Below, piece by piece: positions 1 through 64,000 of a stretch of 64,000 nt of DNA. The DNA is taken from NCBI RefSeq assembly GCF_019649055.1, contig NW_026570268.1:930001-994000 (forward strand), in the 5' to 3' direction. The notes under the pieces were generated by a model. That model saw only the letters and a program-made list of their open reading frames with translations. It was not told the DNA's origin and ran no database searches. The translations under genes were made by a program, and so were the position numbers. This DNA is from Paramacrobiotus metropolitanus (Eukaryota > Tardigrada > Eutardigrada > Parachela > Macrobiotidae). The stretch's first letter is position 1; each line of letters starts with the position of its first letter.

Positions 1-318
1 ACAAATTCGAGAACAGCTCCCAATTGACATGCAGAGAAAGCCGGCGAGGTACAGTGCTGCGTGATTCGCTGCTTTTTTATACAACTACCAGGATATACTC
101 GTACTAGCGCTGCATTACTGTGAATAGTCAACGACATAACGCGCTCTCTGGTCATAATACGTCATCATGCTCTTGAGCACTGATATCGGAGGATCAAGCG
201 TTAAATTATTCCTTTCGGTCGTCCGTTACACAAATCACGGGCGATTGAGCAGTAACAACACGGCGCACGACTAAGTTTAGGCGCGTCGTCCTGACTTGTC
301 CTTTCCTTGTCCCTGCAG

Positions 319-1397
319 AGAAGCGCCAAACGAAATTCGCGATCAATCCACGCCAGCTGGGCAGTCCCACGCGGGGACAGATGTATCAACCGCCGAAGCG
401 TGCGCGATACGACAGCCATTCTGCACCCGCCCCGGTGGCCGCCAAGCAGGAGCCCGTCAACCCTTACGGTGAGTTGGTACCAAATTCGTTTACATGCACG
501 AAATCTTTCACTTTCGCGCACGCCCAAGCTTTTTTTTCGCGTGTTTTATGACATTCTGTCGCCAAATGATTTGTATACACTGGCGTGAAAACCGTTTGTG
601 CGCGCAACATCCAGTTCGGGAGTTATGGCTGTAAAAAAAATTTCAAAAAGTCTAATCGCATTCAGGTGTACCAAAAGTCTCATTATGGACCGATCTCCTT
701 CGAATTTCGCACGTAAATGCACACCGCCATGAAGATCGTTTTTACACCGATCCAGACTTCCGTGATTTTTTTTCAAATTTTTAAATGAATTTTATAATTT
801 GAAAAACATGTTCGTACAGTGGATCGGTGTAAAAACGATCTTCATGGCCATGTGCATTTACGTGCAAAATCTAAAAGAGATCTTTCCATAATAAGACTTT
901 TGTTACACCAGAATGCATCCTAACTTTTTGGAATTTTCTTACAGCCATAACTCCATAAGTGTGGGTTTGGGACTGCGCAAAAGTGGAAGTTTCTGTGCAT
1001 GTGCACGAATTTGGTACCATGTACCGCGCCACTTCCCTTAAGCAGCATAAGCGTATTACTGTTGTTCAACTGCTTGTTTTGTTGGGCAGATGGCACAGAC
1101 TCGTTTCCCGCTCCCGGACAACCGGCGCGCGGTCCCGATTTCACGGCCGATGCCAACCAGCGCTACGTTCAGCGCGGCCAATCACTGGTCTACTCCGGCA
1201 ATCCCACATTTTACGTCGTGCGTCAGCGCCGGCCCACTGCAATGGCGTCGGACCCGTTGAAGGCGCCACCGGCCACCTCGCAGCAATCACCGCTCGGGCA
1301 GGCCCCTGCCCGAACGTCAAAGACCGGCTTCTTCATGGATTTAACTTCGTCGAATCCGCAGACGGCGGCCTCTCTAAGAGCGCTCTTCGGGTGGTAG
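319..1397 (+). CDS. 3' part of an unrecognised basic, proline-rich protein gene
   Basis: Two exons are visible, 319-468 and 1090-1397. The first opens after a ccctgcag acceptor and is open from its first base, so the gene probably starts upstream of the window. If not, the ATG at 381 is the first start. It ends TACG|gtgagt in phase 1, and the second exon begins after ttgggcag with the two matching bases, giving NPYDGTDSF across the junction. The product is rich in Pro, Ala, Gln and Ser and has a basic patch PPKRAR near residue 25 of the visible part that could be a nuclear-localisation signal. It ends SLRALFGW and a TAG. I see no catalytic motif, membrane segment or known domain and do not recognise the family. 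The intron holds a long inverted-repeat element. Confidence 0.6.
618..954. mobile_element. Long imperfect inverted-repeat element (MITE-like) in an intron
   Basis: The left arm starts GGGAGTTATGGCTGTAA and the right arm ends with its reverse complement, TTACAGCCATAACTCC. Inside, blocks such as gatcggtgtaaaaacgatc and catgaagatcg/cgatcttcatg pair again across a centre near 780-800, so the arms are about 150 bases each. There is no ORF of note. Its place inside the intron and its fold-back structure suggest a non-autonomous DNA transposon. I could not define a target-site duplication. Confidence 0.6.
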
Positions 1398-2510
1398 TAG
1401 GAAAATTTTTTTGTTACTCTTGTGATTTATTTATACTATACATAGTAAATTTTCCAAGTGGGTTTTTGTGATTAGTGGCCCAGTGAAATTCATCGCGATC
1501 CTGCAATTACAGTATTGCCAAAAATAATTAATAACTAACCATTGCGACTTGGTAGATAAGGAAGTTGTGTACTTTGCCTTTCAGTTAGCTGAACGCAAAT
1601 GATTTTAAGAATTTTTGTTAACCGATGCTCTTGCATTACTTTGTTCCATAGAAGTACCGACAATACGTATTAATCACCATTAAAAAAGCTAGCACTCATT
1701 CTCAATTCTCTCTTAATTTGTACATACCAAAGATATTCACGGATAGCGGCAAGCTTTTAATTGTAAGTTCTCCTACGTATTACATCACATGCAGGCATAA
1801 CTCGCATGATAAAATTAACATGAATCACTTTAATGATTCACATACGGGGCAAATCTACGATTAAAAGAATGTGATTTCCGTTGGCCGGTAACCGCCATCA
1901 GACGCCCAGATAGCCAAACTAATCAGTACGCGGTGTATTGCATCTGTGGAACGCTTTGTGGAAAGAAACTGCAGTTAACCAAGTAACAGCGCAACTGTCA
2001 ACTGGATAAGGCAGGATATATCCGGATAGTACAGGGATTTATCCATGATATATCAGGACAGATCCGAGATCCAACCCAATGGTCTTGATATCTTGGATAT
2101 CCACAGCCATAAATCGACGTACGAACATACGGGGACGGCCATATATGGCGCAGCGGTAGCCAGTTCGATATTTTCAGAATCAGTTGTTACTTGTGAATCG
2201 ATAGCCGCAGCACCCACGCATTGTCGATTGGTAGCCTGACTAGCTTCTCTAGCTTCCTTTCCCTTCGTCCCTGTTACTGCCTGACATCGTACATTGCTCT
2301 TGGTCAATCCCGTTTACGTATCGCAGAATACAGTCCATATCAAAGTCAACCCAACAGTGCACACCCACACAAGCAGAATCTAGGTCAAACTGTATAATCT
2401 ATGGCAGCACAACGTAGTTTATCGCAACAGAATTTCGTTTGCCATTTCTAATAAAGCCATGTAAGGATTATTTTGCACAACTTGTACAACGGTACAACCC
2501 AATCACATCC
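1398..2510. other. Intergenic, no gene seen
   Basis: AT-moderate sequence between the end of the first gene and the first F-box gene. Both strands hold only short ORFs with unremarkable composition. Upstream of 2511 the frame stays open to about 2431, after an acceptor-like cgcaacag, so a short 5' exon or 5' UTR of the next gene may lie here. Confidence 0.5.
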
Positions 2511-5136
2511 ATGATGGAGGATTTTTTGTTTGCCCGAATATGCACAACTCCTCTGCTAACGGGTCTCTACAGTCGGTTTGTTGTCGACATAGTGGACGAC
2601 AACGGCTTTGTATATCGTGGATACGTCTGCGGCGTGGAGAATGATCATTGCTGGGTGCGAATCGGCTGCTTGCAGCAGAAACTGCAACTGATACCCATGA
2701 AAAAGTTGAGTCGGGTGGGCTTATCCGGACAGCATGCCGATTACAGCATCCAGGAGACGGAAATCGCCAACCCAATCGATGTCCTGGTCAGTGTCGATGA
2801 GGATCATCCGGAATCCTGGCAGCCGGCTAGTTCCGCCTATGCTTACGGCTATCCCTTCTTTACGCTGCTGAATCTCGAGGTTCTCCTGAATGACACAATC
2901 AAACGGTACCGCGTGCTGGACGGTGGCGACGCCGCCCTGAAGCGGGTTCGTCGGAGCGGACCGCTGGGACTGCCCGTGACCCGGGAGTCTTTTCGCCGCG
3001 TGCTCATCCCATTTAGTCGGTTCAGAAAGGAAATTCCCGATATTGCGGAGGTGCTGCAGCGCATCCAGGACATGCCCCACTTTCGCAGTCTCTTCCTGTG
3101 GCGGTGCGGTGTGGGTAAAGCGGTGATGTTTCTCGGGGTGGAGGATGAGTGTGTGGCCGTGTTAGCGGCGAAGGGTCGTGGTACAGGCCCCCGGGATGAG
3201 GACATCGTCAAGTACGCGGTGTACGCCGTTAAGCGTTGCGTGACAGCACTGACCAGGAGCGCCCCGAAGACCGTGGCCAGAATGCTGGATAAACTGGTCA
3301 GCGTGGTTGGGGGCATGGAGCGTAAGTAAGCAGTGTCAACTGCACACAAGGTTGGCTTAATTACGACGTTATATAATTCGATTTCGGTGTTTAAACACTG
3401 TGCGATGCAGGTACTTAAAAAGTGTGTACTAGCTAAAACTCGAGTGTGTAAATGATGGGGAAATCTGCGTTACATGCAAGATTTCTGAAACATTCTCCGT
3501 TTCAGTACAATTTGTACTTATGTACGCCCATTGTAGACCTGGACGACCCATGTGAATTACACTATAGTGACATGCCTGCGGAGTTGCACATGGTTGTATT
3601 TTCCTATCTGGATGCCTTTGATCAGTATCAGATTCGCAGGTACGATATTTGGATGATTTTCTTGTACTCGTAGACATTCGTACGTAGGCGTACGCAGTGA
3701 GCTCTATCACATCTGGCTCACTGGCTGGATTGTTGGCCGACAATTCGCTCTTCTATAATTTCATTGCCTGATTTTTCCCAGCTACTTCGTTGACCAATGA
3801 CCAATGTTGAACCGCATGTTTATCGGTCTTTGTTATTGGGTTTATTGTTCATTCGTATTTTTTCTTGCTGAGTAATCTTTTCTTGTATTTTTATGGGTTC
3901 CTGGATTGCTTAGGTTTTCTTAGGTTCTTCGCTTTCGTAGTAGTTTATTTAAATTTCTTAGGTTTCCTGAGATTTCATGGGTTTCTTTGCTTCTACGCTT
4001 CTTAGACGTTTTAAGTGGGTTTTCTTAGTTCTTTTTGGTTTTAAGTGGGTTTTCTTAGTTTTTTTTGTCATCAGAAAATGTCTTCAACAAAAATGTCGTA
4101 TTTAGCAAAACTATAGTTCAGCAACCTGTCGACCATCAAGTTGTCGGTTTCAACAATAAATTGTCGAGTAAACTGGCCAGCAAAAACGGCGTCAGTAAGA
4201 CAATGGTATGGCGTGTTGCGGCAGCTAAAACTCAAGTTGTTGTCGGTCAGACTGGCCGACAACAACTTGTATTGGCAGTAAGGCCGAGTCCGACTCGGCC
4301 TTACTGCCATTACATTACAGTTATTTTTGTTACGGCTAGTACGGTATCCAGATTTCTTTGCTTTCAGAACGTGTAAATGGTTCCGTCGTGTATTAAGTTC
4401 TGAGCTAATCCAACAGTGTCTGATCCTACCACGTCAATCCCTGGATGTCCTCGATGCTCTAAAACTGTTCTCACGGCAGCAGTGCGCCCACTTTATCGGC
4501 GACCGCGCTACGATACTGTACGTGCTATGCAGCACGGTAACCACCCACACCAGAATCCTTTACCTCATTGGTAACTGGGAGCTATGCGTGCACTACCTGG
4601 CCAACGTTATTCTGCAGTTTCTCAACGTCAAACTCGACTGGCTGATCATCGCCGACAACACCGTCCTGACGTTCCACGAGTTCCTCGAATTCCCTAAACA
4701 GTCGCCCATGCTGCATACGGAGGACAATTTCCTTACATTCCAAGCCACGCTTCAGCCGGTGCCGGATTACGCCAGCGTAACGCGCCACATCGTGCTGAAG
4801 AATTGCTGCTTTGATAGCCGGCACTCCATCTGCTTCATGGTCTTCTCGTATAAATGGCACGAAGACAACCGCATCCGTCCCGTGCGGCGCGGTCGGTCCC
4901 TGGCCTGCTGTCATGCGCCGTTCCGTGTGGTACTTCCGTATTGGAAGTACAGTTTGACGGATTCCGCGTCCACGCTGGCAGCGGACTTTCTGTCCGCGTT
5001 GGAACAGCGGTGTCCCGCACTTCCCGATCATAAAATCCGAGCCATGCTAACCTGGATGAATTCGCTGACGGATGATGATGTATATCACAAATACTACGGT
5101 GTCTGGCCGTTTTTCGTGCTGTGTTATGAGCTGTGA
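2511..5136 (+). CDS. Tudor-like/F-box protein, copy 1 (lineage-specific family)
   Basis: Three exons: 2511-3321, 3537-3639 and 4368-5136, giving about 560 residues. Residues about 20-75 form a Tudor-like barrel (FVVDIVDDNGFVYRGYV, then a basic KKLSRVG end). A conserved middle region follows (LIPFSRFRKEIPDI near 195). An F-box (DMPAELHMVVFSYLD then QIRRTCKWFRRVL) starts near residue 285, and a long C-terminal part of unknown fold follows. The first exon would read into a TAA after a good GTAAGT donor (phase 1). Splicing to the acceptor cccattgtag at 3536 keeps the frame and matches the phase of the same intron in copy 2 at 11.6-13.9 kb. The second intron splits the F-box after an Arg codon in both copies. 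The family is known to me only as an F-box, meaning an expected SCF ubiquitin-ligase adaptor. The Tudor call is by pattern. The start at ATG 2511 is chosen because nothing upstream in frame is an ATG. Treating the two halves as separate genes is the alternative. Confidence 0.7.
4233..4309. repeat. Two adjacent perfect hairpins in the F-box gene intron
   Basis: Arms 4233-4246 and 4256-4269 (CAAGTTGTTGTCGG and its complement, 14 bp, loop 9). These are followed by arms 4273-4289 and 4293-4309 (TGGCAGTAAGGCCGAGT and its complement, 17 bp, loop CCG). Both are exact. They lie just before the third exon of the gene. Confidence 0.9.
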
Positions 5137-6568
5137 GTGCCGACAAATGTATCTGTTCTGCAGAAGCTTATCACGACAATTAAGGTGATGTGATAACGAA
5201 CAGAACGATGAAGTAATATTATTCTGTAGGTGGAAGAAAAAAAAAGAAAAGCCCAAGAACTTCGAAGAGGTTATGAAGGACGTGGCTACTAGGTTACCGG
5301 CGAGGAGTTTGCTTATGCTAACACTCGCCTTGTTAATGCCTTTCCCGGAAACGTCTGCATAAAGTAGACTCAGCCTGAAAGATTACGTCAAAGTTTTCGC
5401 ATGTCAGAGGAGCACATATTTTTTTAACAGCACATCAATGCAGGTGGCGTCTGTGGTGACGAAACGTATTCTGGTTGAACATCAAATCATTCAAATGTCA
5501 CAGGTGGTTTAGCATTTAGCTGCTCTTGTTTTACGTTGATGTTTACGTCAGGCTTTAAATTTACCGTTCTTATGAAAACAATGTCCGTTTATGATTAGTA
5601 AGCGATTATTGCCGATCAGCAGTACAGCACATATTGCGGCTTGCAGGCAGCAATCACTAAAGATGAAGTTGGTTGTATAAATTATTGTGGCCGCCGCATA
5701 CATCTAGGGAACAGTTAGTATACGTCTGTTTTCTGGACCACAATGAATGCAAATTCGAATTCTATTCTATTCGAATTCTATTCTTTGTCGTCTTCCATAC
5801 TTGCTCTGCCATTCAAAGGAAATCCAGACGATCGACATTACAACAAGTTGCGATATTAGGCAGTTTGCCAGGCCCGTATCTACGTCTATGACCTTTACAA
5901 TGTCCCGCAACAGCGATGTTTAGTCGTTTAATGTAAAGCTGTGTTCTGCACAAATCGTAAAATGAGAATGATTGCAGATCTTCCGTCAGAAGCGCACTGC
6001 CACAAAACGAGACGGTCTATTCACGTGCCAATGCATACAGTTCACAACATTTCCAACGACATTCCTCTCCGTTATCACACTTTCCAACATACCACCCAAG
6101 ACTATCGGTACATTTCCCATGGCAGATGAAAGTCAGTTAGACAATAGCATGATCCACAGGCACACGCGCCGGTCGTGCGCATCCGCGCAACCACACGCGA
6201 CTGGCAGCGCGTTGTTAGGTGAATACTTGCGGGATGGCTGTGTGCGCGGCAGTGTAGACAGCGGTTCAAGGTCTTTGTCGACGGATGCTTCTACTGTCCT
6301 GGGGCGCAACGGCACCAGTTTACGAGTACATTGACGAGTCAAGCCAAAGTGGAGTTTTTACCACATAGGAACACGTATAACCATTCCAGCGTTAGAGAAT
6401 GACAGCCTGTAGTACTCGTATAACACAAAATACCCCTGCTTCTGCTTTTTGTATGTACAAAATTTATTAATTCAAAGCGTGTTAAACCGCTGTGTTAGTC
6501 CAGACTGAGCCGGCAGCAACGTTGTTAGAGATAGAATTTTTTTGCAGAATATATATCCCCAGCTCGCC
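5137..6568. other. Intergenic; left part of duplicated block
   Basis: No convincing gene. A T-rich 3' flank follows the F-box gene. From about 6200 the sequence resembles 9270-9400: both contain a run like gcgggatRgYtgtgtRcgcggcagtg, followed by gacagcggttcaa. This marks the start of a tandem segmental duplication that includes the secreted-protein gene downstream. Confidence 0.5.
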
Positions 6569-7290
6569 ATGCAGTGCATTCGCTGTGTTGTGGTTACAGC
6601 CATTTTTTTGTACAGCGGTGTTGCGCGAATGGTTCCGGTCCATGCCCATGTGAACAGGGATAGGCGGACGACAAGGAAGACGTCGGTTGCAACTGGCACA
6701 GCCGCTGCAAAAACCCCGCACCACGCGGCGTCGACCAGCGGTAAAACAGCGAGGAAGTTGACGACAACGTCTACCACCGCAGCACCGGAAGCAGAGGAAA
6801 CCATCGAAGCACCGAAAGCTGAGGAAGCCATTGAGGCAGTGGAACCAGAGGAAACCACGGCGGGCGCGGGCGGGGAGCCGTTCGGCCGCGGCGCCTATCT
6901 CGACTCCGAGGAAATGGATAACCGGCCCGGCAGTGCGCTCTTCTTTCCCTCGGGCACCGGCTCCATCAGCGTCCGCGTCAAAAAGACGCAGAACGCGGGA
7001 CAGCGCTCTGCCAGTCCAGGAATATACGGACAATCCGCTGTCACTGGCTGATGATCCCTCTTCTGTTCTAATAAGGCCCTGCCGGTTTCAGCGCTATTCT
7101 CCTAAATGTAACAAGTTACTAGTAAGCGCATGGTTGTTAACTTTAACCTTGTATCCACAGCTTCTGCACCGGGTTTCAGTACGATTTTGCTGAATAGTGT
7201 GACAAAATCTGTGCAGTTTTTGTTATATTTCGTTCTCTTGCTATAAATAAGAAAGCAAAAAGCTGAGCAAAAGGAGACCGTTTTAATGCC
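6200..7290. repeat. Segmental duplication, unit A
   Basis: Collinear with unit B (about 9270-10490). The shared order is the 'cggcagtg..gacagcggttcaa' block, then a gene leader CTCGCCATGCAGTGCAT, then the secreted-protein frame. A common 3' flank follows, with CACTGGCTGAT.ATCCCTCT, GTGTGACAAAATCTGT and TGTTCTCTTGCT-like stretches. Divergence is substantial, so the duplication is not recent. Confidence 0.7.
6569..7051 (+). CDS. Small secreted Thr/Ala/Glu-rich protein, copy A
   Basis: Single exon of 160 residues. The N-terminus MQCIRCVVVTAIFLYSGVA has a hydrophobic core typical of a signal peptide, and a HAHVN stretch follows. The rest is low complexity: a Thr/Ser/Ala/Lys segment with TTTSTTAAP, then an acidic segment of repeated E-A-[IP]-E units. 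A more ordered tail contains GEPFGRGAYLD, RPGSALFFPSG and GSISVRVKK. The ATG at 6569 is preferred over upstream non-ATG starts because the same ATG and CGCC context occurs in copy B at 9822. I do not recognise the family. Conservation of the tail between copies A and B suggests it was under selection before copy B broke. Secretion is inferred from the leader only. Confidence 0.55.
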   Translation: MQCIRCVVVTAIFLYSGVARMVPVHAHVNRDRRTTRKTSVATGTAAAKTPHHAASTSGKTARKLTTTSTTAAPEAEETIEAPKAEEAIEAVEPEETTAGAGGEPFGRGAYLDSEEMDNRPGSALFFPSGTGSISVRVKKTQNAGQRSASPGIYGQSAVTG

Positions 7291-7477
7291 CCACAATTAC
7301 ACAATTATATAATTATATAAAAACACCCACCTACACAATTATATAAAAATCACAGACGGGCCCAACCTTCAGCAAAAGCACATTAGCATCAGTATGCAAA
7401 AGAACTACCGACACCAGGACTACACCAGCCATATTACGATATAGATCCTGGGATAGATGATAGTGTCGTTCACACGG

Positions 7478-7850
7478 GCTTCAGTCTTTGAACCAACTAT
7501 CAAGGGCCGCAATTGTCACACTGGGAATGGAGGCAATGTCCAGTTGTCGGAGATCCATCGTGTCCCACCGGTGCGGATTATGATCCACACGATGGCAGTT
7601 ACAACTTCCACCTAATTAGGTAACAGAAATGGTTTGTGTATTTGTCGGGTACCGGTCTTGCGACAATGTCACATACAGCTATAGAAAACTGCGAATACAG
7701 CTCCGCTGATCCGGATAGACCAGCGCCCGCAACCAGCGCGCGTGCATAGCGATGACCTTTTCGTATAAATGCTGACCAACCGCCGGACAATTGGACCTGG
7801 CCGCTGCCAGCAACATCCGCACAATTGTTCCGCAGTCGACGGGGCGCCGT
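7478..7850 (-). pseudogene. Decayed 3' fragment of a third Tudor-like/F-box gene
   Basis: On the minus strand 7478-7600 matches the last exon of the F-box gene at 11586-11709: both contain WDTMDLRQLDI and end in a [WC]FKD stop. 7680-7850 matches the end of its third exon (CPAVGQHLYEKVIAMHARW against CPAASQRVLQKVTAIHARW). The order and the intron between the two exons are kept, with a GTATGT donor. A TAG now sits two codons before the donor where copy 2 has a lysine, and no F-box or Tudor exon is found upstream. Beyond about 7850 the similarity fades. I read it as a truncated pseudogene. A short surviving gene ending at the TAG is a less likely alternative. Confidence 0.7.
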
Positions 7851-8455
7851 ATGTCGGCCGTGGCTACCATCTTCCCTGTGTGTTGACATCTTCGTGAACG
7901 TGGCGGAGGAAGTTGACCTTTTGTAGAAACAGACCCATTGCGGCTGAAGACACGCGACAGGCCCATGCCTACCAGACCGGCTGCGTAGTGACAGTACTGA
8001 CAAAAGTGCCGGCTTTCTTTCGTTATCGAACCTGGTCGAAATATTGGTGAGTGTCCACAGCGATACTGACATCCAGAACCTCAGCCGTACCCAATGCCAC
8101 GCACTGACAACAACTGATGATGTGCTGGTACTTTCCCGCCGCACAGGGAACTGCACTGGGATCTGCAATCACACTGCCAAACCGGTTAATGTGCTGATTC
8201 CGAATTCACATACTGGTGCAATGTGCAAGCTTGTCCGGTAATTTCTGACGAATCAATACAGCGAAGTACACAAATTCACGACGTAGTGTAGTGGCAGCTG
8301 TCATAGCGCAAACTCCGCGCTAAATATCTGTTGCTTGTACCTTTACGTAGGAAATTACCAGACAAGCTTGTAAGTGTAATTTATTAGGCACAGCCGCACA
8401 GGTACAGTATGTGGTACTATCGCTAACCACAGTCATAAATAATGTACAGGACAAC

Positions 8456-8531
8456 GGCGTTCTTGTCGTGAGTGTCGGGAATAGTTCCAATCGGGAATGT
8501 GGAGACGTAGGTGAAAGGAGCGCAGCAGCTA
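8456..8531 (-). pseudogene. Short degraded fragment of squalene synthase exon 2
   Basis: The plus strand carries ggcgttcttgtcgtgagtg, then cgggaatgtggaga and ggagcgcagcagc. This is the reverse complement order seen in exon 2 of the intact squalene synthase gene at 24533-24716, and in the better-preserved fragment at 10608. It is too short and broken to be coding. Confidence 0.6.
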
Positions 8532-8599
8532 GCAAAATGCCACGACGCGACATGAGCGTCGTGGTCCTTAAATAATTTGCAACCAAGCTATAATACTGT

Positions 8600-9270
8600 A
8601 TGTCAGTGATAAATCATGCAGTTGTGCTGGAACATGTTGCCATGCACCCGGACGCAAAATATTGTCATAAACGTGTGCAACAGCAAATTAACGAATGTGT
8701 GATGGTTAATTATTTTGAGCATCTAACACAGCAAATGATTAGCTATGCTCTGAACAGCCATGATGGGCGCAGCAAACTGCGGCTGGTCTGCTTGAGCACT
8801 CTGTAGCACATTTTCCGCTCGGCCGTCGTTCTTGTTCCGGATAATAATTCCGTTCCCAGGAAGCTCATCCGATAACGGTGAGTTTGACCAGCGAGAGTAA
8901 TTCCAGCGGGTGTGGGAACGGTTCAGATATCGACGTTACGCCGATTTTCCACCACCGTCACTGCAAAATTGCAGTGAGTTTGAATCCGTACAGCACAGCA
9001 CGCACTAGAATCCGTACAGCACGGCACGCACTAAGTGTGAGTCCGTACTACAAACTACAAAGTCGACGGTATTTATTCGGCAATGGCCAATTCAGATAAC
9101 ATTGAGCTTGCGCAGGTAGAAACAAACTACTTCAAATGATTCAAAATTTAAACAGGAAACAAAGTTACTATCTGTACACTTACTACAGTTCAGCAGATGA
9201 GCAGAATACCGTATCGTTCGTACGTACTCCGAATGATTTTGGCGATGATTGTCGGTGTTTTTTAACCGAC
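8600..9270. other. Intergenic between duplicated units
   Basis: No gene that I can support. At 8986-9043 there is a small tandem repeat of GAATCCGTACAGCACRGCAC, two full copies and a partial one. A minus-strand frame open over about 200 codons (9703 to 9092) covers part of this region and unit B, but it lacks an ATG near its start. Confidence 0.4.
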
Positions 9271-10490
9271 GAAGGGAAAGTGGAGAATGCCTGCGGGATA
9301 GTTGTGTACGCGGCAGTGGAGACAGCGGTTCAACGCCTTTGTCAGCGACGGTACCGATTGACGGGTACATGAGGCAGGCACTCAAGCCAAAGCTGAGTGT
9401 CTGCTTTTCTCCAGATCGTGCACGCATAATCGTTCTAGCATTATAGAATGATAGCCTGTGGGATAATAGAAAATCATATCCGGGCTTCTGCTTTTCTTGC
9501 ATTACGTTTGCAGCTCGTAACATCCCAATGCATGATCGCCGTTTTAGTAATTCTGAGCAGTATTCCGAATCCGGGCCAGCGGCAATGTCGTAACTGCAGT
9601 CCAGCCCCAAGGGAAAATAATTGTTACTAGATAAAGTATCCATGCATTTTCTTATTAAGGACCCAGTGCTCCTACCTGTACGTTCAATGCTAGCACAGCT
9701 CACATAATTAATAATAATTTAAAGCACGATCAACAGTTGTTCAGCTGCGCTAATCGAGGCTGAGCCAGCAGCAACGTTATAAGAATATATTGCAAACTGC
9801 AGTTCATCTCGCCGACTCGCCATGCAGTGCATCAGCGATATCGTGGTAATAGTCGTCCTTTTGTGCTGCGGTGTAGCGCCAACAGCACCCAATCCGGTGC
9901 ATGCCGATAACGAAGTGGACGGAGATAAGCGGATGACAAGCAAGACGCCGGTTATTACTGGCGCAGACGCTGCACAAATCCCGCACCACGCCGCTTCGAC
10001 AAGCGCTCAGCAGGCCAGGAAAAGGACGATAACGTCCACCACTGCAAAACCGGACGCTAGCACCGATGAAGAAATGATTATGACCACCCCGTTCCGTTCG
10101 GCCGCGGCGCCTTTCTCGAGACGATAGGTGACAGGCCCGGCAGCGAGCTCTTCTTTCCCTCGGGAGCCGGCTCCATCAGCTTCCGCGTCAAGAAACGCCG
10201 AACGCGGGCAGCATTAGACAAGTCCCGGATTATGAAGACGCTGCGCTACCACTGGCTGATAATCCCTCTCCGGTTCTGATATAATGCTCTGTTGATTATC
10301 AGTGTTGTACTCGTAAATCTATCAAGTTACCGCTAAACGAACGGTTGTTAGCCATACATAGGTCCACTCTCACACAGCAGCTGCACTGAGTTTCAGTAAG
10401 ATTTTCTGGAATTGTGTGACAAAATCTGTTCAGTGTTTATTATGTTCTCTTGCTGTATATCAAGCAAAAAGCCCATTTTTAAAGCCCTAT
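9270..10490. repeat. Segmental duplication, unit B
   Basis: Second copy of the block at 6200-7290, about 3 kb away in the same orientation. Unlike unit A, its secreted-protein gene is followed almost directly by the squalene-synthase exon fragment, without the F-box remnant in between. Confidence 0.7.
9822..10280 (+). pseudogene. Secreted-protein gene, copy B, frame broken by a 5-bp duplication
   Basis: The frame starts at the same ATGCAGTGCAT as copy A and has a matching leader (MQCISDIVVIVVLLCCGVA). It then has the same Thr/Ser region and TTTAKPDAS-like stretch. At 10089-10098 the bases CCGTT are duplicated in tandem (CCGTTCCGTT where copy A has one CCGTT). The annotated frame therefore stops at 10127 after 101 residues. 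The conserved tail (FGRGAF, RPGSELFFPSG, GSISFRVKK) is still readable in another frame to about 10280. Either the gene is dead, or it now makes a short secreted peptide, or the duplication is a sequencing or allelic difference. Confidence 0.7.
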
Positions 10491-10607
10491 CTACAAAAGT
10501 ATGGAAACCACAGAGGGGGACAAGCTTCTGCAGACCACTGCGCTTTTTATATGGACCTTGATATCAGATAGATGATAATGTTATTAGAAAGGTCGCGATT
10601 CGTCATG

Positions 10608-10755
10608 GCGTTCTTTTATTGACTGTCGAGGTGCTTTCCTCTGGGAATGTGGAGTTTCTTGTGGAAGGAGCGCAGCAGCGGCCGTTTGATGTCCAGCGGG
10701 ATGCTTGTGTTGTCCTCCACGGACCACGCTGTCCAGGTAGAAGATTCATGTGGCG
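10608..10755 (-). pseudogene. Squalene synthase exon 2 fragment (antisense to the intact gene)
   Basis: About 150 bases match the reverse complement of exon 2 of the intact gene at 24533-24716. Shared blocks include CTGTCGAGGT, GGGAATGTGGAG, CTTGTGGAAGGAGCGCAGCA, GATGTCCAGCGGGATGCT and CCAGGTAGAAGAT. There are many substitutions and a short deletion, and no flanking exons are found. It therefore records a duplication of a single exon onto the opposite strand, some 14 kb from the source. Confidence 0.8.
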
Positions 10756-10759
10756 TGTC

Positions 10760-11585
10760 TATGCATGTACAAACGCTATACCGAATATTAGTAACGTTTT
10801 TCGATCAGCAAAACCGGTTGAAACAGCGAGTGGTGCGTACTTCAAACTTATATCACTCTGGTCATGATCAGCTGACAGCAAAGCCCGGCTCGACTGAAAA
10901 ATATTTTTAGCCAAAACATATTTCTAAAATAGCGCGTCGTTACGCCGTCTTATAAGAAAGAGGAGCTACGACAATATGGGGTGCGGCCACTGCGAGCATT
11001 TAATAACTGACAAAAGATGCCCATAGTTAAAGGAAATGTAAAAACGTTGTGCCCAGACGTCTGTCACCGCAGTATAACCGGGATGGCAAGAGCCAAGAGG
11101 TGAATATAATCGTTTCTTATTAATTTAACCGTGCTATGCTTCGGTCACATGCAGTTCCCGCAGAAAGCGAACGCACTTTTCTAGTACTGTACTTACAGTA
11201 TTACCTAATTAATCAGCGTCCGAAATTAAATTCCCATTAACGACCGGATCCAGCACGAGTCGTGTAGCTGTAACTCGTATGTAAGAGACTTGCGCCTGGT
11301 TAATAGTTTCAAATATAATTATATAAGCGCGCCAGAATATGCATAGCACGCTTTTGTCATTTTGAAAACGCGCTTCTATCATGGTGAATTTGGTCAAATT
11401 TTAATTTCTTTTAGCAGGGTTCCTTATCTTGCTATTAACCGTTTGATTATTCACGTCGAAAGCCAGTTACAAGCCCCACCCACAAATAAAACCAACGAGC
11501 GGCCGAAACGTCGGCGAAGAATCAGCACTAAACTTGGGAGCGTAAAACTATAACCACGTGGGAAGCAACATCATCCCCATCGGCT
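10760..11585. other. Intergenic, nothing recognised
   Basis: AT-rich flank between the exon fragment and the 3' end of the minus-strand F-box gene. Only short ORFs on both strands; no repeat or RNA gene seen. Confidence 0.4.
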
Positions 11586-13936
11586 TCAGTCTTTGAAGCA
11601 GGCATCAAGAGCCACAAAGGTCACATTGGTCAAGGAGGGAATGTCCAGTTGGCGGAGATCCATCGTGTCCCACCGCTGGGGATCGTCATCCGGGCCGAGA
11701 CAGTTGAACCTAACCAACAAAACATTCCATACACTTTTTCTTGGTCCATAAAACACGATCTCCGCAACCGGGCCACTTACAGCTTGAGAAAATCTCGGAT
11801 AACGCTCCACTGCTCCGGATAGACCAACGTCAGCATCCAGCGCGCATGGATGGCGGTGACCTTTTGCAGCACCCGCTGACTCGCCGCCGGGCAGTGGGCG
11901 TCAGCCGTGGCCAGCAGTATTCGTGCTTGTTCCGCGGCCGTTTGTGTGGAATGGAAACGCACCATCGGAATGATTATTTCCAAGCGATCCGGGGAATCAC
12001 GGATGTGATCCAGTTCAACATCCGGCTGGGGCACTCCATCATCGGCCCACAATATCGCGCAGGCTGATCCCTGGATGGCTTCGGACGCGGTGAAGTTGAT
12101 CAGCATCAGCTCATCGCAGACCGTCATCATCCCCGCCAATTCATCGCATTCCAACTGGCCGTTAAGGTCATTGCGCTGGAAGACCAGGAAGGCTTTTGTA
12201 CGAGCCACATCGATTACGTCACGACCGTTCTTGACAATGATCAGCGGCAGGTGTCGACTTTCAGCGTGTAAGAGTCTTCTGACTGACGACATTTTCGAGC
12301 ACAGCGCGAACCCGTTATGCAGATGATTCCGGCCTTCCGTCAAGGCCAGCGTGCGGGTGTAGTGCGGCTGTATGCGTTGCAGCAGGGCGCCCAGATTGTA
12401 CTTGAGATATTTATCGTACTCTTCCTCTAAGTCTTTGTCACCATAGGGTTGCCGGTCGCATTGGGCGCAGACATCCAAGAGGATGTCCCGGTTGTCCACG
12501 TAGCTCGTGCTGAGCAGTCTCCACAAAACACACACTCTGGCGAAGAAAAGATGCTATGGTCGTTAAGTTTCGCCAGTGTTATTTCTATTATTACGGGCTG
12601 TTGCATGGATAAGGTAAGCGTTATGGTCGCGCTCGTAGATGCCTGTTTATAATTGCATTTTGAAGCAATAACTGATTTAACATCTAGAACATTTAATTAA
12701 AAATATCTAAAACAAGTATAGTTTGCAACTTTGAGAAAAGTCTACTGTTATCCACAAACGTACATTATCTGTTATCGTACAAACAGCGAATTTATTCGGA
12801 TAAATACGGATACTGTACGGTCTGTACCTGCGTGTCCGCAACTGAGAATCCACGTCAAGATATCGGAATATTCCTCCCAAAATCGGATGCGGCAGCTCGC
12901 CTGCGCAGATTTGCAGTAATTAAAATCATTAAATAATTCGAATTCTAATCATTAAAGTTCGCTCCGATTGTTGCTGTGGTACGTGCTATTAGTTATAAAC
13001 TCCCGGAGGAACAGCACAAAATGACTACCGCCTTTCCTTTCAATCGATACCACACTAACCAAGCAGAGTCCCATCAGATGGAGTGGTGTCCATCTTCACA
13101 GGCAGTGTCGCTAGTCTCGCAGTGAGGTAGCTATCGCAGGCGCTCTTCAAGTCCTCCTCGTCCCAGAACATACTCTGTCTGTAGCGGTCCCGGTGCATCT
13201 CGGCGCAGACGAACGTCACCGTATCGGATCCCAGTCGGGCGAACAGACGACCACCGACATTGATATAATAGCAGGGACAGCTTCCACTGTCAGGGTGCAG
13301 CCCGGTGCACTGGAACAGCATGCAGTCGTCGCTAGCATGCGCAGAAAACTGACAATCACCTCGAAGACCGGGCGGCAATGATAACTGGCAGGTACGGGCC
13401 ACGAACGCCGGGAGGAAATCCAGATCGGGCAGCCGATGCGCCTGCGGATAGGGGATGGCGTATTTCCTGTACAGGAATCCGGAGCTGCGCTGGAAGAAAC
13501 TGCCACCATCGCCAGGCATCGGCAGAGCGGTCGCGATGTGCGACCACAGCACGAGGCGGTTGGCGGGGGACGCAGCAGAATCGTTCTCAGCCATACGCAC
13601 CGTGAAGAATCCACCGACTGAATTGTGAACGATAATGGCCTTACGAAGCACCAGCGGTCCCCCGTTGGTTTGCCGCAGCGCAGCGTGGATCGTTTCGCCT
13701 TGGCGTGACACGTCCGGTCTGCGAAGAGATGGATGCGGCCATAAGCAGCTGGAATGAATCCATTGGGGCTTCATGTCAGCCGCGTCGAAGTCCACCAAGA
13801 ACTTGTCGCCGTCAATGTCCTGAACGTATCCCAACCACCACTGGCCGTGGTCGCGCTGCACCAGCACCGTGTTCCCGTAGTTCAGCTCGCGAGCACCCGA
13901 GAACAGTTTGCGAAAGTACAGCGATGTCGCGGGCAT
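11586..13936 (-). CDS. Tudor-like/F-box protein, copy 2
   Basis: Four exons read on the minus strand: 13936-13060, 12900-12828, 12536-11781 and 11709-11586, about 609 residues. All junctions keep frame (phases 1, 2, 2), with donors GTTAGT, GTACAG and GTAAGT. Residues about 20-60 form a Tudor-like unit (NTVLVQRDHGQWWLGYVQDI, then DGDKFLVDFD and PQWIHSSCLWPHP). A conserved middle region follows (RKYAIPYPQ). The F-box is split by the second intron (ELPHPILGGIFRYLD then RVCVLWRLLSTSYV). The C-terminal region has weak repeats and ends ALDACFKD. The ATG at 13936 is the natural start. Copy 1 at 2.5-5.1 kb shares the order of parts and the two intron phases. A decayed 3' fragment lies at 7.5-7.9 kb. 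An F-box predicts binding to Skp1 in an SCF ubiquitin ligase; the substrate is unknown. Confidence 0.8.
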
Positions 13937-14810
13937 GGTGCTGCTGTGATAGCGATGAACGGCTGCTCAGCGGAGAGCGGACTGTGGAGACAGAAAACCG
14001 AAACAAGCGAAAAGAATCACTGGTATTCTGGTAGTCAGCCGTTGATGAAATACAATCAGCAGAAAATTTAATACGAAATATTGTGATTGTGATTGTGATT
14101 TAAAACTTCACTTTGCAAAAACGTGTTTGAGCATGAATACGAGTCAGTCGACTCACCATCAGTAGAGTACGTACGTACTACGTACTTTAATAGCGTACAA
14201 ATCGTTGTAGCCAGTAAACCTGCAGTAGCCAGACTAGCGGTGGAGGTGGTCTCATGCGCTGTCTTCGTCAGGCGCTTCCGCCTCTCAGCCGGCGGCTACG
14301 TGAAATGATCTCATCAAGGTGCTGCATCGGTGATCACGAGCCATCAGCAGTGCCATCCAGCACTTCCGAGTTCCGACTGAAATGCTCTCTGGAACACCCA
14401 TTTACTGGTTTCTTTTTGATAATATCGTAGAAAAATAGTTTTTACATATTTTCCGACAATGTGAACGGCTTCTAGGCCGTCCACTTGGCGGTTTGTACTT
14501 GATTTGTGTGAAGACTAGTTCAACTTGTCCGTAATCGATTTTCGGAGCCTGCAGCATTGAATAATTTGCAGCGCGTGCAACCAGTTCCCTGTATAACACA
14601 GTCTGCGCTACGACTGTACGAGGATTTCTGGTTGATGAGCCGCGTTGTAGATGGTGCGTCTGGCGGAAATCTCAATCGGACTGTGACATCCCTGGAAGAA
14701 CGTTTATCCCTGATTTCTCCGGCGTCGCACCGCGCAGTAAGGAAGCAGAAGGGACGGGAATAAGTGCGAGCCATGTGGAACGTGCGAAGTAAGCGCGCCG
14801 TACGCGATGC
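13937..14810. other. Intergenic, divergent upstream regions
   Basis: Lies between the minus-strand F-box gene and the plus-strand DELE1-like gene, so it should hold both promoters. A (GATTGT)3 run sits near 14083. An open stretch at 14557-14763 could be a 5' exon of the next gene, but I found no splice pair to support it. Confidence 0.4.
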
Positions 14811-17800
14811 ATGCCGCGGCTTTACTCTGATTGCCTGCAGTCTGAATCGAAGTGCGGGTTTTTTGACGCTGTGTGTTGTGGTGTAGATGTGTTGCGAAAT
14901 CTGTCCTACCGTCTCAAGACCTCGGCCAATGGCTGTACGCACGGCACGAAGGAGGGACGGGAGCTGGAGGACGAGTACAAACATCTGTGGGCGTCGGGAT
15001 TTCGAGCGGGAGACTGGCATGCACGGTAAGGATTTTAACGAGTGCCACGCGGCTCAAGTTCCCTCAAAAAATCCTAAAAAATTTCCGTGCGTTCGGAAAC
15101 CGATGTTCATTACGACAAGTATTTTCTAAAATAAACTTGTGATATAAAACATGAGATTTCTCAACATTATAGATTATAATCACCAACAAGTCTGATAAGA
15201 AATGAATTACCTATGTTATTATTATTAACGATAAATAATAATTAAATATCATTGGAATTGTTTTTGTAAAATTAAATCATTAAAAAAACTGCGGTTTTTT
15301 GTTAATGGTAATTTTGCTAAATTAGTGCAATTTAATTTGGATTGAATCATGTACAAAATTGATGTTTTTTCGGTTGATGCGGATCTTATTAAATTAATTT
15401 GTTAAATAATTCGGAATTAAACATTTAGAAATTCTGGCATTTTTTTGTTAATGGTAATTTGTCATTTTAATTAAGCTGAATTAATTATGTTGTTGACAAG
15501 TTGATGACCGTGGAGGCATGTGATTATGAGCGCATTTGACATTTGGCAATCGTTTAGCGATTTTAACCTTGATTAATTTGGAGGAATCCGGTGATCTAAT
15601 CTCTTTGGATGCATAATCAGTTTGCGTTATTTTTCCGTTTGCAGTCCGAGTGCGCATTATCCGCACCTCGCCGGTCCGCTGTCGTCGTGCGGCGGCCAGC
15701 AGAACGGCGCCGGTCGCAGTCAGGAACGCCGTTCGCAGCGCGAATCCGACTGGGATTCGCTAAAATTCCCCTGACGGGACGCTGGATCGAAGCGCTGGGA
15801 TGGGTACGTTTTTTATTTTTTTGGATTTAATTGTGTTTTAATTGAAATTTAATTTAACTGGAATTTACCTAAATTGATTTAATTTTATTTTTAATTTGTA
15901 TTTAATTGCCTACGTTGATTCCCGCAGGGCGCGGCGTTGGGATTCGGGCTGAATCTGCTGCACGTGCGGCAGGAGGAGGCCTGGCGACGGCGCTGTCCCC
16001 TGGAGCGGCTGACCGCCCTGGAGGGCCGGCTGCCGGCCTGGACGCGCGACCTCTACGCCTTCTCCATGCCGCTGCACGCGCGCAGTCCCCTGATCAAATC
16101 CGTCCTGCCCCTGCCGGCCCCCCGCAGTTTCGATACACTGGACGGGAGCAGTGACGAGTCCTTCAGCGACGCGGATACCTCCGTCTATTCATTGACCGAA
16201 TCTTCCGTAAGTCTAACAAGATTTTTATTATTTTTGCCACTCTTTTTGCTAACAAACTGGTTTTCCCGTGCTTGTGCCGTTGGCATTTGAACGCTTAAAA
16301 TTTAGCATTTAAACTGATTTTTACTTGAAATTTAATTTTTCTTATTTAGTTTTCTTTGTAAATTCGGTTAATTAATTTTTTAAAATGTTAATATCCACAA
16401 GATTTTTTATATTTTTGGTTTTTCCATCCGTTTTAACAAACTTGTTCTGTGTGTTTGTGCCGTTGGCATTTAAAAGCTTAAAATTTAGCATTTAAACTGA
16501 TTTTTACTTGAAATTTAATTTTTCTTGTTTACTTTTCTTTGAAAATTCGGTTAATTAATTTTTTAAAATTTTAATATCCACAAGGTTTGTTATATTTTTA
16601 ATTTCTCCATCCTTTTTTAACACACTGGTTCTGCGCGTTTGTGCCGCGGGCGTTTAAACGCTGAAAATTAATTAAGCTGGAATTTAATTTGAATCGATTT
16701 GTATTTGAAATTTAATTTTTTCTTATTTAATTTCAGTTGTAAATTCGGTTGGTTAGTATTTTAAAATTTAATTTTGTGTAGGAAGATGCGGATAACAAGC
16801 AGATCCGCTACACCCCGGAGAGTGTAGCGTTGATGCGCGTGATGCGCGAACAGCTGACGAATGTGGCGCGCGACTACGTCAGCGAGCTGCAGGCCTTGTT
16901 GGGGCGCGCGCAGGGCGCGGCGGCCAGCGAGGACAGCGCGCAGGAGGAGTACAATCTGGGCTTGTTCTACGAACTGGGCATCGGCGTCCCCCGCAACCCC
17001 GAAAAGGTCAGTCTTCGCTGGACAGTTATAGAATAAAATTTAAATTCCGCTGGGTAGCCTGCTGCTGTTGAAAATGCCAGTAGAAATAAAAATTCCTGAT
17101 TGTGGGATTTCTGAAAATAATAATTTTAGTCGCATTATTGTATTTATAGGCCGTTGACCATTATATGGAAGCCGCCGCTCTTAATCACCCTGTGGCCGTT
17201 GAAAATGTGATGTTTCTGCACAAATTCGCCACCGGTAAGCTCACAAATTTCGCTATCACATCCCATTTATCGGTGTCATTTAAGTACCATTTTTTTTAAT
17301 TTTTTAGTTCGTTTATTGTCGATTTTGCGGAACTCGTTACTCAGTTAGTTACTGTAATTCAGTATTTGTTCTGAATAATTTTAATTAATTGCGACTGATT
17401 AAATGTCATTTAATTTCACTCCAAGTTATTCGGTAGAATCGGTACAGACAGACTAACCGTACAGTAGAAGCCTTATCGCCGTTATATCGAGGGTGATTTA
17501 TTTTTTGATTTTATTGGTAATTTTTAATGATTTTTTTTTAATTACATGTAATGAAATTAATTACGCCATTAATTTGTTTGTAGCGTCCGCACAGTTGGGC
17601 GTGCGGCGCGCCTCCTCCAGCCCGGCGCTGACCGCCCTGACGGACAGCCAGAGCGATCTGGACAGTGATTCAGAGGACGAAACGGGTCCGCCGCGAGCCG
17701 GCAAATTCTGGCGCTCGGACACGGACAGCGGCGGCAGTTTCGACGCCAGCTCCCGCTCGCGCTCCCGCTCCAACTCGTTGCCCATGGACGGCGGCAAGCC

Positions 17801-17849
17801 GTGGCTGCTGGGCGGGGCCGGCGCCCCGCCGGTCCGCGCCGTTGTGTAA
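14811..17849 (+). CDS. DELE1: DELE1-like mitochondrial stress protein (Sel1/TPR type), with an apparent frameshift
   Basis: Six exons: 14811-15025 (start uncertain), 15645-15803, 15928-16206, 16782-17006, 17150-17234 and 17584-17849. The second exon, read in the phase set by the first, gives SAHYPHLAGPL and ends DWDSLKFP at a TGA (15772). One base later the frame continues PLTGRWIEALGW into the third exon's GAALGFGLNLLHVRQ, which lines up with the hydrophobic segment of vertebrate DELE1. A Sel1-like repeat follows (EEYNLGLFYELGIGVPRNPE / KAVDHYMEAAALNHPVA). The Ser-rich tail (RRASSSPALTAL) also resembles the end of DELE1. In mammals DELE1 relays mitochondrial stress to the kinase HRI. Only about one to two Sel1/TPR units are seen, against seven or so in vertebrates. 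One missing C in the cccc at 15768-15771 would explain the break; assembly error and a real lesion are both possible. Confidence 0.65.
16210..16780. repeat. Three tandem ~185-bp units inside a DELE1 intron
   Basis: The intron is almost entirely three diverged copies of one unit. Each has ccacaag/taacaag, then a T-rich run, TTTGTGCCGTTGGCATTT (GCGGGCGTTT in the third), aaatttagcatttaaactga and TTGAAATTTAATTTTTCTT, then AAATTCGGTTAATTAATTTT. Unit starts are near 16210, 16398 and 16580. Confidence 0.8.
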
Positions 17850-18670
17850 TATACGCACCCGTGATAATAATCATATGCACCCTAATATTATTTACCCTCT
17901 TGTTGCTCCTTCTCCAGTATTTGTTGTATGCTATGGCTGGCATAATATGCTGCAATATGTGCACGCCAAGTGTGCGTGTGTGCTTTGGATTTTAACCGGG
18001 TAGCTTGTTGAATTTTTGCCCTAATGCTGCGTTTTATTTGTTGTGTCGTTGGATCTGACGATGGATAGGCTTTCTCCATTACATATACAGTAACGGATAT
18101 GTTTAGCAGCTGATATTAATAAATTTATCGGTCGACTATCGAAGATGATTCCCACTGGTGTTTTCTACATTTTTTTAGGGTCGTTTAATGCCACTGATAT
18201 TTGTTCTTCGCTGACATTTAATTTTTGTATTGTTACTATTAATTTTTGATATTTCTAATTTCACTGATAATTCTTTTTTATCCACATTAATTTTCCCGAT
18301 ATTTATTCTGCACTGCTCTGCCATTTGCTTTGTATAAATCGTCTTTATCGTTAGTTGATTGTCAGTTATGGTAAACTGAATTTCCCTGGCATTTTCTCTT
18401 TTTTCTGCATTTATTTTACGGGTACTTACTCGTACCTGACTGACACTGATTTTTATATATTTCATTTGATGGAAGTCAATGCTAGCTTTTTAATTCCATT
18501 GATATTTAAATTTTGTTCAACGATTTTTTTATGTCGGTATAACAATCTTATTTTACATAGCGTTTATTCAGTTTTCCTTCCGCATTTATTTTACTGCGGT
18601 ACATTTTTCATTTCCCTGATATTTCTTTCTGTACAACTACGTAACAAATCAGGCACAATTTCCCCAGCAA
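17850..18670. other. Convergent 3' flanks, no gene
   Basis: T-rich, low-complexity sequence between the ends of the DELE1-like gene (plus) and SARS2 (minus). No ORF with credible composition and no RNA gene recognised. Confidence 0.5.
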
Positions 18671-21600
18671 TTATTCCTCTTTGACCACTTTGCCCTTCTT
18701 CCGCCATTTGAGCGCCGGCACCTCGTCGGGCTTGTCGATCAGCTCCGCCCCGTGAAAATACGGGCGAAGGACCGCGGGAATCCTGACGGAGCCGTTGTGG
18801 ATCTGGTGCTGCTCCAGGAGGGCGATGATGAGACGGGGCACGGCGCAGGCCGTCCCGTTGACGGTGTGGACGAACTGCCGGCTGCTGGAGTCCCGCTCGT
18901 TGGATACCTTCTCGTCCGCGTCGAAACTGATGTTCAGCCGCAGACTCTGGAAGTCCCGGCAGTTGGACGTGCTGCTGATCTCCCCGTACCGGCCCTGTCC
19001 CGGCATCCACGCCTCAATGTCGAATTTACGCGCCGCCGACATGCCCAGATCGTTCTCCGGCATGTCCAACACCTGCGCCATAAATTACCGACAATTAATC
19101 ATTTTTAATTCCATTTAAAATAATTATTTAACGGGAAAACAGCCCAGCAAGTCCACAAATGACTGCCGATAATTAATTGCGGTATCTCACGATTTACATA
19201 AATATTTAACGGAAAGATAGTTTTGCACCTGCACAAATAACTGCCCAAATTACAATAATAATAAGCTCAAAATAATAAATAAATCAAATGATACTGAGCG
19301 AAAAACACACAAATTCAAATAATCTGTAATAAAAATAAAACGATATACCGTATCAATTAAATATTTTTACTATGATAACGAAAATTAACCACTATTTATG
19401 TGATATAAGAAACGAAATATAAATGCAGAAATTTCAAATGGCACAGCGACGTACCTGCGCATGGAGCTGCAGGGCGTTGACGATTTCCGTCTGGAGGCCG
19501 AGGAAGTAGCGGTGCTCGTCGTCGCTGCGCTGCGGATGGCAGACACTGAACATCTCCACCTTGTTGAACTCGTGCACACGGTAGATGCCCTCCTGGATGT
19601 CGGAGATCTCGGCGCGGTAGCAGCGACTGACCGCCGCCATGCGCACCGGCAACTGGCTGGCCGCCAGTCGCTTGTTCTGCCAGAACGCTCCGAACGCCAT
19701 CTACTAAACAATTCATTTATTCAGCCAGGCAAAAATATTATTACTAATCAAGTATACCAATTATACGCAGCCGCGGTGCTTTTAATTTTGACAAGTCCAT
19801 TTAATTATCTGTAACAGAAACTTAGCGTGGCCGGTCACGAGAAAAATATTACGGGGGTCCAGCGAAAAATACTGGAGGATCCGTTGTAATACATTTAGAT
19901 ACATAAAACGCAACTGAACGATTTTCTGCACAATAGCCTGAATCATTTTGTGCAAATGACTTTCCTGTCAAACATAATTTATGTTTCACGCAAACCGCTA
20001 AGCTGAACCCTTAAATTAATTAAGGGAATTCAAGGACTTCCGGCGCTTGCAACAACTACAGCCGCTCGATGCGGCAGCGTAATGCGAATTTAATTTGGAA
20101 TTTTTTAAGCTCCCCGCCTTTTTATTTTCCTTTTCTCCACAACAGATTATTTTCCTACAATAATTTTAGAAATAATTAGGAATGAATCACAGGAATAATT
20201 GTAAGGTGTTAATGTGTCATTTGGAACCAGACCGAAGCAAACCCAACCGGTCGGCCTTCACGACGCATAAAAAATTGCGACGTAAATCGCGGACTGAAGG
20301 AAAAAGCCTGCCGAAGAAAATTTTATGATGTTTTCGCTAAAATTCCGGTGATCACAAACTACATCCCGATCCGTTTCATCATCAACTGCTGCAAATTCGG
20401 GAAAATCTCCAGCAGCCGGCTGGCCCAAGCCGCCGCCGAGTCCCCGCCGATCGTTAGACCCTTCACATCGAGCGAAATCGGCCGAAACACCTCGTGATTC
20501 ACACCGGTCAAATTCATCCCGCTAATATCGAGGAATTCGATCCTGGCGCCTTGAAACACCCCCGGAACGAGGACACTGGCGTTGATCCCGCTCAAATCAA
20601 GGTTCCGCAACGTCAAACCACTAAACCCGAGGGGCGCGATGCGTGTCAGGGGGTTGTCGGCGAGATTGACGACCTGGAGGTGTCGATTCAGCGATAGTTG
20701 GTTGACAAGGATTTCGCGTAATAGATTGCCAGATAGGTCGACTTCCTGGAAATATGGAACGGATCGAGCAATGGCCGACCACGGCAGTCCGTTTAAACTG
20801 GTGTTGGCCAGACGCAGCACCCGCAAACTGGAAGTCTTGGAATATAGTGTCGGGAATCGGTTGCCGGTTGTCGTTGAGGGCGTCCGGTTGGCGTTCGCCT
20901 AGGGGGTTCGAGCTTAAATCCAGCACCTCGAGAGAGGCCAACTTTAAGGCCATACGGGGCGGGATTTCGCGGATTAAGTTGTGCGACATGGTCAGCACCT
21001 TCAAATTAAAATTAAGTTAATTTTACCAGTGTCTGGAACGGTCGGAAATGAAATATTTGCTTCCCAGTAAAATTCGAAACATCAAACAAAATATTTTATC
21101 CTGGACTTGTCTAAAAACAACACATTAATTTTAAAACAAGAACTGGTCAAACGATTTTGGAAAGATTTAATAAAATGCAAAGGAATAACGGCTGAAAATC
21201 ACGATAACATATCAACAAAAAATTCTAGTAATATATTATGAATTTCTTTGGAAAATATTCGAAAAATAAATTTTTAAAAATTCATTTGTGAAAGTTTTTT
21301 TCTTTTCAAATCAATTGCATTTCAAATCTTCTAGGAAAACCTATCCAAAAGTGTTTGAATTGAACCCTTACCTTTAAGGAACTGAGGAAGTTGAACATGG
21401 CGGAAAACACCGGCTCGATGCGGTTATAATCCAGATGGAGATGCGTCAGCCGGGTCAGATTGCGAAAATTCTGCTCCACGGCAAAACTCAGCCGATTGTG
21501 CGTTAAATTCAGCACCTGCAGCGTGTTGGACACGTAGTGAAACGGCGAGGATGACATGCGCTCCAGATCCGAATGCGTCAGATGGATTTCCTTGAAGCGC

Positions 21601-23263
21601 TTGTTCAAAAACATGCTCGGCTCCAGATTAATAATGTTGGGATTCTCTGGAGATCCCGAGACGACCAGTACTTCCACATCGTTGTCCAGATTCTGGATGT
21701 CCAGGGTGCCGGGAATGCGGACACCGCCCTGCTCGCAGCGCACCCGTTTCCGGCCGCATTCATCGAAATCACAGACGCACACACTGGGGCATAATGCCAT
21801 AATGCCGTTACGGCCCCGCAAAGCGCGCAAAAAAAGGCTAAGAAACTCAAGTGAAAAGTTCTCATCGTGTGAACAGGACCAGTTCCACATTAAACGCGAT
21901 TATAAACAATTAGAAAAACACCGGCTGGAAATTAGATTAATCTTTCACGGCTGGTTGTTACTGGATAGTGAAATTTTAAGTTGGAGCTTCGTATTCGGCT
22001 GTGGGATTAAATTAGAAAAACGGGGGAAAATGCCTAAATTACGAGTTGCAGCGAATACATAGCGTATGTAGGTAACGCTCGGTCAGAAAAGTGGAAAATA
22101 CACAAATATCCCGACACAATACACAAGTACGTATTGTATGCTTATGATGCACGCGTTATTTGACTTCTGTCGTCACCACCGAAGCTGGCGCCCTTTTATC
22201 GCCGGCAAAAGCCGGACATGCAAGACCATTCATCCAGAAAATACGCAACACGAACGATAACAACACAGGTGCGGTGCGATAAAACCCGCGAGCGCTGACA
22301 AGTGAGGTGCGCGTAAGTGATAACATTCCCGATGACACCATTATAAAATTATCGTAAAAGCCGGCTTTGCAAGAAAATGTATACAACAAAACAGCTACAA
22401 ATTTGAATGCTGACATATTAAACAGTTCACAATCGTAAATTAACGATGAAATGTATACGAATATGCTGTAAAATCTGATACGCACAGCTGCGCAACAAGA
22501 ATTTGATCCCAAATTCAAATTCATCAAATTTCATTCAAATGATAAAAAATTATCACCGGCTTATTACCTGCTTGTTTACTGGATCAATGGATTTAAAAAT
22601 CAAAAACCGAAACGGATTTTTAATCGAAATAAATAAGACGAAATTTTTATGAATAAACTGAATAAATAAAAGTCAAAAACGACGTATTTAAAAACCCAAA
22701 AAGACTGATTGCTATTTAAAATGAGCAAATAAAATACGCAGTTTATGATTAAAAACTGAGGGAATTAAAGCGAAAAATGATTAAATAAATTCAGAAAATG
22801 ATTAGAAAAATTAAAAATAAAAGGAAAATAATTTGCAATAAAAAAAATAAAGGATAGGAAATTAGTGCGCTCCATAGATAAATCAGAAATTCTATCCAGT
22901 AGAAGAGCTGACCTCGGCGGTGCCGGAGAGCGCCCACTGGCCGTGGCGTCGGGGGTTGAGGAGGTAGACCATGTTGCGGTCGCCGTCTTTCAGCATGCCG
23001 CATCCCTCCAGCACCTGCGGCCGCAGCACATCCGGCACGGACAACAGCTGGAAGCCCCGCTGCCGCAGAAACCCCACGGAGTACTCGAGGAGCGCCTGCT
23101 CCAACTGCGCCAGGAAGCCGGAGAAGAAGTAGGCGCGATCGGAGGAGAAGCCGTGGAGCTTGGTGCGGCGCAGTGCGTGGTAGGCGTGCGCGATCTGCTC
23201 CACCGTCTTCACCGGGAACTCCTGCACGGGCCGGCTGCCCAGCAGCTCTAGCACCTTGGCCAT
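18671..23263 (-). CDS. SARS2: Mitochondrial-type seryl-tRNA synthetase, catalytic core
   Basis: Three exons on the minus strand: 23263-22913, 19700-19455 and 19072-18671, phase 0 throughout, 332 residues. The class II core is clear: RRGFQLLSVPDVLRP and EGCGML in the first exon, ending GTAE; then MAAVSRCYRAEISDI with the motif 2 Arg, followed by GIYRVHEFNKVEMF. The third exon has RKFDIEAWMPG, SSTSNCRDFQ and motif 3 TACAVPRLIIALLE. These fit the mitochondrial SARS2 type better than the cytosolic enzyme. It should charge mitochondrial tRNA-Ser. The N-terminal tRNA-binding coiled-coil arm of about 150 residues and a targeting peptide are not found. The first visible exon may instead start at 23254 after an AAG acceptor, with more exons further upstream. 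The 3.2-kb first intron contains an LRR gene on the same strand. Confidence 0.85.
20359..21865 (-). CDS. Secreted leucine-rich-repeat protein nested in a SARS2 intron, frame broken twice
   Basis: Two exons on the minus strand, 21865-21372 and 20998-20359, joined in phase 0 (LSSLK|VLTMSHN). The start at 21865 gives a good signal peptide (MRTFHLSFLAFFCALCGAV). The Cys-rich LRR cap (CPSVCVCDFDECG) is in a different frame. The two join cleanly only across an exact 8-bp tandem duplication, GCATTATG twice, at 21790-21805. LRR units follow (LQVLNLTHNRLSF, LTHLHLDYNRIEPV, LEVLDLSSNPLG). A second shift is needed near 20830-20890 to reach LRVLRLANTSLNGLPW and the later repeats. The protein ends KRIGM without a membrane segment. 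The call is an extracellular LRR protein of unknown partner. The breaks mean a pseudogene, an alternative allele or sequence errors; the rest of the frame is well kept. Confidence 0.65.
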
Positions 23264-23975
23264 CACCCGCAGAGTAAGATTACGGAGAGGAAAATCACCG
23301 TCACACGCAAGAGTCAGCCAACAAAAATCAAAATGAAGAAATTCAAGATCCACCGAATTCACTCAAGCACACAGCAAGTTGCAAGTTTTTCGCTTTTCCA
23401 TCGTGTTACACTCATCAGCTGTATAGGATTATAGTTTACACTTCTATCTATGCAAATTCAAATCTGCATTCCAGAATCTGGAAGATCAATAGGAAAACGC
23501 AACAAAATCAAAAGTGGAAACGTTTTCTTTGTGGAAAACCAAAAATCAAACAAAATATTGAAAATTTAATCAGCGACTGCATTTAACTGCGCCTGGCAGG
23601 CGGTAGGACGCACGACAGACTGCACAACCGCCGCCCGCGCAGGTAGCAGCAACATTCTGTCCGCTGACTCCGCTTAGTTGCAATTTTCAAAGGAGCAAAG
23701 TTTAAAATGTTTAAATTCACTTTTCCCAGTCGATAAGAATCTCTTTTCTGATCGCATCCGTTTGTAATTGGAGCACGGCCGTCATGCCACTTTTCTACCC
23801 GTCTTGCGGCGGTTGTCCAAAGCGATGGACGTGCGAATGCGGGGCTGTGCGATAGATTCCTGTTAAGCTACCTCAGCCTACCTGCAAGCTGCAATCTCTT
23901 AGCAGGAAAATCTCAGCCGTGATTCTCGTATCCCGGGAATCTCCGTAGAGTGTATTTGGATCTTTGTTGCCTGCA
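23264..23975. promoter_or_regulatory. Head-to-head region between SARS2 and squalene synthase
   Basis: About 700 bases separate the first visible SARS2 codon (minus) from the squalene synthase ATG (plus), so it probably holds both promoters. I see no TATA box in a convincing place. A short minus-strand frame near 23781-23714 (MTAVLQLQTDAIRKEIL) could be part of a SARS2 5' exon, but no splice pair supports it. Confidence 0.4.
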
Positions 23976-26900
23976 ATGGATGTTCTACAATATTTCTGCC
24001 ATCCGCTGGAGACGCTGGCGCTGCTGAAGTTGCGATGGTGGGGCTGCGAAGCCGTTCACGCTAAGTGCGACATGGTGCGTATTGCTGAGCGTTGCTGTGG
24101 ACTGCAAGGTTTGATGGCGCGTTTTCTACAGAAAAAAATGGAGGAGGATCGGCAGCTGTGCTACAGTATGCTCAAGCAGACCAGTCGCAGTTTCTCCGCG
24201 GTAATCATGGCGCTGGAAAGCGATCTGGGGTGTGTACGCGTGCTAAATTGCACAGGGGAGTCATGATCTGAATTTTAGTGTGAATTATATTTACCATGAA
24301 TTTTTCGAATATTTTACCTACATAAACTGCAAGAATATTGTCGTTGAATTTTTCTTCATTCCTACCGCTATCTCTGCCGGTTGTCTCAGATTGCTGTTGT
24401 TTTCTAGCAATTGTAATAATTATTTCCGTTCATAAAAAAATGATAAAAATTAAAAATCAATCATGTCAGAGTTAATTTAATTTGATTAATATCATTTTTT
24501 CCTTATTTTTTAAAAATATTTCTGAACTGCAGGTACGCGGTGTGCATCTTCTACCTGGTGCTGCGCGCTCTGGACACCATCGAGGACGACATGAGCATCC
24601 CGCTGGACGTCAAGCTGCCGCTGCTGCGCTCCTTCCACAAGAATCTCCACATTCCCGGCTGGAACTACCTCGACAGCCGCGAAAAAGACGCCGTCGTCCT
24701 CAACAACTTCCACGTGGTCAGTAAATCCCGGCATTATCATGCATTTTTTGCGCCCTCTTTTTTTCGAATTAATTTGCAATTTAATTTTCTAAAATTGAAC
24801 CCGGTTAATTACCTAGTTCAGATAAAAATAATAGATTAATTTGAATTAAATAATAAATTGAATATTTTGAATAAATCGAATATTTTGAATAAAAATAACG
24901 AAATGGCTACGCGCGAGAGTTTCTCGCGTTTCTCGCGCTATGAGTTTTGGCTACGCGCGAGAGTTTTCGGGCGGAACGAAATAAAAATAAAAAAATATAA
25001 TTTACCTTAATACTTTATAGATTATCATATTTGTCATGTCATGACAACCTGTAAATGCTGTACAAGTCACCTTCGTACATGAAAGTAAGTATCGTAATAT
25101 CGAACCGGCATCTCGCGCATTGCGCTGACCGGTGTTTCTGTAATAATTAGCCCACACAATGGCACTGGTAATTAAGATAGGCGACAGATTCGAATACTAC
25201 GCGGCGGCGTTACGTGCTGTCGAGGAATGGAGCGAATCCACTCATCAGGTCTTCATAAATCCCGGTGGCAATGCAAAGACTTCGAAAACGCACCCACTGC
25301 ACGACACCTTCCCGTACAGTTCAGTGAAACTGGTATGCAAGAAAGCCGGCGTGTATCGTCCCCATCCAGCCGACACACCGGTTGCCGCTGTTTCGAACAG
25401 TCCCTCGGCAACAAGGAACGAAATGGGCATGCCGCGGCGGAAGTCGGCCGGGATACCCCGCAGTCCACCGCGTCCAGGAGAAACACCCGCATGTGTCTCA
25501 AGTATCCGGAGAAACACCCGCGGCTCGGATACTTGAGACACATGCGGATGGTCAGAACGACGTCGTACACCGATTCGGAGAAGAACTGGTGGTGCTTCGC
25601 GAGGACATCAACAAAACGATCGGCTCGGATTTGGAGCTGAGATTACTCAACGCAGGAGTTTACCTGCTACGCAATGCATTTCCTTAAAGAGACGGGCCGG
25701 CTAGAACTTCCTGCAGAGTTGGCTCTGTGCCAGCATAACGACCAGTGTTACGCTAGGATTCGTTTTCATATCCGCATGCATGGAGGTATCATCATACAGC
25801 CGCTGTACAATGGCCTTCTTTCATTCTCAAAACCCTGGCGTGGTGCGAATATACTGCTCCACCGGTCAAATGCCCACCGATGCTTTGAAATTGCAACTCA
25901 ATTTCCTGTTCCCTTATCCCGACACCAAAGGCCAGGTTTGCCATCGAATACGTCCCGGTGTACGCCCAGTCTCCCGGCAGTAACAACTGCTTGGTATACG
26001 CTTTTGCGTATGCGTATGACCTTCTGCTGGGGAAACATATCCAGAGCGCAAATTACGCCCGGGATGAGGATTTCCGACAGTGGTTCTTAGATATAATACA
26101 AACAGGAGCACTGACACCTCCTCCTCGAGTACAGGGAAGAAACACTCGAAGAAAAACTTCTGTGACCAAAAATAACGCTGTAGTAACGGCAGCTGATGTA
26201 CTGCTTATAATTCGCCGGCTGGGAATGCCTACCGGTTTCCGAACGACTGCGGTGTGACTGATTTGATGCAAATTGACTGATGCGACAATTATAATGCACT
26301 ATAAACAACTCCAGAGCTGAAATTATGTCAAAATATGTTGATTATATTCATAAATAGTGGCGCCGAAAAACTCTCGCGCGTAGCCAAAACTCATAGCGCG
26401 GGAATGTTCTCGCGCGTAGACATGACGTAAAAATAAATTGATTAAATTAATGTGTATTTAGAAATAAGGTAACAAAGATTATTATGAAAATGAATAATGT
26501 ATTGCCTATTTAATATTGTAGTAAAATAGACAAAATAAATATGAAGCGTCTATAAAACTCCAGAATATGGTTTTTGTTATTTTGTCCCAGACAAATCTGC
26601 ATATTTATGTTATTGTGCAGATCTCAGCGCAGTTCCGGCGCCTGGCGAAAGGTTACCAGGACGTGATCAGCGACACGTGCCACCGCATGGCCGAGGGCAT
26701 GGTGGTGTTTCTGGAGAAGAACTCCGTCGTCGACACCTACCAGGAATGGGACCAGGTTCGTTCTAATTTACAACAAAAATATTACAAAATAATGGCCAAA
26801 CTATTTTTCCAAATATTTTCCCCGGAAATTTGACGTTTCATTGCGGCTTTAAATTTAAATTTTTTCATCATACCTAACGTGATTAGAAACTTCTTAGAAA

Positions 26901-29062
26901 TATTTTCACTCAGATATCTTTCGCCGTTCGAGACGAAATTAAAAACGTTCGAATTAATTTGAATCAATTTATTTACTCCTTAGAATTAATTCCATGTTAA
27001 TTTGAATTAAAAAATCACCGGTTGCTGCGCAGTACTGCCACTACGTCGCGGGATTGGTGGGCATCGGTCTGTCGCGTCTGTTCAGCGCCTCGCAGCTGGA
27101 GCATCCCGCCGTGGCCGAGCGCGAGCACCTCTCCAACTCCATGGGCTTATTCCTACAAAAAACCAACATTATCCGCGACTTCCACGAAGATATCCGCGAC
27201 CAGCGCCGGCTGTGGCCGGCGGAAGTGCTGCGGCACACCGGCAACCCACATCTGACGCTGGACGACCTCTTGCTCCAGGACAACCGCCCCGCGGCGCTGT
27301 CCTGCCTCGACGAACTGGTCGGCAACGGCCTGACGCATGTCCCGGATGTCATGGAATATTTACACGCCATCCGGACGCCCAGTGTCTTCGCTTTCTGCGC
27401 CATTCCACAGGTCAGATTTATTTTGCAATTATTTCTTTGCAGACGGATGTTCACCTGGATTTATTTCAATTTTTCTCGAATTATCAAATGGTTAATGTCG
27501 TAATTTTTATTTGTTTTTCTCGTGCATTTTATTTTGTAAAGTTTTCCCAAAATATATTTTCATCTGGGTTGATTAAAAAATTTTTTTTGGATTATTTAAT
27601 GGAGCATTGTCGTAATTTTTTATGCGTTTCGTGATGCATTTCAGTTTGCAGTGGCCCCCAAAAAACACATGTAAATTTTCCCTCGAATTGTTTACTGAAT
27701 AATTTCGTAATTTTTACTAGTTTTTATTGTGCATTTTATTTCGTAATTGTTTTCGAACGCTTTTTCCCCTGGACGCTTTTTCCGAAAAACGCTTTTTCCC
27801 GTGGACTTATTGTGAAATTATTCTTAAATTACTAAGTGAATAGTCTCCTAATTTTTATTGGTTTGATGGTGTATTTTATTTCGCATTTGTTTTTGAAAAG
27901 CGCTTTTTCGTGTGATTTGATTCGGAATTTGTCTGGAATTATTAAACGGATAATTTGATTAATTTCGTAGTTGTTTTTTCAAAAACACTGTTGTGGTGTG
28001 GACAGGTGATGGCCATGGCCACACTGGAACGCTGCTTCAACAACCCCACGATTTTCACCGGGAAAGTGAAGATTCGCCGCGGCGAATCGGCGTTTATCAT
28101 CAACAACTGCACGGATATGGCCGCCGTCCACGAGCTCTTTCGTTTCTACACCAACAAAGTAAGCTAGCAATATGCGTGTGTACGTCGGCTGTGTCGGGAA
28201 AACGTTCCCGCATTTACCTTTTTGATCAGACAATTTTCCTAGAAATTCATTGCGTCCAATGTACAATGTAATTTGAGAATTCAGAATTGAATTAATTCAA
28301 AATTTACAACAGTTAATTTAGGGAAAAATTAAAAGAAAGTTTTAATGAAAATTAAATTAGTATTCGGTTAGCAATTTTTCAACACGGATGAAACTTCGCC
28401 GCTGCCAAAGTTCACAGAAGACCGTGAACCAGTGGAATGCGCCAGTTCACTACGTTAACAGCGTAATTCCCGGCTTCAGCCACCATGACATTTGATCATC
28501 ATCGGCAAACTGATTATAAATAAAATTAATAAAATCAACTAGAACAAATCAAGTGAATAAAAAGGATGTGAAAATAAATCAGCTAATTCGTAAAACTTTA
28601 AAAAAAATTGCAATTAAAAATTTAAGTTTAAATCTAAAAATGAAAACGTAATTGAAAATCTAAATTATGATGGAAATTTAATTGTCGTACGGTCGGCAGA
28701 TAGCAATGTCCTCGGGAATTTAATTTAATAGAATAAAATTGCGAGAAAAAAATTGAAACCCAGTTTGAAGTGAATAAAAATTTCTTGTACAAAAAAAATT
28801 TAATAGAAATTGAAATATCGCCTTTTATACGGTTAGCCATAGGATCGTGGGTGTTTTCGGGTAGATTATGTGGAAGATGGAGCGCGCCGGGCGTCTGCCG
28901 CAGGCGGAAACGTTCAAACGGTCCCTGCGCGCCGCCGGCGCCTGGCAGCCGGTCAACCGGTGGAGCAGCGGCCTGGTGGACGGCGTGGTCATTGCGTTGG
29001 TGGTGGTGGCGCTGTGGAAGCACTGGACACTGGGCCGCGGTTACCTGCGCGGCCGCCTGTGA
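23976..29062 (+). CDS. FDFT1: Squalene synthase (farnesyl-diphosphate farnesyltransferase)
   Basis: Six exons: 23976-24229, 24533-24716, 26621-26755, 27033-27410, 28006-28158 and 28865-29062. All junctions are in frame, 433 residues. It condenses two farnesyl diphosphates to squalene with NADPH, the first committed step to sterols, at the ER membrane. Seen here: [10 protein letters not shown], the first Asp-rich motif DTIEDD (about 99-104), [17 protein letters not shown], and the second Asp-rich motif DFHED (about 240-244) after [25 protein letters not shown] follows, and a C-terminal anchor ([12 protein letters not shown]) before WKHWTL. Length is close to the vertebrate enzyme. No lesions were found, and the catalytic motifs are intact, so it should be active. 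The second intron holds a decayed transposon. Stray antisense copies of exon 2 lie at 8.5 and 10.6 kb. The ATG at 23976 is the first in frame. Confidence 0.95.
24904..26420 (+). mobile_element. Decayed DNA transposon with inverted ends and an Ulp1-like protease remnant
   Basis: The left end (24904-24975) contains gctatgagttttggctacg then cgcgagagttttcgg. The right end (26359-26420) is its reverse complement, giving inverted ends of about 60 bp with a sub-terminal direct repeat GGCTACGCGCGAGAGTTT in the left end. Inside, 25159-25460 encodes a region like the FAR1/WRKY-type domains of some transposons ([17 protein letters not shown]). 25780-26160 encodes an Ulp1/adenain-like fold: [10 protein letters not shown], then, after a frame change near 25930, [21 protein letters not shown], where the usual DCG around the nucleophile reads NCL. 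Stops and frame changes show it is not autonomous. The protein calls are by pattern only. Confidence 0.6.
27490..27990. repeat. Degenerate ~110-bp tandem units in a squalene synthase intron
   Basis: About four diverged copies of a T-rich unit: TCGTAATTTTTA, then GTGCATTTTATTTCGTAATTG, then a run of CGCTTTTTCCC-like motifs, then attattaaatggataatt. They fill most of the intron between exons 4 and 5. Confidence 0.5.
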
Positions 29063-29139
29063 CCCCGTCATCTCCCCGTGTGTGTCGTCACGTGGTTGTA
29101 TGATTTTCTCATCTGTGTTCCTCAGAAAGAGAAGTATTC

Positions 29140-29815
29140 TATGGAAATTTGATTTTTATTCGTTTAAAATAATGTTCGTTAATGTGGTGAATATCTGTTG
29201 CTTTTAAAAATACCGTTCCATGTCCCGGTGAATTTTTGTCCATTTAAAAGTAAAGTTTCGTATCGCGGTGGATTTTTTATTGATTTAAAATTATGGTTCC
29301 TCGTGGCGGTAAATTTTTATTCATTTAAAAACAAAGTTCCCAACAGAGTGAATATTTATTAATTTAAACAAAATTCCTTATCGCGATGAAGTTTTACTTA
29401 ATTTAGAAATAAAGTCCCTTCTGACGCTGCATTTTTAGCAGATTTAAAAATTAAAGTTTCGTATCGCTGTGAATTTTATTCATTTAAAAATAGGTTCATT
29501 ACCGCGCTGAATTTTTAATTAATTTAGAAATTAAAGGTCCGTTACCGCGCTGAGTTTGTATTTATTCAAATTAAAATTCCATGTCGCAGTGATTTTCTTT
29601 CAGGGTTTCTTATTGCGGTGGAATTCTTCTCTGTTAAAAATTAAAGTTGGGTGCGCTGAATTTTTATTAATTTAAAAATACTGTTCTATCGCGCTGAATT
29701 TTTTTAAATTTGGAAATAGAATTCTATCGCACTGAATTTTTATTTAATTTATAAGTAAAAGTTCTATCGTATTAAATTTTTATTTAATTTCAAGATAGAT
29801 TTCCTTATCGCGCCT
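29140..29815. repeat. Degenerate minisatellite of ~55-60-bp units
   Basis: Around a dozen imperfect copies of a unit of the type GTTCCRTATCGCGGTGAATT followed by TTTATTNATTTAAAAATAAA, beginning about 80 bases after the squalene synthase stop. The tatcgcg core recurs while flanks drift. The first copies may lie within the 3' UTR. Confidence 0.7.
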
Positions 29816-32020
29816 GACAAAAAAAACACACACAACACCGCCGATAATTTTTTCTACCGTTGGCAAAAATGATCAGTACAGCAGAGGCTGTGGGAGATTT
29901 GGATGCTTATCGTATCCGCGGAAATTATCAGGACACACGCGCGTCTAACGCTCTGTGGACAGGCATGCCCCGTTCGCCGCTATCCTGAATTGATAAAAAT
30001 ATATCTTGCATACACAACCATTTCAGATAGGGCCCGCTCTAAACCGCGGGGACAACGCGAAAATGCCGAGATAAATCGCGGCCCAGCTTCATCGGGCGAA
30101 AACGCAAAATATACATATCAAAAGCAGTGCGGATAAGTTAAAGGAGCGATCGCCCATCGCTTTCCTTCACATTTTCATCAGCGCCCCTAAAATGCGGGGC
30201 AGCGTTCGTTTCTTGTGGACGAAATTTCGCCCACATGTTTTCGTCGACGCCGGTCGTAGTTGCGTCAGTTTCCGGTCACCGCGATGACGTCAGCGAAATT
30301 TTTATTTTATTTTTGTTAACAACGGACTAATTATGCCGTGCATATTCGGAAAGGTCACCGTGGATTTATTTCGCGTTTTTGCATATATATAGCAAAATTA
30401 GCCGGTCTCCTTATCACTGTGTGAATGCACTCCGAATTCTCAAAACGGATTATACACACTTATAAACGCCCAGTGTTCGGAATGGGCAAATATTGGGGGA
30501 AAAATTGTTTTTGTATCTGTTGAGTGCGTCTGAAAATGCAGAACGCTACAGTTGTATGCGGCAAATATTGACGGATCTTCCATCTCTTGATTTCGCTGTG
30601 TAGTGGATTTATTTGGCTTCCCAGCTGAATGCGCGTGAAATGGCGATAGCGTTGGCCACAATTGTATTACCGGCAAACAAGGTAACGGCGATAACGTCTC
30701 CGTATTCGGAGTCTTTTATTGACCTCCGCGATAACGAGCGCTCGTAAAATCGGCTGGCTGTATATATACAATGTATATAAAATTCATTACCGGCTATCAG
30801 GTGTCCCCGCGTGACCTTTGCCCGTCCGCTTGAAGCCTTGACGGGATTAATGCGGAGATGTGTGATTCGGGCGTAATAAGGCAAGCTGCTGGAGAGAGTG
30901 TATTTGAGCGCTTGATTTGCGAGCGTCTGTCTCAGCTGGCCGCTCCAATTAAACGCCACGTCTTATCGGGTGTTAAAATGGCCCATATAAAGATTATTAA
31001 CCATATTGGCAAACTGCGCGTTTTCTCCCCGGGTCAGCGTTATGTGAGCATTATGGCACCGCAGAAATAGACGCTGACTAAATAGTAAATATGAACAGAT
31101 GCCAGAAATTCAAGACGGGCATTAAATCGCCTTTAATTCTCTATTTATATGCATTTATGAATTTATCGTATCAACTTAACGTAAAGATATTTTATATTTA
31201 ATTTGCAGTTACACCTCATCCCACTGTATCTATTTTTTTCCTTCGGATTTTCGCGGTTTTCCATTTTTTTGCTTATAAACAGCGTTTCTTTTAATATTAT
31301 TAAAATTAATGAATAAAACATAAATGAAGATTTATACTGGTAATGTGTGTGTACAGTATTTGGCACATTGTTATTATTTTATTACTTTCAGCAGAATCAT
31401 GTTGATTATGAACGTGTCTTTCTACTGCGTACTTTTTCCACAATTTACGAGAATTTCGGGAATTTTATTACAGGAATTTTAAGACATCAAAATATTGGGA
31501 ATGTGTCATGCAGAAGGAAAAAATGTGCCATATAATATGCGTCTGCGAATTGTACTGGAGAATGTGGCAAATGGCGTTGATCAGATTAATTCTGCTGTAT
31601 CGGTATGCGTGGCATATGTGGGGAAATTAGACGGATATATTATTTCTTCCATAAACATTGAACGCGAGCCGGTCTGCCCAGTATTAAATGGGCAACAATA
31701 ACAGACGTCCTGCGTGTCGTGACCCGCTGCGGCTAAATGGATTACAACATATAAACATTTCCCTGCACACGCCGCCGCTTAGTGCGTGCTTGTGTACATA
31801 TTCCCCTCAAAGCAGCCGACCCAATAATAATAATATGAACTTTTTCCCTTAATTAATTGCTAACGATCATTTACACCAGCAAAATAATGCACATGACATT
31901 TTATTTGCTATTTATTTCTAATTTCTCCCGGAAAAGCGGGATTATTTATTTTATGTGCGACAACATCTTTCTTTATGTACAGAGCGGCATTCCGTTATCG
32001 AAAGAATTTATTTAAATTTA

Positions 32021-32129
32021 AAAAATAAATCTGTAATTTACTGGGTAAAAAAATAAATCTGTAATTTACTGGGTAAAAAAATAAATCTGTAATTTACTGG
32101 GTAAAAAAATAAATCTGTAATTTACTGGA
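32021..32129. repeat. 28-bp tandem repeat, about four copies
   Basis: Nearly identical units of AAAAAAATAAATCTGTAATT plus TACTGGGT; only the last copy differs at its end. The high identity indicates recent expansion. Confidence 0.95.
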
Positions 32130-34639
32130 TAATTTACTAATGTTTCAATATATAATAAATTAAGTAGATTAATGTTTCTATTATCGAAATAGTTTAAAAT
32201 AAAACTGATCGGTTATTTACTGAATAACGAAAAAAAATTGGTAATGTTTTTCGTTTTCCCAATAATTCAAAGGAAATCAGCTAGTAAAAACTGAATTAAA
32301 ATTCATCGGAGTAATCAAAATAATTTTTAAAGGCTTTTATAATGAAATAATTTGTCTGCGCAAATGTAATTTTAAATTATGTCGCAGTATTTAGTCTAGC
32401 TGCTTTTTATCGTTCGCAGAAAATGCTGTTAGTAAATTACTTCACAAATTTTGTTGATTATAATTTCGTTTATTTTTTCTTTTGCAGGAAATTTTATTTA
32501 GAACATATCAATTTGCATTAAAAGACAAAAGTGTTAATTAACGGATATGAGCGGTCAAATTTAAAACGGCAATTAATCAGGTGCAAGTGTGAACTGCACG
32601 TCAACGCCGCTTGATATCTGATCCGATTTTCCGGGTTCATCAATTTTAATTTGCCATCATTCTCCACGATGCTGTCTTGATGCGATGCGCGCGGACGCGC
32701 CCAGTTTATATGTACATAGAACATGATAAAATTAATTCGATCATGCGGTGAACGGCCTTTCCCTGCGTATTCTGCAGTGCTGCAACAGCAATGACCTTTC
32801 CCAGTTTTATCGCCTAATTTCGCTGCTAATTTTATGGTGTTTATTTTGCCGCACTGGATCAGCGATAAAACCACTTCAGCATATAGACAATTAATTGAAC
32901 ATGTAATGAGAAAATCAAGCACACTGATAAACGCTTATCAGGCTTGTGCCAATATAGAGAAAATTCCGATTTTATTTGCTCAGTATTTAATTTTCAAATT
33001 GAATTACTAAATACCACGAAATTATTAACAATTAATTATTTTCTAACTATACAATAAAATAAATTAAATAACAGAACAAAATCAGAATAAACTAATAAAG
33101 TAAATAATTATAAATAAAAATTTTAAAAATGTTTATATGACAAGCAGCCGTTGTGTCAACACAGAAAATTCCGATTTTATTTGCCGGTTATATTTAAATA
33201 ACACTGAATTTCGCAATTTTAAATAACAGATCCGTGTCTTTTTTCAGCTTAAGTATGCAGTGTTTTCAATGGGTGTTCAGGAGAAAAAAATGGCTGGTGG
33301 GGAATGGTAATGGGCAAAGTGCAGTTTAGACATTAGTGAAGAAGAGGGAAAAAAACGCAGCCTGGTGAGAATAATGCGCATAGTTGAAGCACTTGTGGCA
33401 CGCCAATAAATCACCACGCAAATATGCAGCTCCACACAACAACGGCTGCATGGCGTCTTGTGGCAGGCCATGAATAATCCCTGCTTAACGGCCCGATTCG
33501 CCCGGTTGACCCAACACGCCACGGCCAGGCGCAGTTTTAAATTGGAATAACGTTAACCTATAAAATCCTCGTATTTTATTCAGGAATTTGCTGGAATTTT
33601 CAGAACAGTATTTTAATCTCGTTATTTAAACGTTTATATATGGTTCTGGCCGAGAGTGACCTTTCGGTTTTTTTATATATTCATATATAACAGTTTTTCA
33701 GCAACGATTCAAAACAAATTTCACTATGTCTTTTATATAAAAATACATTAAAAAAATTAATTAAAATTTTGGGGCGGTTTAGTTTGTAGTAAATTATTTC
33801 CGGTAATAATTATTTTCGAGTTTTAAATTTAAAAATAAATATGATTATTTTTGATTTATTATTTTCTTCGGTTTTTTTTTCGGACGGCAGTGAAATGATT
33901 TTTAAATTTTTCAAGAAGAAAAAATTGCCTTTTTTCGTGGATGAGCTTCCGGTTGACACGACGCGGCCAACGCCACTGTGTTGTTGTGAAAAACGCCGGT
34001 CATTTGCGTGTATTACTCACCCGGCGATCCCTGGGTTTTTCTTCAGTTGGGAGTTTATGAATCGCACTTCACCGGCGAAAAACGTGCTTGGCAGCGCTGA
34101 TCGTGGCAGCAGTGAATTTCTTTCCGGATTCAGTTAAAACACGAGTGCCTGACCTTGGCCACCCGGTCGCGACTTTTTTCCCTCGCAACCTTATCAGACC
34201 ACCAACGTAAACCAAAATAAAACACCAACACAATCCGCAACGGTGGTCTATAATGGTTGACCTTTCTCTTTATAAACACTACAAAATTTCCATCAATATT
34301 TTTCTTAAAGAATGTATTCGTAATTCTTGAAATTGTTTATTTAAATTCTATCGAGAATAAAACGGTAATTTAAATGGGAGAAAATAGCGCATAAAAAGGC
34401 CAACAAACTGAAATAAAATGCCAATATAATCCTCAACGCTTGATCCAGCAATTTTTTTTCTTATAAACACAAAAATATTTCATTTATTTTTTAAAAGAAT
34501 GTACTTACAATTTTTGCAATTTTTATTTAAAATTCCATGGAGAAATAAAATGATACTCAATTATAAAAAAAAAGCGTAGAGAAAAGCCAGGAGAAGCGTT
34601 GAGCGTTAGGCTCCGCCCTCTTCTCTGTCTGCGCGCCGC

Positions 34640-35020
34640 GTCGCCGACCAATCAGCGCGCGCGCGCCACTGCCTTGGTCACCGCGCTGCAGCAGCGCTCT
34701 GTTTAAGCGGAGCTGCCGTTAGCCACAACATTCCCCGCATATATATCGGAATTCATCCGCGAACAGATAAAAACCCCGAGCTGATTGTTGAGATTTTTAC
34801 GATATGTTCCAGTTGCTGCACTGTCTATTCTTAGTGACTGTTATCATCCCGTGGAGGTGACCTCGGCGTCTATAAGCACGGCGTTATCATTATCATTGCG
34901 GTGCAATTTGATAAGCGGCGCTGAATTCGCTGCTATCTTGCGCGACGACGCGGAGGTCCCGATAATCGCGCATAATAATAATAATTATTAATATTCCCCG
35001 ATAAGAGATAAGGACACGGC
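34640..35020 (+). promoter_or_regulatory. Likely promoter of the first GATA gene
   Basis: A GC-rich island in AT-rich DNA, with a CCAAT box at 34648 (ACCAATCAGCGCGCGCG) and a TATATAT at 34740. GATA sites sit between these and the start codon at 35053, including a tandem GATAAGAGATAAG near 35000. Spacing fits a TATA-driven start near 34770. Tandem GATA sites suggest autoregulation. Confidence 0.5.
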
Positions 35021-35052
35021 TGTTGTTGAACGGGGGACTGCGGCGCTGCATT

Positions 35053-38000
35053 ATGCTGCGAGTGGACATTCTGCCGGTGAATGTGGCCGCCATGGCCAAC
35101 AGCAACGGCCACAATTACGAGATTGATATGCGCTACTACGACCGTAAGTTGTGCCGATATTTTATTTTGCAATTTAGCAACAACATACTTTTCAGTTCTC
35201 ACTAAGTTGATTTTTTATTGGGATTTTCTATCAGGGAAATTATTGGTACATGTATTATTTTTTAATAATAATCCTCGAGATAGTAAACAATCCCTGTCAT
35301 GCTATTTGGATTAATATCGTTTTTAAAAGAATATTTTACGATTTTTGATAATTATATATACAGTTATTATGTGCGTTAAAAATTTGTAGTAATTGTAAAT
35401 TTGATAATAATGTCTGCCTTTTTAGCGCCTTTATTTGAATAAAATTTTTAGAAGGGTTTTCTGGAAATTCCGATGCTATGATTTTATTTATTGCGACACC
35501 AGATTGTTGTAAAATTTACTAATATTTAAAAATCAGTTGATAAAAATTATATTAAACATTTCTGGATGGCATTTTGTGCTGTTAAGAAATTTGAATTTAC
35601 GAAGGAAATGTCAGTGCGTATACGGTTGATGTATAAATGTTGTGCGAGGGGAAGAATGCAGCTGATTAATGGGATTGTCTTAATGCTCTTCTGTATCCTG
35701 ACTCTGACTTGTGAGCGGAAGAATGTGTCGACGAGGGGCTAATTAATTGGCCCGATGTGATGAAGATGCGATAGGCGATAGGCATGCGGGGTCACCGTGC
35801 GCGCTGAACGGACAAATGCCCGTTGACAAGCCGCTAATTGGCCCGCGCTGCGCTCCGACAAGCAATCAACCAGCTGAGTGTAACCCGACACCCGCTAAAC
35901 ACAACAATCCCCAACACCATCCCTAATCATCAACTGATCGTTAAATCTTAATTATACACACACAGCTGACCACAATTCCTTCGATAATTTATTCCAAGAA
36001 AACATAAAAAAACGCTACGTAATTAAGCATGACCTTTGGCATCACCGGCATCGAATTCTGTAACAAAATAAATTTTTCGAAAATCAAAGTAGAATAATTT
36101 TATTCGAATAAAAACAGGTAAAATGATTAACTAACTCCTTTCGCGTTACCGGCATCTTGAAAAAAAATTTAAAATATTCAATTTAATAGCCAACTAAAAA
36201 TAAATATAATTGCATAAATGTTAATTAAAACCGTTCAAATAAAATAAAAGTAAGTTTTCGCAACACCGGTATCTTTTTTATGAAAACAGATTCAATTTAT
36301 TAGGCCATAGCTGTAAAAATAAAATAAAATTACTAACATTGGACTTTATTTCTAAATATGTACAAAGCGAGCTTCACTCAACAAATCAGATCAAATGAAG
36401 AATTTGTCCCAATTACTAATTACTAACATATACAATGAATTTTTCAAAAATAACATTACCTACAAACACACCGGCTGATTGCCATTAGGAAAGCGGATCA
36501 TATAATAATGATTAAGTAATTCTGAATAAATTCTGTGGAAGATGCGGCATTACGCATTCATTATATATTTGACCACGAGCGCCGCGCTTCCGTTTTCCTG
36601 GCTGGCACGTAACACTGAGCACCGTGGTGGCGCTTATCAGCAAACACACAACTCATCCTCAACGGCGACCGGGTTCGCCGTTTTCCGCGCACTGTGTCAA
36701 CGCTGCTAACCAGCCAACAATGCGGTGCAAAAGTCCATTTTAATAAACACTGATAAGAATTTACTTCCAGCAGCCAATTATTAAATATACGCTGCGTAAT
36801 TATCCAGTGCGTTATTAAGATGATCCGTTGACGAACGGGGGAAATCAGAAATCAGTCGAGCGCTGATTAGCTGCTGATCACCGCATCGCCACTGATTTCT
36901 AATTTTTGTGTAAATTTCGCGACTGTTAACGCTATCCTGCGTGGTGTTAATATTATCCGCTGTCGCTGTGATATTCAAGTGTTTTAGCCCGATTAATCCT
37001 TAACAGATTATTTTCGTGGATAGAGATTAAACGCTTAGCTTAACGCTTAACTAATTCGACAAGGAGCTACTATATATTTTAACACTTCCTGATTATCGGC
37101 AAACCCAAGACTAGTGTTTTCAATTGGTGAGTGAATGCGCTAAGATTATGTTAAGCGAAAAGCCGTAGTGACAATTGTCGGTACAGCTTAGCGCTCGCTG
37201 ACGACAATGGCCATTGGTCAGTGGCGTAATATAGCCGCACTGTCAACGGATATCTGCGTCACTCGCGTGTATGTATGGACGGTCAATATTGCAGTTATGC
37301 CGGTGGCATACAAAGCGGCATTAAATTATTTACGAAGATCTGCTTGCTTCTATCTGTTACTATTATTATAAATATCTTTATTAATTTACCTTTTACTACC
37401 TAGTGTATCATATAAATTAATCATTTTGAGTGTTGCTACCTTGCCACGTATTACGCATTATTTAGCCTGTATAATTTATTAATGTGTTTTAATTGCTGTC
37501 TGAGTTACCTCATTTATTTGCTTATGTAATCAATATTATTAATTTTACTACATAAATTAATAATTATGATAATATAAGAAATTAGTAATTGGGAATTGGG
37601 ATCGCTGTTATAAATGGCCGTTGTCAGCACGATTTCTGGCAGTGACCTTTGCTTGTAAGGTCACGCGTTCGCTCCGCTTGGCCGGCCGCGCGGTGCAACC
37701 GGTTGCAACGCTCTCCGCCGTTTAAACAAATGTTGGCCACGGCGATAAGAAGCGCGTTTAACTGCCAATCAAACAGGCATCCTCCAAGTATTGGCTTAAG
37801 CATTAAAACACACGAAAAAGAGAACTGCTGATTAGCGTCAAAAATTTATATAAGTATATAAAATTTAATTTGAAAAATAATTTGCCGATACAGTACGATC
37901 CAGCAGCCGTTGAACATGGATAGAAAGGTCACCAATTCTCGTAAAGATTTGATTAATTTAAGCGACAGCATTACGTTAACACATTGCTCAGAATAAAAGT

Positions 38001-41000
38001 ATGATGAAAATGTCAACACAGTAGAGAAAATCTGTCGAATACGCTAACGGTGAAAACGCACACCGGAAATGGAATCATTGTACACACAATGACGGGCCGG
38101 CCGTACCTGTTTTCCCCGCAGAATTCGCACAACACGGCCGGCTGACAGAAAAAGTGTGCTGTACGCCGATTTTTTGCTGCGGCCATGTTTGGTTATAATA
38201 CGCAAAGAGAATACCTTGGCGACGCTGTGTGTACACGGTACATTTTGTCAGCCGGTGCTGTACAGTCTGCAGCAGCTGGTCCACCTTTGGTTTGTTTAAA
38301 CAAAATGCGGCGAATATGTGCTGACCATCCGGTGAGAAGAACTGCGTCTTGGCGCGCCAGTTGAACAGCGTTTTTAACACACCAGCATTATTCGCGCCAC
38401 AATACACTTATCGGAATGTCCACACTTTAATCGCGCCTGACCTAACGTTGAGCTGTGGAGCAGACTGTACAGGAGATAATTTATCGTTTTCATAACAGCT
38501 TCTGAATGTGATTGCACGGCGCTCGCACTCACACACCTTAAATTCATCGCCACATACCGGCTTTTTTTCCGGGAGCTTGTTGGTTATTTTTTTCTGATAT
38601 CGCTGGTACGGTTTTGTAAACAAGTATTTAACGGCGTTTTGTACTGTATTTATCAGTTTATCGTCTTACTATCTTTTTTTCTTTCCACTTTTTTATAGAA
38701 ATTTTTTGGTAATGTTACTGCATTTTTAGAATTTCCCTTCTTTTCCTCTCCAGTTTTTCAATTATCTTTTTATTTCCCCTTTTTAAATTTTCTTAATAAC
38801 AGATATTTTTCTTAATAATTTTGCTTTTAGTTTCCCTTACAATTTTTTTGTGATTATCTGAATATTATTTATCACCACTATTATAACCCGTTTTTTATTT
38901 TAATGGTTATTTTTTAGCTCAATATGTTCTCTACAATTTTTTTCTGATTATACTGATGTTTTCTTATTTCAACCGCGCTGTTATGGTTTTCCTTAACGGC
39001 GCAGTTCGCCTGATATTCCGGTTTAATCGATAGAAAGTGAATTTGCGGCATTTTGATTTTATGCGAATTTGTTGCATTCTGATTTTATGTGAATTTTTTG
39101 TATTTTTTAATAGGAATGCGACAAATGGCTGCTCCCTGGAACGGACCAGCCGACCACCTCGACACCGCCCCCACCTCCGCCCCGCACCCCTCCGCCACGC
39201 CCGCGCCCACCTCGGCGGCCGTCAGCCCGGCCTGCTCCTCCTCCGGCGACTCCCCGGGGGCGGCCACCGCCCCCCACCACGCCGCGTCCCCGCACCACCA
39301 CGTCGACTCCCCGCGGGGGGCCGCCAACGAAACCCGCCGCCCCTCCGTCCTCGTCGCCCCCGGCCACGTCCTGGCCCCACCCGGCAACACCCTGGACACC
39401 CCCTCCGCCGGCACCGGGACCCCGGCCCCGCCCAGCATCGCCAGCTACGCCGCCGCCGACACGCAGAACCTGCTGTCGCGGGTGACGGCGGCCGCCGGCC
39501 TGGAGGTCAGCGTCCCGCCGGGATCCCTGTACATCCCGGTGGCGGAGGCCGATATGCAGGACATGTACGCCGCCTACGCCACGCCGGGCTTTTACAGCAG
39601 TAGCAGCGCCACCTACCCGGGGGGATACGCCGGGCAGACGCCGTCCTACAGTGTCCTGCAGACGCCCATGCAGAGCAGCTACGCCAGCCAGACCCTGCCG
39701 CAGTTGACGGGCGCCGTGACGCCGTTGAATCAGCAGCACTACTGGTCGGCCTATCCCGCCGAGCAGTACGGTTCGCGGTACTACCAGACGGCCAGCAACG
39801 CCGGGACCGCCGCGACGTACCAGGGCATGCGGAGCTCCGGGTTGCACGGGTACATGACTACGCCCTCCGCCGGCGAGATCACCTGGGCCAGTACCGGGAC
39901 GACGGCGTTTTCGCCGGATGGCGGACTCAGCGCCTACACGGTCAACGTGCAGAAGGCCGCGCAGCAGCAACAACAGCAGCACGCGCAACAGACCGGACAC
40001 CGCGGACAGCCCGTCGGATATCCCGGTAAAAAAACTTATACTTCAGTTAAATAATGTTCAACTTATATACGGAGACCTTCGCCTGAACATATGTACAAAT
40101 TTATACTCGTGTATGAATACATACAATGTATGTATATGGTGACCTTTGTATATGTGAAACATATATACGCGTACATATCTATAGTATCGATGTGGTATGT
40201 ACATTTATTATACGGTGACCTTTAAATATGATACATATATACGTATATGTACGTATATATATGATACATGTATAATACATATATAGATACCCGTATATAT
40301 GATACATATAGATACATGCAATATCGGAAATGTAGCATGTACATTTATATAGCGGTAAGTATATATGGTGTTCTTTATATATGAAACATATCTAGAGTTT
40401 GTATAGCGGTGTATCCTCGTATATATGGTGACCTTTATCTTAAGTCTGTTTGTATGACGCACAGAGTACGGCGTGGCGGAGGAGCAGTACATGGAGGGGC
40501 GGGAGTGCGTCAACTGCGGCTCGCTGGTACGTGAATACCCGGTATGTATGTAGCGGCCGCCCGCGTGCGTCCCTCGCATCGGCAGTGATCCTGTTTCTAA
40601 CATTGCAGCACACTCCGCTGTGGCGGCGCGATCAGACCGGGCACTACCTGTGCAACGCCTGCGGCCTCTACCGCAAGGTCAACACTGTCAACCGCCCGCT
40701 GAGCAAACCCTCCAAACGGACGGTAAAGAAAGTGTACGTCGCGCGCTGACCACCGGCTAGTTGCATTTGTGGCTATTTAATTTGTAGCAAAATACCTCCC
40801 GCAGGGCGGACTTGATTTGCTCCAACTGCGCCACGCACACCACGACCCTGTGGCGAAGGAACAACGACGGCCATCCCGTGTGTAACGCCTGCGGCCTCTA
40901 CTTCAAACTCCACGGCGTACGTATATAATAAATGTATCATTTTTTACCTGTTTAAAAAATTTTCTTTGCATATTTTGACTGCATTTTATGTGAAATAACT

Positions 41001-41622
41001 TGGCATAATTTTACAGGTGGCCCGTCCAACGCAGATGCGCAAGGACGCCATCCAGACGCGCAAACGCAAGCCGCGTTGCGCCAGCGGCGGCAGCAGTAAG
41101 AAGGCCGCCACCGAGAGCAACCGCGTCGACAAAATCACTCTCGATATCGGTCAGTATTTTATCAGTTTTTCCAAGCTTTGTTGACTGCGTCCCTACCTAT
41201 TACAAACATCCGCCCGTCGCTACTACCGATTGAATGATTTAGTGAAATCTTCGGACTGCTATTTTAAACCGGCCTTTCTTGCAGGCGACCCCAGCAGCAA
41301 GCCGATCAGCGCCCTCCCGTACGGCGGTCTGCCCAACGTCGTCCCGACATCATCGCACCACTCTGTGATCACGCCCACCGGTTCGGCGCCCTCTCTGTCG
41401 CAGGCGCCCCCGCCCTACGCTGGCGGCGACCAGCAGGCGCCCGCCGAGGACAAACCCGAGCTCCTGCCGCACCCGGAGGACGCCGGCCACCTCCCGCCGC
41501 ACCTCCGCCCCGCCCCCCGCGACAGTCCCCGCCCCCTGATGCCGGTCTTCGCCCCGGCGCCGCCGCCGCACCCCAGCGCCACCGCTCCGGAGCTGACCGC
41601 CCGTCTAACGGCGTCGCAGTAA
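35053..41622 (+). CDS. GATA-A: two-finger GATA4/5/6-type transcription factor
   Basis: Seven exons: 35053-35143, 39114-40025, 40465-40526, 40609-40722, 40788-40916, 41017-41149 and 41285-41622, 592 residues. All phases agree. The first exon ([18 protein letters not shown]) joins over a 4-kb intron in phase 1. The second exon encodes a Pro/Ala/Ser/His then Tyr/Gln/Ser-rich activation region and a short poly-Gln. The N-finger is [16 protein letters not shown] ... [10 protein letters not shown]; the C-finger is [16 protein letters not shown] ... [12 protein letters not shown]. The basic tail is [20 protein letters not shown]. The introns within and after the fingers are at GATA-family positions. 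It should bind WGATAR sites and control endoderm, heart or blood-type fates as its relatives do. The acceptor at 40787 is chosen over the nearer GCAG at 40804 because only it keeps frame from the N-finger linker. Confidence 0.9.
40040..40445. repeat. TATA-rich degenerate repeats carrying TGACCTTT in a GATA-A intron
   Basis: Repeated ATATATGGTGACCTTTATAT-type blocks separated by gatacatatatacgtatatg-type runs. Exact TGACCTTT occurs at 40140, 40216 and 40429, and a variant GGTGTTCTTT near 40368. The whole intron between exons 2 and 3 is made of this. Confidence 0.7.
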
Positions 41623-44229
41623 ATTGTGTCCCACGGCAAACCGCCCGCGACCGGTTGCCACGTTGCCTTTTGGTTTAATATTATTATTACCAATTTAATC
41701 GAATATTAAGTGAAATGTGTTATTGTTCGATCCCGGCACTTTATCGTACACGTATAAAACATTGTTTGTTAATTATTTTTATTTTGCCGGTTGCGTTGTT
41801 TTTGTTGGTGTACGCGTTATGTTGTGCGGTTGCCGGTCGGTTTAATTGTACAAATTATTCACCAAATTGCCAACGTTTTTCTACAGTGTTGTTTGTGACT
41901 GTACATTTTTTTGTGCTCAATACTCGGTTTGTCGTGATTCATGCCGACTGGCTAATAATACATACTGAGTCAACGCATTGTATATATTTGCCGCATTATG
42001 TATTCTTAGAAAACGGAATTAAGAACGGTACACCAGTCATGTAACAGTCCGTTCGAAGGTTTTCTATAACACCTACACAACTACGTAACTTCTCATAAAT
42101 AATAGAATCAAAAACAACGATCACTGCCCACTGATATTCGTGATCGCCGGTGTTTCGTCAATAATCAAACTGTTTGAAAAATAGAATTAGAAAAATACCT
42201 GCCAAGTACGAGTACGTACGGCAATTACACTATAAATAAAATTTTATTCGAAGTATACGGATGAAAAAATGCCGGTCATATGGTATTGACCATTCATTGG
42301 TTTGTGTTTATTCGGTGAAATAAATACCATAATTATTAAACTATTCAATATAAATGCCGGTTAACTGCAAATTACCTGTTAAATAAGTCAAAAAATAAAG
42401 CAACGAAGATTATATAAAAGACAATTTTTTCGCAAAGAAAATAAATAAATCAAAATTGCATAAAAATAAAAAAAAGATATATAAGCAAATTAGAAAGATA
42501 AGTGATGCAAAAAAAAATAAATCTGAAAAGAATTAAAGTAAATCAGAGAAACGAAGCGATTTTTATTTTTGCATCTGTTTCGTATCGCTGAAGGATTAAA
42601 CGCCGGTCAGAAAACACTCGAGCGGTGCGCATAATGCAGCCAGGTGAATTTAATTTCCGGTTGCAGCTCATTGCCGACAGCTGCAGTATACGGATATAAG
42701 ACACGCGTGACGTCAGCGGGCGGAGCCAGCAATCTTCCTTACATTTCGATTTAAGCTGTGGAAAATCAGCGAGCAGATAAGAGCGGCGCTAGGAAAAAAG
42801 GTTGGTCGGCTACTGATCAATCATGCAGTGCTTCTACATACGAAGAGTATTAACGCAGTTGCCGAGAGCGAGCGAAATCGATGCAGCAGCCAGCAGCTCG
42901 TTATAGCACGCATGAACGCACCGCGCTTCCATCAACTGCAAATCATACACAGCCGATATCGGCGCTGGTACACTCGTTAAGCTGGCTGTTGCGGATGACG
43001 CATAGCGACAGGCAGTTCGAATCCATATCAAGCCACAGCGACAGCCGCAATGATAAGGCAGAATGGCTGCTATCGCCAATCGAGCTGCCGATGCAACGAA
43101 CAGCATGGCAACGGCAGACTACGCTGCTCTGTGTACACGTTCTACAGCCGCTATTAATCAGACCGTCCGATCGTAAATGAGGTCTCCTCCGAGCACACTC
43201 ACGCAGACAACTATAGTGCAGTAGCAGCTTTTTCTTTCTCTCCACTGGTGTGCCGAATCTCCAATCAATTGATTTATTTATTATTCAATCGGAAAAATGA
43301 CTCGACAGCAGCCGTTTATCGATCTTTGCCGTGCACGTAACCACCCATGTGCGACACCATACAGCACCGTCTTTATCTGCTTAGCACCGCATGCACACGA
43401 TTAACGGCTCCGAGGAGAACTAGACACCGACCCGGCTCTAATCATTGACCAATCAGAAGCCGACTTCAGTTAACACCGCTGTTTTGATACTAAATCCAAT
43501 AAAACGTTCGTTCTAAAATTCCGTTCCAGAACACGATATTAATTTTTAATTAACCAGAGCTTATAACTATTTTAAGCAAATTATTCTCCACTAGAATAGA
43601 ATTTTACGTAATGTAGGGAGTGGGCACATTCATTTGTGGAAATGACTGTAGCTACAAGGAGTAATTTAAGCGCAGAGTACAATTACAATATTTCAAAAAT
43701 CATGATCTTTATTAAGAAATGCACCGCTGTTTTATTTTTGTATTTTGTTAAAGTAATTCTGTCGTGGATTGCAAAAACATTGTCATTGGTATAAATTCAG
43801 TAGAGGTGACTGCCACCGCGTGTTGTTATTCTTTTGCACGGCTGTCACTATCGCATACCGCCCGTAGACGGCGATACCGTACTCGCAGATATTTACCACT
43901 AGACAGCCGCAAAATTCTACCATTGGCCGACGATTAGCTGGAGGCGTGGCTTGGGTATAACCCGTCGGTCTACGGCGCGCGTTTACCCGGTTGATCAGTG
44001 GTTTATCTCGATAAACTCAACGCGCAGATAGGCGAGGAAATGATAGTGCTGTGCATGTGTTGTGCTGGTCTTACCTCCATTGGCGGAGAACCAGGACGGC
44101 TGTGTTCAACGCAGCGCCCCTGATCGAGCGAATACTCCTTTCTACCTTGTGATATCTGGCAAATTCTCACTTTTATCATTACTCTTATCACACTCACTCA
44201 ACATTACCGTGTCATACGGTTAAGCGACG
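41623..44229. other. Intergenic between the two GATA genes
   Basis: No exon supported. GATA-type sites recur (GCAGATAAGAG near 42773, GTTTATCTCGATAAAC near 43999, CTCTTATCACAC near 44184), and a full TGACGTCA lies at 42708. The last 400 bases before 44230 are the probable promoter of GATA-B. Confidence 0.45.
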
Positions 44230-47200
44230 ATGAAGCGCAGTCGTCGTGCGATTCCCTTGAGCCAGACGGAACTCCTGCCTGGCCACGATGCGGACGACAT
44301 GCAGACGGCCTACCTGGCTAATCTCTCCAACCGGACCCTGGGTTTCGGCCGGAACAAGGTGAGGCAACGATGGGCATTGTTCGTCGACTGATAAGTGTCT
44401 GTATGGTGTGTTGGGGGAATTTTTCTTATCGATTTATCATGACGTGAAATGACAGTGCAGACAGCTGCTGCGCTGATAGTGCTCATGTTTTCGCTGGCGT
44501 TTTCTCGATAAGGATTCCAATTTTCCGTTCACTTTTATCGTGTTTTGACAGCCAACAGATGTGGCTTTGTTGTTTTGATTTTTCTGTGTTTTTGTCACTT
44601 TGTCTGGTGTGTCAGCTGAATTATTTTGGTCGCGGGGAAAGTAGGTTAGGGTTGTGTGGCGGACTGCGGCCCGGTGGCGCACGCCGTGGCGACAGGTGTT
44701 TGCCACTGTTCCTCCGTAAATTCGGCGTTTGACTGTACTTCTCTGTACGCAGGCGCTCCAATAACAGCGCTTTGTACAGGGAGTAAGTGATTAGATTCTT
44801 GTTTTTTGCGGAAACTTTTCCTTAGTAAATGTGGCGCTTGACGGTAGTTTCCTGTAGGCGGTTACACTAATATGGTTTTATGTACAGGGTGTTGATAATT
44901 CGGTTTTTGTTTTTCGTGAATAATAGATGAAAAATATGAGTTCGAAGTAAAAAGTGTATTTTTGGGTCATCGCGTGCATGCTGCGGACGAGTGTAGCGTG
45001 CTGGGATGACGTTGGTAAAACAAGTGTTTTTGAGACTTTCCAGCTGGTTAGGAAAAATCAATATGCTCTCCCAGGTATGTTAGCTTTCGCTGTTGAAAAG
45101 TTGTTGAGTTGATTACGAGGAATATTAACGCCCGCGGTCTTTTCCCTTGAAAAAGCGGCATTTGAGTGATTTATTTATTTTTCTTTGTGTATTTACGATT
45201 ATTAACCACTGGACAAACTAAATATCAACGCATTAATAAAAAAAGCGGAAACAGAAACATTTATTTAAAAGAAATAGAAGTAGTAAGACAGTAAAATTAC
45301 AAATAATAAAAAAAATAAGTAAATAATAAAAAACAAAGAAAATTTAAAATACGAAACAGTTTTTTTGAAAAATCTCAAACTTAATAGCAACAAAAATTAT
45401 TAAAACCGGTTAGAAAATTGTTCTGGTGAAACGTAATAAAAAAAAATATATTTCACAGGAATAGAAACTAAAACAGAGAAATGAAAAACAAACAATACTT
45501 ACGTAAATAATTTCGCAAAAATCCTGTTTTATATTACCTATCCTATCCTATTTTATATTATCTATTTTATTTTATATTTAGTGAAAAATAAATGAAAAAT
45601 AGGGTAAATAAAACTTGAAAGGGAAAAATATATGAAAAATGAAATGAAAATGGAATAAATTGCAGTTTGCCAGTTCGTCCGGCGTGCCGTCGACCAGCGG
45701 GCCGCCGCCGGCCACCCTGACCTTTGAGAAGCTGCTGGCGGCCATCACCCCGCCCCCGGAGCTCCTCCCGAGCCAGTGGAAATCCGCCCTGGACCTCCAG
45801 ACCCGCACCGTCTACTTCTACAAGGTAGACCTGGAGGGCGACGCCCTGCGCATCACCAAATCCATCCGCATCCGCTGCCGGGAGGCGGCGTGGCCGCGGC
45901 CCCTGGGGCAGCGCAGCAGCGCCCTCCTGATCCCCTCCCTGTACATCGGGGAGATGAAACTGCATCCCTCCTGCGCCACCATCATCCTGGGCCACGAGGA
46001 GATCCGCACGGAGGAGGACCTGATGAAGCTGCTGCACCATGTGGACTTTTGCCCGCAGAGTCTGGCCACCCCGCCGGCGGGGAGTCGGAGGCGGGCGGGG
46101 GACGGTATTCGCCGGTGGAGGCGGCGCGGGCGGACGAGCCGCTGCAGCTGACCACCGGGCCGCGCGGGCGGTACGCGCGGGTGGCGCACAGTCCCGGGGG
46201 GTCCTCGGGGTCGCCGGTCAGTCCGCCCGGGGGGTCCGTGTACAAGCACGAGGCCGCCGAGGAGTCGGGCGACAGCGGGGATGAGGAGAAACCGGTTAAT
46301 TTGCAGGTAATTACGAAATCCACAACATCGTGTTAAATAAAAAAATGCATCAGCAATTAAACTTCAAATTGATCGAATTATTATGAGATAAATGATTTAA
46401 AATAATATAGAACAAAAATAAAATAATTTTAAGATTAAAAACAATTTTAAAGTTTATAATTTTTAATTATAACTTCAAATTTAATTTTTTATAATTTGTA
46501 AATAACTTTTTATTTTAACAATAAATAAATTAATTTAAAATAGAAGTTTGAGTATAAATTAGTTTTGAAAATTTTTTAGGTTAATTACAATAGAAACCTG
46601 CCAAAAGTTGATGTACAAGCCCATCCAACAATTCTTTGACCGCTGTAAGCGCAGCGCATATAAATCGCGCACAGTAATGTAAATACGCATCGTAGTGTAG
46701 TGGCAGATATATTTATAAATATTCAACCAATAATAATATATTAGATCACAATTAATAGACCATTATTAGACCAACGTGGAATCAATCATCTTTTGCCCGG
46801 GCATGTTGCAGTCAGTAATTTGAAAGTAATATGGATATTAAGTACCACCGCGATGTTGTATTGCAAAGCAATTAAAGATAATACTGTTACAAAAGCATAA
46901 AATTAATATAAAAATTGTGATGGCAATAAATCATGCTAAACATATTATATTGTATATCACAGATACAGTAACTGCAACACATGCAGATTTGTTGCTTATT
47001 TGCGCTGAATACGCAGACCCATGTGGCGTGACGTGTCGAAGCACATTAAATGGCTCAAGCCCACGTTTCTTTAAATTCCCGCTTACAGCGGTCAAAGAAT
47101 TGTTGGATGGGCTTGTATAAACATACGGTATAGTGTAATCCATTTCATAAAATTTGCGTAAAAAATATTAAAAATAAGAAAAAAATATTTGAAAAATGTT

Positions 47201-49327
47201 ATATTTATTTTGGTAGTTGAAGTCGACGCTGCCGTATCCGTACACGTGCGCCAACTGTCACGTGGACACGACGACGCTGTGGCGGCGCGACCAGAACGGG
47301 AATCCGGTGTGTAACGCCTGCGGACTGTACTTCCGCATGTACGGGGTGGGTGTGAGTTGATTAATTCATATTTAATTCTGGGAAAATGCCGGCGTCTTGT
47401 GGTGGAGGAATTAACGCTGTCTGAACATAGGTGGCGCGGCCGGCGACGATGCGGCGCGACAATATCCGCACGCGGACCTCCAAGAGCCGGCTGGGCGTGT
47501 ACGTCGTCAAGCCGGAGCATCCCGAGCACGGCGGCGGCGGCGGTGGTGGCTACCACCCGCAGCTGGCGGTTGAATCGCCCCAAGCGCCGCTGCAGCCGTC
47601 GATGCTGCGCCGCGAATGGCAGCTGGACACCGAGCCCGAGGAGGAGGCCCCCGCCCCCGAAAGGGGCTCGCGACGGGTACATTATGGCCTAATAAATAAA
47701 TTAATAATTTTTCTATTTAACTAATATTATTGGAATTATTAACAGTATTATAAATTATAATTGTTATATAAATTATAAATTTTTTTATTTTTAATAGTAA
47801 TATAAATTATTTTTAATTTTTATAATTGATTTTTTAGGCTAACTGAATAATATCAGAGTAATTATGAATTACCAAAATCAGTTATTTTTTATTATTATTA
47901 AGGATGCAATTATAAATCAGTAATTAATAATCGTGTAAATTCTAATTTGTACGATTTGTTTTTTTTGGGGATAAATTAAACATAACATATTTAATTATTA
48001 AAATAAATTGTTTTTTTGTTATTATTATTATTCTTGCAGGCGAACGTGGTGCGGGACGACCAGGTGTGCAGCAACTGCTCCACGCGCAACACCATTTTAT
48101 GGCGCCGCAACGCCGACGGGATGCGGGTGTGTAACGCCTGCGCTCTCTACGCCAAACTCCACGGGGTGCGTTGCATGTGTTGCTGTTCATAGTTTTCTTG
48201 TTATATAATATTTTTATTTAATTGTATTGCCGTCTGTTGAATTTTTTATCTATCCCCTAATTTTTTACGCTGGTTGTGGTGTAGTGCAGCTCTGTATTGC
48301 GGTCATAATCGTAGAGAAGCGGCTTAACTCTGGGAGATAACGGGTGATTGGTCGGCTCGTGGCTTTAACGAGAATACCGTGAAAAATTCCTGCCTTTTTT
48401 TCCTAGGAATATTATTACATTTTCAAAAACTAATGCTGCTTTATAATATCGAATGAATCTATGGTAACATATTGCGCAGACGCCGCGTCCGCCGGATTTG
48501 TGGCGCGAGGAGATCCTCAAGCGGAAGCAGAAGCAGAAGACGCCGCATCGCGGCATCAAGAAGAACAGCAACGGCGCCATCAAACGCAAACTGGCCGCCA
48601 AACCCCCCGGTAACCCGCCACGCACCAGAATTTTCAATAATTATCCAGGAATTATTTTTCTATATTTTTACCAGTTTTCTCGTAATTTTTGCATAATTGA
48701 TGCGTATAACCAACAATTCTTTCTCTATTTCTATTAGTTTGTTATAAGTTTTTGTACAATTAATGCATAATTAACCAACAATTTCTTTCTATTTTCTTAC
48801 CAATCATTTCTTAATTTTTTGTACAATTAATTCGTAAAAACTACTATTTTTCAGTAATTTTCTGTTAATTTTTTACAGTTAATGCATAAATTAACCAACA
48901 GTTCCGTTTTATTTTCTTATCCACCATTTATTATTTTTTGTCCAGTTAATGCATAATAACTACCAATTTTTTCTATGTATTGTTATTAATTTTCTGTTAA
49001 TTTATTATAGTTAATGCGGATTTAGTTAGTGATTTTTCTTATATTTTCCTGAATTTTCTTATAATTTTCCTTATAATTCATGCGTTTTTTTTTGTAGACA
49101 CGAGCGACACGAAACCACCATCCTGGACCGCCACCGCCGACGCGTCGCCCCCCGCCCCCCTGGGAGCGGACCCCCCGTCGCCCCTGGACGACGCCGCCCA
49201 CGTGCGGCTGGCCTCCATGATCGTCGACCTGCGCCGCGACAAATCCGCCTCGCCGACCGCCTCCTCGGAGGAGGACGCGCCCCTGACCGAGGCCCCGCCC
49301 AGCCACGCCCCTTTAACCGCCGTCTGA
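44230..49327 (+). CDS. GATA-B: divergent GATA factor with two C-type fingers, apparent frameshift in exon 2
   Basis: Seven exons: 44230-44358, 45666-46306, 47217-47345, 47431-47676, 48040-48165, 48480-48609 and 49098-49327. Finger 1 is [16 protein letters not shown] ... [12 protein letters not shown], then [16 protein letters not shown]. Finger 2 is [16 protein letters not shown] ... [12 protein letters not shown], then [16 protein letters not shown]. Each finger is one exon with an intron straight after the (M/L)(Y/H)G, as in the C-finger of GATA-A. Exon 2 encodes a non-repetitive region ([33 protein letters not shown]) unlike other GATA proteins I know. It is open in one frame to about 46060 and in another to its donor. 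Its 641 bases are not a whole number of codons between two phase-0 junctions. The break lies in the G-rich 46070-46110 run. The fingers look functional; the break may be an error. Confidence 0.75.
48640..49030. repeat. ~75-bp tandem units in the last GATA-B intron
   Basis: Five or six diverged copies of a T-rich unit, tttttGTACAATTAATGCATAA, then ttaaccaacaatTTCTTTCT, then attttcttacca. They fill the intron between exons 6 and 7. Confidence 0.6.
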
Positions 49328-50333
49328 CCGCCCCCGGGGGCCTACCTTAAAAAGACTCGGTGCCTAGTCGCCTGGATGACCTCACTTCCGGTCCGCGTTG
49401 GTTTCGTCGACTCTCCGCCGCATTGTTTAATCAGCACGCAATCTCCGCCGAATCTTCTCACTTTCTGACGAATTTCGAATCTGTTTCGCATCCTGTTTAA
49501 TCTCCGTTCACTCCGGCGTGGTGTGATCCCCATGTTTAATCTCGCAGTGCAATAAAATAACGCTATTTTCTAATTAAACGCAATTTCTCCATTTCTGTCT
49601 GGGTTTTTTTCTTTTTTTTTCGTCGTCTGTTTTTCGTCGAATTCTTTTTCGTTGCAGTATTTTGTTGCCTGGTGTCTGCCGGTTTTTATTTTTGTGGCAG
49701 TTTTGGTGTGTGTGACGTGTGCGATTTCGGATTTGAGTTTTCTTTTCATTTTTCGATTTTTTTCCGTTTTCGTAGGTTTGCAGCCAGTGCACGTTTGTCG
49801 GTTGCTGACGTTTTTCAAGTTTGCAAGTAAAAACGAAATGACAGCGAATTGGGCGGAAGCCATTGCGACAGACGTTACGCCATTTTTTAAAAAAATCGAT
49901 TTAATTTTATTCACCGCCCAATTTTGGTAATCAATTAAAGAAAATCACGGAATATTCAATGCGGAAAATATCGGAAATATACTGTACACGTATTGGGCGG
50001 ATGCCATAGCGACACAACTTGACCACTATTTAATATAAGGAATTCTTGAATTACATTTTATTTCCACGTCTTGGGCGGTTAGCATAGCGACTCGTGCAGC
50101 AAATCGCCTTTTTTTGGTTTCATGTTGGCCGCGTTTGCACCAGGCAAGAACACAAGCCCGAAAAATCAGAAAAACTGCCAAAAAACTGGAAAAAAGTCCC
50201 GAAACTTCCACGAAAAATCCAGAAAAATTCCCCGAAAAATCCAAAAAACTTCCCCAAAAAATACAGAAAAAATTGCCAAAAATTCGGAAAAATCAGGAAA
50301 AAATGCGGAAAATTCCCCAAAAAATGGGGTCTT
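49328..50333. other. 3' flanks of GATA-B and the glycine-rich gene
   Basis: No gene. A 20-22-base motif ttgggcggNNgccatagcgac occurs three times (near 49848, 49992 and 50071). From 50160 to 50320 the sequence is an A-rich run of gaaaaatcc and ccccaaaaaa blocks, the probable 3' UTR of the minus-strand gene. Confidence 0.5.
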
Positions 50334-51345
50334 TTATCGTCGACCGAAGCTGCCGAATCCGCCCATCCCGCCGTATGAGCCCATGCCGCCCATGCCCCCC
50401 AACCCGCCCATCCCTCCCATTCCGCCTAATCCACCCATTCCGCCGTATCCGCCCATTCCTCCCATCCCGCCCAATCCCCCTAGGCCCCCGTATCCGCCGC
50501 CCATGCCGCCGAGCCCCCCGAAGGCCCCGCCGTAGCCGCTGCCCAGTCCGCCGTAGGTGGAGCCGAAGCCGTCGCCCATGCCGCCGTACATGTTGCCGTA
50601 CATGTTGGCGCTGGACCCGTACAGTCCCCCGTAACCGCCCAGGGCGCTGCCGCCGCTCCCGTACATCCCGCCCAGGTTAGACCCGAAGCCGCCCAACAGA
50701 CCGTTGCCGTAATTGCCCACGCCGCTGCCGCCGTAGAGGGAGGAGTACGGACCCAGACCGCCGCCGCTGAAGCCGCTGCCGCCGTACATGCTCGGATAAT
50801 AGTCGAAACCCGTCCTACCAACGCAGAATAAATACAAATTAATTTCAAAATAATAATAAAAAAACCCAGAGAAATAATGTTATAAAAATAAAATACAGTA
50901 CTTCGAAGTATATAAAAACAGTAATTACACCATAACGAAAACATAACCTTAAATGATTTATTATGACAAGAAATCATCGAAAAGTTTTCATTTATATAAT
51001 CTACATAACCGTTTTATTACTTCACACAAATGATTATGATTAACAAACATACAGAAATAATTCAACACATATAAATAAATTTTTTCGGTATTTTCCAAAT
51101 AAATAATATGCAATAGATTGCTTCTACTACCGGTATCTACACAGTAATTAATTCAGAAATTAAATAAGGAAGAACTACGTACAGTATATGCGTTCGGTAA
51201 ATCCGCAACATATATGTATCATAATAATTAATTTATGGAAGATTTTTCTCTGTTAGAATGCAGACACTTACGAGCCGAGGGAAGAGGAGGAGATGGCTAA
51301 GGCGCCGGATAAAAGTAACGACACAACGCCGAGTCGGCACAGCAT
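50334..51345 (-). CDS. Secreted glycine-rich (GGM/GGY/GGL) protein
   Basis: Two exons on the minus strand, 51345-51272 and 50814-50334, joined in phase 2, 184 residues. The first exon is a signal peptide (MLCRLGVVSLLLSGALAISS). The second is almost entirely Gly with Tyr, Met, Leu and Ser: FDYYPSMYGGSGFSGGG, then YGGLGSG and a terminal run of GGMGG and GGLGG units, ending GSFGRR. Such proteins occur in cuticle, egg shell, silk and adhesive secretions; which applies here is not shown. An acceptor (TGTAG) touches the ATG, so a 5' UTR exon lies upstream, with a donor AAAA|GTAAGT near 51525. A TATA box is present further upstream. Confidence 0.8.
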
Positions 51346-52040
51346 CTACACCAAATATCACAAACGTTAAATGGAATCAAATAATTTCCACAGTACACGT
51401 AAAAGTTTTAAAAAATAGTTTCCACAAATAAAACCAATAAAATTAATATATACGCGTACAGCAGCCATTAAAATTAGAATAAATAAAAAATACATAAATA
51501 AAAATTAATTTTCACTTAACTTACTTTTGTCAGTTCAGGGAGCAATAATCCAAAAACGAACAGCAAACCAGGAAAGCGAAGGTGACCGGAAGAAGAGCCC
51601 GAAAAGTGTATAAAAATTATAGCTCAAACCGAAGATTAAATCGTCTAATAACGGACGACTATCGAATAATAATTGTACAAGTAAATAAGCGTCTTTACTG
51701 CGAAGAAGCGCTGTATATTATAAATTATTGTATCGGATGATCTGTGTGTGTGTGTGTGATGTGGGTCAGCGGCACGACAATCACGACCGTTGGAGAATAC
51801 AACCGAACGCCGCTTCCGTTGCCATTGGTCGGCCGGCTGTTACTCTTACAACGCACGCTCGTCCGTGGCCCGCTTTTCCTCCGAAATTCACCGTAAATTC
51901 AATAAATCGGGCGAATTATTCGGCAATTTTCACATGTATAATGATGTATTTATTTAAACCAGGCCGCTACGCGCCATTCACACCGACAACTCAATACTCC
52001 GCCGCAAAAATGCTCAAGATAAAGGCGAATGAAGCGCCGA
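51346..52040. other. Promoter side of the glycine-rich gene and 3' flank of RRP1
   Basis: Contains the 5' UTR exon and TATA box described for the minus-strand glycine-rich gene, a (GT)n run near 51744, and otherwise no coding exon. Confidence 0.5.
51605..51625 (-). promoter_or_regulatory. TATA box for the glycine-rich gene
   Basis: On the minus strand the sequence reads GCTATAATTTTTATACAC. It lies upstream of a non-coding first exon that ends at a GTAAGT donor near 51525. Confidence 0.5.
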
Positions 52041-54350
52041 TCACGGCGCAACAGGATCTTCGTCTTCCACTTCATCCTGGTCGCTGGCGACGGCCGCCGC
52101 CGGGCGCCGGAAGTGGGTGTGGACGGTGTATAATGCTCGGCGGTTCTTTACCGGACAGTGCGGATTCTGGCCCAACTGCAGGGCGTACGTGGCCACCGCC
52201 TCCCGGGAGAGGAGGGCGTGAACACGTGGGAAGGTGGCCGCGCTGGATTTCAGGAGATTCCGCTGCACGGCGTTGCGCAGAAACATCCTGTTCATCAACA
52301 AAAAAAGGCCTAAATTACCCGCTGAATTGATGGAACACTGAATTCACTCATTTTAACAAACAATTTACGGCTGCAAAAGAATGAAAGTCAAGTGTGCTAA
52401 ATATAACTGTATGATGAAAACTGCAAAACACAAAAGGAAATATAGGTTCATAGGTCAAAAATAATTAAAAATCAACAAGAATAAACAATTTACAAAATAT
52501 AAGCTAATTTTTGCGTGTTAAAAAATTCTAAAATTTTACAGTAAATCGTTAAAATTGAACAACTGGAATTAAATTGTTAAATCAATAAGAAGCAAAATAA
52601 AAAAAACACATTCAAAATTTTTTTAATTGATCACTAGATTCGAAGCAAAATAAACAGAATGATAATATCCGTACAAAATTAATAAAAATTATAAAAACCA
52701 CCAGCACTATCGATAGAAGTAAGAAAATCAAAATTATAAAAATCAATAGCACTATCGATAGAAGGATAGAAATTACAGAAACGCGCGCGGCATAAACATA
52801 AAAACTGCACTGACGTGTCGGCATCCAGAAGGACATCACAGAACACCCGGAACAGCCCGTCGACACACTCCCGCCTGGCGTCGCCGGCGGTGGCGTCCTC
52901 CTCGCCATCCTCCGTCAGCGTCGCTTCCAGCTCGGTGAGGAAGATCTCCGTGAGGAAATTCTGCAGACCTTCCGCACACACGCCGCTCTCGCCCGACAGC
53001 ACGTTCTGCCGCAGCACCAGCCACACGTGCTCCGTCCACCGACTGCTCCAGCCCGTCTCCCGCAGCCACACCACCATCCCACGGAACATCCGCCGCGTCA
53101 ACTGTGCCAGGAAAATCCTCACAATTTATTTATTGATAATTCTCTTATTCATATAATTCTGTTTATTTTTCCACAGTGTTTTATTTACATGTATTCATTT
53201 AAGCATTTGTTTTTAGTTCTAATAATAAGTACTAAAACATACGAAAAAGAAATACACTAATGAGGAAATTAATAATAAATAAACACTAACAAAAACCCAA
53301 ATGAAAATAATAATATGAAAGATATAATTCAGAAATTATTCATAATTTTGGTACCTAACTGGTGATTATTATGGATGAAAAAAAAACCAAGAAACTGGTC
53401 GGGAATTTTACCATGAGGAATTTATCCAGTCGGAAGCGGTCGATGCGGGAATATTCCCGGCTGATGGTCAGGAAGAAGGCGTCCAGGAATTTCACCGCGC
53501 TGAGCTTGTGCGCCGCGAAGCATTTCAGCAGACTCACCATTTTATCCGCCAGCTCTTCCTGCAACACAACACATCATCGCCTGAATTACTAGAAGTATAC
53601 CTTGCAAAACAAGCCAAACCTATATCGATTGAATCGTTAAGTATTTTCAATTACAGTAACATTTTGGCCAATTTTCAAACACGCCGTCACTCGTCAGCTG
53701 CCAGCTGCAACGAGCTGTCATTAAAAACTTTTAAACTAGAATTACTAGATAAAAATTATGAATTTTTTTACTATTTTTATTTACAGAAATTTCGGATTTA
53801 TCTAGTACAGAACACTAAGAACAGGCTAAAACTGTAAAATAATAACATAAATAAATGATAAATTACTGTACTGATTTTTGGTATTTCCCCATGAAAAATT
53901 AAGTAAAAAAATTTGGGCTGGACCGGTCACCGATTGTTGTTATTGCGAAGACGAGAAAAATACTGAAACGCCTTACATGAACGAGCGGTTTATCGGCCAT
54001 CCACAGGCAATAATACAATCCCTTCCACAGCACCATCAACTCGTTCTTGGAGAATCCTACGAAAATCACCAATAAACCAGCTGCTCCGCCACTAAAACGC
54101 TCTGAACTTTTGACTGACGTTTTCCCTGCTGGCACTGCGACTGCAGCCAGCGGAAGAGATTGCGCATGGCCCGATCGCGCTGCAGTTTCTCGTTGGCGGC
54201 CAGCTTCTTGGCGAAATCCAGCTCCACCGCCAGCGAACCCAGCTGCAGCTCATCGATCTGGTTCTTGGATTTCTTCGGGTGCCGCGGATTCGGCGTGCCT
54301 GCAACATCCTCCGGCTGCTTCCGCTTTTTACCCATCTCACTAGATTTCAT
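52041..54350 (-). CDS. RRP1: RRP1 / Nop52-type ribosomal RNA processing protein
   Basis: Five exons on the minus strand: 54350-54119, 54056-53977, 53558-53412, 53101-52815 and 52287-52041. All phases agree, 330 residues. Nucleolar factor needed for maturation of 28S rRNA and the large subunit. Family blocks: basic N-terminus (GKKRKQPED), then ELDFAKKLAANEKLQRDRAM and LFRWLQSQ. Next come LMVLWKGLYYCLWMADKPL, then LDAFFLTISREYSRIDRFRL and DKFLM, the RRP1 signature. The later part (VWLVLRQNVLSGESG, GLQNFLTEIFLTELEA) is less conserved, and the acidic end DEVEDEDPVAP is short. The long basic C-terminal tail of vertebrate RRP1 is absent. Donors are GTCAGT, GTAAGG, GTAAAA and GTCAGT. The gene is head to head with the CtIP-like gene. 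Confidence 0.9.
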
Positions 54351-54834
54351 GTTACTTTCAGCGTATTATGAAAAAAGAAGTTGTAAATATGAAAAAGGTA
54401 AAATAAGAGCGTTTATCGGTCTATGAAACTGACAGCTTATTGAAATGAGACAGCCTGAAAAACATGTTCATTCACGTTGAAAATACCGCTACCACGCTGC
54501 ACGACGCAAGGCGGTCGCGCGAACCGCAAGTGTCGCATACACCGACCGCCCTGTGATACAGTAGGTGCCCAGCTTGACTTTTGTGCGCACTGCGCGCTTC
54601 CGTCAACAGGAAACTTGAAATTTTCATTTCGTCGCATTCTTCTTTTCCGACTTTCCATCGCTTTCCTGATATTTCCTCCCATCAGAGCGGTATTGATTAT
54701 TGTCGAGTGCTGATTATTGTCTCCTTGGGATGGTGTCGGTGGTACGGAGGAGGTTGGGAGACTGTTCAGACTGAGCTAGCACACCGATCAGTGGAGGCTG
54801 GCGTTGCAGTGTTGATTTCGTTGTTGACGGGGAC
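54351..54834. promoter_or_regulatory. Bidirectional promoter region, RRP1 / CtIP-like
   Basis: Only 484 bases lie between the RRP1 start codon (minus) and the CtIP-like start codon (plus), so both promoters must share it. GC-rich around 54480-54600, with no TATA box in either direction. Confidence 0.5.
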
Positions 54835-56899
54835 ATGGCAGGTGCGGAGTCGTTAACACTCCCGTTGTCCCAGCCGTCTAGTTCCAGTGCCTCTCCCCCG
54901 CGTGACGCCGCCATTTGGACCGAAGCGCGCACTCCCAACGGCAAGGTACGTCCCTCTCGGTTGTTGTTTGCGTTCTCCGTACTGGCGTTGGTGACTTTGC
55001 CATCAAAAGGGGTTCTTCACGAATCACGTTATTAACCAGCATTTTATCGTAACTAGTTGTTAGAGTTTTTCTAAATTTTCCCTTAAAAATATTCTTGCGG
55101 CCTTGCCTGTATATGTCCCAAGTTGCTCAGTTGTTCAGCCAATTTTTTCCTGAGAATCTCAACTGAGTTATTTAGTGACTTGGACCAAGTCACTAAATAA
55201 CTCACTTGGTCCCTTTGATTTTGATAGCCTGTAATTTGTACAATTAATTTTCTAGCGCGGCATTTTGTGTTGATTTTTTGTAGAGATGTTTTTAATGCTG
55301 AATTAATGTCGCTTGTGCAGTTTGCCGATTTGCAGTCCTGCACTGATGCATGTTTTTTTGCAAAATTATTTTTAGAATTTTTAAAAAAAATTGTTTCTGG
55401 TTTTTTTATCGACTACTTTTAACTCGTGTTTTTAATATTTTTAGATTTAGTTTTCTTCAGATTTCTAACCAAATTCTTATTTTCTTAACGCTGCAGTGAT
55501 GTGCTGTATTTTCTTTTAATGGGCAACAGCCAATGCACATATCGGTATGCTTCCGCAGGTTTACACTAATTAAAATGATTAAATTTTAATTAAATGATTA
55601 ATTTATGTTTTTAAAATGAGTAATTTATGTTTTTATGTAATTTTGTGCAGGTATATTTTTGCAAGTACATTCTGGCGGAGACGGCCTGGAGTCTCCCCGT
55701 GGGCGCCCGCGTCTACACCCCCCAGGCGCCCCCCTCCCCCGCCCTCCCTCCGGACCCGGTCCACCCCCCGCCCCTCCCCATCCCCGCGGCGGCGGTGACC
55801 CGCGATCTGTCCGGCAGCAGCAGCGACAGCGTGCAGATCGTCTCCACCAAACGCCCCCTGCCCGCCTCCTCCCCGGCCTCCTCCCTCTCCCCGCCCGCGG
55901 CGGCCGCGGTCCCGCCGCGCAAGAAATGCCGCGTGCCCTGGCGCCAGAAGCGGATGGGCCCCTCCGACACGGCGGAGATTGATCTGTACGGCAACCGGCC
56001 GTCCGACTACCGGATGGGCAGCTCGCAGACCATCGTCCTGCACGCGTCTGATTCGGAATCTGAGCCGGAGAATGCGGCGGAGGGCAGCGGGTCCGGGAGT
56101 GGGGATGGGAAGGAGCCAAAGGGGTTTGTCAGTCCCCCGGCGTCGCAGCGCAAGCGGCCCCTGCAGACCAATACCTGCAAAGTCTGCCAGCGGGTAAATT
56201 ATTCAATTCTTTTTAATAATTATTTTGCATTTAATTTTGAATAATTGAATTTAAAATGAATTAATTTAATTTGAGAATCGAGTTTTTCAATTAATATTTG
56301 TGAATACAAAAAGCATTATATTTAGTATTTTCAGATTAGAATTTAATCATTGAACTGTTGGAATTTTTGAATATTTGTTTTCAATTTTAACCATTAATAT
56401 TATGAATCTGCTATAGCTCAGTTTTTTAATATTATGAATTTGCTATATTCGCTATTAAATTTTTCTGAATAAACGGATAATAGCGCTTATTTTTTAGAAA
56501 TTTAATTTATTATCGAAAGATTGGTTTTTCTGGAATTAAAAGTTGCTTCACTGAAGCCTAATCTTGGCCTCTTAAATAAATATTAAATAAAAATTCGTTT
56601 GTTAAAAAATTTAAAACAAATCTGGTTTACGGATTTTTGGCAGACAAGGAACAAAAATTAAATTAGACAAAATCGAAATTTTGCGGTTTTTGCAGTATTG
56701 GCGCAACGAAGACGAGCGTTTGCCGGGCCAGTTGGCGACGAAGCACGTGGCCTCCTGCAAGATCCACGGCAACAAGCGCCGACCGCCCAACACGCCGGAG
56801 AACTTTTGGAAGCAGGCGCAGTTGACGCCGCCCAAGAATCCCGTCAAACCGCCCGTCTACGAGTACGAGAAGCGCCAATACCGCAAACGCAACTCCTGA
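54835..56899 (+). CDS. RBBP8: Compact CtIP/Sae2 C-terminal-domain protein
   Basis: Three exons: 54835-54945, 55651-56193 and 56696-56899, all phase 0, 285 residues. The C-terminal domain matches the CtIP/Sae2 pattern. It has a Cys pair (NTCKVCQRYW), then LATKHVASCKIHGNKR and the signature PPNTPENFW, then a basic end (EYEKRQYRKRNS). CtIP family proteins activate MRE11-RAD50 for end resection and hairpin opening in double-strand-break repair. The middle is Pro/Ala/Ser-rich with basic PPRKKCR, a likely nuclear signal, and an acidic Ser segment (SDSESEPENAAEGSGSGSG) suited to kinase control. It is much shorter than vertebrate CtIP, and I see no N-terminal coiled coil for tetramer formation. Its start, MAGAESLTLPLSQPSSS, is plausible. 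An unrelated protein that borrowed this domain is the alternative. Confidence 0.75.
55165..55203. repeat. Perfect 39-bp palindrome in a CtIP-like gene intron
   Basis: Arms 55165-55183 and 55185-55203, GAGTTATTTAGTGACTTGG and its exact complement, with a one-base centre (A at 55184). Confidence 0.95.
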
Positions 56900-58111
56900 A
56901 CGCTGATTTCTGCATGGCACTGTTTTCGACAGTATTACTAACCTTTTTGCTCAAACCACTGGATCGTTGATTTCTCCTGCATTTTTTTTATTTTACTGGT
57001 ATTTTCTCGCGTCGTTTGTTTTGATTCTGATCCGTAGAAACTGGACAGTTGTTGGTGATTTTATCGGGGAAGTGGGCGCGGCTTAATCCGCAGTAGTAAT
57101 AATTAATTGCCATTTAATATAAATTAATTATTATTGGTAGTAAATTATGGAAATTTTATTCGGAAATTTATTGCTGCGTTATTCATGTTGTTTTCTGGGA
57201 TATTGGATATAATAACGACGAAACTGGTGGATGGTTACGGATTTTTATTAGCAGCTTGTAATTAAAACCGTCTATGGAAAATAGTCAGTCTGTTAAATAC
57301 AATAATAAAATAATTAATTTTTGTTTCTTATAAAATAATATCATTTATTGGCAGTAATAATGGGCATTTATTGGGAAATTAATTGCAGAATTTATTTTTC
57401 CCATATTAAATTTGATTTAAAATTACGGAAGAAATCAATTGTAAAATAAGTATAAAAATAATAAAACAATTATGAAAAATCCATAATAATTTTATAAAAA
57501 GGCACTAAAAATTCTTTTGACTACATCCAAAAAATTTCTGGCGGCCAAAACCTGAACAAATTCAATAATATCAGCAATAATAAAAAACCTAAAAATTCTG
57601 GAAAAAAATTCGAAAAAAATCCTGAAAAATACATTCTTAACGACGAAATCGTTTTGATGGTTCGCAAATTTAATTTCCGCTGGTATGCAGCAGTCATCAT
57701 GTAAATAAAGTCATCTATGGAAAACAAATGGGTCAATCTGTAAAATATTCAAAAGCTGAGAGAGAGAGAGGAAAAAAAACCGGAGAAGTACAACAGAAGA
57801 AATTCCGCTGGGTGAAAATGACAAAAAACAGCAATTAATTCCTAAATCTGCCAAGCTAAGTAAATCACAAGGAAAAAGCATCACATCACGCGTCCGTGGC
57901 TTCCCGCTCGCTGCGCTCGTCAACCGCAACCGCCCGCATATACAACAAAGCCTATTACAATTTCAGCAAGAACAAAGCGGCGATGAAAATTAATCATAAA
58001 TTTCTAACAGCGTGTGAAGTCAGGTCGGCGATGAAAACGGATGATGGGGGGCTGGCGACGTTCTGCACTAGAAAAACTATGTAGAAACCACAACAAGATA
58101 ATCCCGGATCC
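56900..58111. other. Convergent 3' flanks, no gene
   Basis: AT-rich sequence between the CtIP-like gene (plus) and Elongin A (minus). Only short ORFs; a short GA-rich run near 57760. No RNA gene recognised. Confidence 0.5.
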
Positions 58112-61100
58112 TCAGCGGAAACGATTCTTCAAATCCTTCAGCGTCTTCGCCATCATCGGCGCTGCACACACAATAACAAATCAATATACTAATTTATTCT
58201 GAATTTTTTATACATTTATTTAGGTAATTCCATTTTTATTGTCACCGTTATTTCTGTACTAAAGTTCCCATTTTTTTCCAAAAAAGTTAACTATTTTATT
58301 ATTAAAGTTAATTTAAAATATTTTACACTAATTCGAAGGACTTCAGATAAACTGATAAATTATTAGTAAATGCTAAATTAATAATGATTAAAACAAAAAA
58401 TAATTAAATTAAAATCTGGTATATATTTGGCTATAGAAATGCCTGTTGATTTCCGGTATAATAATCTTTTAATTTTATTCAGCTTCCATTTACCGGCTTT
58501 ATTTTCGTTACTCTACTGTTTATTTTATTTATAGTTGTTTCTTTACGAGAACGTCTTTTTAGTTGTACAGATTCAGCTTTTATATTTTTTTTGGCTATTT
58601 ATTTGAACAGATTGTATTTCAACTACTTTATGAATTATTCGGTTCATTTTTTTATTTTCTAAAATTCTTAATAGCGGTAAATAATAAAAATAAAGCAAAT
58701 TAAATTTTTAAAATAAACTGAGTGAGTTTATTTGTTTACCTGATTTTTTGCCGGTGGAGGCGGACGAGGAGGTCCGGGCCCCGCCCCCTCCGCCGCTCGA
58801 GGTGCCGGCCGAGCCCCAGCCGCGGTTGCGGGCGGGCGCGGGCGGCACGGGCATGGAGCGGATGGCGGCGCGCGCCTGCGAGGTCTGCGCCAGGCGGGTG
58901 AAGCGCGGACCGCCCTTGCGCAGCAGCGACCCGTCCAGCACCGCCACCTTCGTCTGCCGCACTGCACAACACACACCAATCAATCCAAATGAACATTTTC
59001 ATGCAATTGCAATTGCACACGCACCTGGCGCCGCGCGGGCCTCCGTGTTGGCCTTGATCTTCGTCCGCAGTTCCTGCAGTTTACTCTCGCGCTCGTTCAG
59101 CTTCCTCTGCAACAACACCAACAGTCAGAAAATAATACTAGAAACGCGCTATAACAAAAATACAACATTTAATATTCAAAAACGAAACATCCCATGAAAA
59201 CTTAGAAAATACCGAAAAAATCAATCATAAAAGATGAGAAAAAAATACAGGTAAGTAAAGTTATAGTATACTATATAAAATCAACAGAAACAAAACTCCT
59301 TAATAAATTAAAAAGTACTGGAAAAAATCCTTATAAAACAGCACTACGTGCAATGAATTAATTCTGTTGCAGGGCATCTATGTGTAAAACTGACCTTCGT
59401 ACTGAAGCCCGTGCACTACGTTATATTAACCATAAATAATAACAATAAGAAATCCGTAATGATTCAGAAAACAGGGGGAAATGCAATAATTAAAATAGCG
59501 ATGAGAATACTTAAAATTCTGCAGATCATTTCAAGGAATTCTGGCGATAAGTATTGGAAGAAATTCCCGTATGTTGCAAGAGAGAACGGTTGCTGAAAGC
59601 GGCCAGCTTACCGCGTACAGATCGCGCCAGCACTCGTCCTCGTCGTCCAGTTCGGCGGCACGGAAGTCCTTCTCGCAGTGCTTGATCCACAGCTCGTCGG
59701 CGTCCTCGACGAGATGCGGGTTGTGGTGCTCCAGCGTGCGCAGCTGCGGGGCCGTGCAGGCCTCCAGCACCGGCTTGATCACGTGGTACGGCACCGGGCC
59801 CATCTCCTCGATTTCTAAGCACACACGCATGTTCACCAACGTTCAGCGGATGTCAAAACAGCCACTACCGCCGCTCACCGTCAATGTGATCCATCAGGAC
59901 GCGGATGCAGAGGTCCACCAGTTTCGGTACTGCAACCAAAACCTCCTTTTTTATTTCCTTTCGTCAACAAAAACAACAGCACAAAAAACAAAGCAAGAAA
60001 AGTTTTCAATTAATAAAAATTCATCGTTTTAAATCAACGCAAAACTCTAAAAAAAATCGATCAGTTTAATATATTTAACGAACAGGTGGCAAGAAAACAC
60101 TAGTACAAAAATCTTAATTAAAAAAATTGCAGAAAACCCAAATTTTAAAGCCTGAAATGAATAAAAGTCCAATTAAATTGAGCAAGTAATCCCGGAGCAA
60201 CTGCAGATACTTGTGTGTTTATTCGGTCGGTTGAATAAATAAATTAAATTCACAGGAACGCAATAAACAAACGATCAGCCTAAGAAAACTGAGAGAAAAA
60301 TTAAATTTTCGCGTTACATATTAAACCTAATTTAATATGTAATTAAATAATTTTTCAGTTTAAATTTTTCTGCCAACTGGTTATTTATTTGATTTATTTT
60401 ACAGGAAATTCTTTTATTTTTCAACGACCGACCTTGAACGAAGGCCCGCTGACGGGCGCGGCCCGAGAAGACCTGCGTGCGGCCTTTGCGCGAGGTAATG
60501 GCGTAGGCGTCGACGGGGCTGACGGCGGCCAGGGCCGGCGCCGGACCGCTGCCGGCGTAGCCGTCGGCGGCGCTGGACAGCAGACTGCTGATGTCGGGGT
60601 CGTCCAGACACGGCAGCTTGGCCAGCGATTCGTCCAGGGCCGATGAGGGGGAGGGGGCGCGCTTGCGGGAGGAGGAGGCGCTGCTGCTGGCCGGGGGACT
60701 GCGGCGCTCCGGCGGGCGGGGCGCGGCGGCGGCCACCGGCACCGAGATGGACTTCCACTTGATGATCAGGTCGCGCGCCGCCCCGCCCACCTCGTCCGGA
60801 CGCTTCCGCAGCCCGTTGACCACCTTCCCGATGCCCGTCTCCTGAAAACACACCATGCATTCGCCCAGGAATAAGGTTGAATACAGTCGTTGTATACATA
60901 TTAATATTATTATTAATCTGCAGTATAATTATCTGTGTTATTTTATTACTGTAGCCGCCCGCACAAGTTGCCCCACAGAGTGAGGTATACGGATATTTGG
61001 CCTCACATTGCTCGCTGTTCAGCGCAGTGTGTGCAGGGAGAAGGCAGCGGCCGGATCCGCCAATGGAGCAACTTGTGCGGGCGGCTACAGTACACTTCTG

Positions 61101-61974
61101 TCCATGTTCATTTGTATTTATTTTGTTCGATCAATATTTGCATTGTTTTTGTTATGCAGTTATTTCTTATCATAATGGGAGTGTCTAAGTTTAGATAAAG
61201 CAAGATAGCTGTTAATGGATACACCATTCTGATACGAATAATAATATCTGATATCAGCGCAAAACCCTGAACAGGCAGTGCTGCCACTGTGAGCACGCAT
61301 TAAAATTTAAACTTTCCAGTTTTTACTTTTTTATTTGCTTCTCAAACACGAGTAAATCATGTTTTTCTCCTTTTGGTGCAAAGGGTAAATTAGCAAGATA
61401 AGTTCCAATATCAATCGCAATAGCTGAATAAATCCTTTTAAATAGGAAAATTTTTATCCGTATTACATAATATGATAATCTAATAATTAATACCAGTACC
61501 AATCTATCACACTGGCACCACCAAAGACACGTTAAATTCCTAGGAAAAAATGCTGAAATAAAATCAGCAAAATTCTGCGTCATCCAGTACCTGGCCTGTA
61601 TAATTTTCTCAAAATTGTTTTGACTCGGTTAATGCCAAATGATCATAAATCAATAAAATCATAAAGCAAATACGCAGCACTGAATCCTATGGTAACAACC
61701 CCAACACAGGGATCTGCTGAACAACATGATGAAACTCACCTTCAAGCAGAAGACGCTCATCTCCAGCTCATCCAGCCCCGAGAGGACCTTCAGCATCTGC
61801 AAAGGGACACGTGCAGCATGTCGCGAACCAGTGGCTGATGCAGAAAGCCTATAAGGCTAAACATGTTGAAACACGTTCAAACATGCTGACCTTGTGCTGG
61901 TCGTCGTTCTCGGCGTAGCGCTCCAGTTTGCGCTTGAGATACTCCACATCGGCCAGCAGATCGTGCTCCTCCAT
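58112..61974 (-). CDS. ELOA: Elongin A (transcription elongation factor, Elongin BC adaptor)
   Basis: Eight exons on the minus strand: 61974-61891, 61796-61740, 60841-60433, 59929-59879, 59814-59612, 59106-59025, 58961-58740 and 58161-58112. All in frame, 385 residues. It stimulates Pol II elongation and, with Elongin B/C and Cul5, ubiquitinates stalled Pol II. A TFIIS N-terminal domain spans exons 1-3 (LKVLSGLDELEMSVFCLK, then ETGIGKVVNGLRKRPDEVGG and LIIKWKSI). A Ser/Pro-rich linker follows. The BC-box is KLVDLCIRVL, then EMGPVPYHVIKPVLEACTAP and the F-box-like DELWIKHCEKDFR. A short helix (RKLNERESKLQELRTKIKA) and the conserved end PMMAKTLKDLKNRFR close it. It is about half the vertebrate length, the linker being shorter. 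The exon at 59879 is only 51 bases, but it carries the BC-box and is supported by phase on both sides. Confidence 0.93.
60947..61092. mobile_element. 146-bp MITE with perfect inverted ends
   Basis: Ends 60947-60971 and 61068-61092 are exact reverse complements (TACTGTAGCCGCCCGCACAA plus GTTGC). If the outer TA is a duplicated target site, the inverted repeats are 23 bp starting CTGTAGCC, as in Tc1/mariner-type elements. The internal 96 bases have no coding capacity. It lies in the second intron of Elongin A. Confidence 0.85.
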
Positions 61975-62146
61975 TCCAGTGGATCCAGGCGCAACGTTGA
62001 AGAGGGAATCAACAGGCAGTAATCCAACCACAGCGCCCTCACGACGTCATCGCTCCCCTTTGCAGTGATTTCTTATCAGGCACAGGCTGTTTCGCGGATG
62101 ATGAAATACACGGTTCCGTGGATAAAACGAATCTTCAAGGTATCTA

Positions 62147-62154
62147 TGACGTCA
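62147..62154. promoter_or_regulatory. Full CRE-type site upstream of Elongin A
   Basis: TGACGTCA, 173 bases upstream of the Elongin A start codon, a position where such sites act in promoters of broadly expressed genes. Confidence 0.4.
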
Positions 62155-62490
62155 GTGAACTGGTTGGTGGTCGGTTAACGGATGTCAGAGGGTGAGAAAT
62201 CGAGAAATCGGAAATGAAATCGCGACCAACGAACGACGTGCTCTGCTTGATTACACACAGCAGTCAGTCAGTCACAGACAGACGCAGCAAATTGCCAGGG
62301 CAGACTGCGCACACATTTGCAGTTGGCAACTTTGCCCTGCGCAGCATGCGGCTGACGCCACGTGGCCGCCGCCCGTATGTCGATCGACGCGTTTTCGTTA
62401 CGAGTACTGCATGCAGCTAGCGGGGGAAAGTTACGTGCTGACAAACCGTTAGTGAGCACTGAACAGTGCATGGTTTTCGTTTTGGCTAAG
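62155..62490. other. Upstream flank of Elongin A
   Basis: GC-moderate sequence with short ORFs only; no exon supported. Confidence 0.4.
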
Positions 62491-62665
62491 GCTATTTTGC
62501 CGCAGTATTCTACAGTGTGTCAAAATAGCCTTTTGCTATTTTGCCGCACACTGCGCTACAATAGCCTCTCGCTATTTTGCCGCATTATGCGCGGCACAAT
62601 AGCCATTTGCTATTTTACCGCACACTGCGTTATAATAGCCTTTTGCTATTTTGCCGCAGTGTACT
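62491..62665. repeat. Five-unit tandem array of hairpin-forming repeats
   Basis: GCTATTTTGCCGCA recurs at about 62491, 62535, 62571, 62609 (one change) and 62645, spaced 36-44 bases. Each junction reads AATAGCCTTTTGCTATT or close to it, a short self-complementary hairpin. Confidence 0.85.
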
Positions 62666-63430
62666 CGGTGTTACGGCTCGTACAGATAGCAAAAGTGCTG
62701 TGCTGCGGCCACTTATTAACACTCCCACTGTTGGCTGCCGATTCGGCAAGTGAAACCGCTATGTAGCCCGTAACGTTCATGATCGTTCTCCTCATGGTTG
62801 ACCTGCATTCCTGTAAAAACCGATTACCTTTTACATATAATTTCATTTATGATTCAAAAACATTTCCAAAGTGAAAATTTCAAACGAAGAAAATTCGAGA
62901 ACTTCCGACGGTGGAAGCAATCACAACCGCCCGGTGAGGCAACGCAATGCAGTTTTCATCTTGCAAATTTTTACAAATTCCCGTTTTTCTTCTTTGATTC
63001 CGTTCACAAAAACTGTTTTTTCTGTCTTCGTTCGGTTAAGAAAATAAGAATAAGTGGTGAAGAATCATTTCCAGTTGAAAATTTGCCGACTGGGAACCCT
63101 ACTGGCGCGAAATCACAATGTCTGCCTGTACGGCACCTAGGAATATTTCAATATGCAACGTCAATCGAACGTGGAATAGTGCGAGTGTTAAATTGCCTAA
63201 GTAATAAGCTTTAGCGACTATCGCAGTGAGATATAGATTGCCGCAGTACATAGTTTATTGTTAATTTTTGCGGCCGTCTCCTGAACCGCAAAAGACGTGT
63301 AATATAGGACGAACCACCACCAGAAGTAATCGCATCCAAGCATCGCGGCTAACTAGTCCGGTGTCGCCTGCACACAAAAACGGTGTGGTGGCTGGCCCGT
63401 CCTTTCTGCATATCCGGTGCAGTACACTGT
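62666..63430. other. No gene seen
   Basis: Mixed AT-rich sequence. The ORFs here are short and without recognisable motifs. Confidence 0.4.
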
Positions 63431-63720
63431 ACAGCAGGGGGTGATGGCAAACGCCGTTTTTCCGCCAATTCCGGCGATCTTCGTGTAGTATCCGAGCGGT
63501 TCCGTCTTCAGGTTGTTCTCTTTGCAGAACTACGGGACGATAAGCGAGGTCATGGCTCCGGGTTTCAGCGTCGCTTTGTCAGTGTTGTTTCCGATCATTA
63601 GCTCGCGTGTCCGGGCCGGCACTGCAATCGCTGGACGATGCTGAATCGGGCCCGGTATGGGCACCGGTCGCACAACCGTCTTCAACGGTATCAGCGACAC
63701 TTTGCCAGGTAGGTTCTTCA
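63430..63720 (-). pseudogene. Possible retropepsin-like remnant of a retroelement
   Basis: On the minus strand a frame reads GAMTSLIVP, a stop, then FCKENNLKTEPLG and IAGIGGKTAFA. This resembles the region after the catalytic Asp of retroelement aspartic proteases, including the later G-x-G-G turn. The Asp-Thr before the Gly is replaced (Lys-Pro), and an in-frame stop is present, so it is inactive. Upstream VPARTRELMIGNNTD looks like a linker seen in some retroelement polyproteins. No LTR, reverse transcriptase or integrase is seen before the window ends. Weak call by pattern. Confidence 0.35.
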
Positions 63721-64000
63721 TCCGCTAGCGGCCGGTCTATCCGCCGTTTGACTTCCCCATCTGACCAATGCAAATCTCTTCTACCGGTCGCATGGTCACG
63801 CTCCTTGGGGCCCGTTATCGTTCCGCCCGTGCTGCCGAATAAGGTCGGACGAAGCCATACGTACGATCTGCTACATCCCAATTGGCTCGCTACCGAGCGG
63901 TCGGGAATCTCGTTTCGGTTGGATAGTGTACCGGTCGTCCGTGCTGTCCAACGCGGCCTCGGCAGCAGAGCTACCTGGCCAACCAGCGCAAACGGTTGCT

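Follow-up and report, generated by a model that had tools for sequence, protein, structure and literature searches.

The window, a 64,000-nucleotide stretch of the Paramacrobiotus metropolitanus genome (contig NW_026570268.1, positions 930,001 to 994,000), contains two genes on opposite strands, which were modelled by open reading frame and splice analysis. Gene A (2511-5362, + strand) and gene B (13936-11586, - strand) have four exons each, encode 603 and 609 amino acids, respectively, and share one layout, as the initial annotation had described. Both genes have introns of phases 1, 2 and 2, in that order; the phase-1 intron before the F-box and the phase-2 intron inside it lie at the same places, the latter following an Arg codon and splitting the next Arg codon (AG|A). 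The earlier gene models had this layout right but the gene ends wrong, with exon 4 overlooked in both A and B. The stop codons that close exon 3 in A and B belong to the 5' splice sites at which the third intron begins (CT|GTGAGT and CT|GTAAGT), and each gene therefore has a fourth exon.

Gene A starts at the ATG at 2511 or that at 2514, and its first exon (2511-3321, +) encodes a tandem Agenet/Tudor module followed by a KH0-like middle region. Repeat 1 (residues ~18-72; 2565-2729) was delimited by a profile match to FMRP/FXR and repeat 2 (residues ~86-148; 2769-2957) by the colinear continuation of that match, while the middle region (2958-3320) was assigned from the position and order of KH0 in FMRP, with supported alignment at its start only. 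Exon 2 (3537-3639), which opens at a phase-1 acceptor, carries the first part of the F-box (Pfam F-box-like), exon 3 (4368-5132) carries the end of the F-box and the C-terminal region and is homologous to exon 3 of gene B, and exon 4 (5230-5362) has homologs downstream in two related loci (L029 and L030).

Gene B is organised in the same way on the - strand. Its first exon (13060-13936) encodes the tandem module and the middle region, with repeat 1 (Tudor-1; residues 18-70; 13727-13885) containing the invariant residues W33, W34, Y37, F50, W59 and W66 and matching Agenet at E 1e-3, and with repeat 2 (Tudor-2; residues 80-142; 13511-13699) differing among paralogs. The first part of the F-box lies in exon 2 (12828-12900; Pfam F-box-like and F-box), its end and the C-terminal region in exon 3 (11781-12536), homologous to exon 3 of gene A, and exon 4 (11586-11709) is strongly conserved among paralogs. 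A third copy of B type at 7484-7833 (-) is indeed decayed: all that is left of it is exon 4 and the end of exon 3, the latter interrupted by an in-frame stop (tblastn E 4e-23); this remnant was also matched by the gene B exon-4 peptide in a search of the genome.

Homology of the N-terminal module

Relationships of the N-terminal module were examined with a profile built from 44 N-termini of four subfamilies. The top PDB matches of this profile were all six FMRP/FXR1/FXR2 chains (E 6.8e-12 to 9.8e-8), aligned colinearly across both repeats, and the next match stood at E 0.005; reversed-profile controls gave probabilities of 0.8% or less. The D-type profile alone found FMRP/FXR at E 6.8e-7, and exon 1 of one relative (L091), which has an F-box exon downstream, aligned by its own sequence alone with residues 6-164 of human FMRP (E 5e-10). 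The B profile alone reached FXR2 only at E 0.79 in the PDB. Exon 1 of A and exon 1 of B were not significantly similar by direct BLASTP, nor was the A-B profile comparison significant alone; the two are linked through intermediate subfamilies (profile-profile E 1.5e-8 for D-B and 1e-10 for AC-D).

No single member reached the Pfam Agenet (PF05641) cut-off of 27 bits (gene B, 17.6-20 bits), and 12 of the 44 members matched this family at E up to 0.1, the best at 1.5e-4. On this profile homology, we assign the module to the FMRP/FXR-type tandem Agenet domain, not to Pfam Agenet membership and not to a generic Tudor-like fold. The Tudor-like module of the initial annotation thereby stands as a barrel-type homology and is sharpened in its identity. 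The alignment extends into KH0 of 4qvz/4ova; KH0 searched alone was not significant (probability ≤7%), neither A nor B matched a Pfam KH family at E up to 5, and KH1, KH2 and RGG were not found in either. The proteins resemble FMR1, FXR1 and FXR2 in a pair of putative barrels that agree in order and spacing, with an alignment that runs on into the first strand of KH0. In place of KH1, KH2 and RGG they carry an F-box, followed by a C-terminal region of a new kind.

A barrel fold, which the initial annotation had expected to emerge from structure prediction, was obtained for B Tudor-1 only and at low confidence. AlphaFold was run on single window sequences, without a deep alignment (mean pLDDT 41 and 34); four strands were predicted at residues 22-61 of gene B (pLDDT 62-67), and the remainder lay mostly below 50. 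The top Foldseek matches of this low-confidence model were Tudor domains (E 0.06), including the histone-mark readers PHF1/PHF19 and AGDP as best matches. Besides many Tudor domains, Foldseek/VIA-align returned SH3-like domains of myosin (best Z 4.6), and fold matching by itself is therefore not decisive. In the profile search, the Pcl Tudor (E 0.005) and AGDP3 (E 0.03) were far weaker than FMRP/FXR, and PHF1/PHF19 and AGDP, unlike A and B, have no F-box.

F-box, C-terminal region and linkage

The F-box predicted in A and B was confirmed by Pfam cut-offs in both genes: F-box-like scored 25.3 bits in gene A, over the cut-off of 24.3, and 24.3 bits in gene B, exactly at it, and gene B also exceeded the F-box cut-off (20.8 versus 20.5 bits). 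Pfam scores for the F-box of relatives ran up to 46.6 bits. Homology between A and B extends to their C-terminal regions (E 3e-5), which had no match in Pfam or the PDB; neither the FBA2 nor the FTH domain of Pfam was found after the F-box.

The initial annotation was correct that there is a family, which comprises hundreds of members and not just the two or three copies of the window. One B-type motif had 216 exact matches genome-wide (control, 0), gene A exon 1 had 75 matches and a second exon-1 type at least 161; for gene B, exon 1 accounted for 139 among the matches listed, out of 796 candidates, and the exon-4 peptide for 150 scored matches out of 383 candidates. These copies are clustered and are accompanied by fragments and in-frame stops, which, together with the decayed copy in the window, bears out the proposed birth-and-death pattern.

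A same-strand F-box exon lay downstream of the module in 52 of 60 relatives fetched, far beyond chance, and none was found on the opposite strand. Sampling from the other side, the module lay upstream in 10 of 15 evenly sampled F-box matches, and exon 4 followed on the same strand in 24 of the 30 best B loci (control, 2). The in-frame stops that separate exons 1 and 2 of A and of B at the genomic level would fit a Tudor-like gene lying next to a separate F-box gene. Against this, order, strand and phase are the same in 52/60 loci, L077 encodes the module and the F-box within one uninterrupted open frame, and in L069 the two share an open frame as far as the intron inside the F-box. We consider separate adjacent genes extremely improbable, and the fusion of a putative barrel module to an F-box in one gene, as originally proposed, was supported. 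The open frame of a further locus, L043, was rejected as a true fusion; it is likely a read-through of intron 1.

Selection and aromatic residues

Exon 1 is under purifying selection. Gene A exon 1 had a dN/dS of 0.22-0.26 relative to its nearest paralogs, and median values by region were 0.15-0.6. Tudor-1 of gene B was the most constrained part (mean identity 77%, median dN/dS 0.15), and Tudor-2 of gene B was 38% identical among paralogs (median dN/dS 0.53).

Purifying selection on intact copies, such as gene A, and the conservation of splice phases and exon 4 run counter to the view that the family is mainly a selfish-like, runaway multiplication of F-box genes, of little use to the organism and rich in pseudogenes. 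Hundreds of clustered copies, fragments and in-frame stops, as well as the decayed copy in the window, are what such an expansion would leave behind, but we regard it as very unlikely.

The designation 'methyl reader' was not supported in its stated form: the aromatic set is invariant in B and partly lost in A. W33, W34, Y37, F50, W59 and W66 were kept in 29/29 B members; in A, the position of Phe50 was Ile, Val, Leu or Met in 20/20 members, and the equivalents of W33, W59 and W66 were replaced. From these residues, reading of methyl marks appears plausible for subfamily B, given its six invariant aromatics, and unlikely for subfamily A.

Discussion

We propose that A and B belong to a superfamily of SCF substrate adaptors that has expanded in this lineage and whose N-terminal domain is of FMRP type, and give this reading a probability of about 0.68. 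Exon 1 encodes this domain, predicted to form two Agenet/Tudor barrels in tandem, with a region behind them at the KH0 position; the F-box, split by the conserved phase-2 intron, and the C-terminal region come after it. The F-box would dock on one of the four Skp1 genes' products in this genome, and thereby on Cullin-1, and the N-terminal module and C-terminal region would select what reaches the ligase for ubiquitination, which is the task of a substrate adaptor in SCF complexes. The near-constant first barrel of subfamily B may present its aromatic set to a common, possibly methylated ligand, with specificity coming from the variable second barrel, middle region and C-terminus. The biological role may be to target foreign or selfish proteins, as has been proposed for nematode F-box expansions.

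Substrates might instead be recognised by the C-terminal region alone, as thought for nematode FBA2/FTH proteins, with the FMRP-type module serving as an unvarying platform, either for dimerisation of the adaptor or for its delivery to RNA granules or chromatin. The strong constraint on Tudor-1 of gene B (77%, 0.15) fits a constant partner better than diverse targets, the C-terminal region varies and belongs to no known family, and FUS is among the proteins reported as binding partners of the tandem Agenet domain of FMRP (PMC5430443). However, the strong divergence of Tudor-2 of gene B (38%, 0.53) indicates that part of the module does diversify, and we judge a purely scaffolding module improbable. 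Still less probable is a role for these proteins as Skp1-binding factors outside SCF ligases, for instance in RNA granules or chromatin, for which we see only a slight chance. In its favour, the module shares homology with the N-terminal part of a family of RNA-binding proteins, and some F-box proteins are known to act without Cul1; however, the expanded F-box families are for the most part regarded as SCF adaptors.

A parallel to the proposed adaptor family is found in Caenorhabditis, in which F-box families comprise 39 to 1426 genes per species and the F-box-FBA2 and F-box-FTH families are likewise very large, clustered and subject to birth and death (PMC8665587). In those proteins the F-box is near the N-terminus and is followed by FBA2 or FTH, whereas the tardigrade proteins have the FMRP-type module before the F-box and a C-terminus without a Pfam match. 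A more far-reaching reading is that a tardigrade lineage placed a copy of the reader module from the FMRP N-terminus before an F-box and multiplied the fusion into several hundred SCF adaptors directing methylated or RNA-granule proteins to ubiquitination, a modification-guided degradation system the size of the nematode arsenal. We consider this broader proposal tentative and, on balance, rather unlikely.

KDM2-type proteins also join an F-box to chromatin-related domains (JmjC, CXXC and PHD), but these are not Tudor/Agenet domains and the family is small. The combination of an FMRP-type module with an F-box was absent from the databases and open-access papers searched. No open-access paper was found for tardigrades, Tudor and F-box together, the open-access papers listed for tardigrades and F-box proteins did not, by title and abstract, concern such a family, and neither F-box nor Tudor is mentioned in the paper on the Hypsibius/Ramazzottius genomes.

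Large nematode and plant F-box arsenals are read as defence or conflict systems, and the ligands of their reader regions are largely unknown. In the tardigrade family, the part that would act as reader is the FMRP tandem Agenet domain, for which structures are known and candidate ligands exist, and it stands before an F-box hundreds of times. If the proposed reading is true, an animal would have a Tudor-type reader wired to its ubiquitin machinery, F-box genes would have expanded independently in another phylum of Ecdysozoa, and the FMRP N-terminus, the ligands of which are still debated, would gain hundreds of natural variants for comparison. The canonical FMR1 gene is present separately in the genome, at C5:3432981-3433961.

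Identity of the N-terminal module

The initial annotation had described the N-terminal module of genes A and B as Tudor-like. Pfam gave only sub-threshold Agenet and Tudor matches, which fell on the first barrel in subfamily B and on the second barrel in locus L072 of the same genome, but homology to FMRP/FXR was found through both repeats. A combined profile of 44 N-termini from module subfamilies A, B, C and D was searched against the whole PDB, and all six chains of FMRP, FXR1 and FXR2 took the top ranks (E = 6.8e-12 to 9.8e-8), aligned across both repeats; the next match was a Polycomb-like Tudor domain (E = 0.005). The D-type profile by itself found FXR1 at E = 6.8e-7. With a whole-exon profile of A, C and D, the alignment extended into KH0 of 4qvz and 4ova, and the KH0 region searched alone gave no significant match. 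The strongest single piece of evidence for an FMRP-type identity is L091, a locus found with human FMR1 as query (E = 2.9e-8), which as a single sequence matched FMRP residues 6-164 in the PDB (E = 5e-10) and carries an F-box exon downstream of the module (35.8 bits). Profile-profile comparison linked the subfamilies to each other (D to B, 1.5e-8; A and C to D, 1e-10) and all subfamilies to FMRP/FXR (3.3e-10); controls with reversed profiles reached 0.8% probability at most. Of the FMR1-family sequences used in this comparison, FXR2 was checked against the PDB; the four PDB searches were independent of these sequences.

AlphaFold, run without a deep alignment, predicted four strands in gene B at residues 22-61 (pLDDT 62-67) and little else. 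Tudor domains (PHF19, PHF1, FMRP, FXR2) were the top Foldseek matches to this model, but at E = 0.06 or worse, so that the prediction is consistent with the sequence result and too weak to carry it alone.

The genome also contains a canonical FMR1 gene (G000:C5:3432981-3433961), in which one open frame of 630 codons matches human FMR1 1-323 and which seems, from this frame, to lack introns across the matched region. The module likewise occupies a single exon in the F-box relatives. A second, weak FMR1-like match covers the KH region (G000:C107:304092-304878; E = 2.8e-4). With a query from the tardigrade-specific CAHS proteins, the genome gave a match at E = 3e-69 and 65% identity.

Gene structure and linkage of the module to the F-box

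Open reading frame and splice analysis gave four exons each for gene A (plus strand, 2511 or 2514 to 5362; 603 residues) and gene B (minus strand, 13936-11586; 609 residues), with intron phases 1, 2 and 2 in both. The first two introns had been placed correctly, but splice sites and a conserved exon 4 revealed a third intron and final exon that had been missed. This intron was hidden because exon 3 seemingly closes with a stop codon, which is part of the 5' splice site in both genes (CT|GTGAGT, CT|GTAAGT); in both, the correct frame stays open through exon 4. The B exon-4 peptide gave 150 scored matches of 383 genomic candidates, the best, self excluded, at 60-83% identity, and among the 30 best B-type loci a homolog lay ≤4.5 kb downstream on the same strand in 24 and on the opposite strand in 2. 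Short, near-perfect inverted repeats lie at 4233-4314 within gene A intron 2.

That the module and F-box exons belong to separate genes is very unlikely on sequence grounds, because a same-strand F-box exon lay downstream in 52 of 60 fetched exon-1 relatives (L017 and L028 overlap) and an opposite-strand one in none of the 60, because, of 53 exon hits having a GT donor inside the F-box, 35 had it in phase 2, and because single open frames join the two parts: in L077 an uninterrupted frame runs from the module through an F-box of full score (37.7 bits), and in L069 one frame reaches from the module to halfway through the F-box. The proposal of one fused gene is thus upheld.

At the same intron 2 site inside the F-box, about a dozen B-type paralogs (including L036, L040, L044, L046-L052, L055 and L056) carry a GC donor (AG|GCAAGT) in place of GT, an unusual concentration of GC-AG introns. 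At L075, a long in-frame minisatellite-like array (~600 bases, minus strand) adjoins an F-box gene.

Family size

As a DNA pattern, the B-type motif WWLGYVQ had 216 exact genome matches versus 0 for the reversed pattern, and a looser version 235 versus 4 in the control. For D-type exon 1, 654 candidates gave a minimum of 161 matches, and A-type exon 1 had 75, fragments counted. The F-box family yielded 1083 first-look candidates, and all 150 scored were matches. When 15 loci were sampled at even steps along the F-box ranking and searched with module profiles built without the tested locus, a module lay upstream on the expected strand in 10, and reversed sequences never matched; 3 of 5 additional loci chosen from the ranking also had a module. 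The protein at L071 is an F-box protein of the ordinary kind, weakly matching leucine-rich repeats. Because of these motif, exon-1 and F-box counts and the upstream-module sampling, we put the family at several hundred copies at least, pseudogenes among them.

Caenorhabditis F-box expansions reach a similar size (39 to 1426 genes), but theirs carry FBA2 or FTH regions (PMC8665587). An F-box preceded by an FMRP-type module was not found in the open-access literature or family libraries searched; the parts are known, and their combination is new and present in very large number.

Selection and proposed function

Over exon 1, gene A and its nearest paralogs showed dN/dS of 0.22-0.26. In subfamily B the first barrel (Tudor-1) was most constrained (mean identity 77%, median dN/dS 0.15) and the second variable (38%, 0.53), and W33, W34, Y37, F50, W59 and W66 were kept in 29/29 members; subfamily A retains only the Tyr pair. 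The constrained first barrel, variable second barrel and invariant aromatic set make it plausible that B Tudor-1 has a common ligand, with diversity located elsewhere. Homology links the C-terminal regions of A and B (E = 3e-5, 174 columns), which had no match to known families or structures in Pfam or the PDB.

Beyond these observations on domains, homology, copy number and selection, we infer that the F-box would dock Skp1, for which the genome has four genes, and bring the protein into an SCF ubiquitin ligase, with targets for ubiquitination chosen by the FMRP-type module and C-terminus. Reported ligands of the FMRP tandem Agenet domain include methylated lysine and proteins, FUS among them (PMC5430443), so that RNA-granule proteins or proteins carrying methyl marks would be natural candidate targets, for subfamily B first.

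Local duplication in the window

The decayed third copy proposed at 7.5-7.9 kb was recovered as a minus-strand remnant of exons 3 and 4 with an in-frame stop (7484-7833). Nearby, 6489-7263 and 9744-10472 form a tandem pair (69% identical DNA) coding for small Thr/Ala-rich proteins with a hydrophobic, signal-peptide-like start. The order of this pair parallels that of the B-type copies (7477-7833 and 11582-11935), therefore suggesting that a multi-gene segment was duplicated and that one F-box copy then decayed. Segments 10607-10748, 8448-8529 and 8757-8810 reappear inverted near 24.2-24.7 kb (24157-24700) at 77-84% identity, perhaps as a dispersed repeat or another gene remnant.
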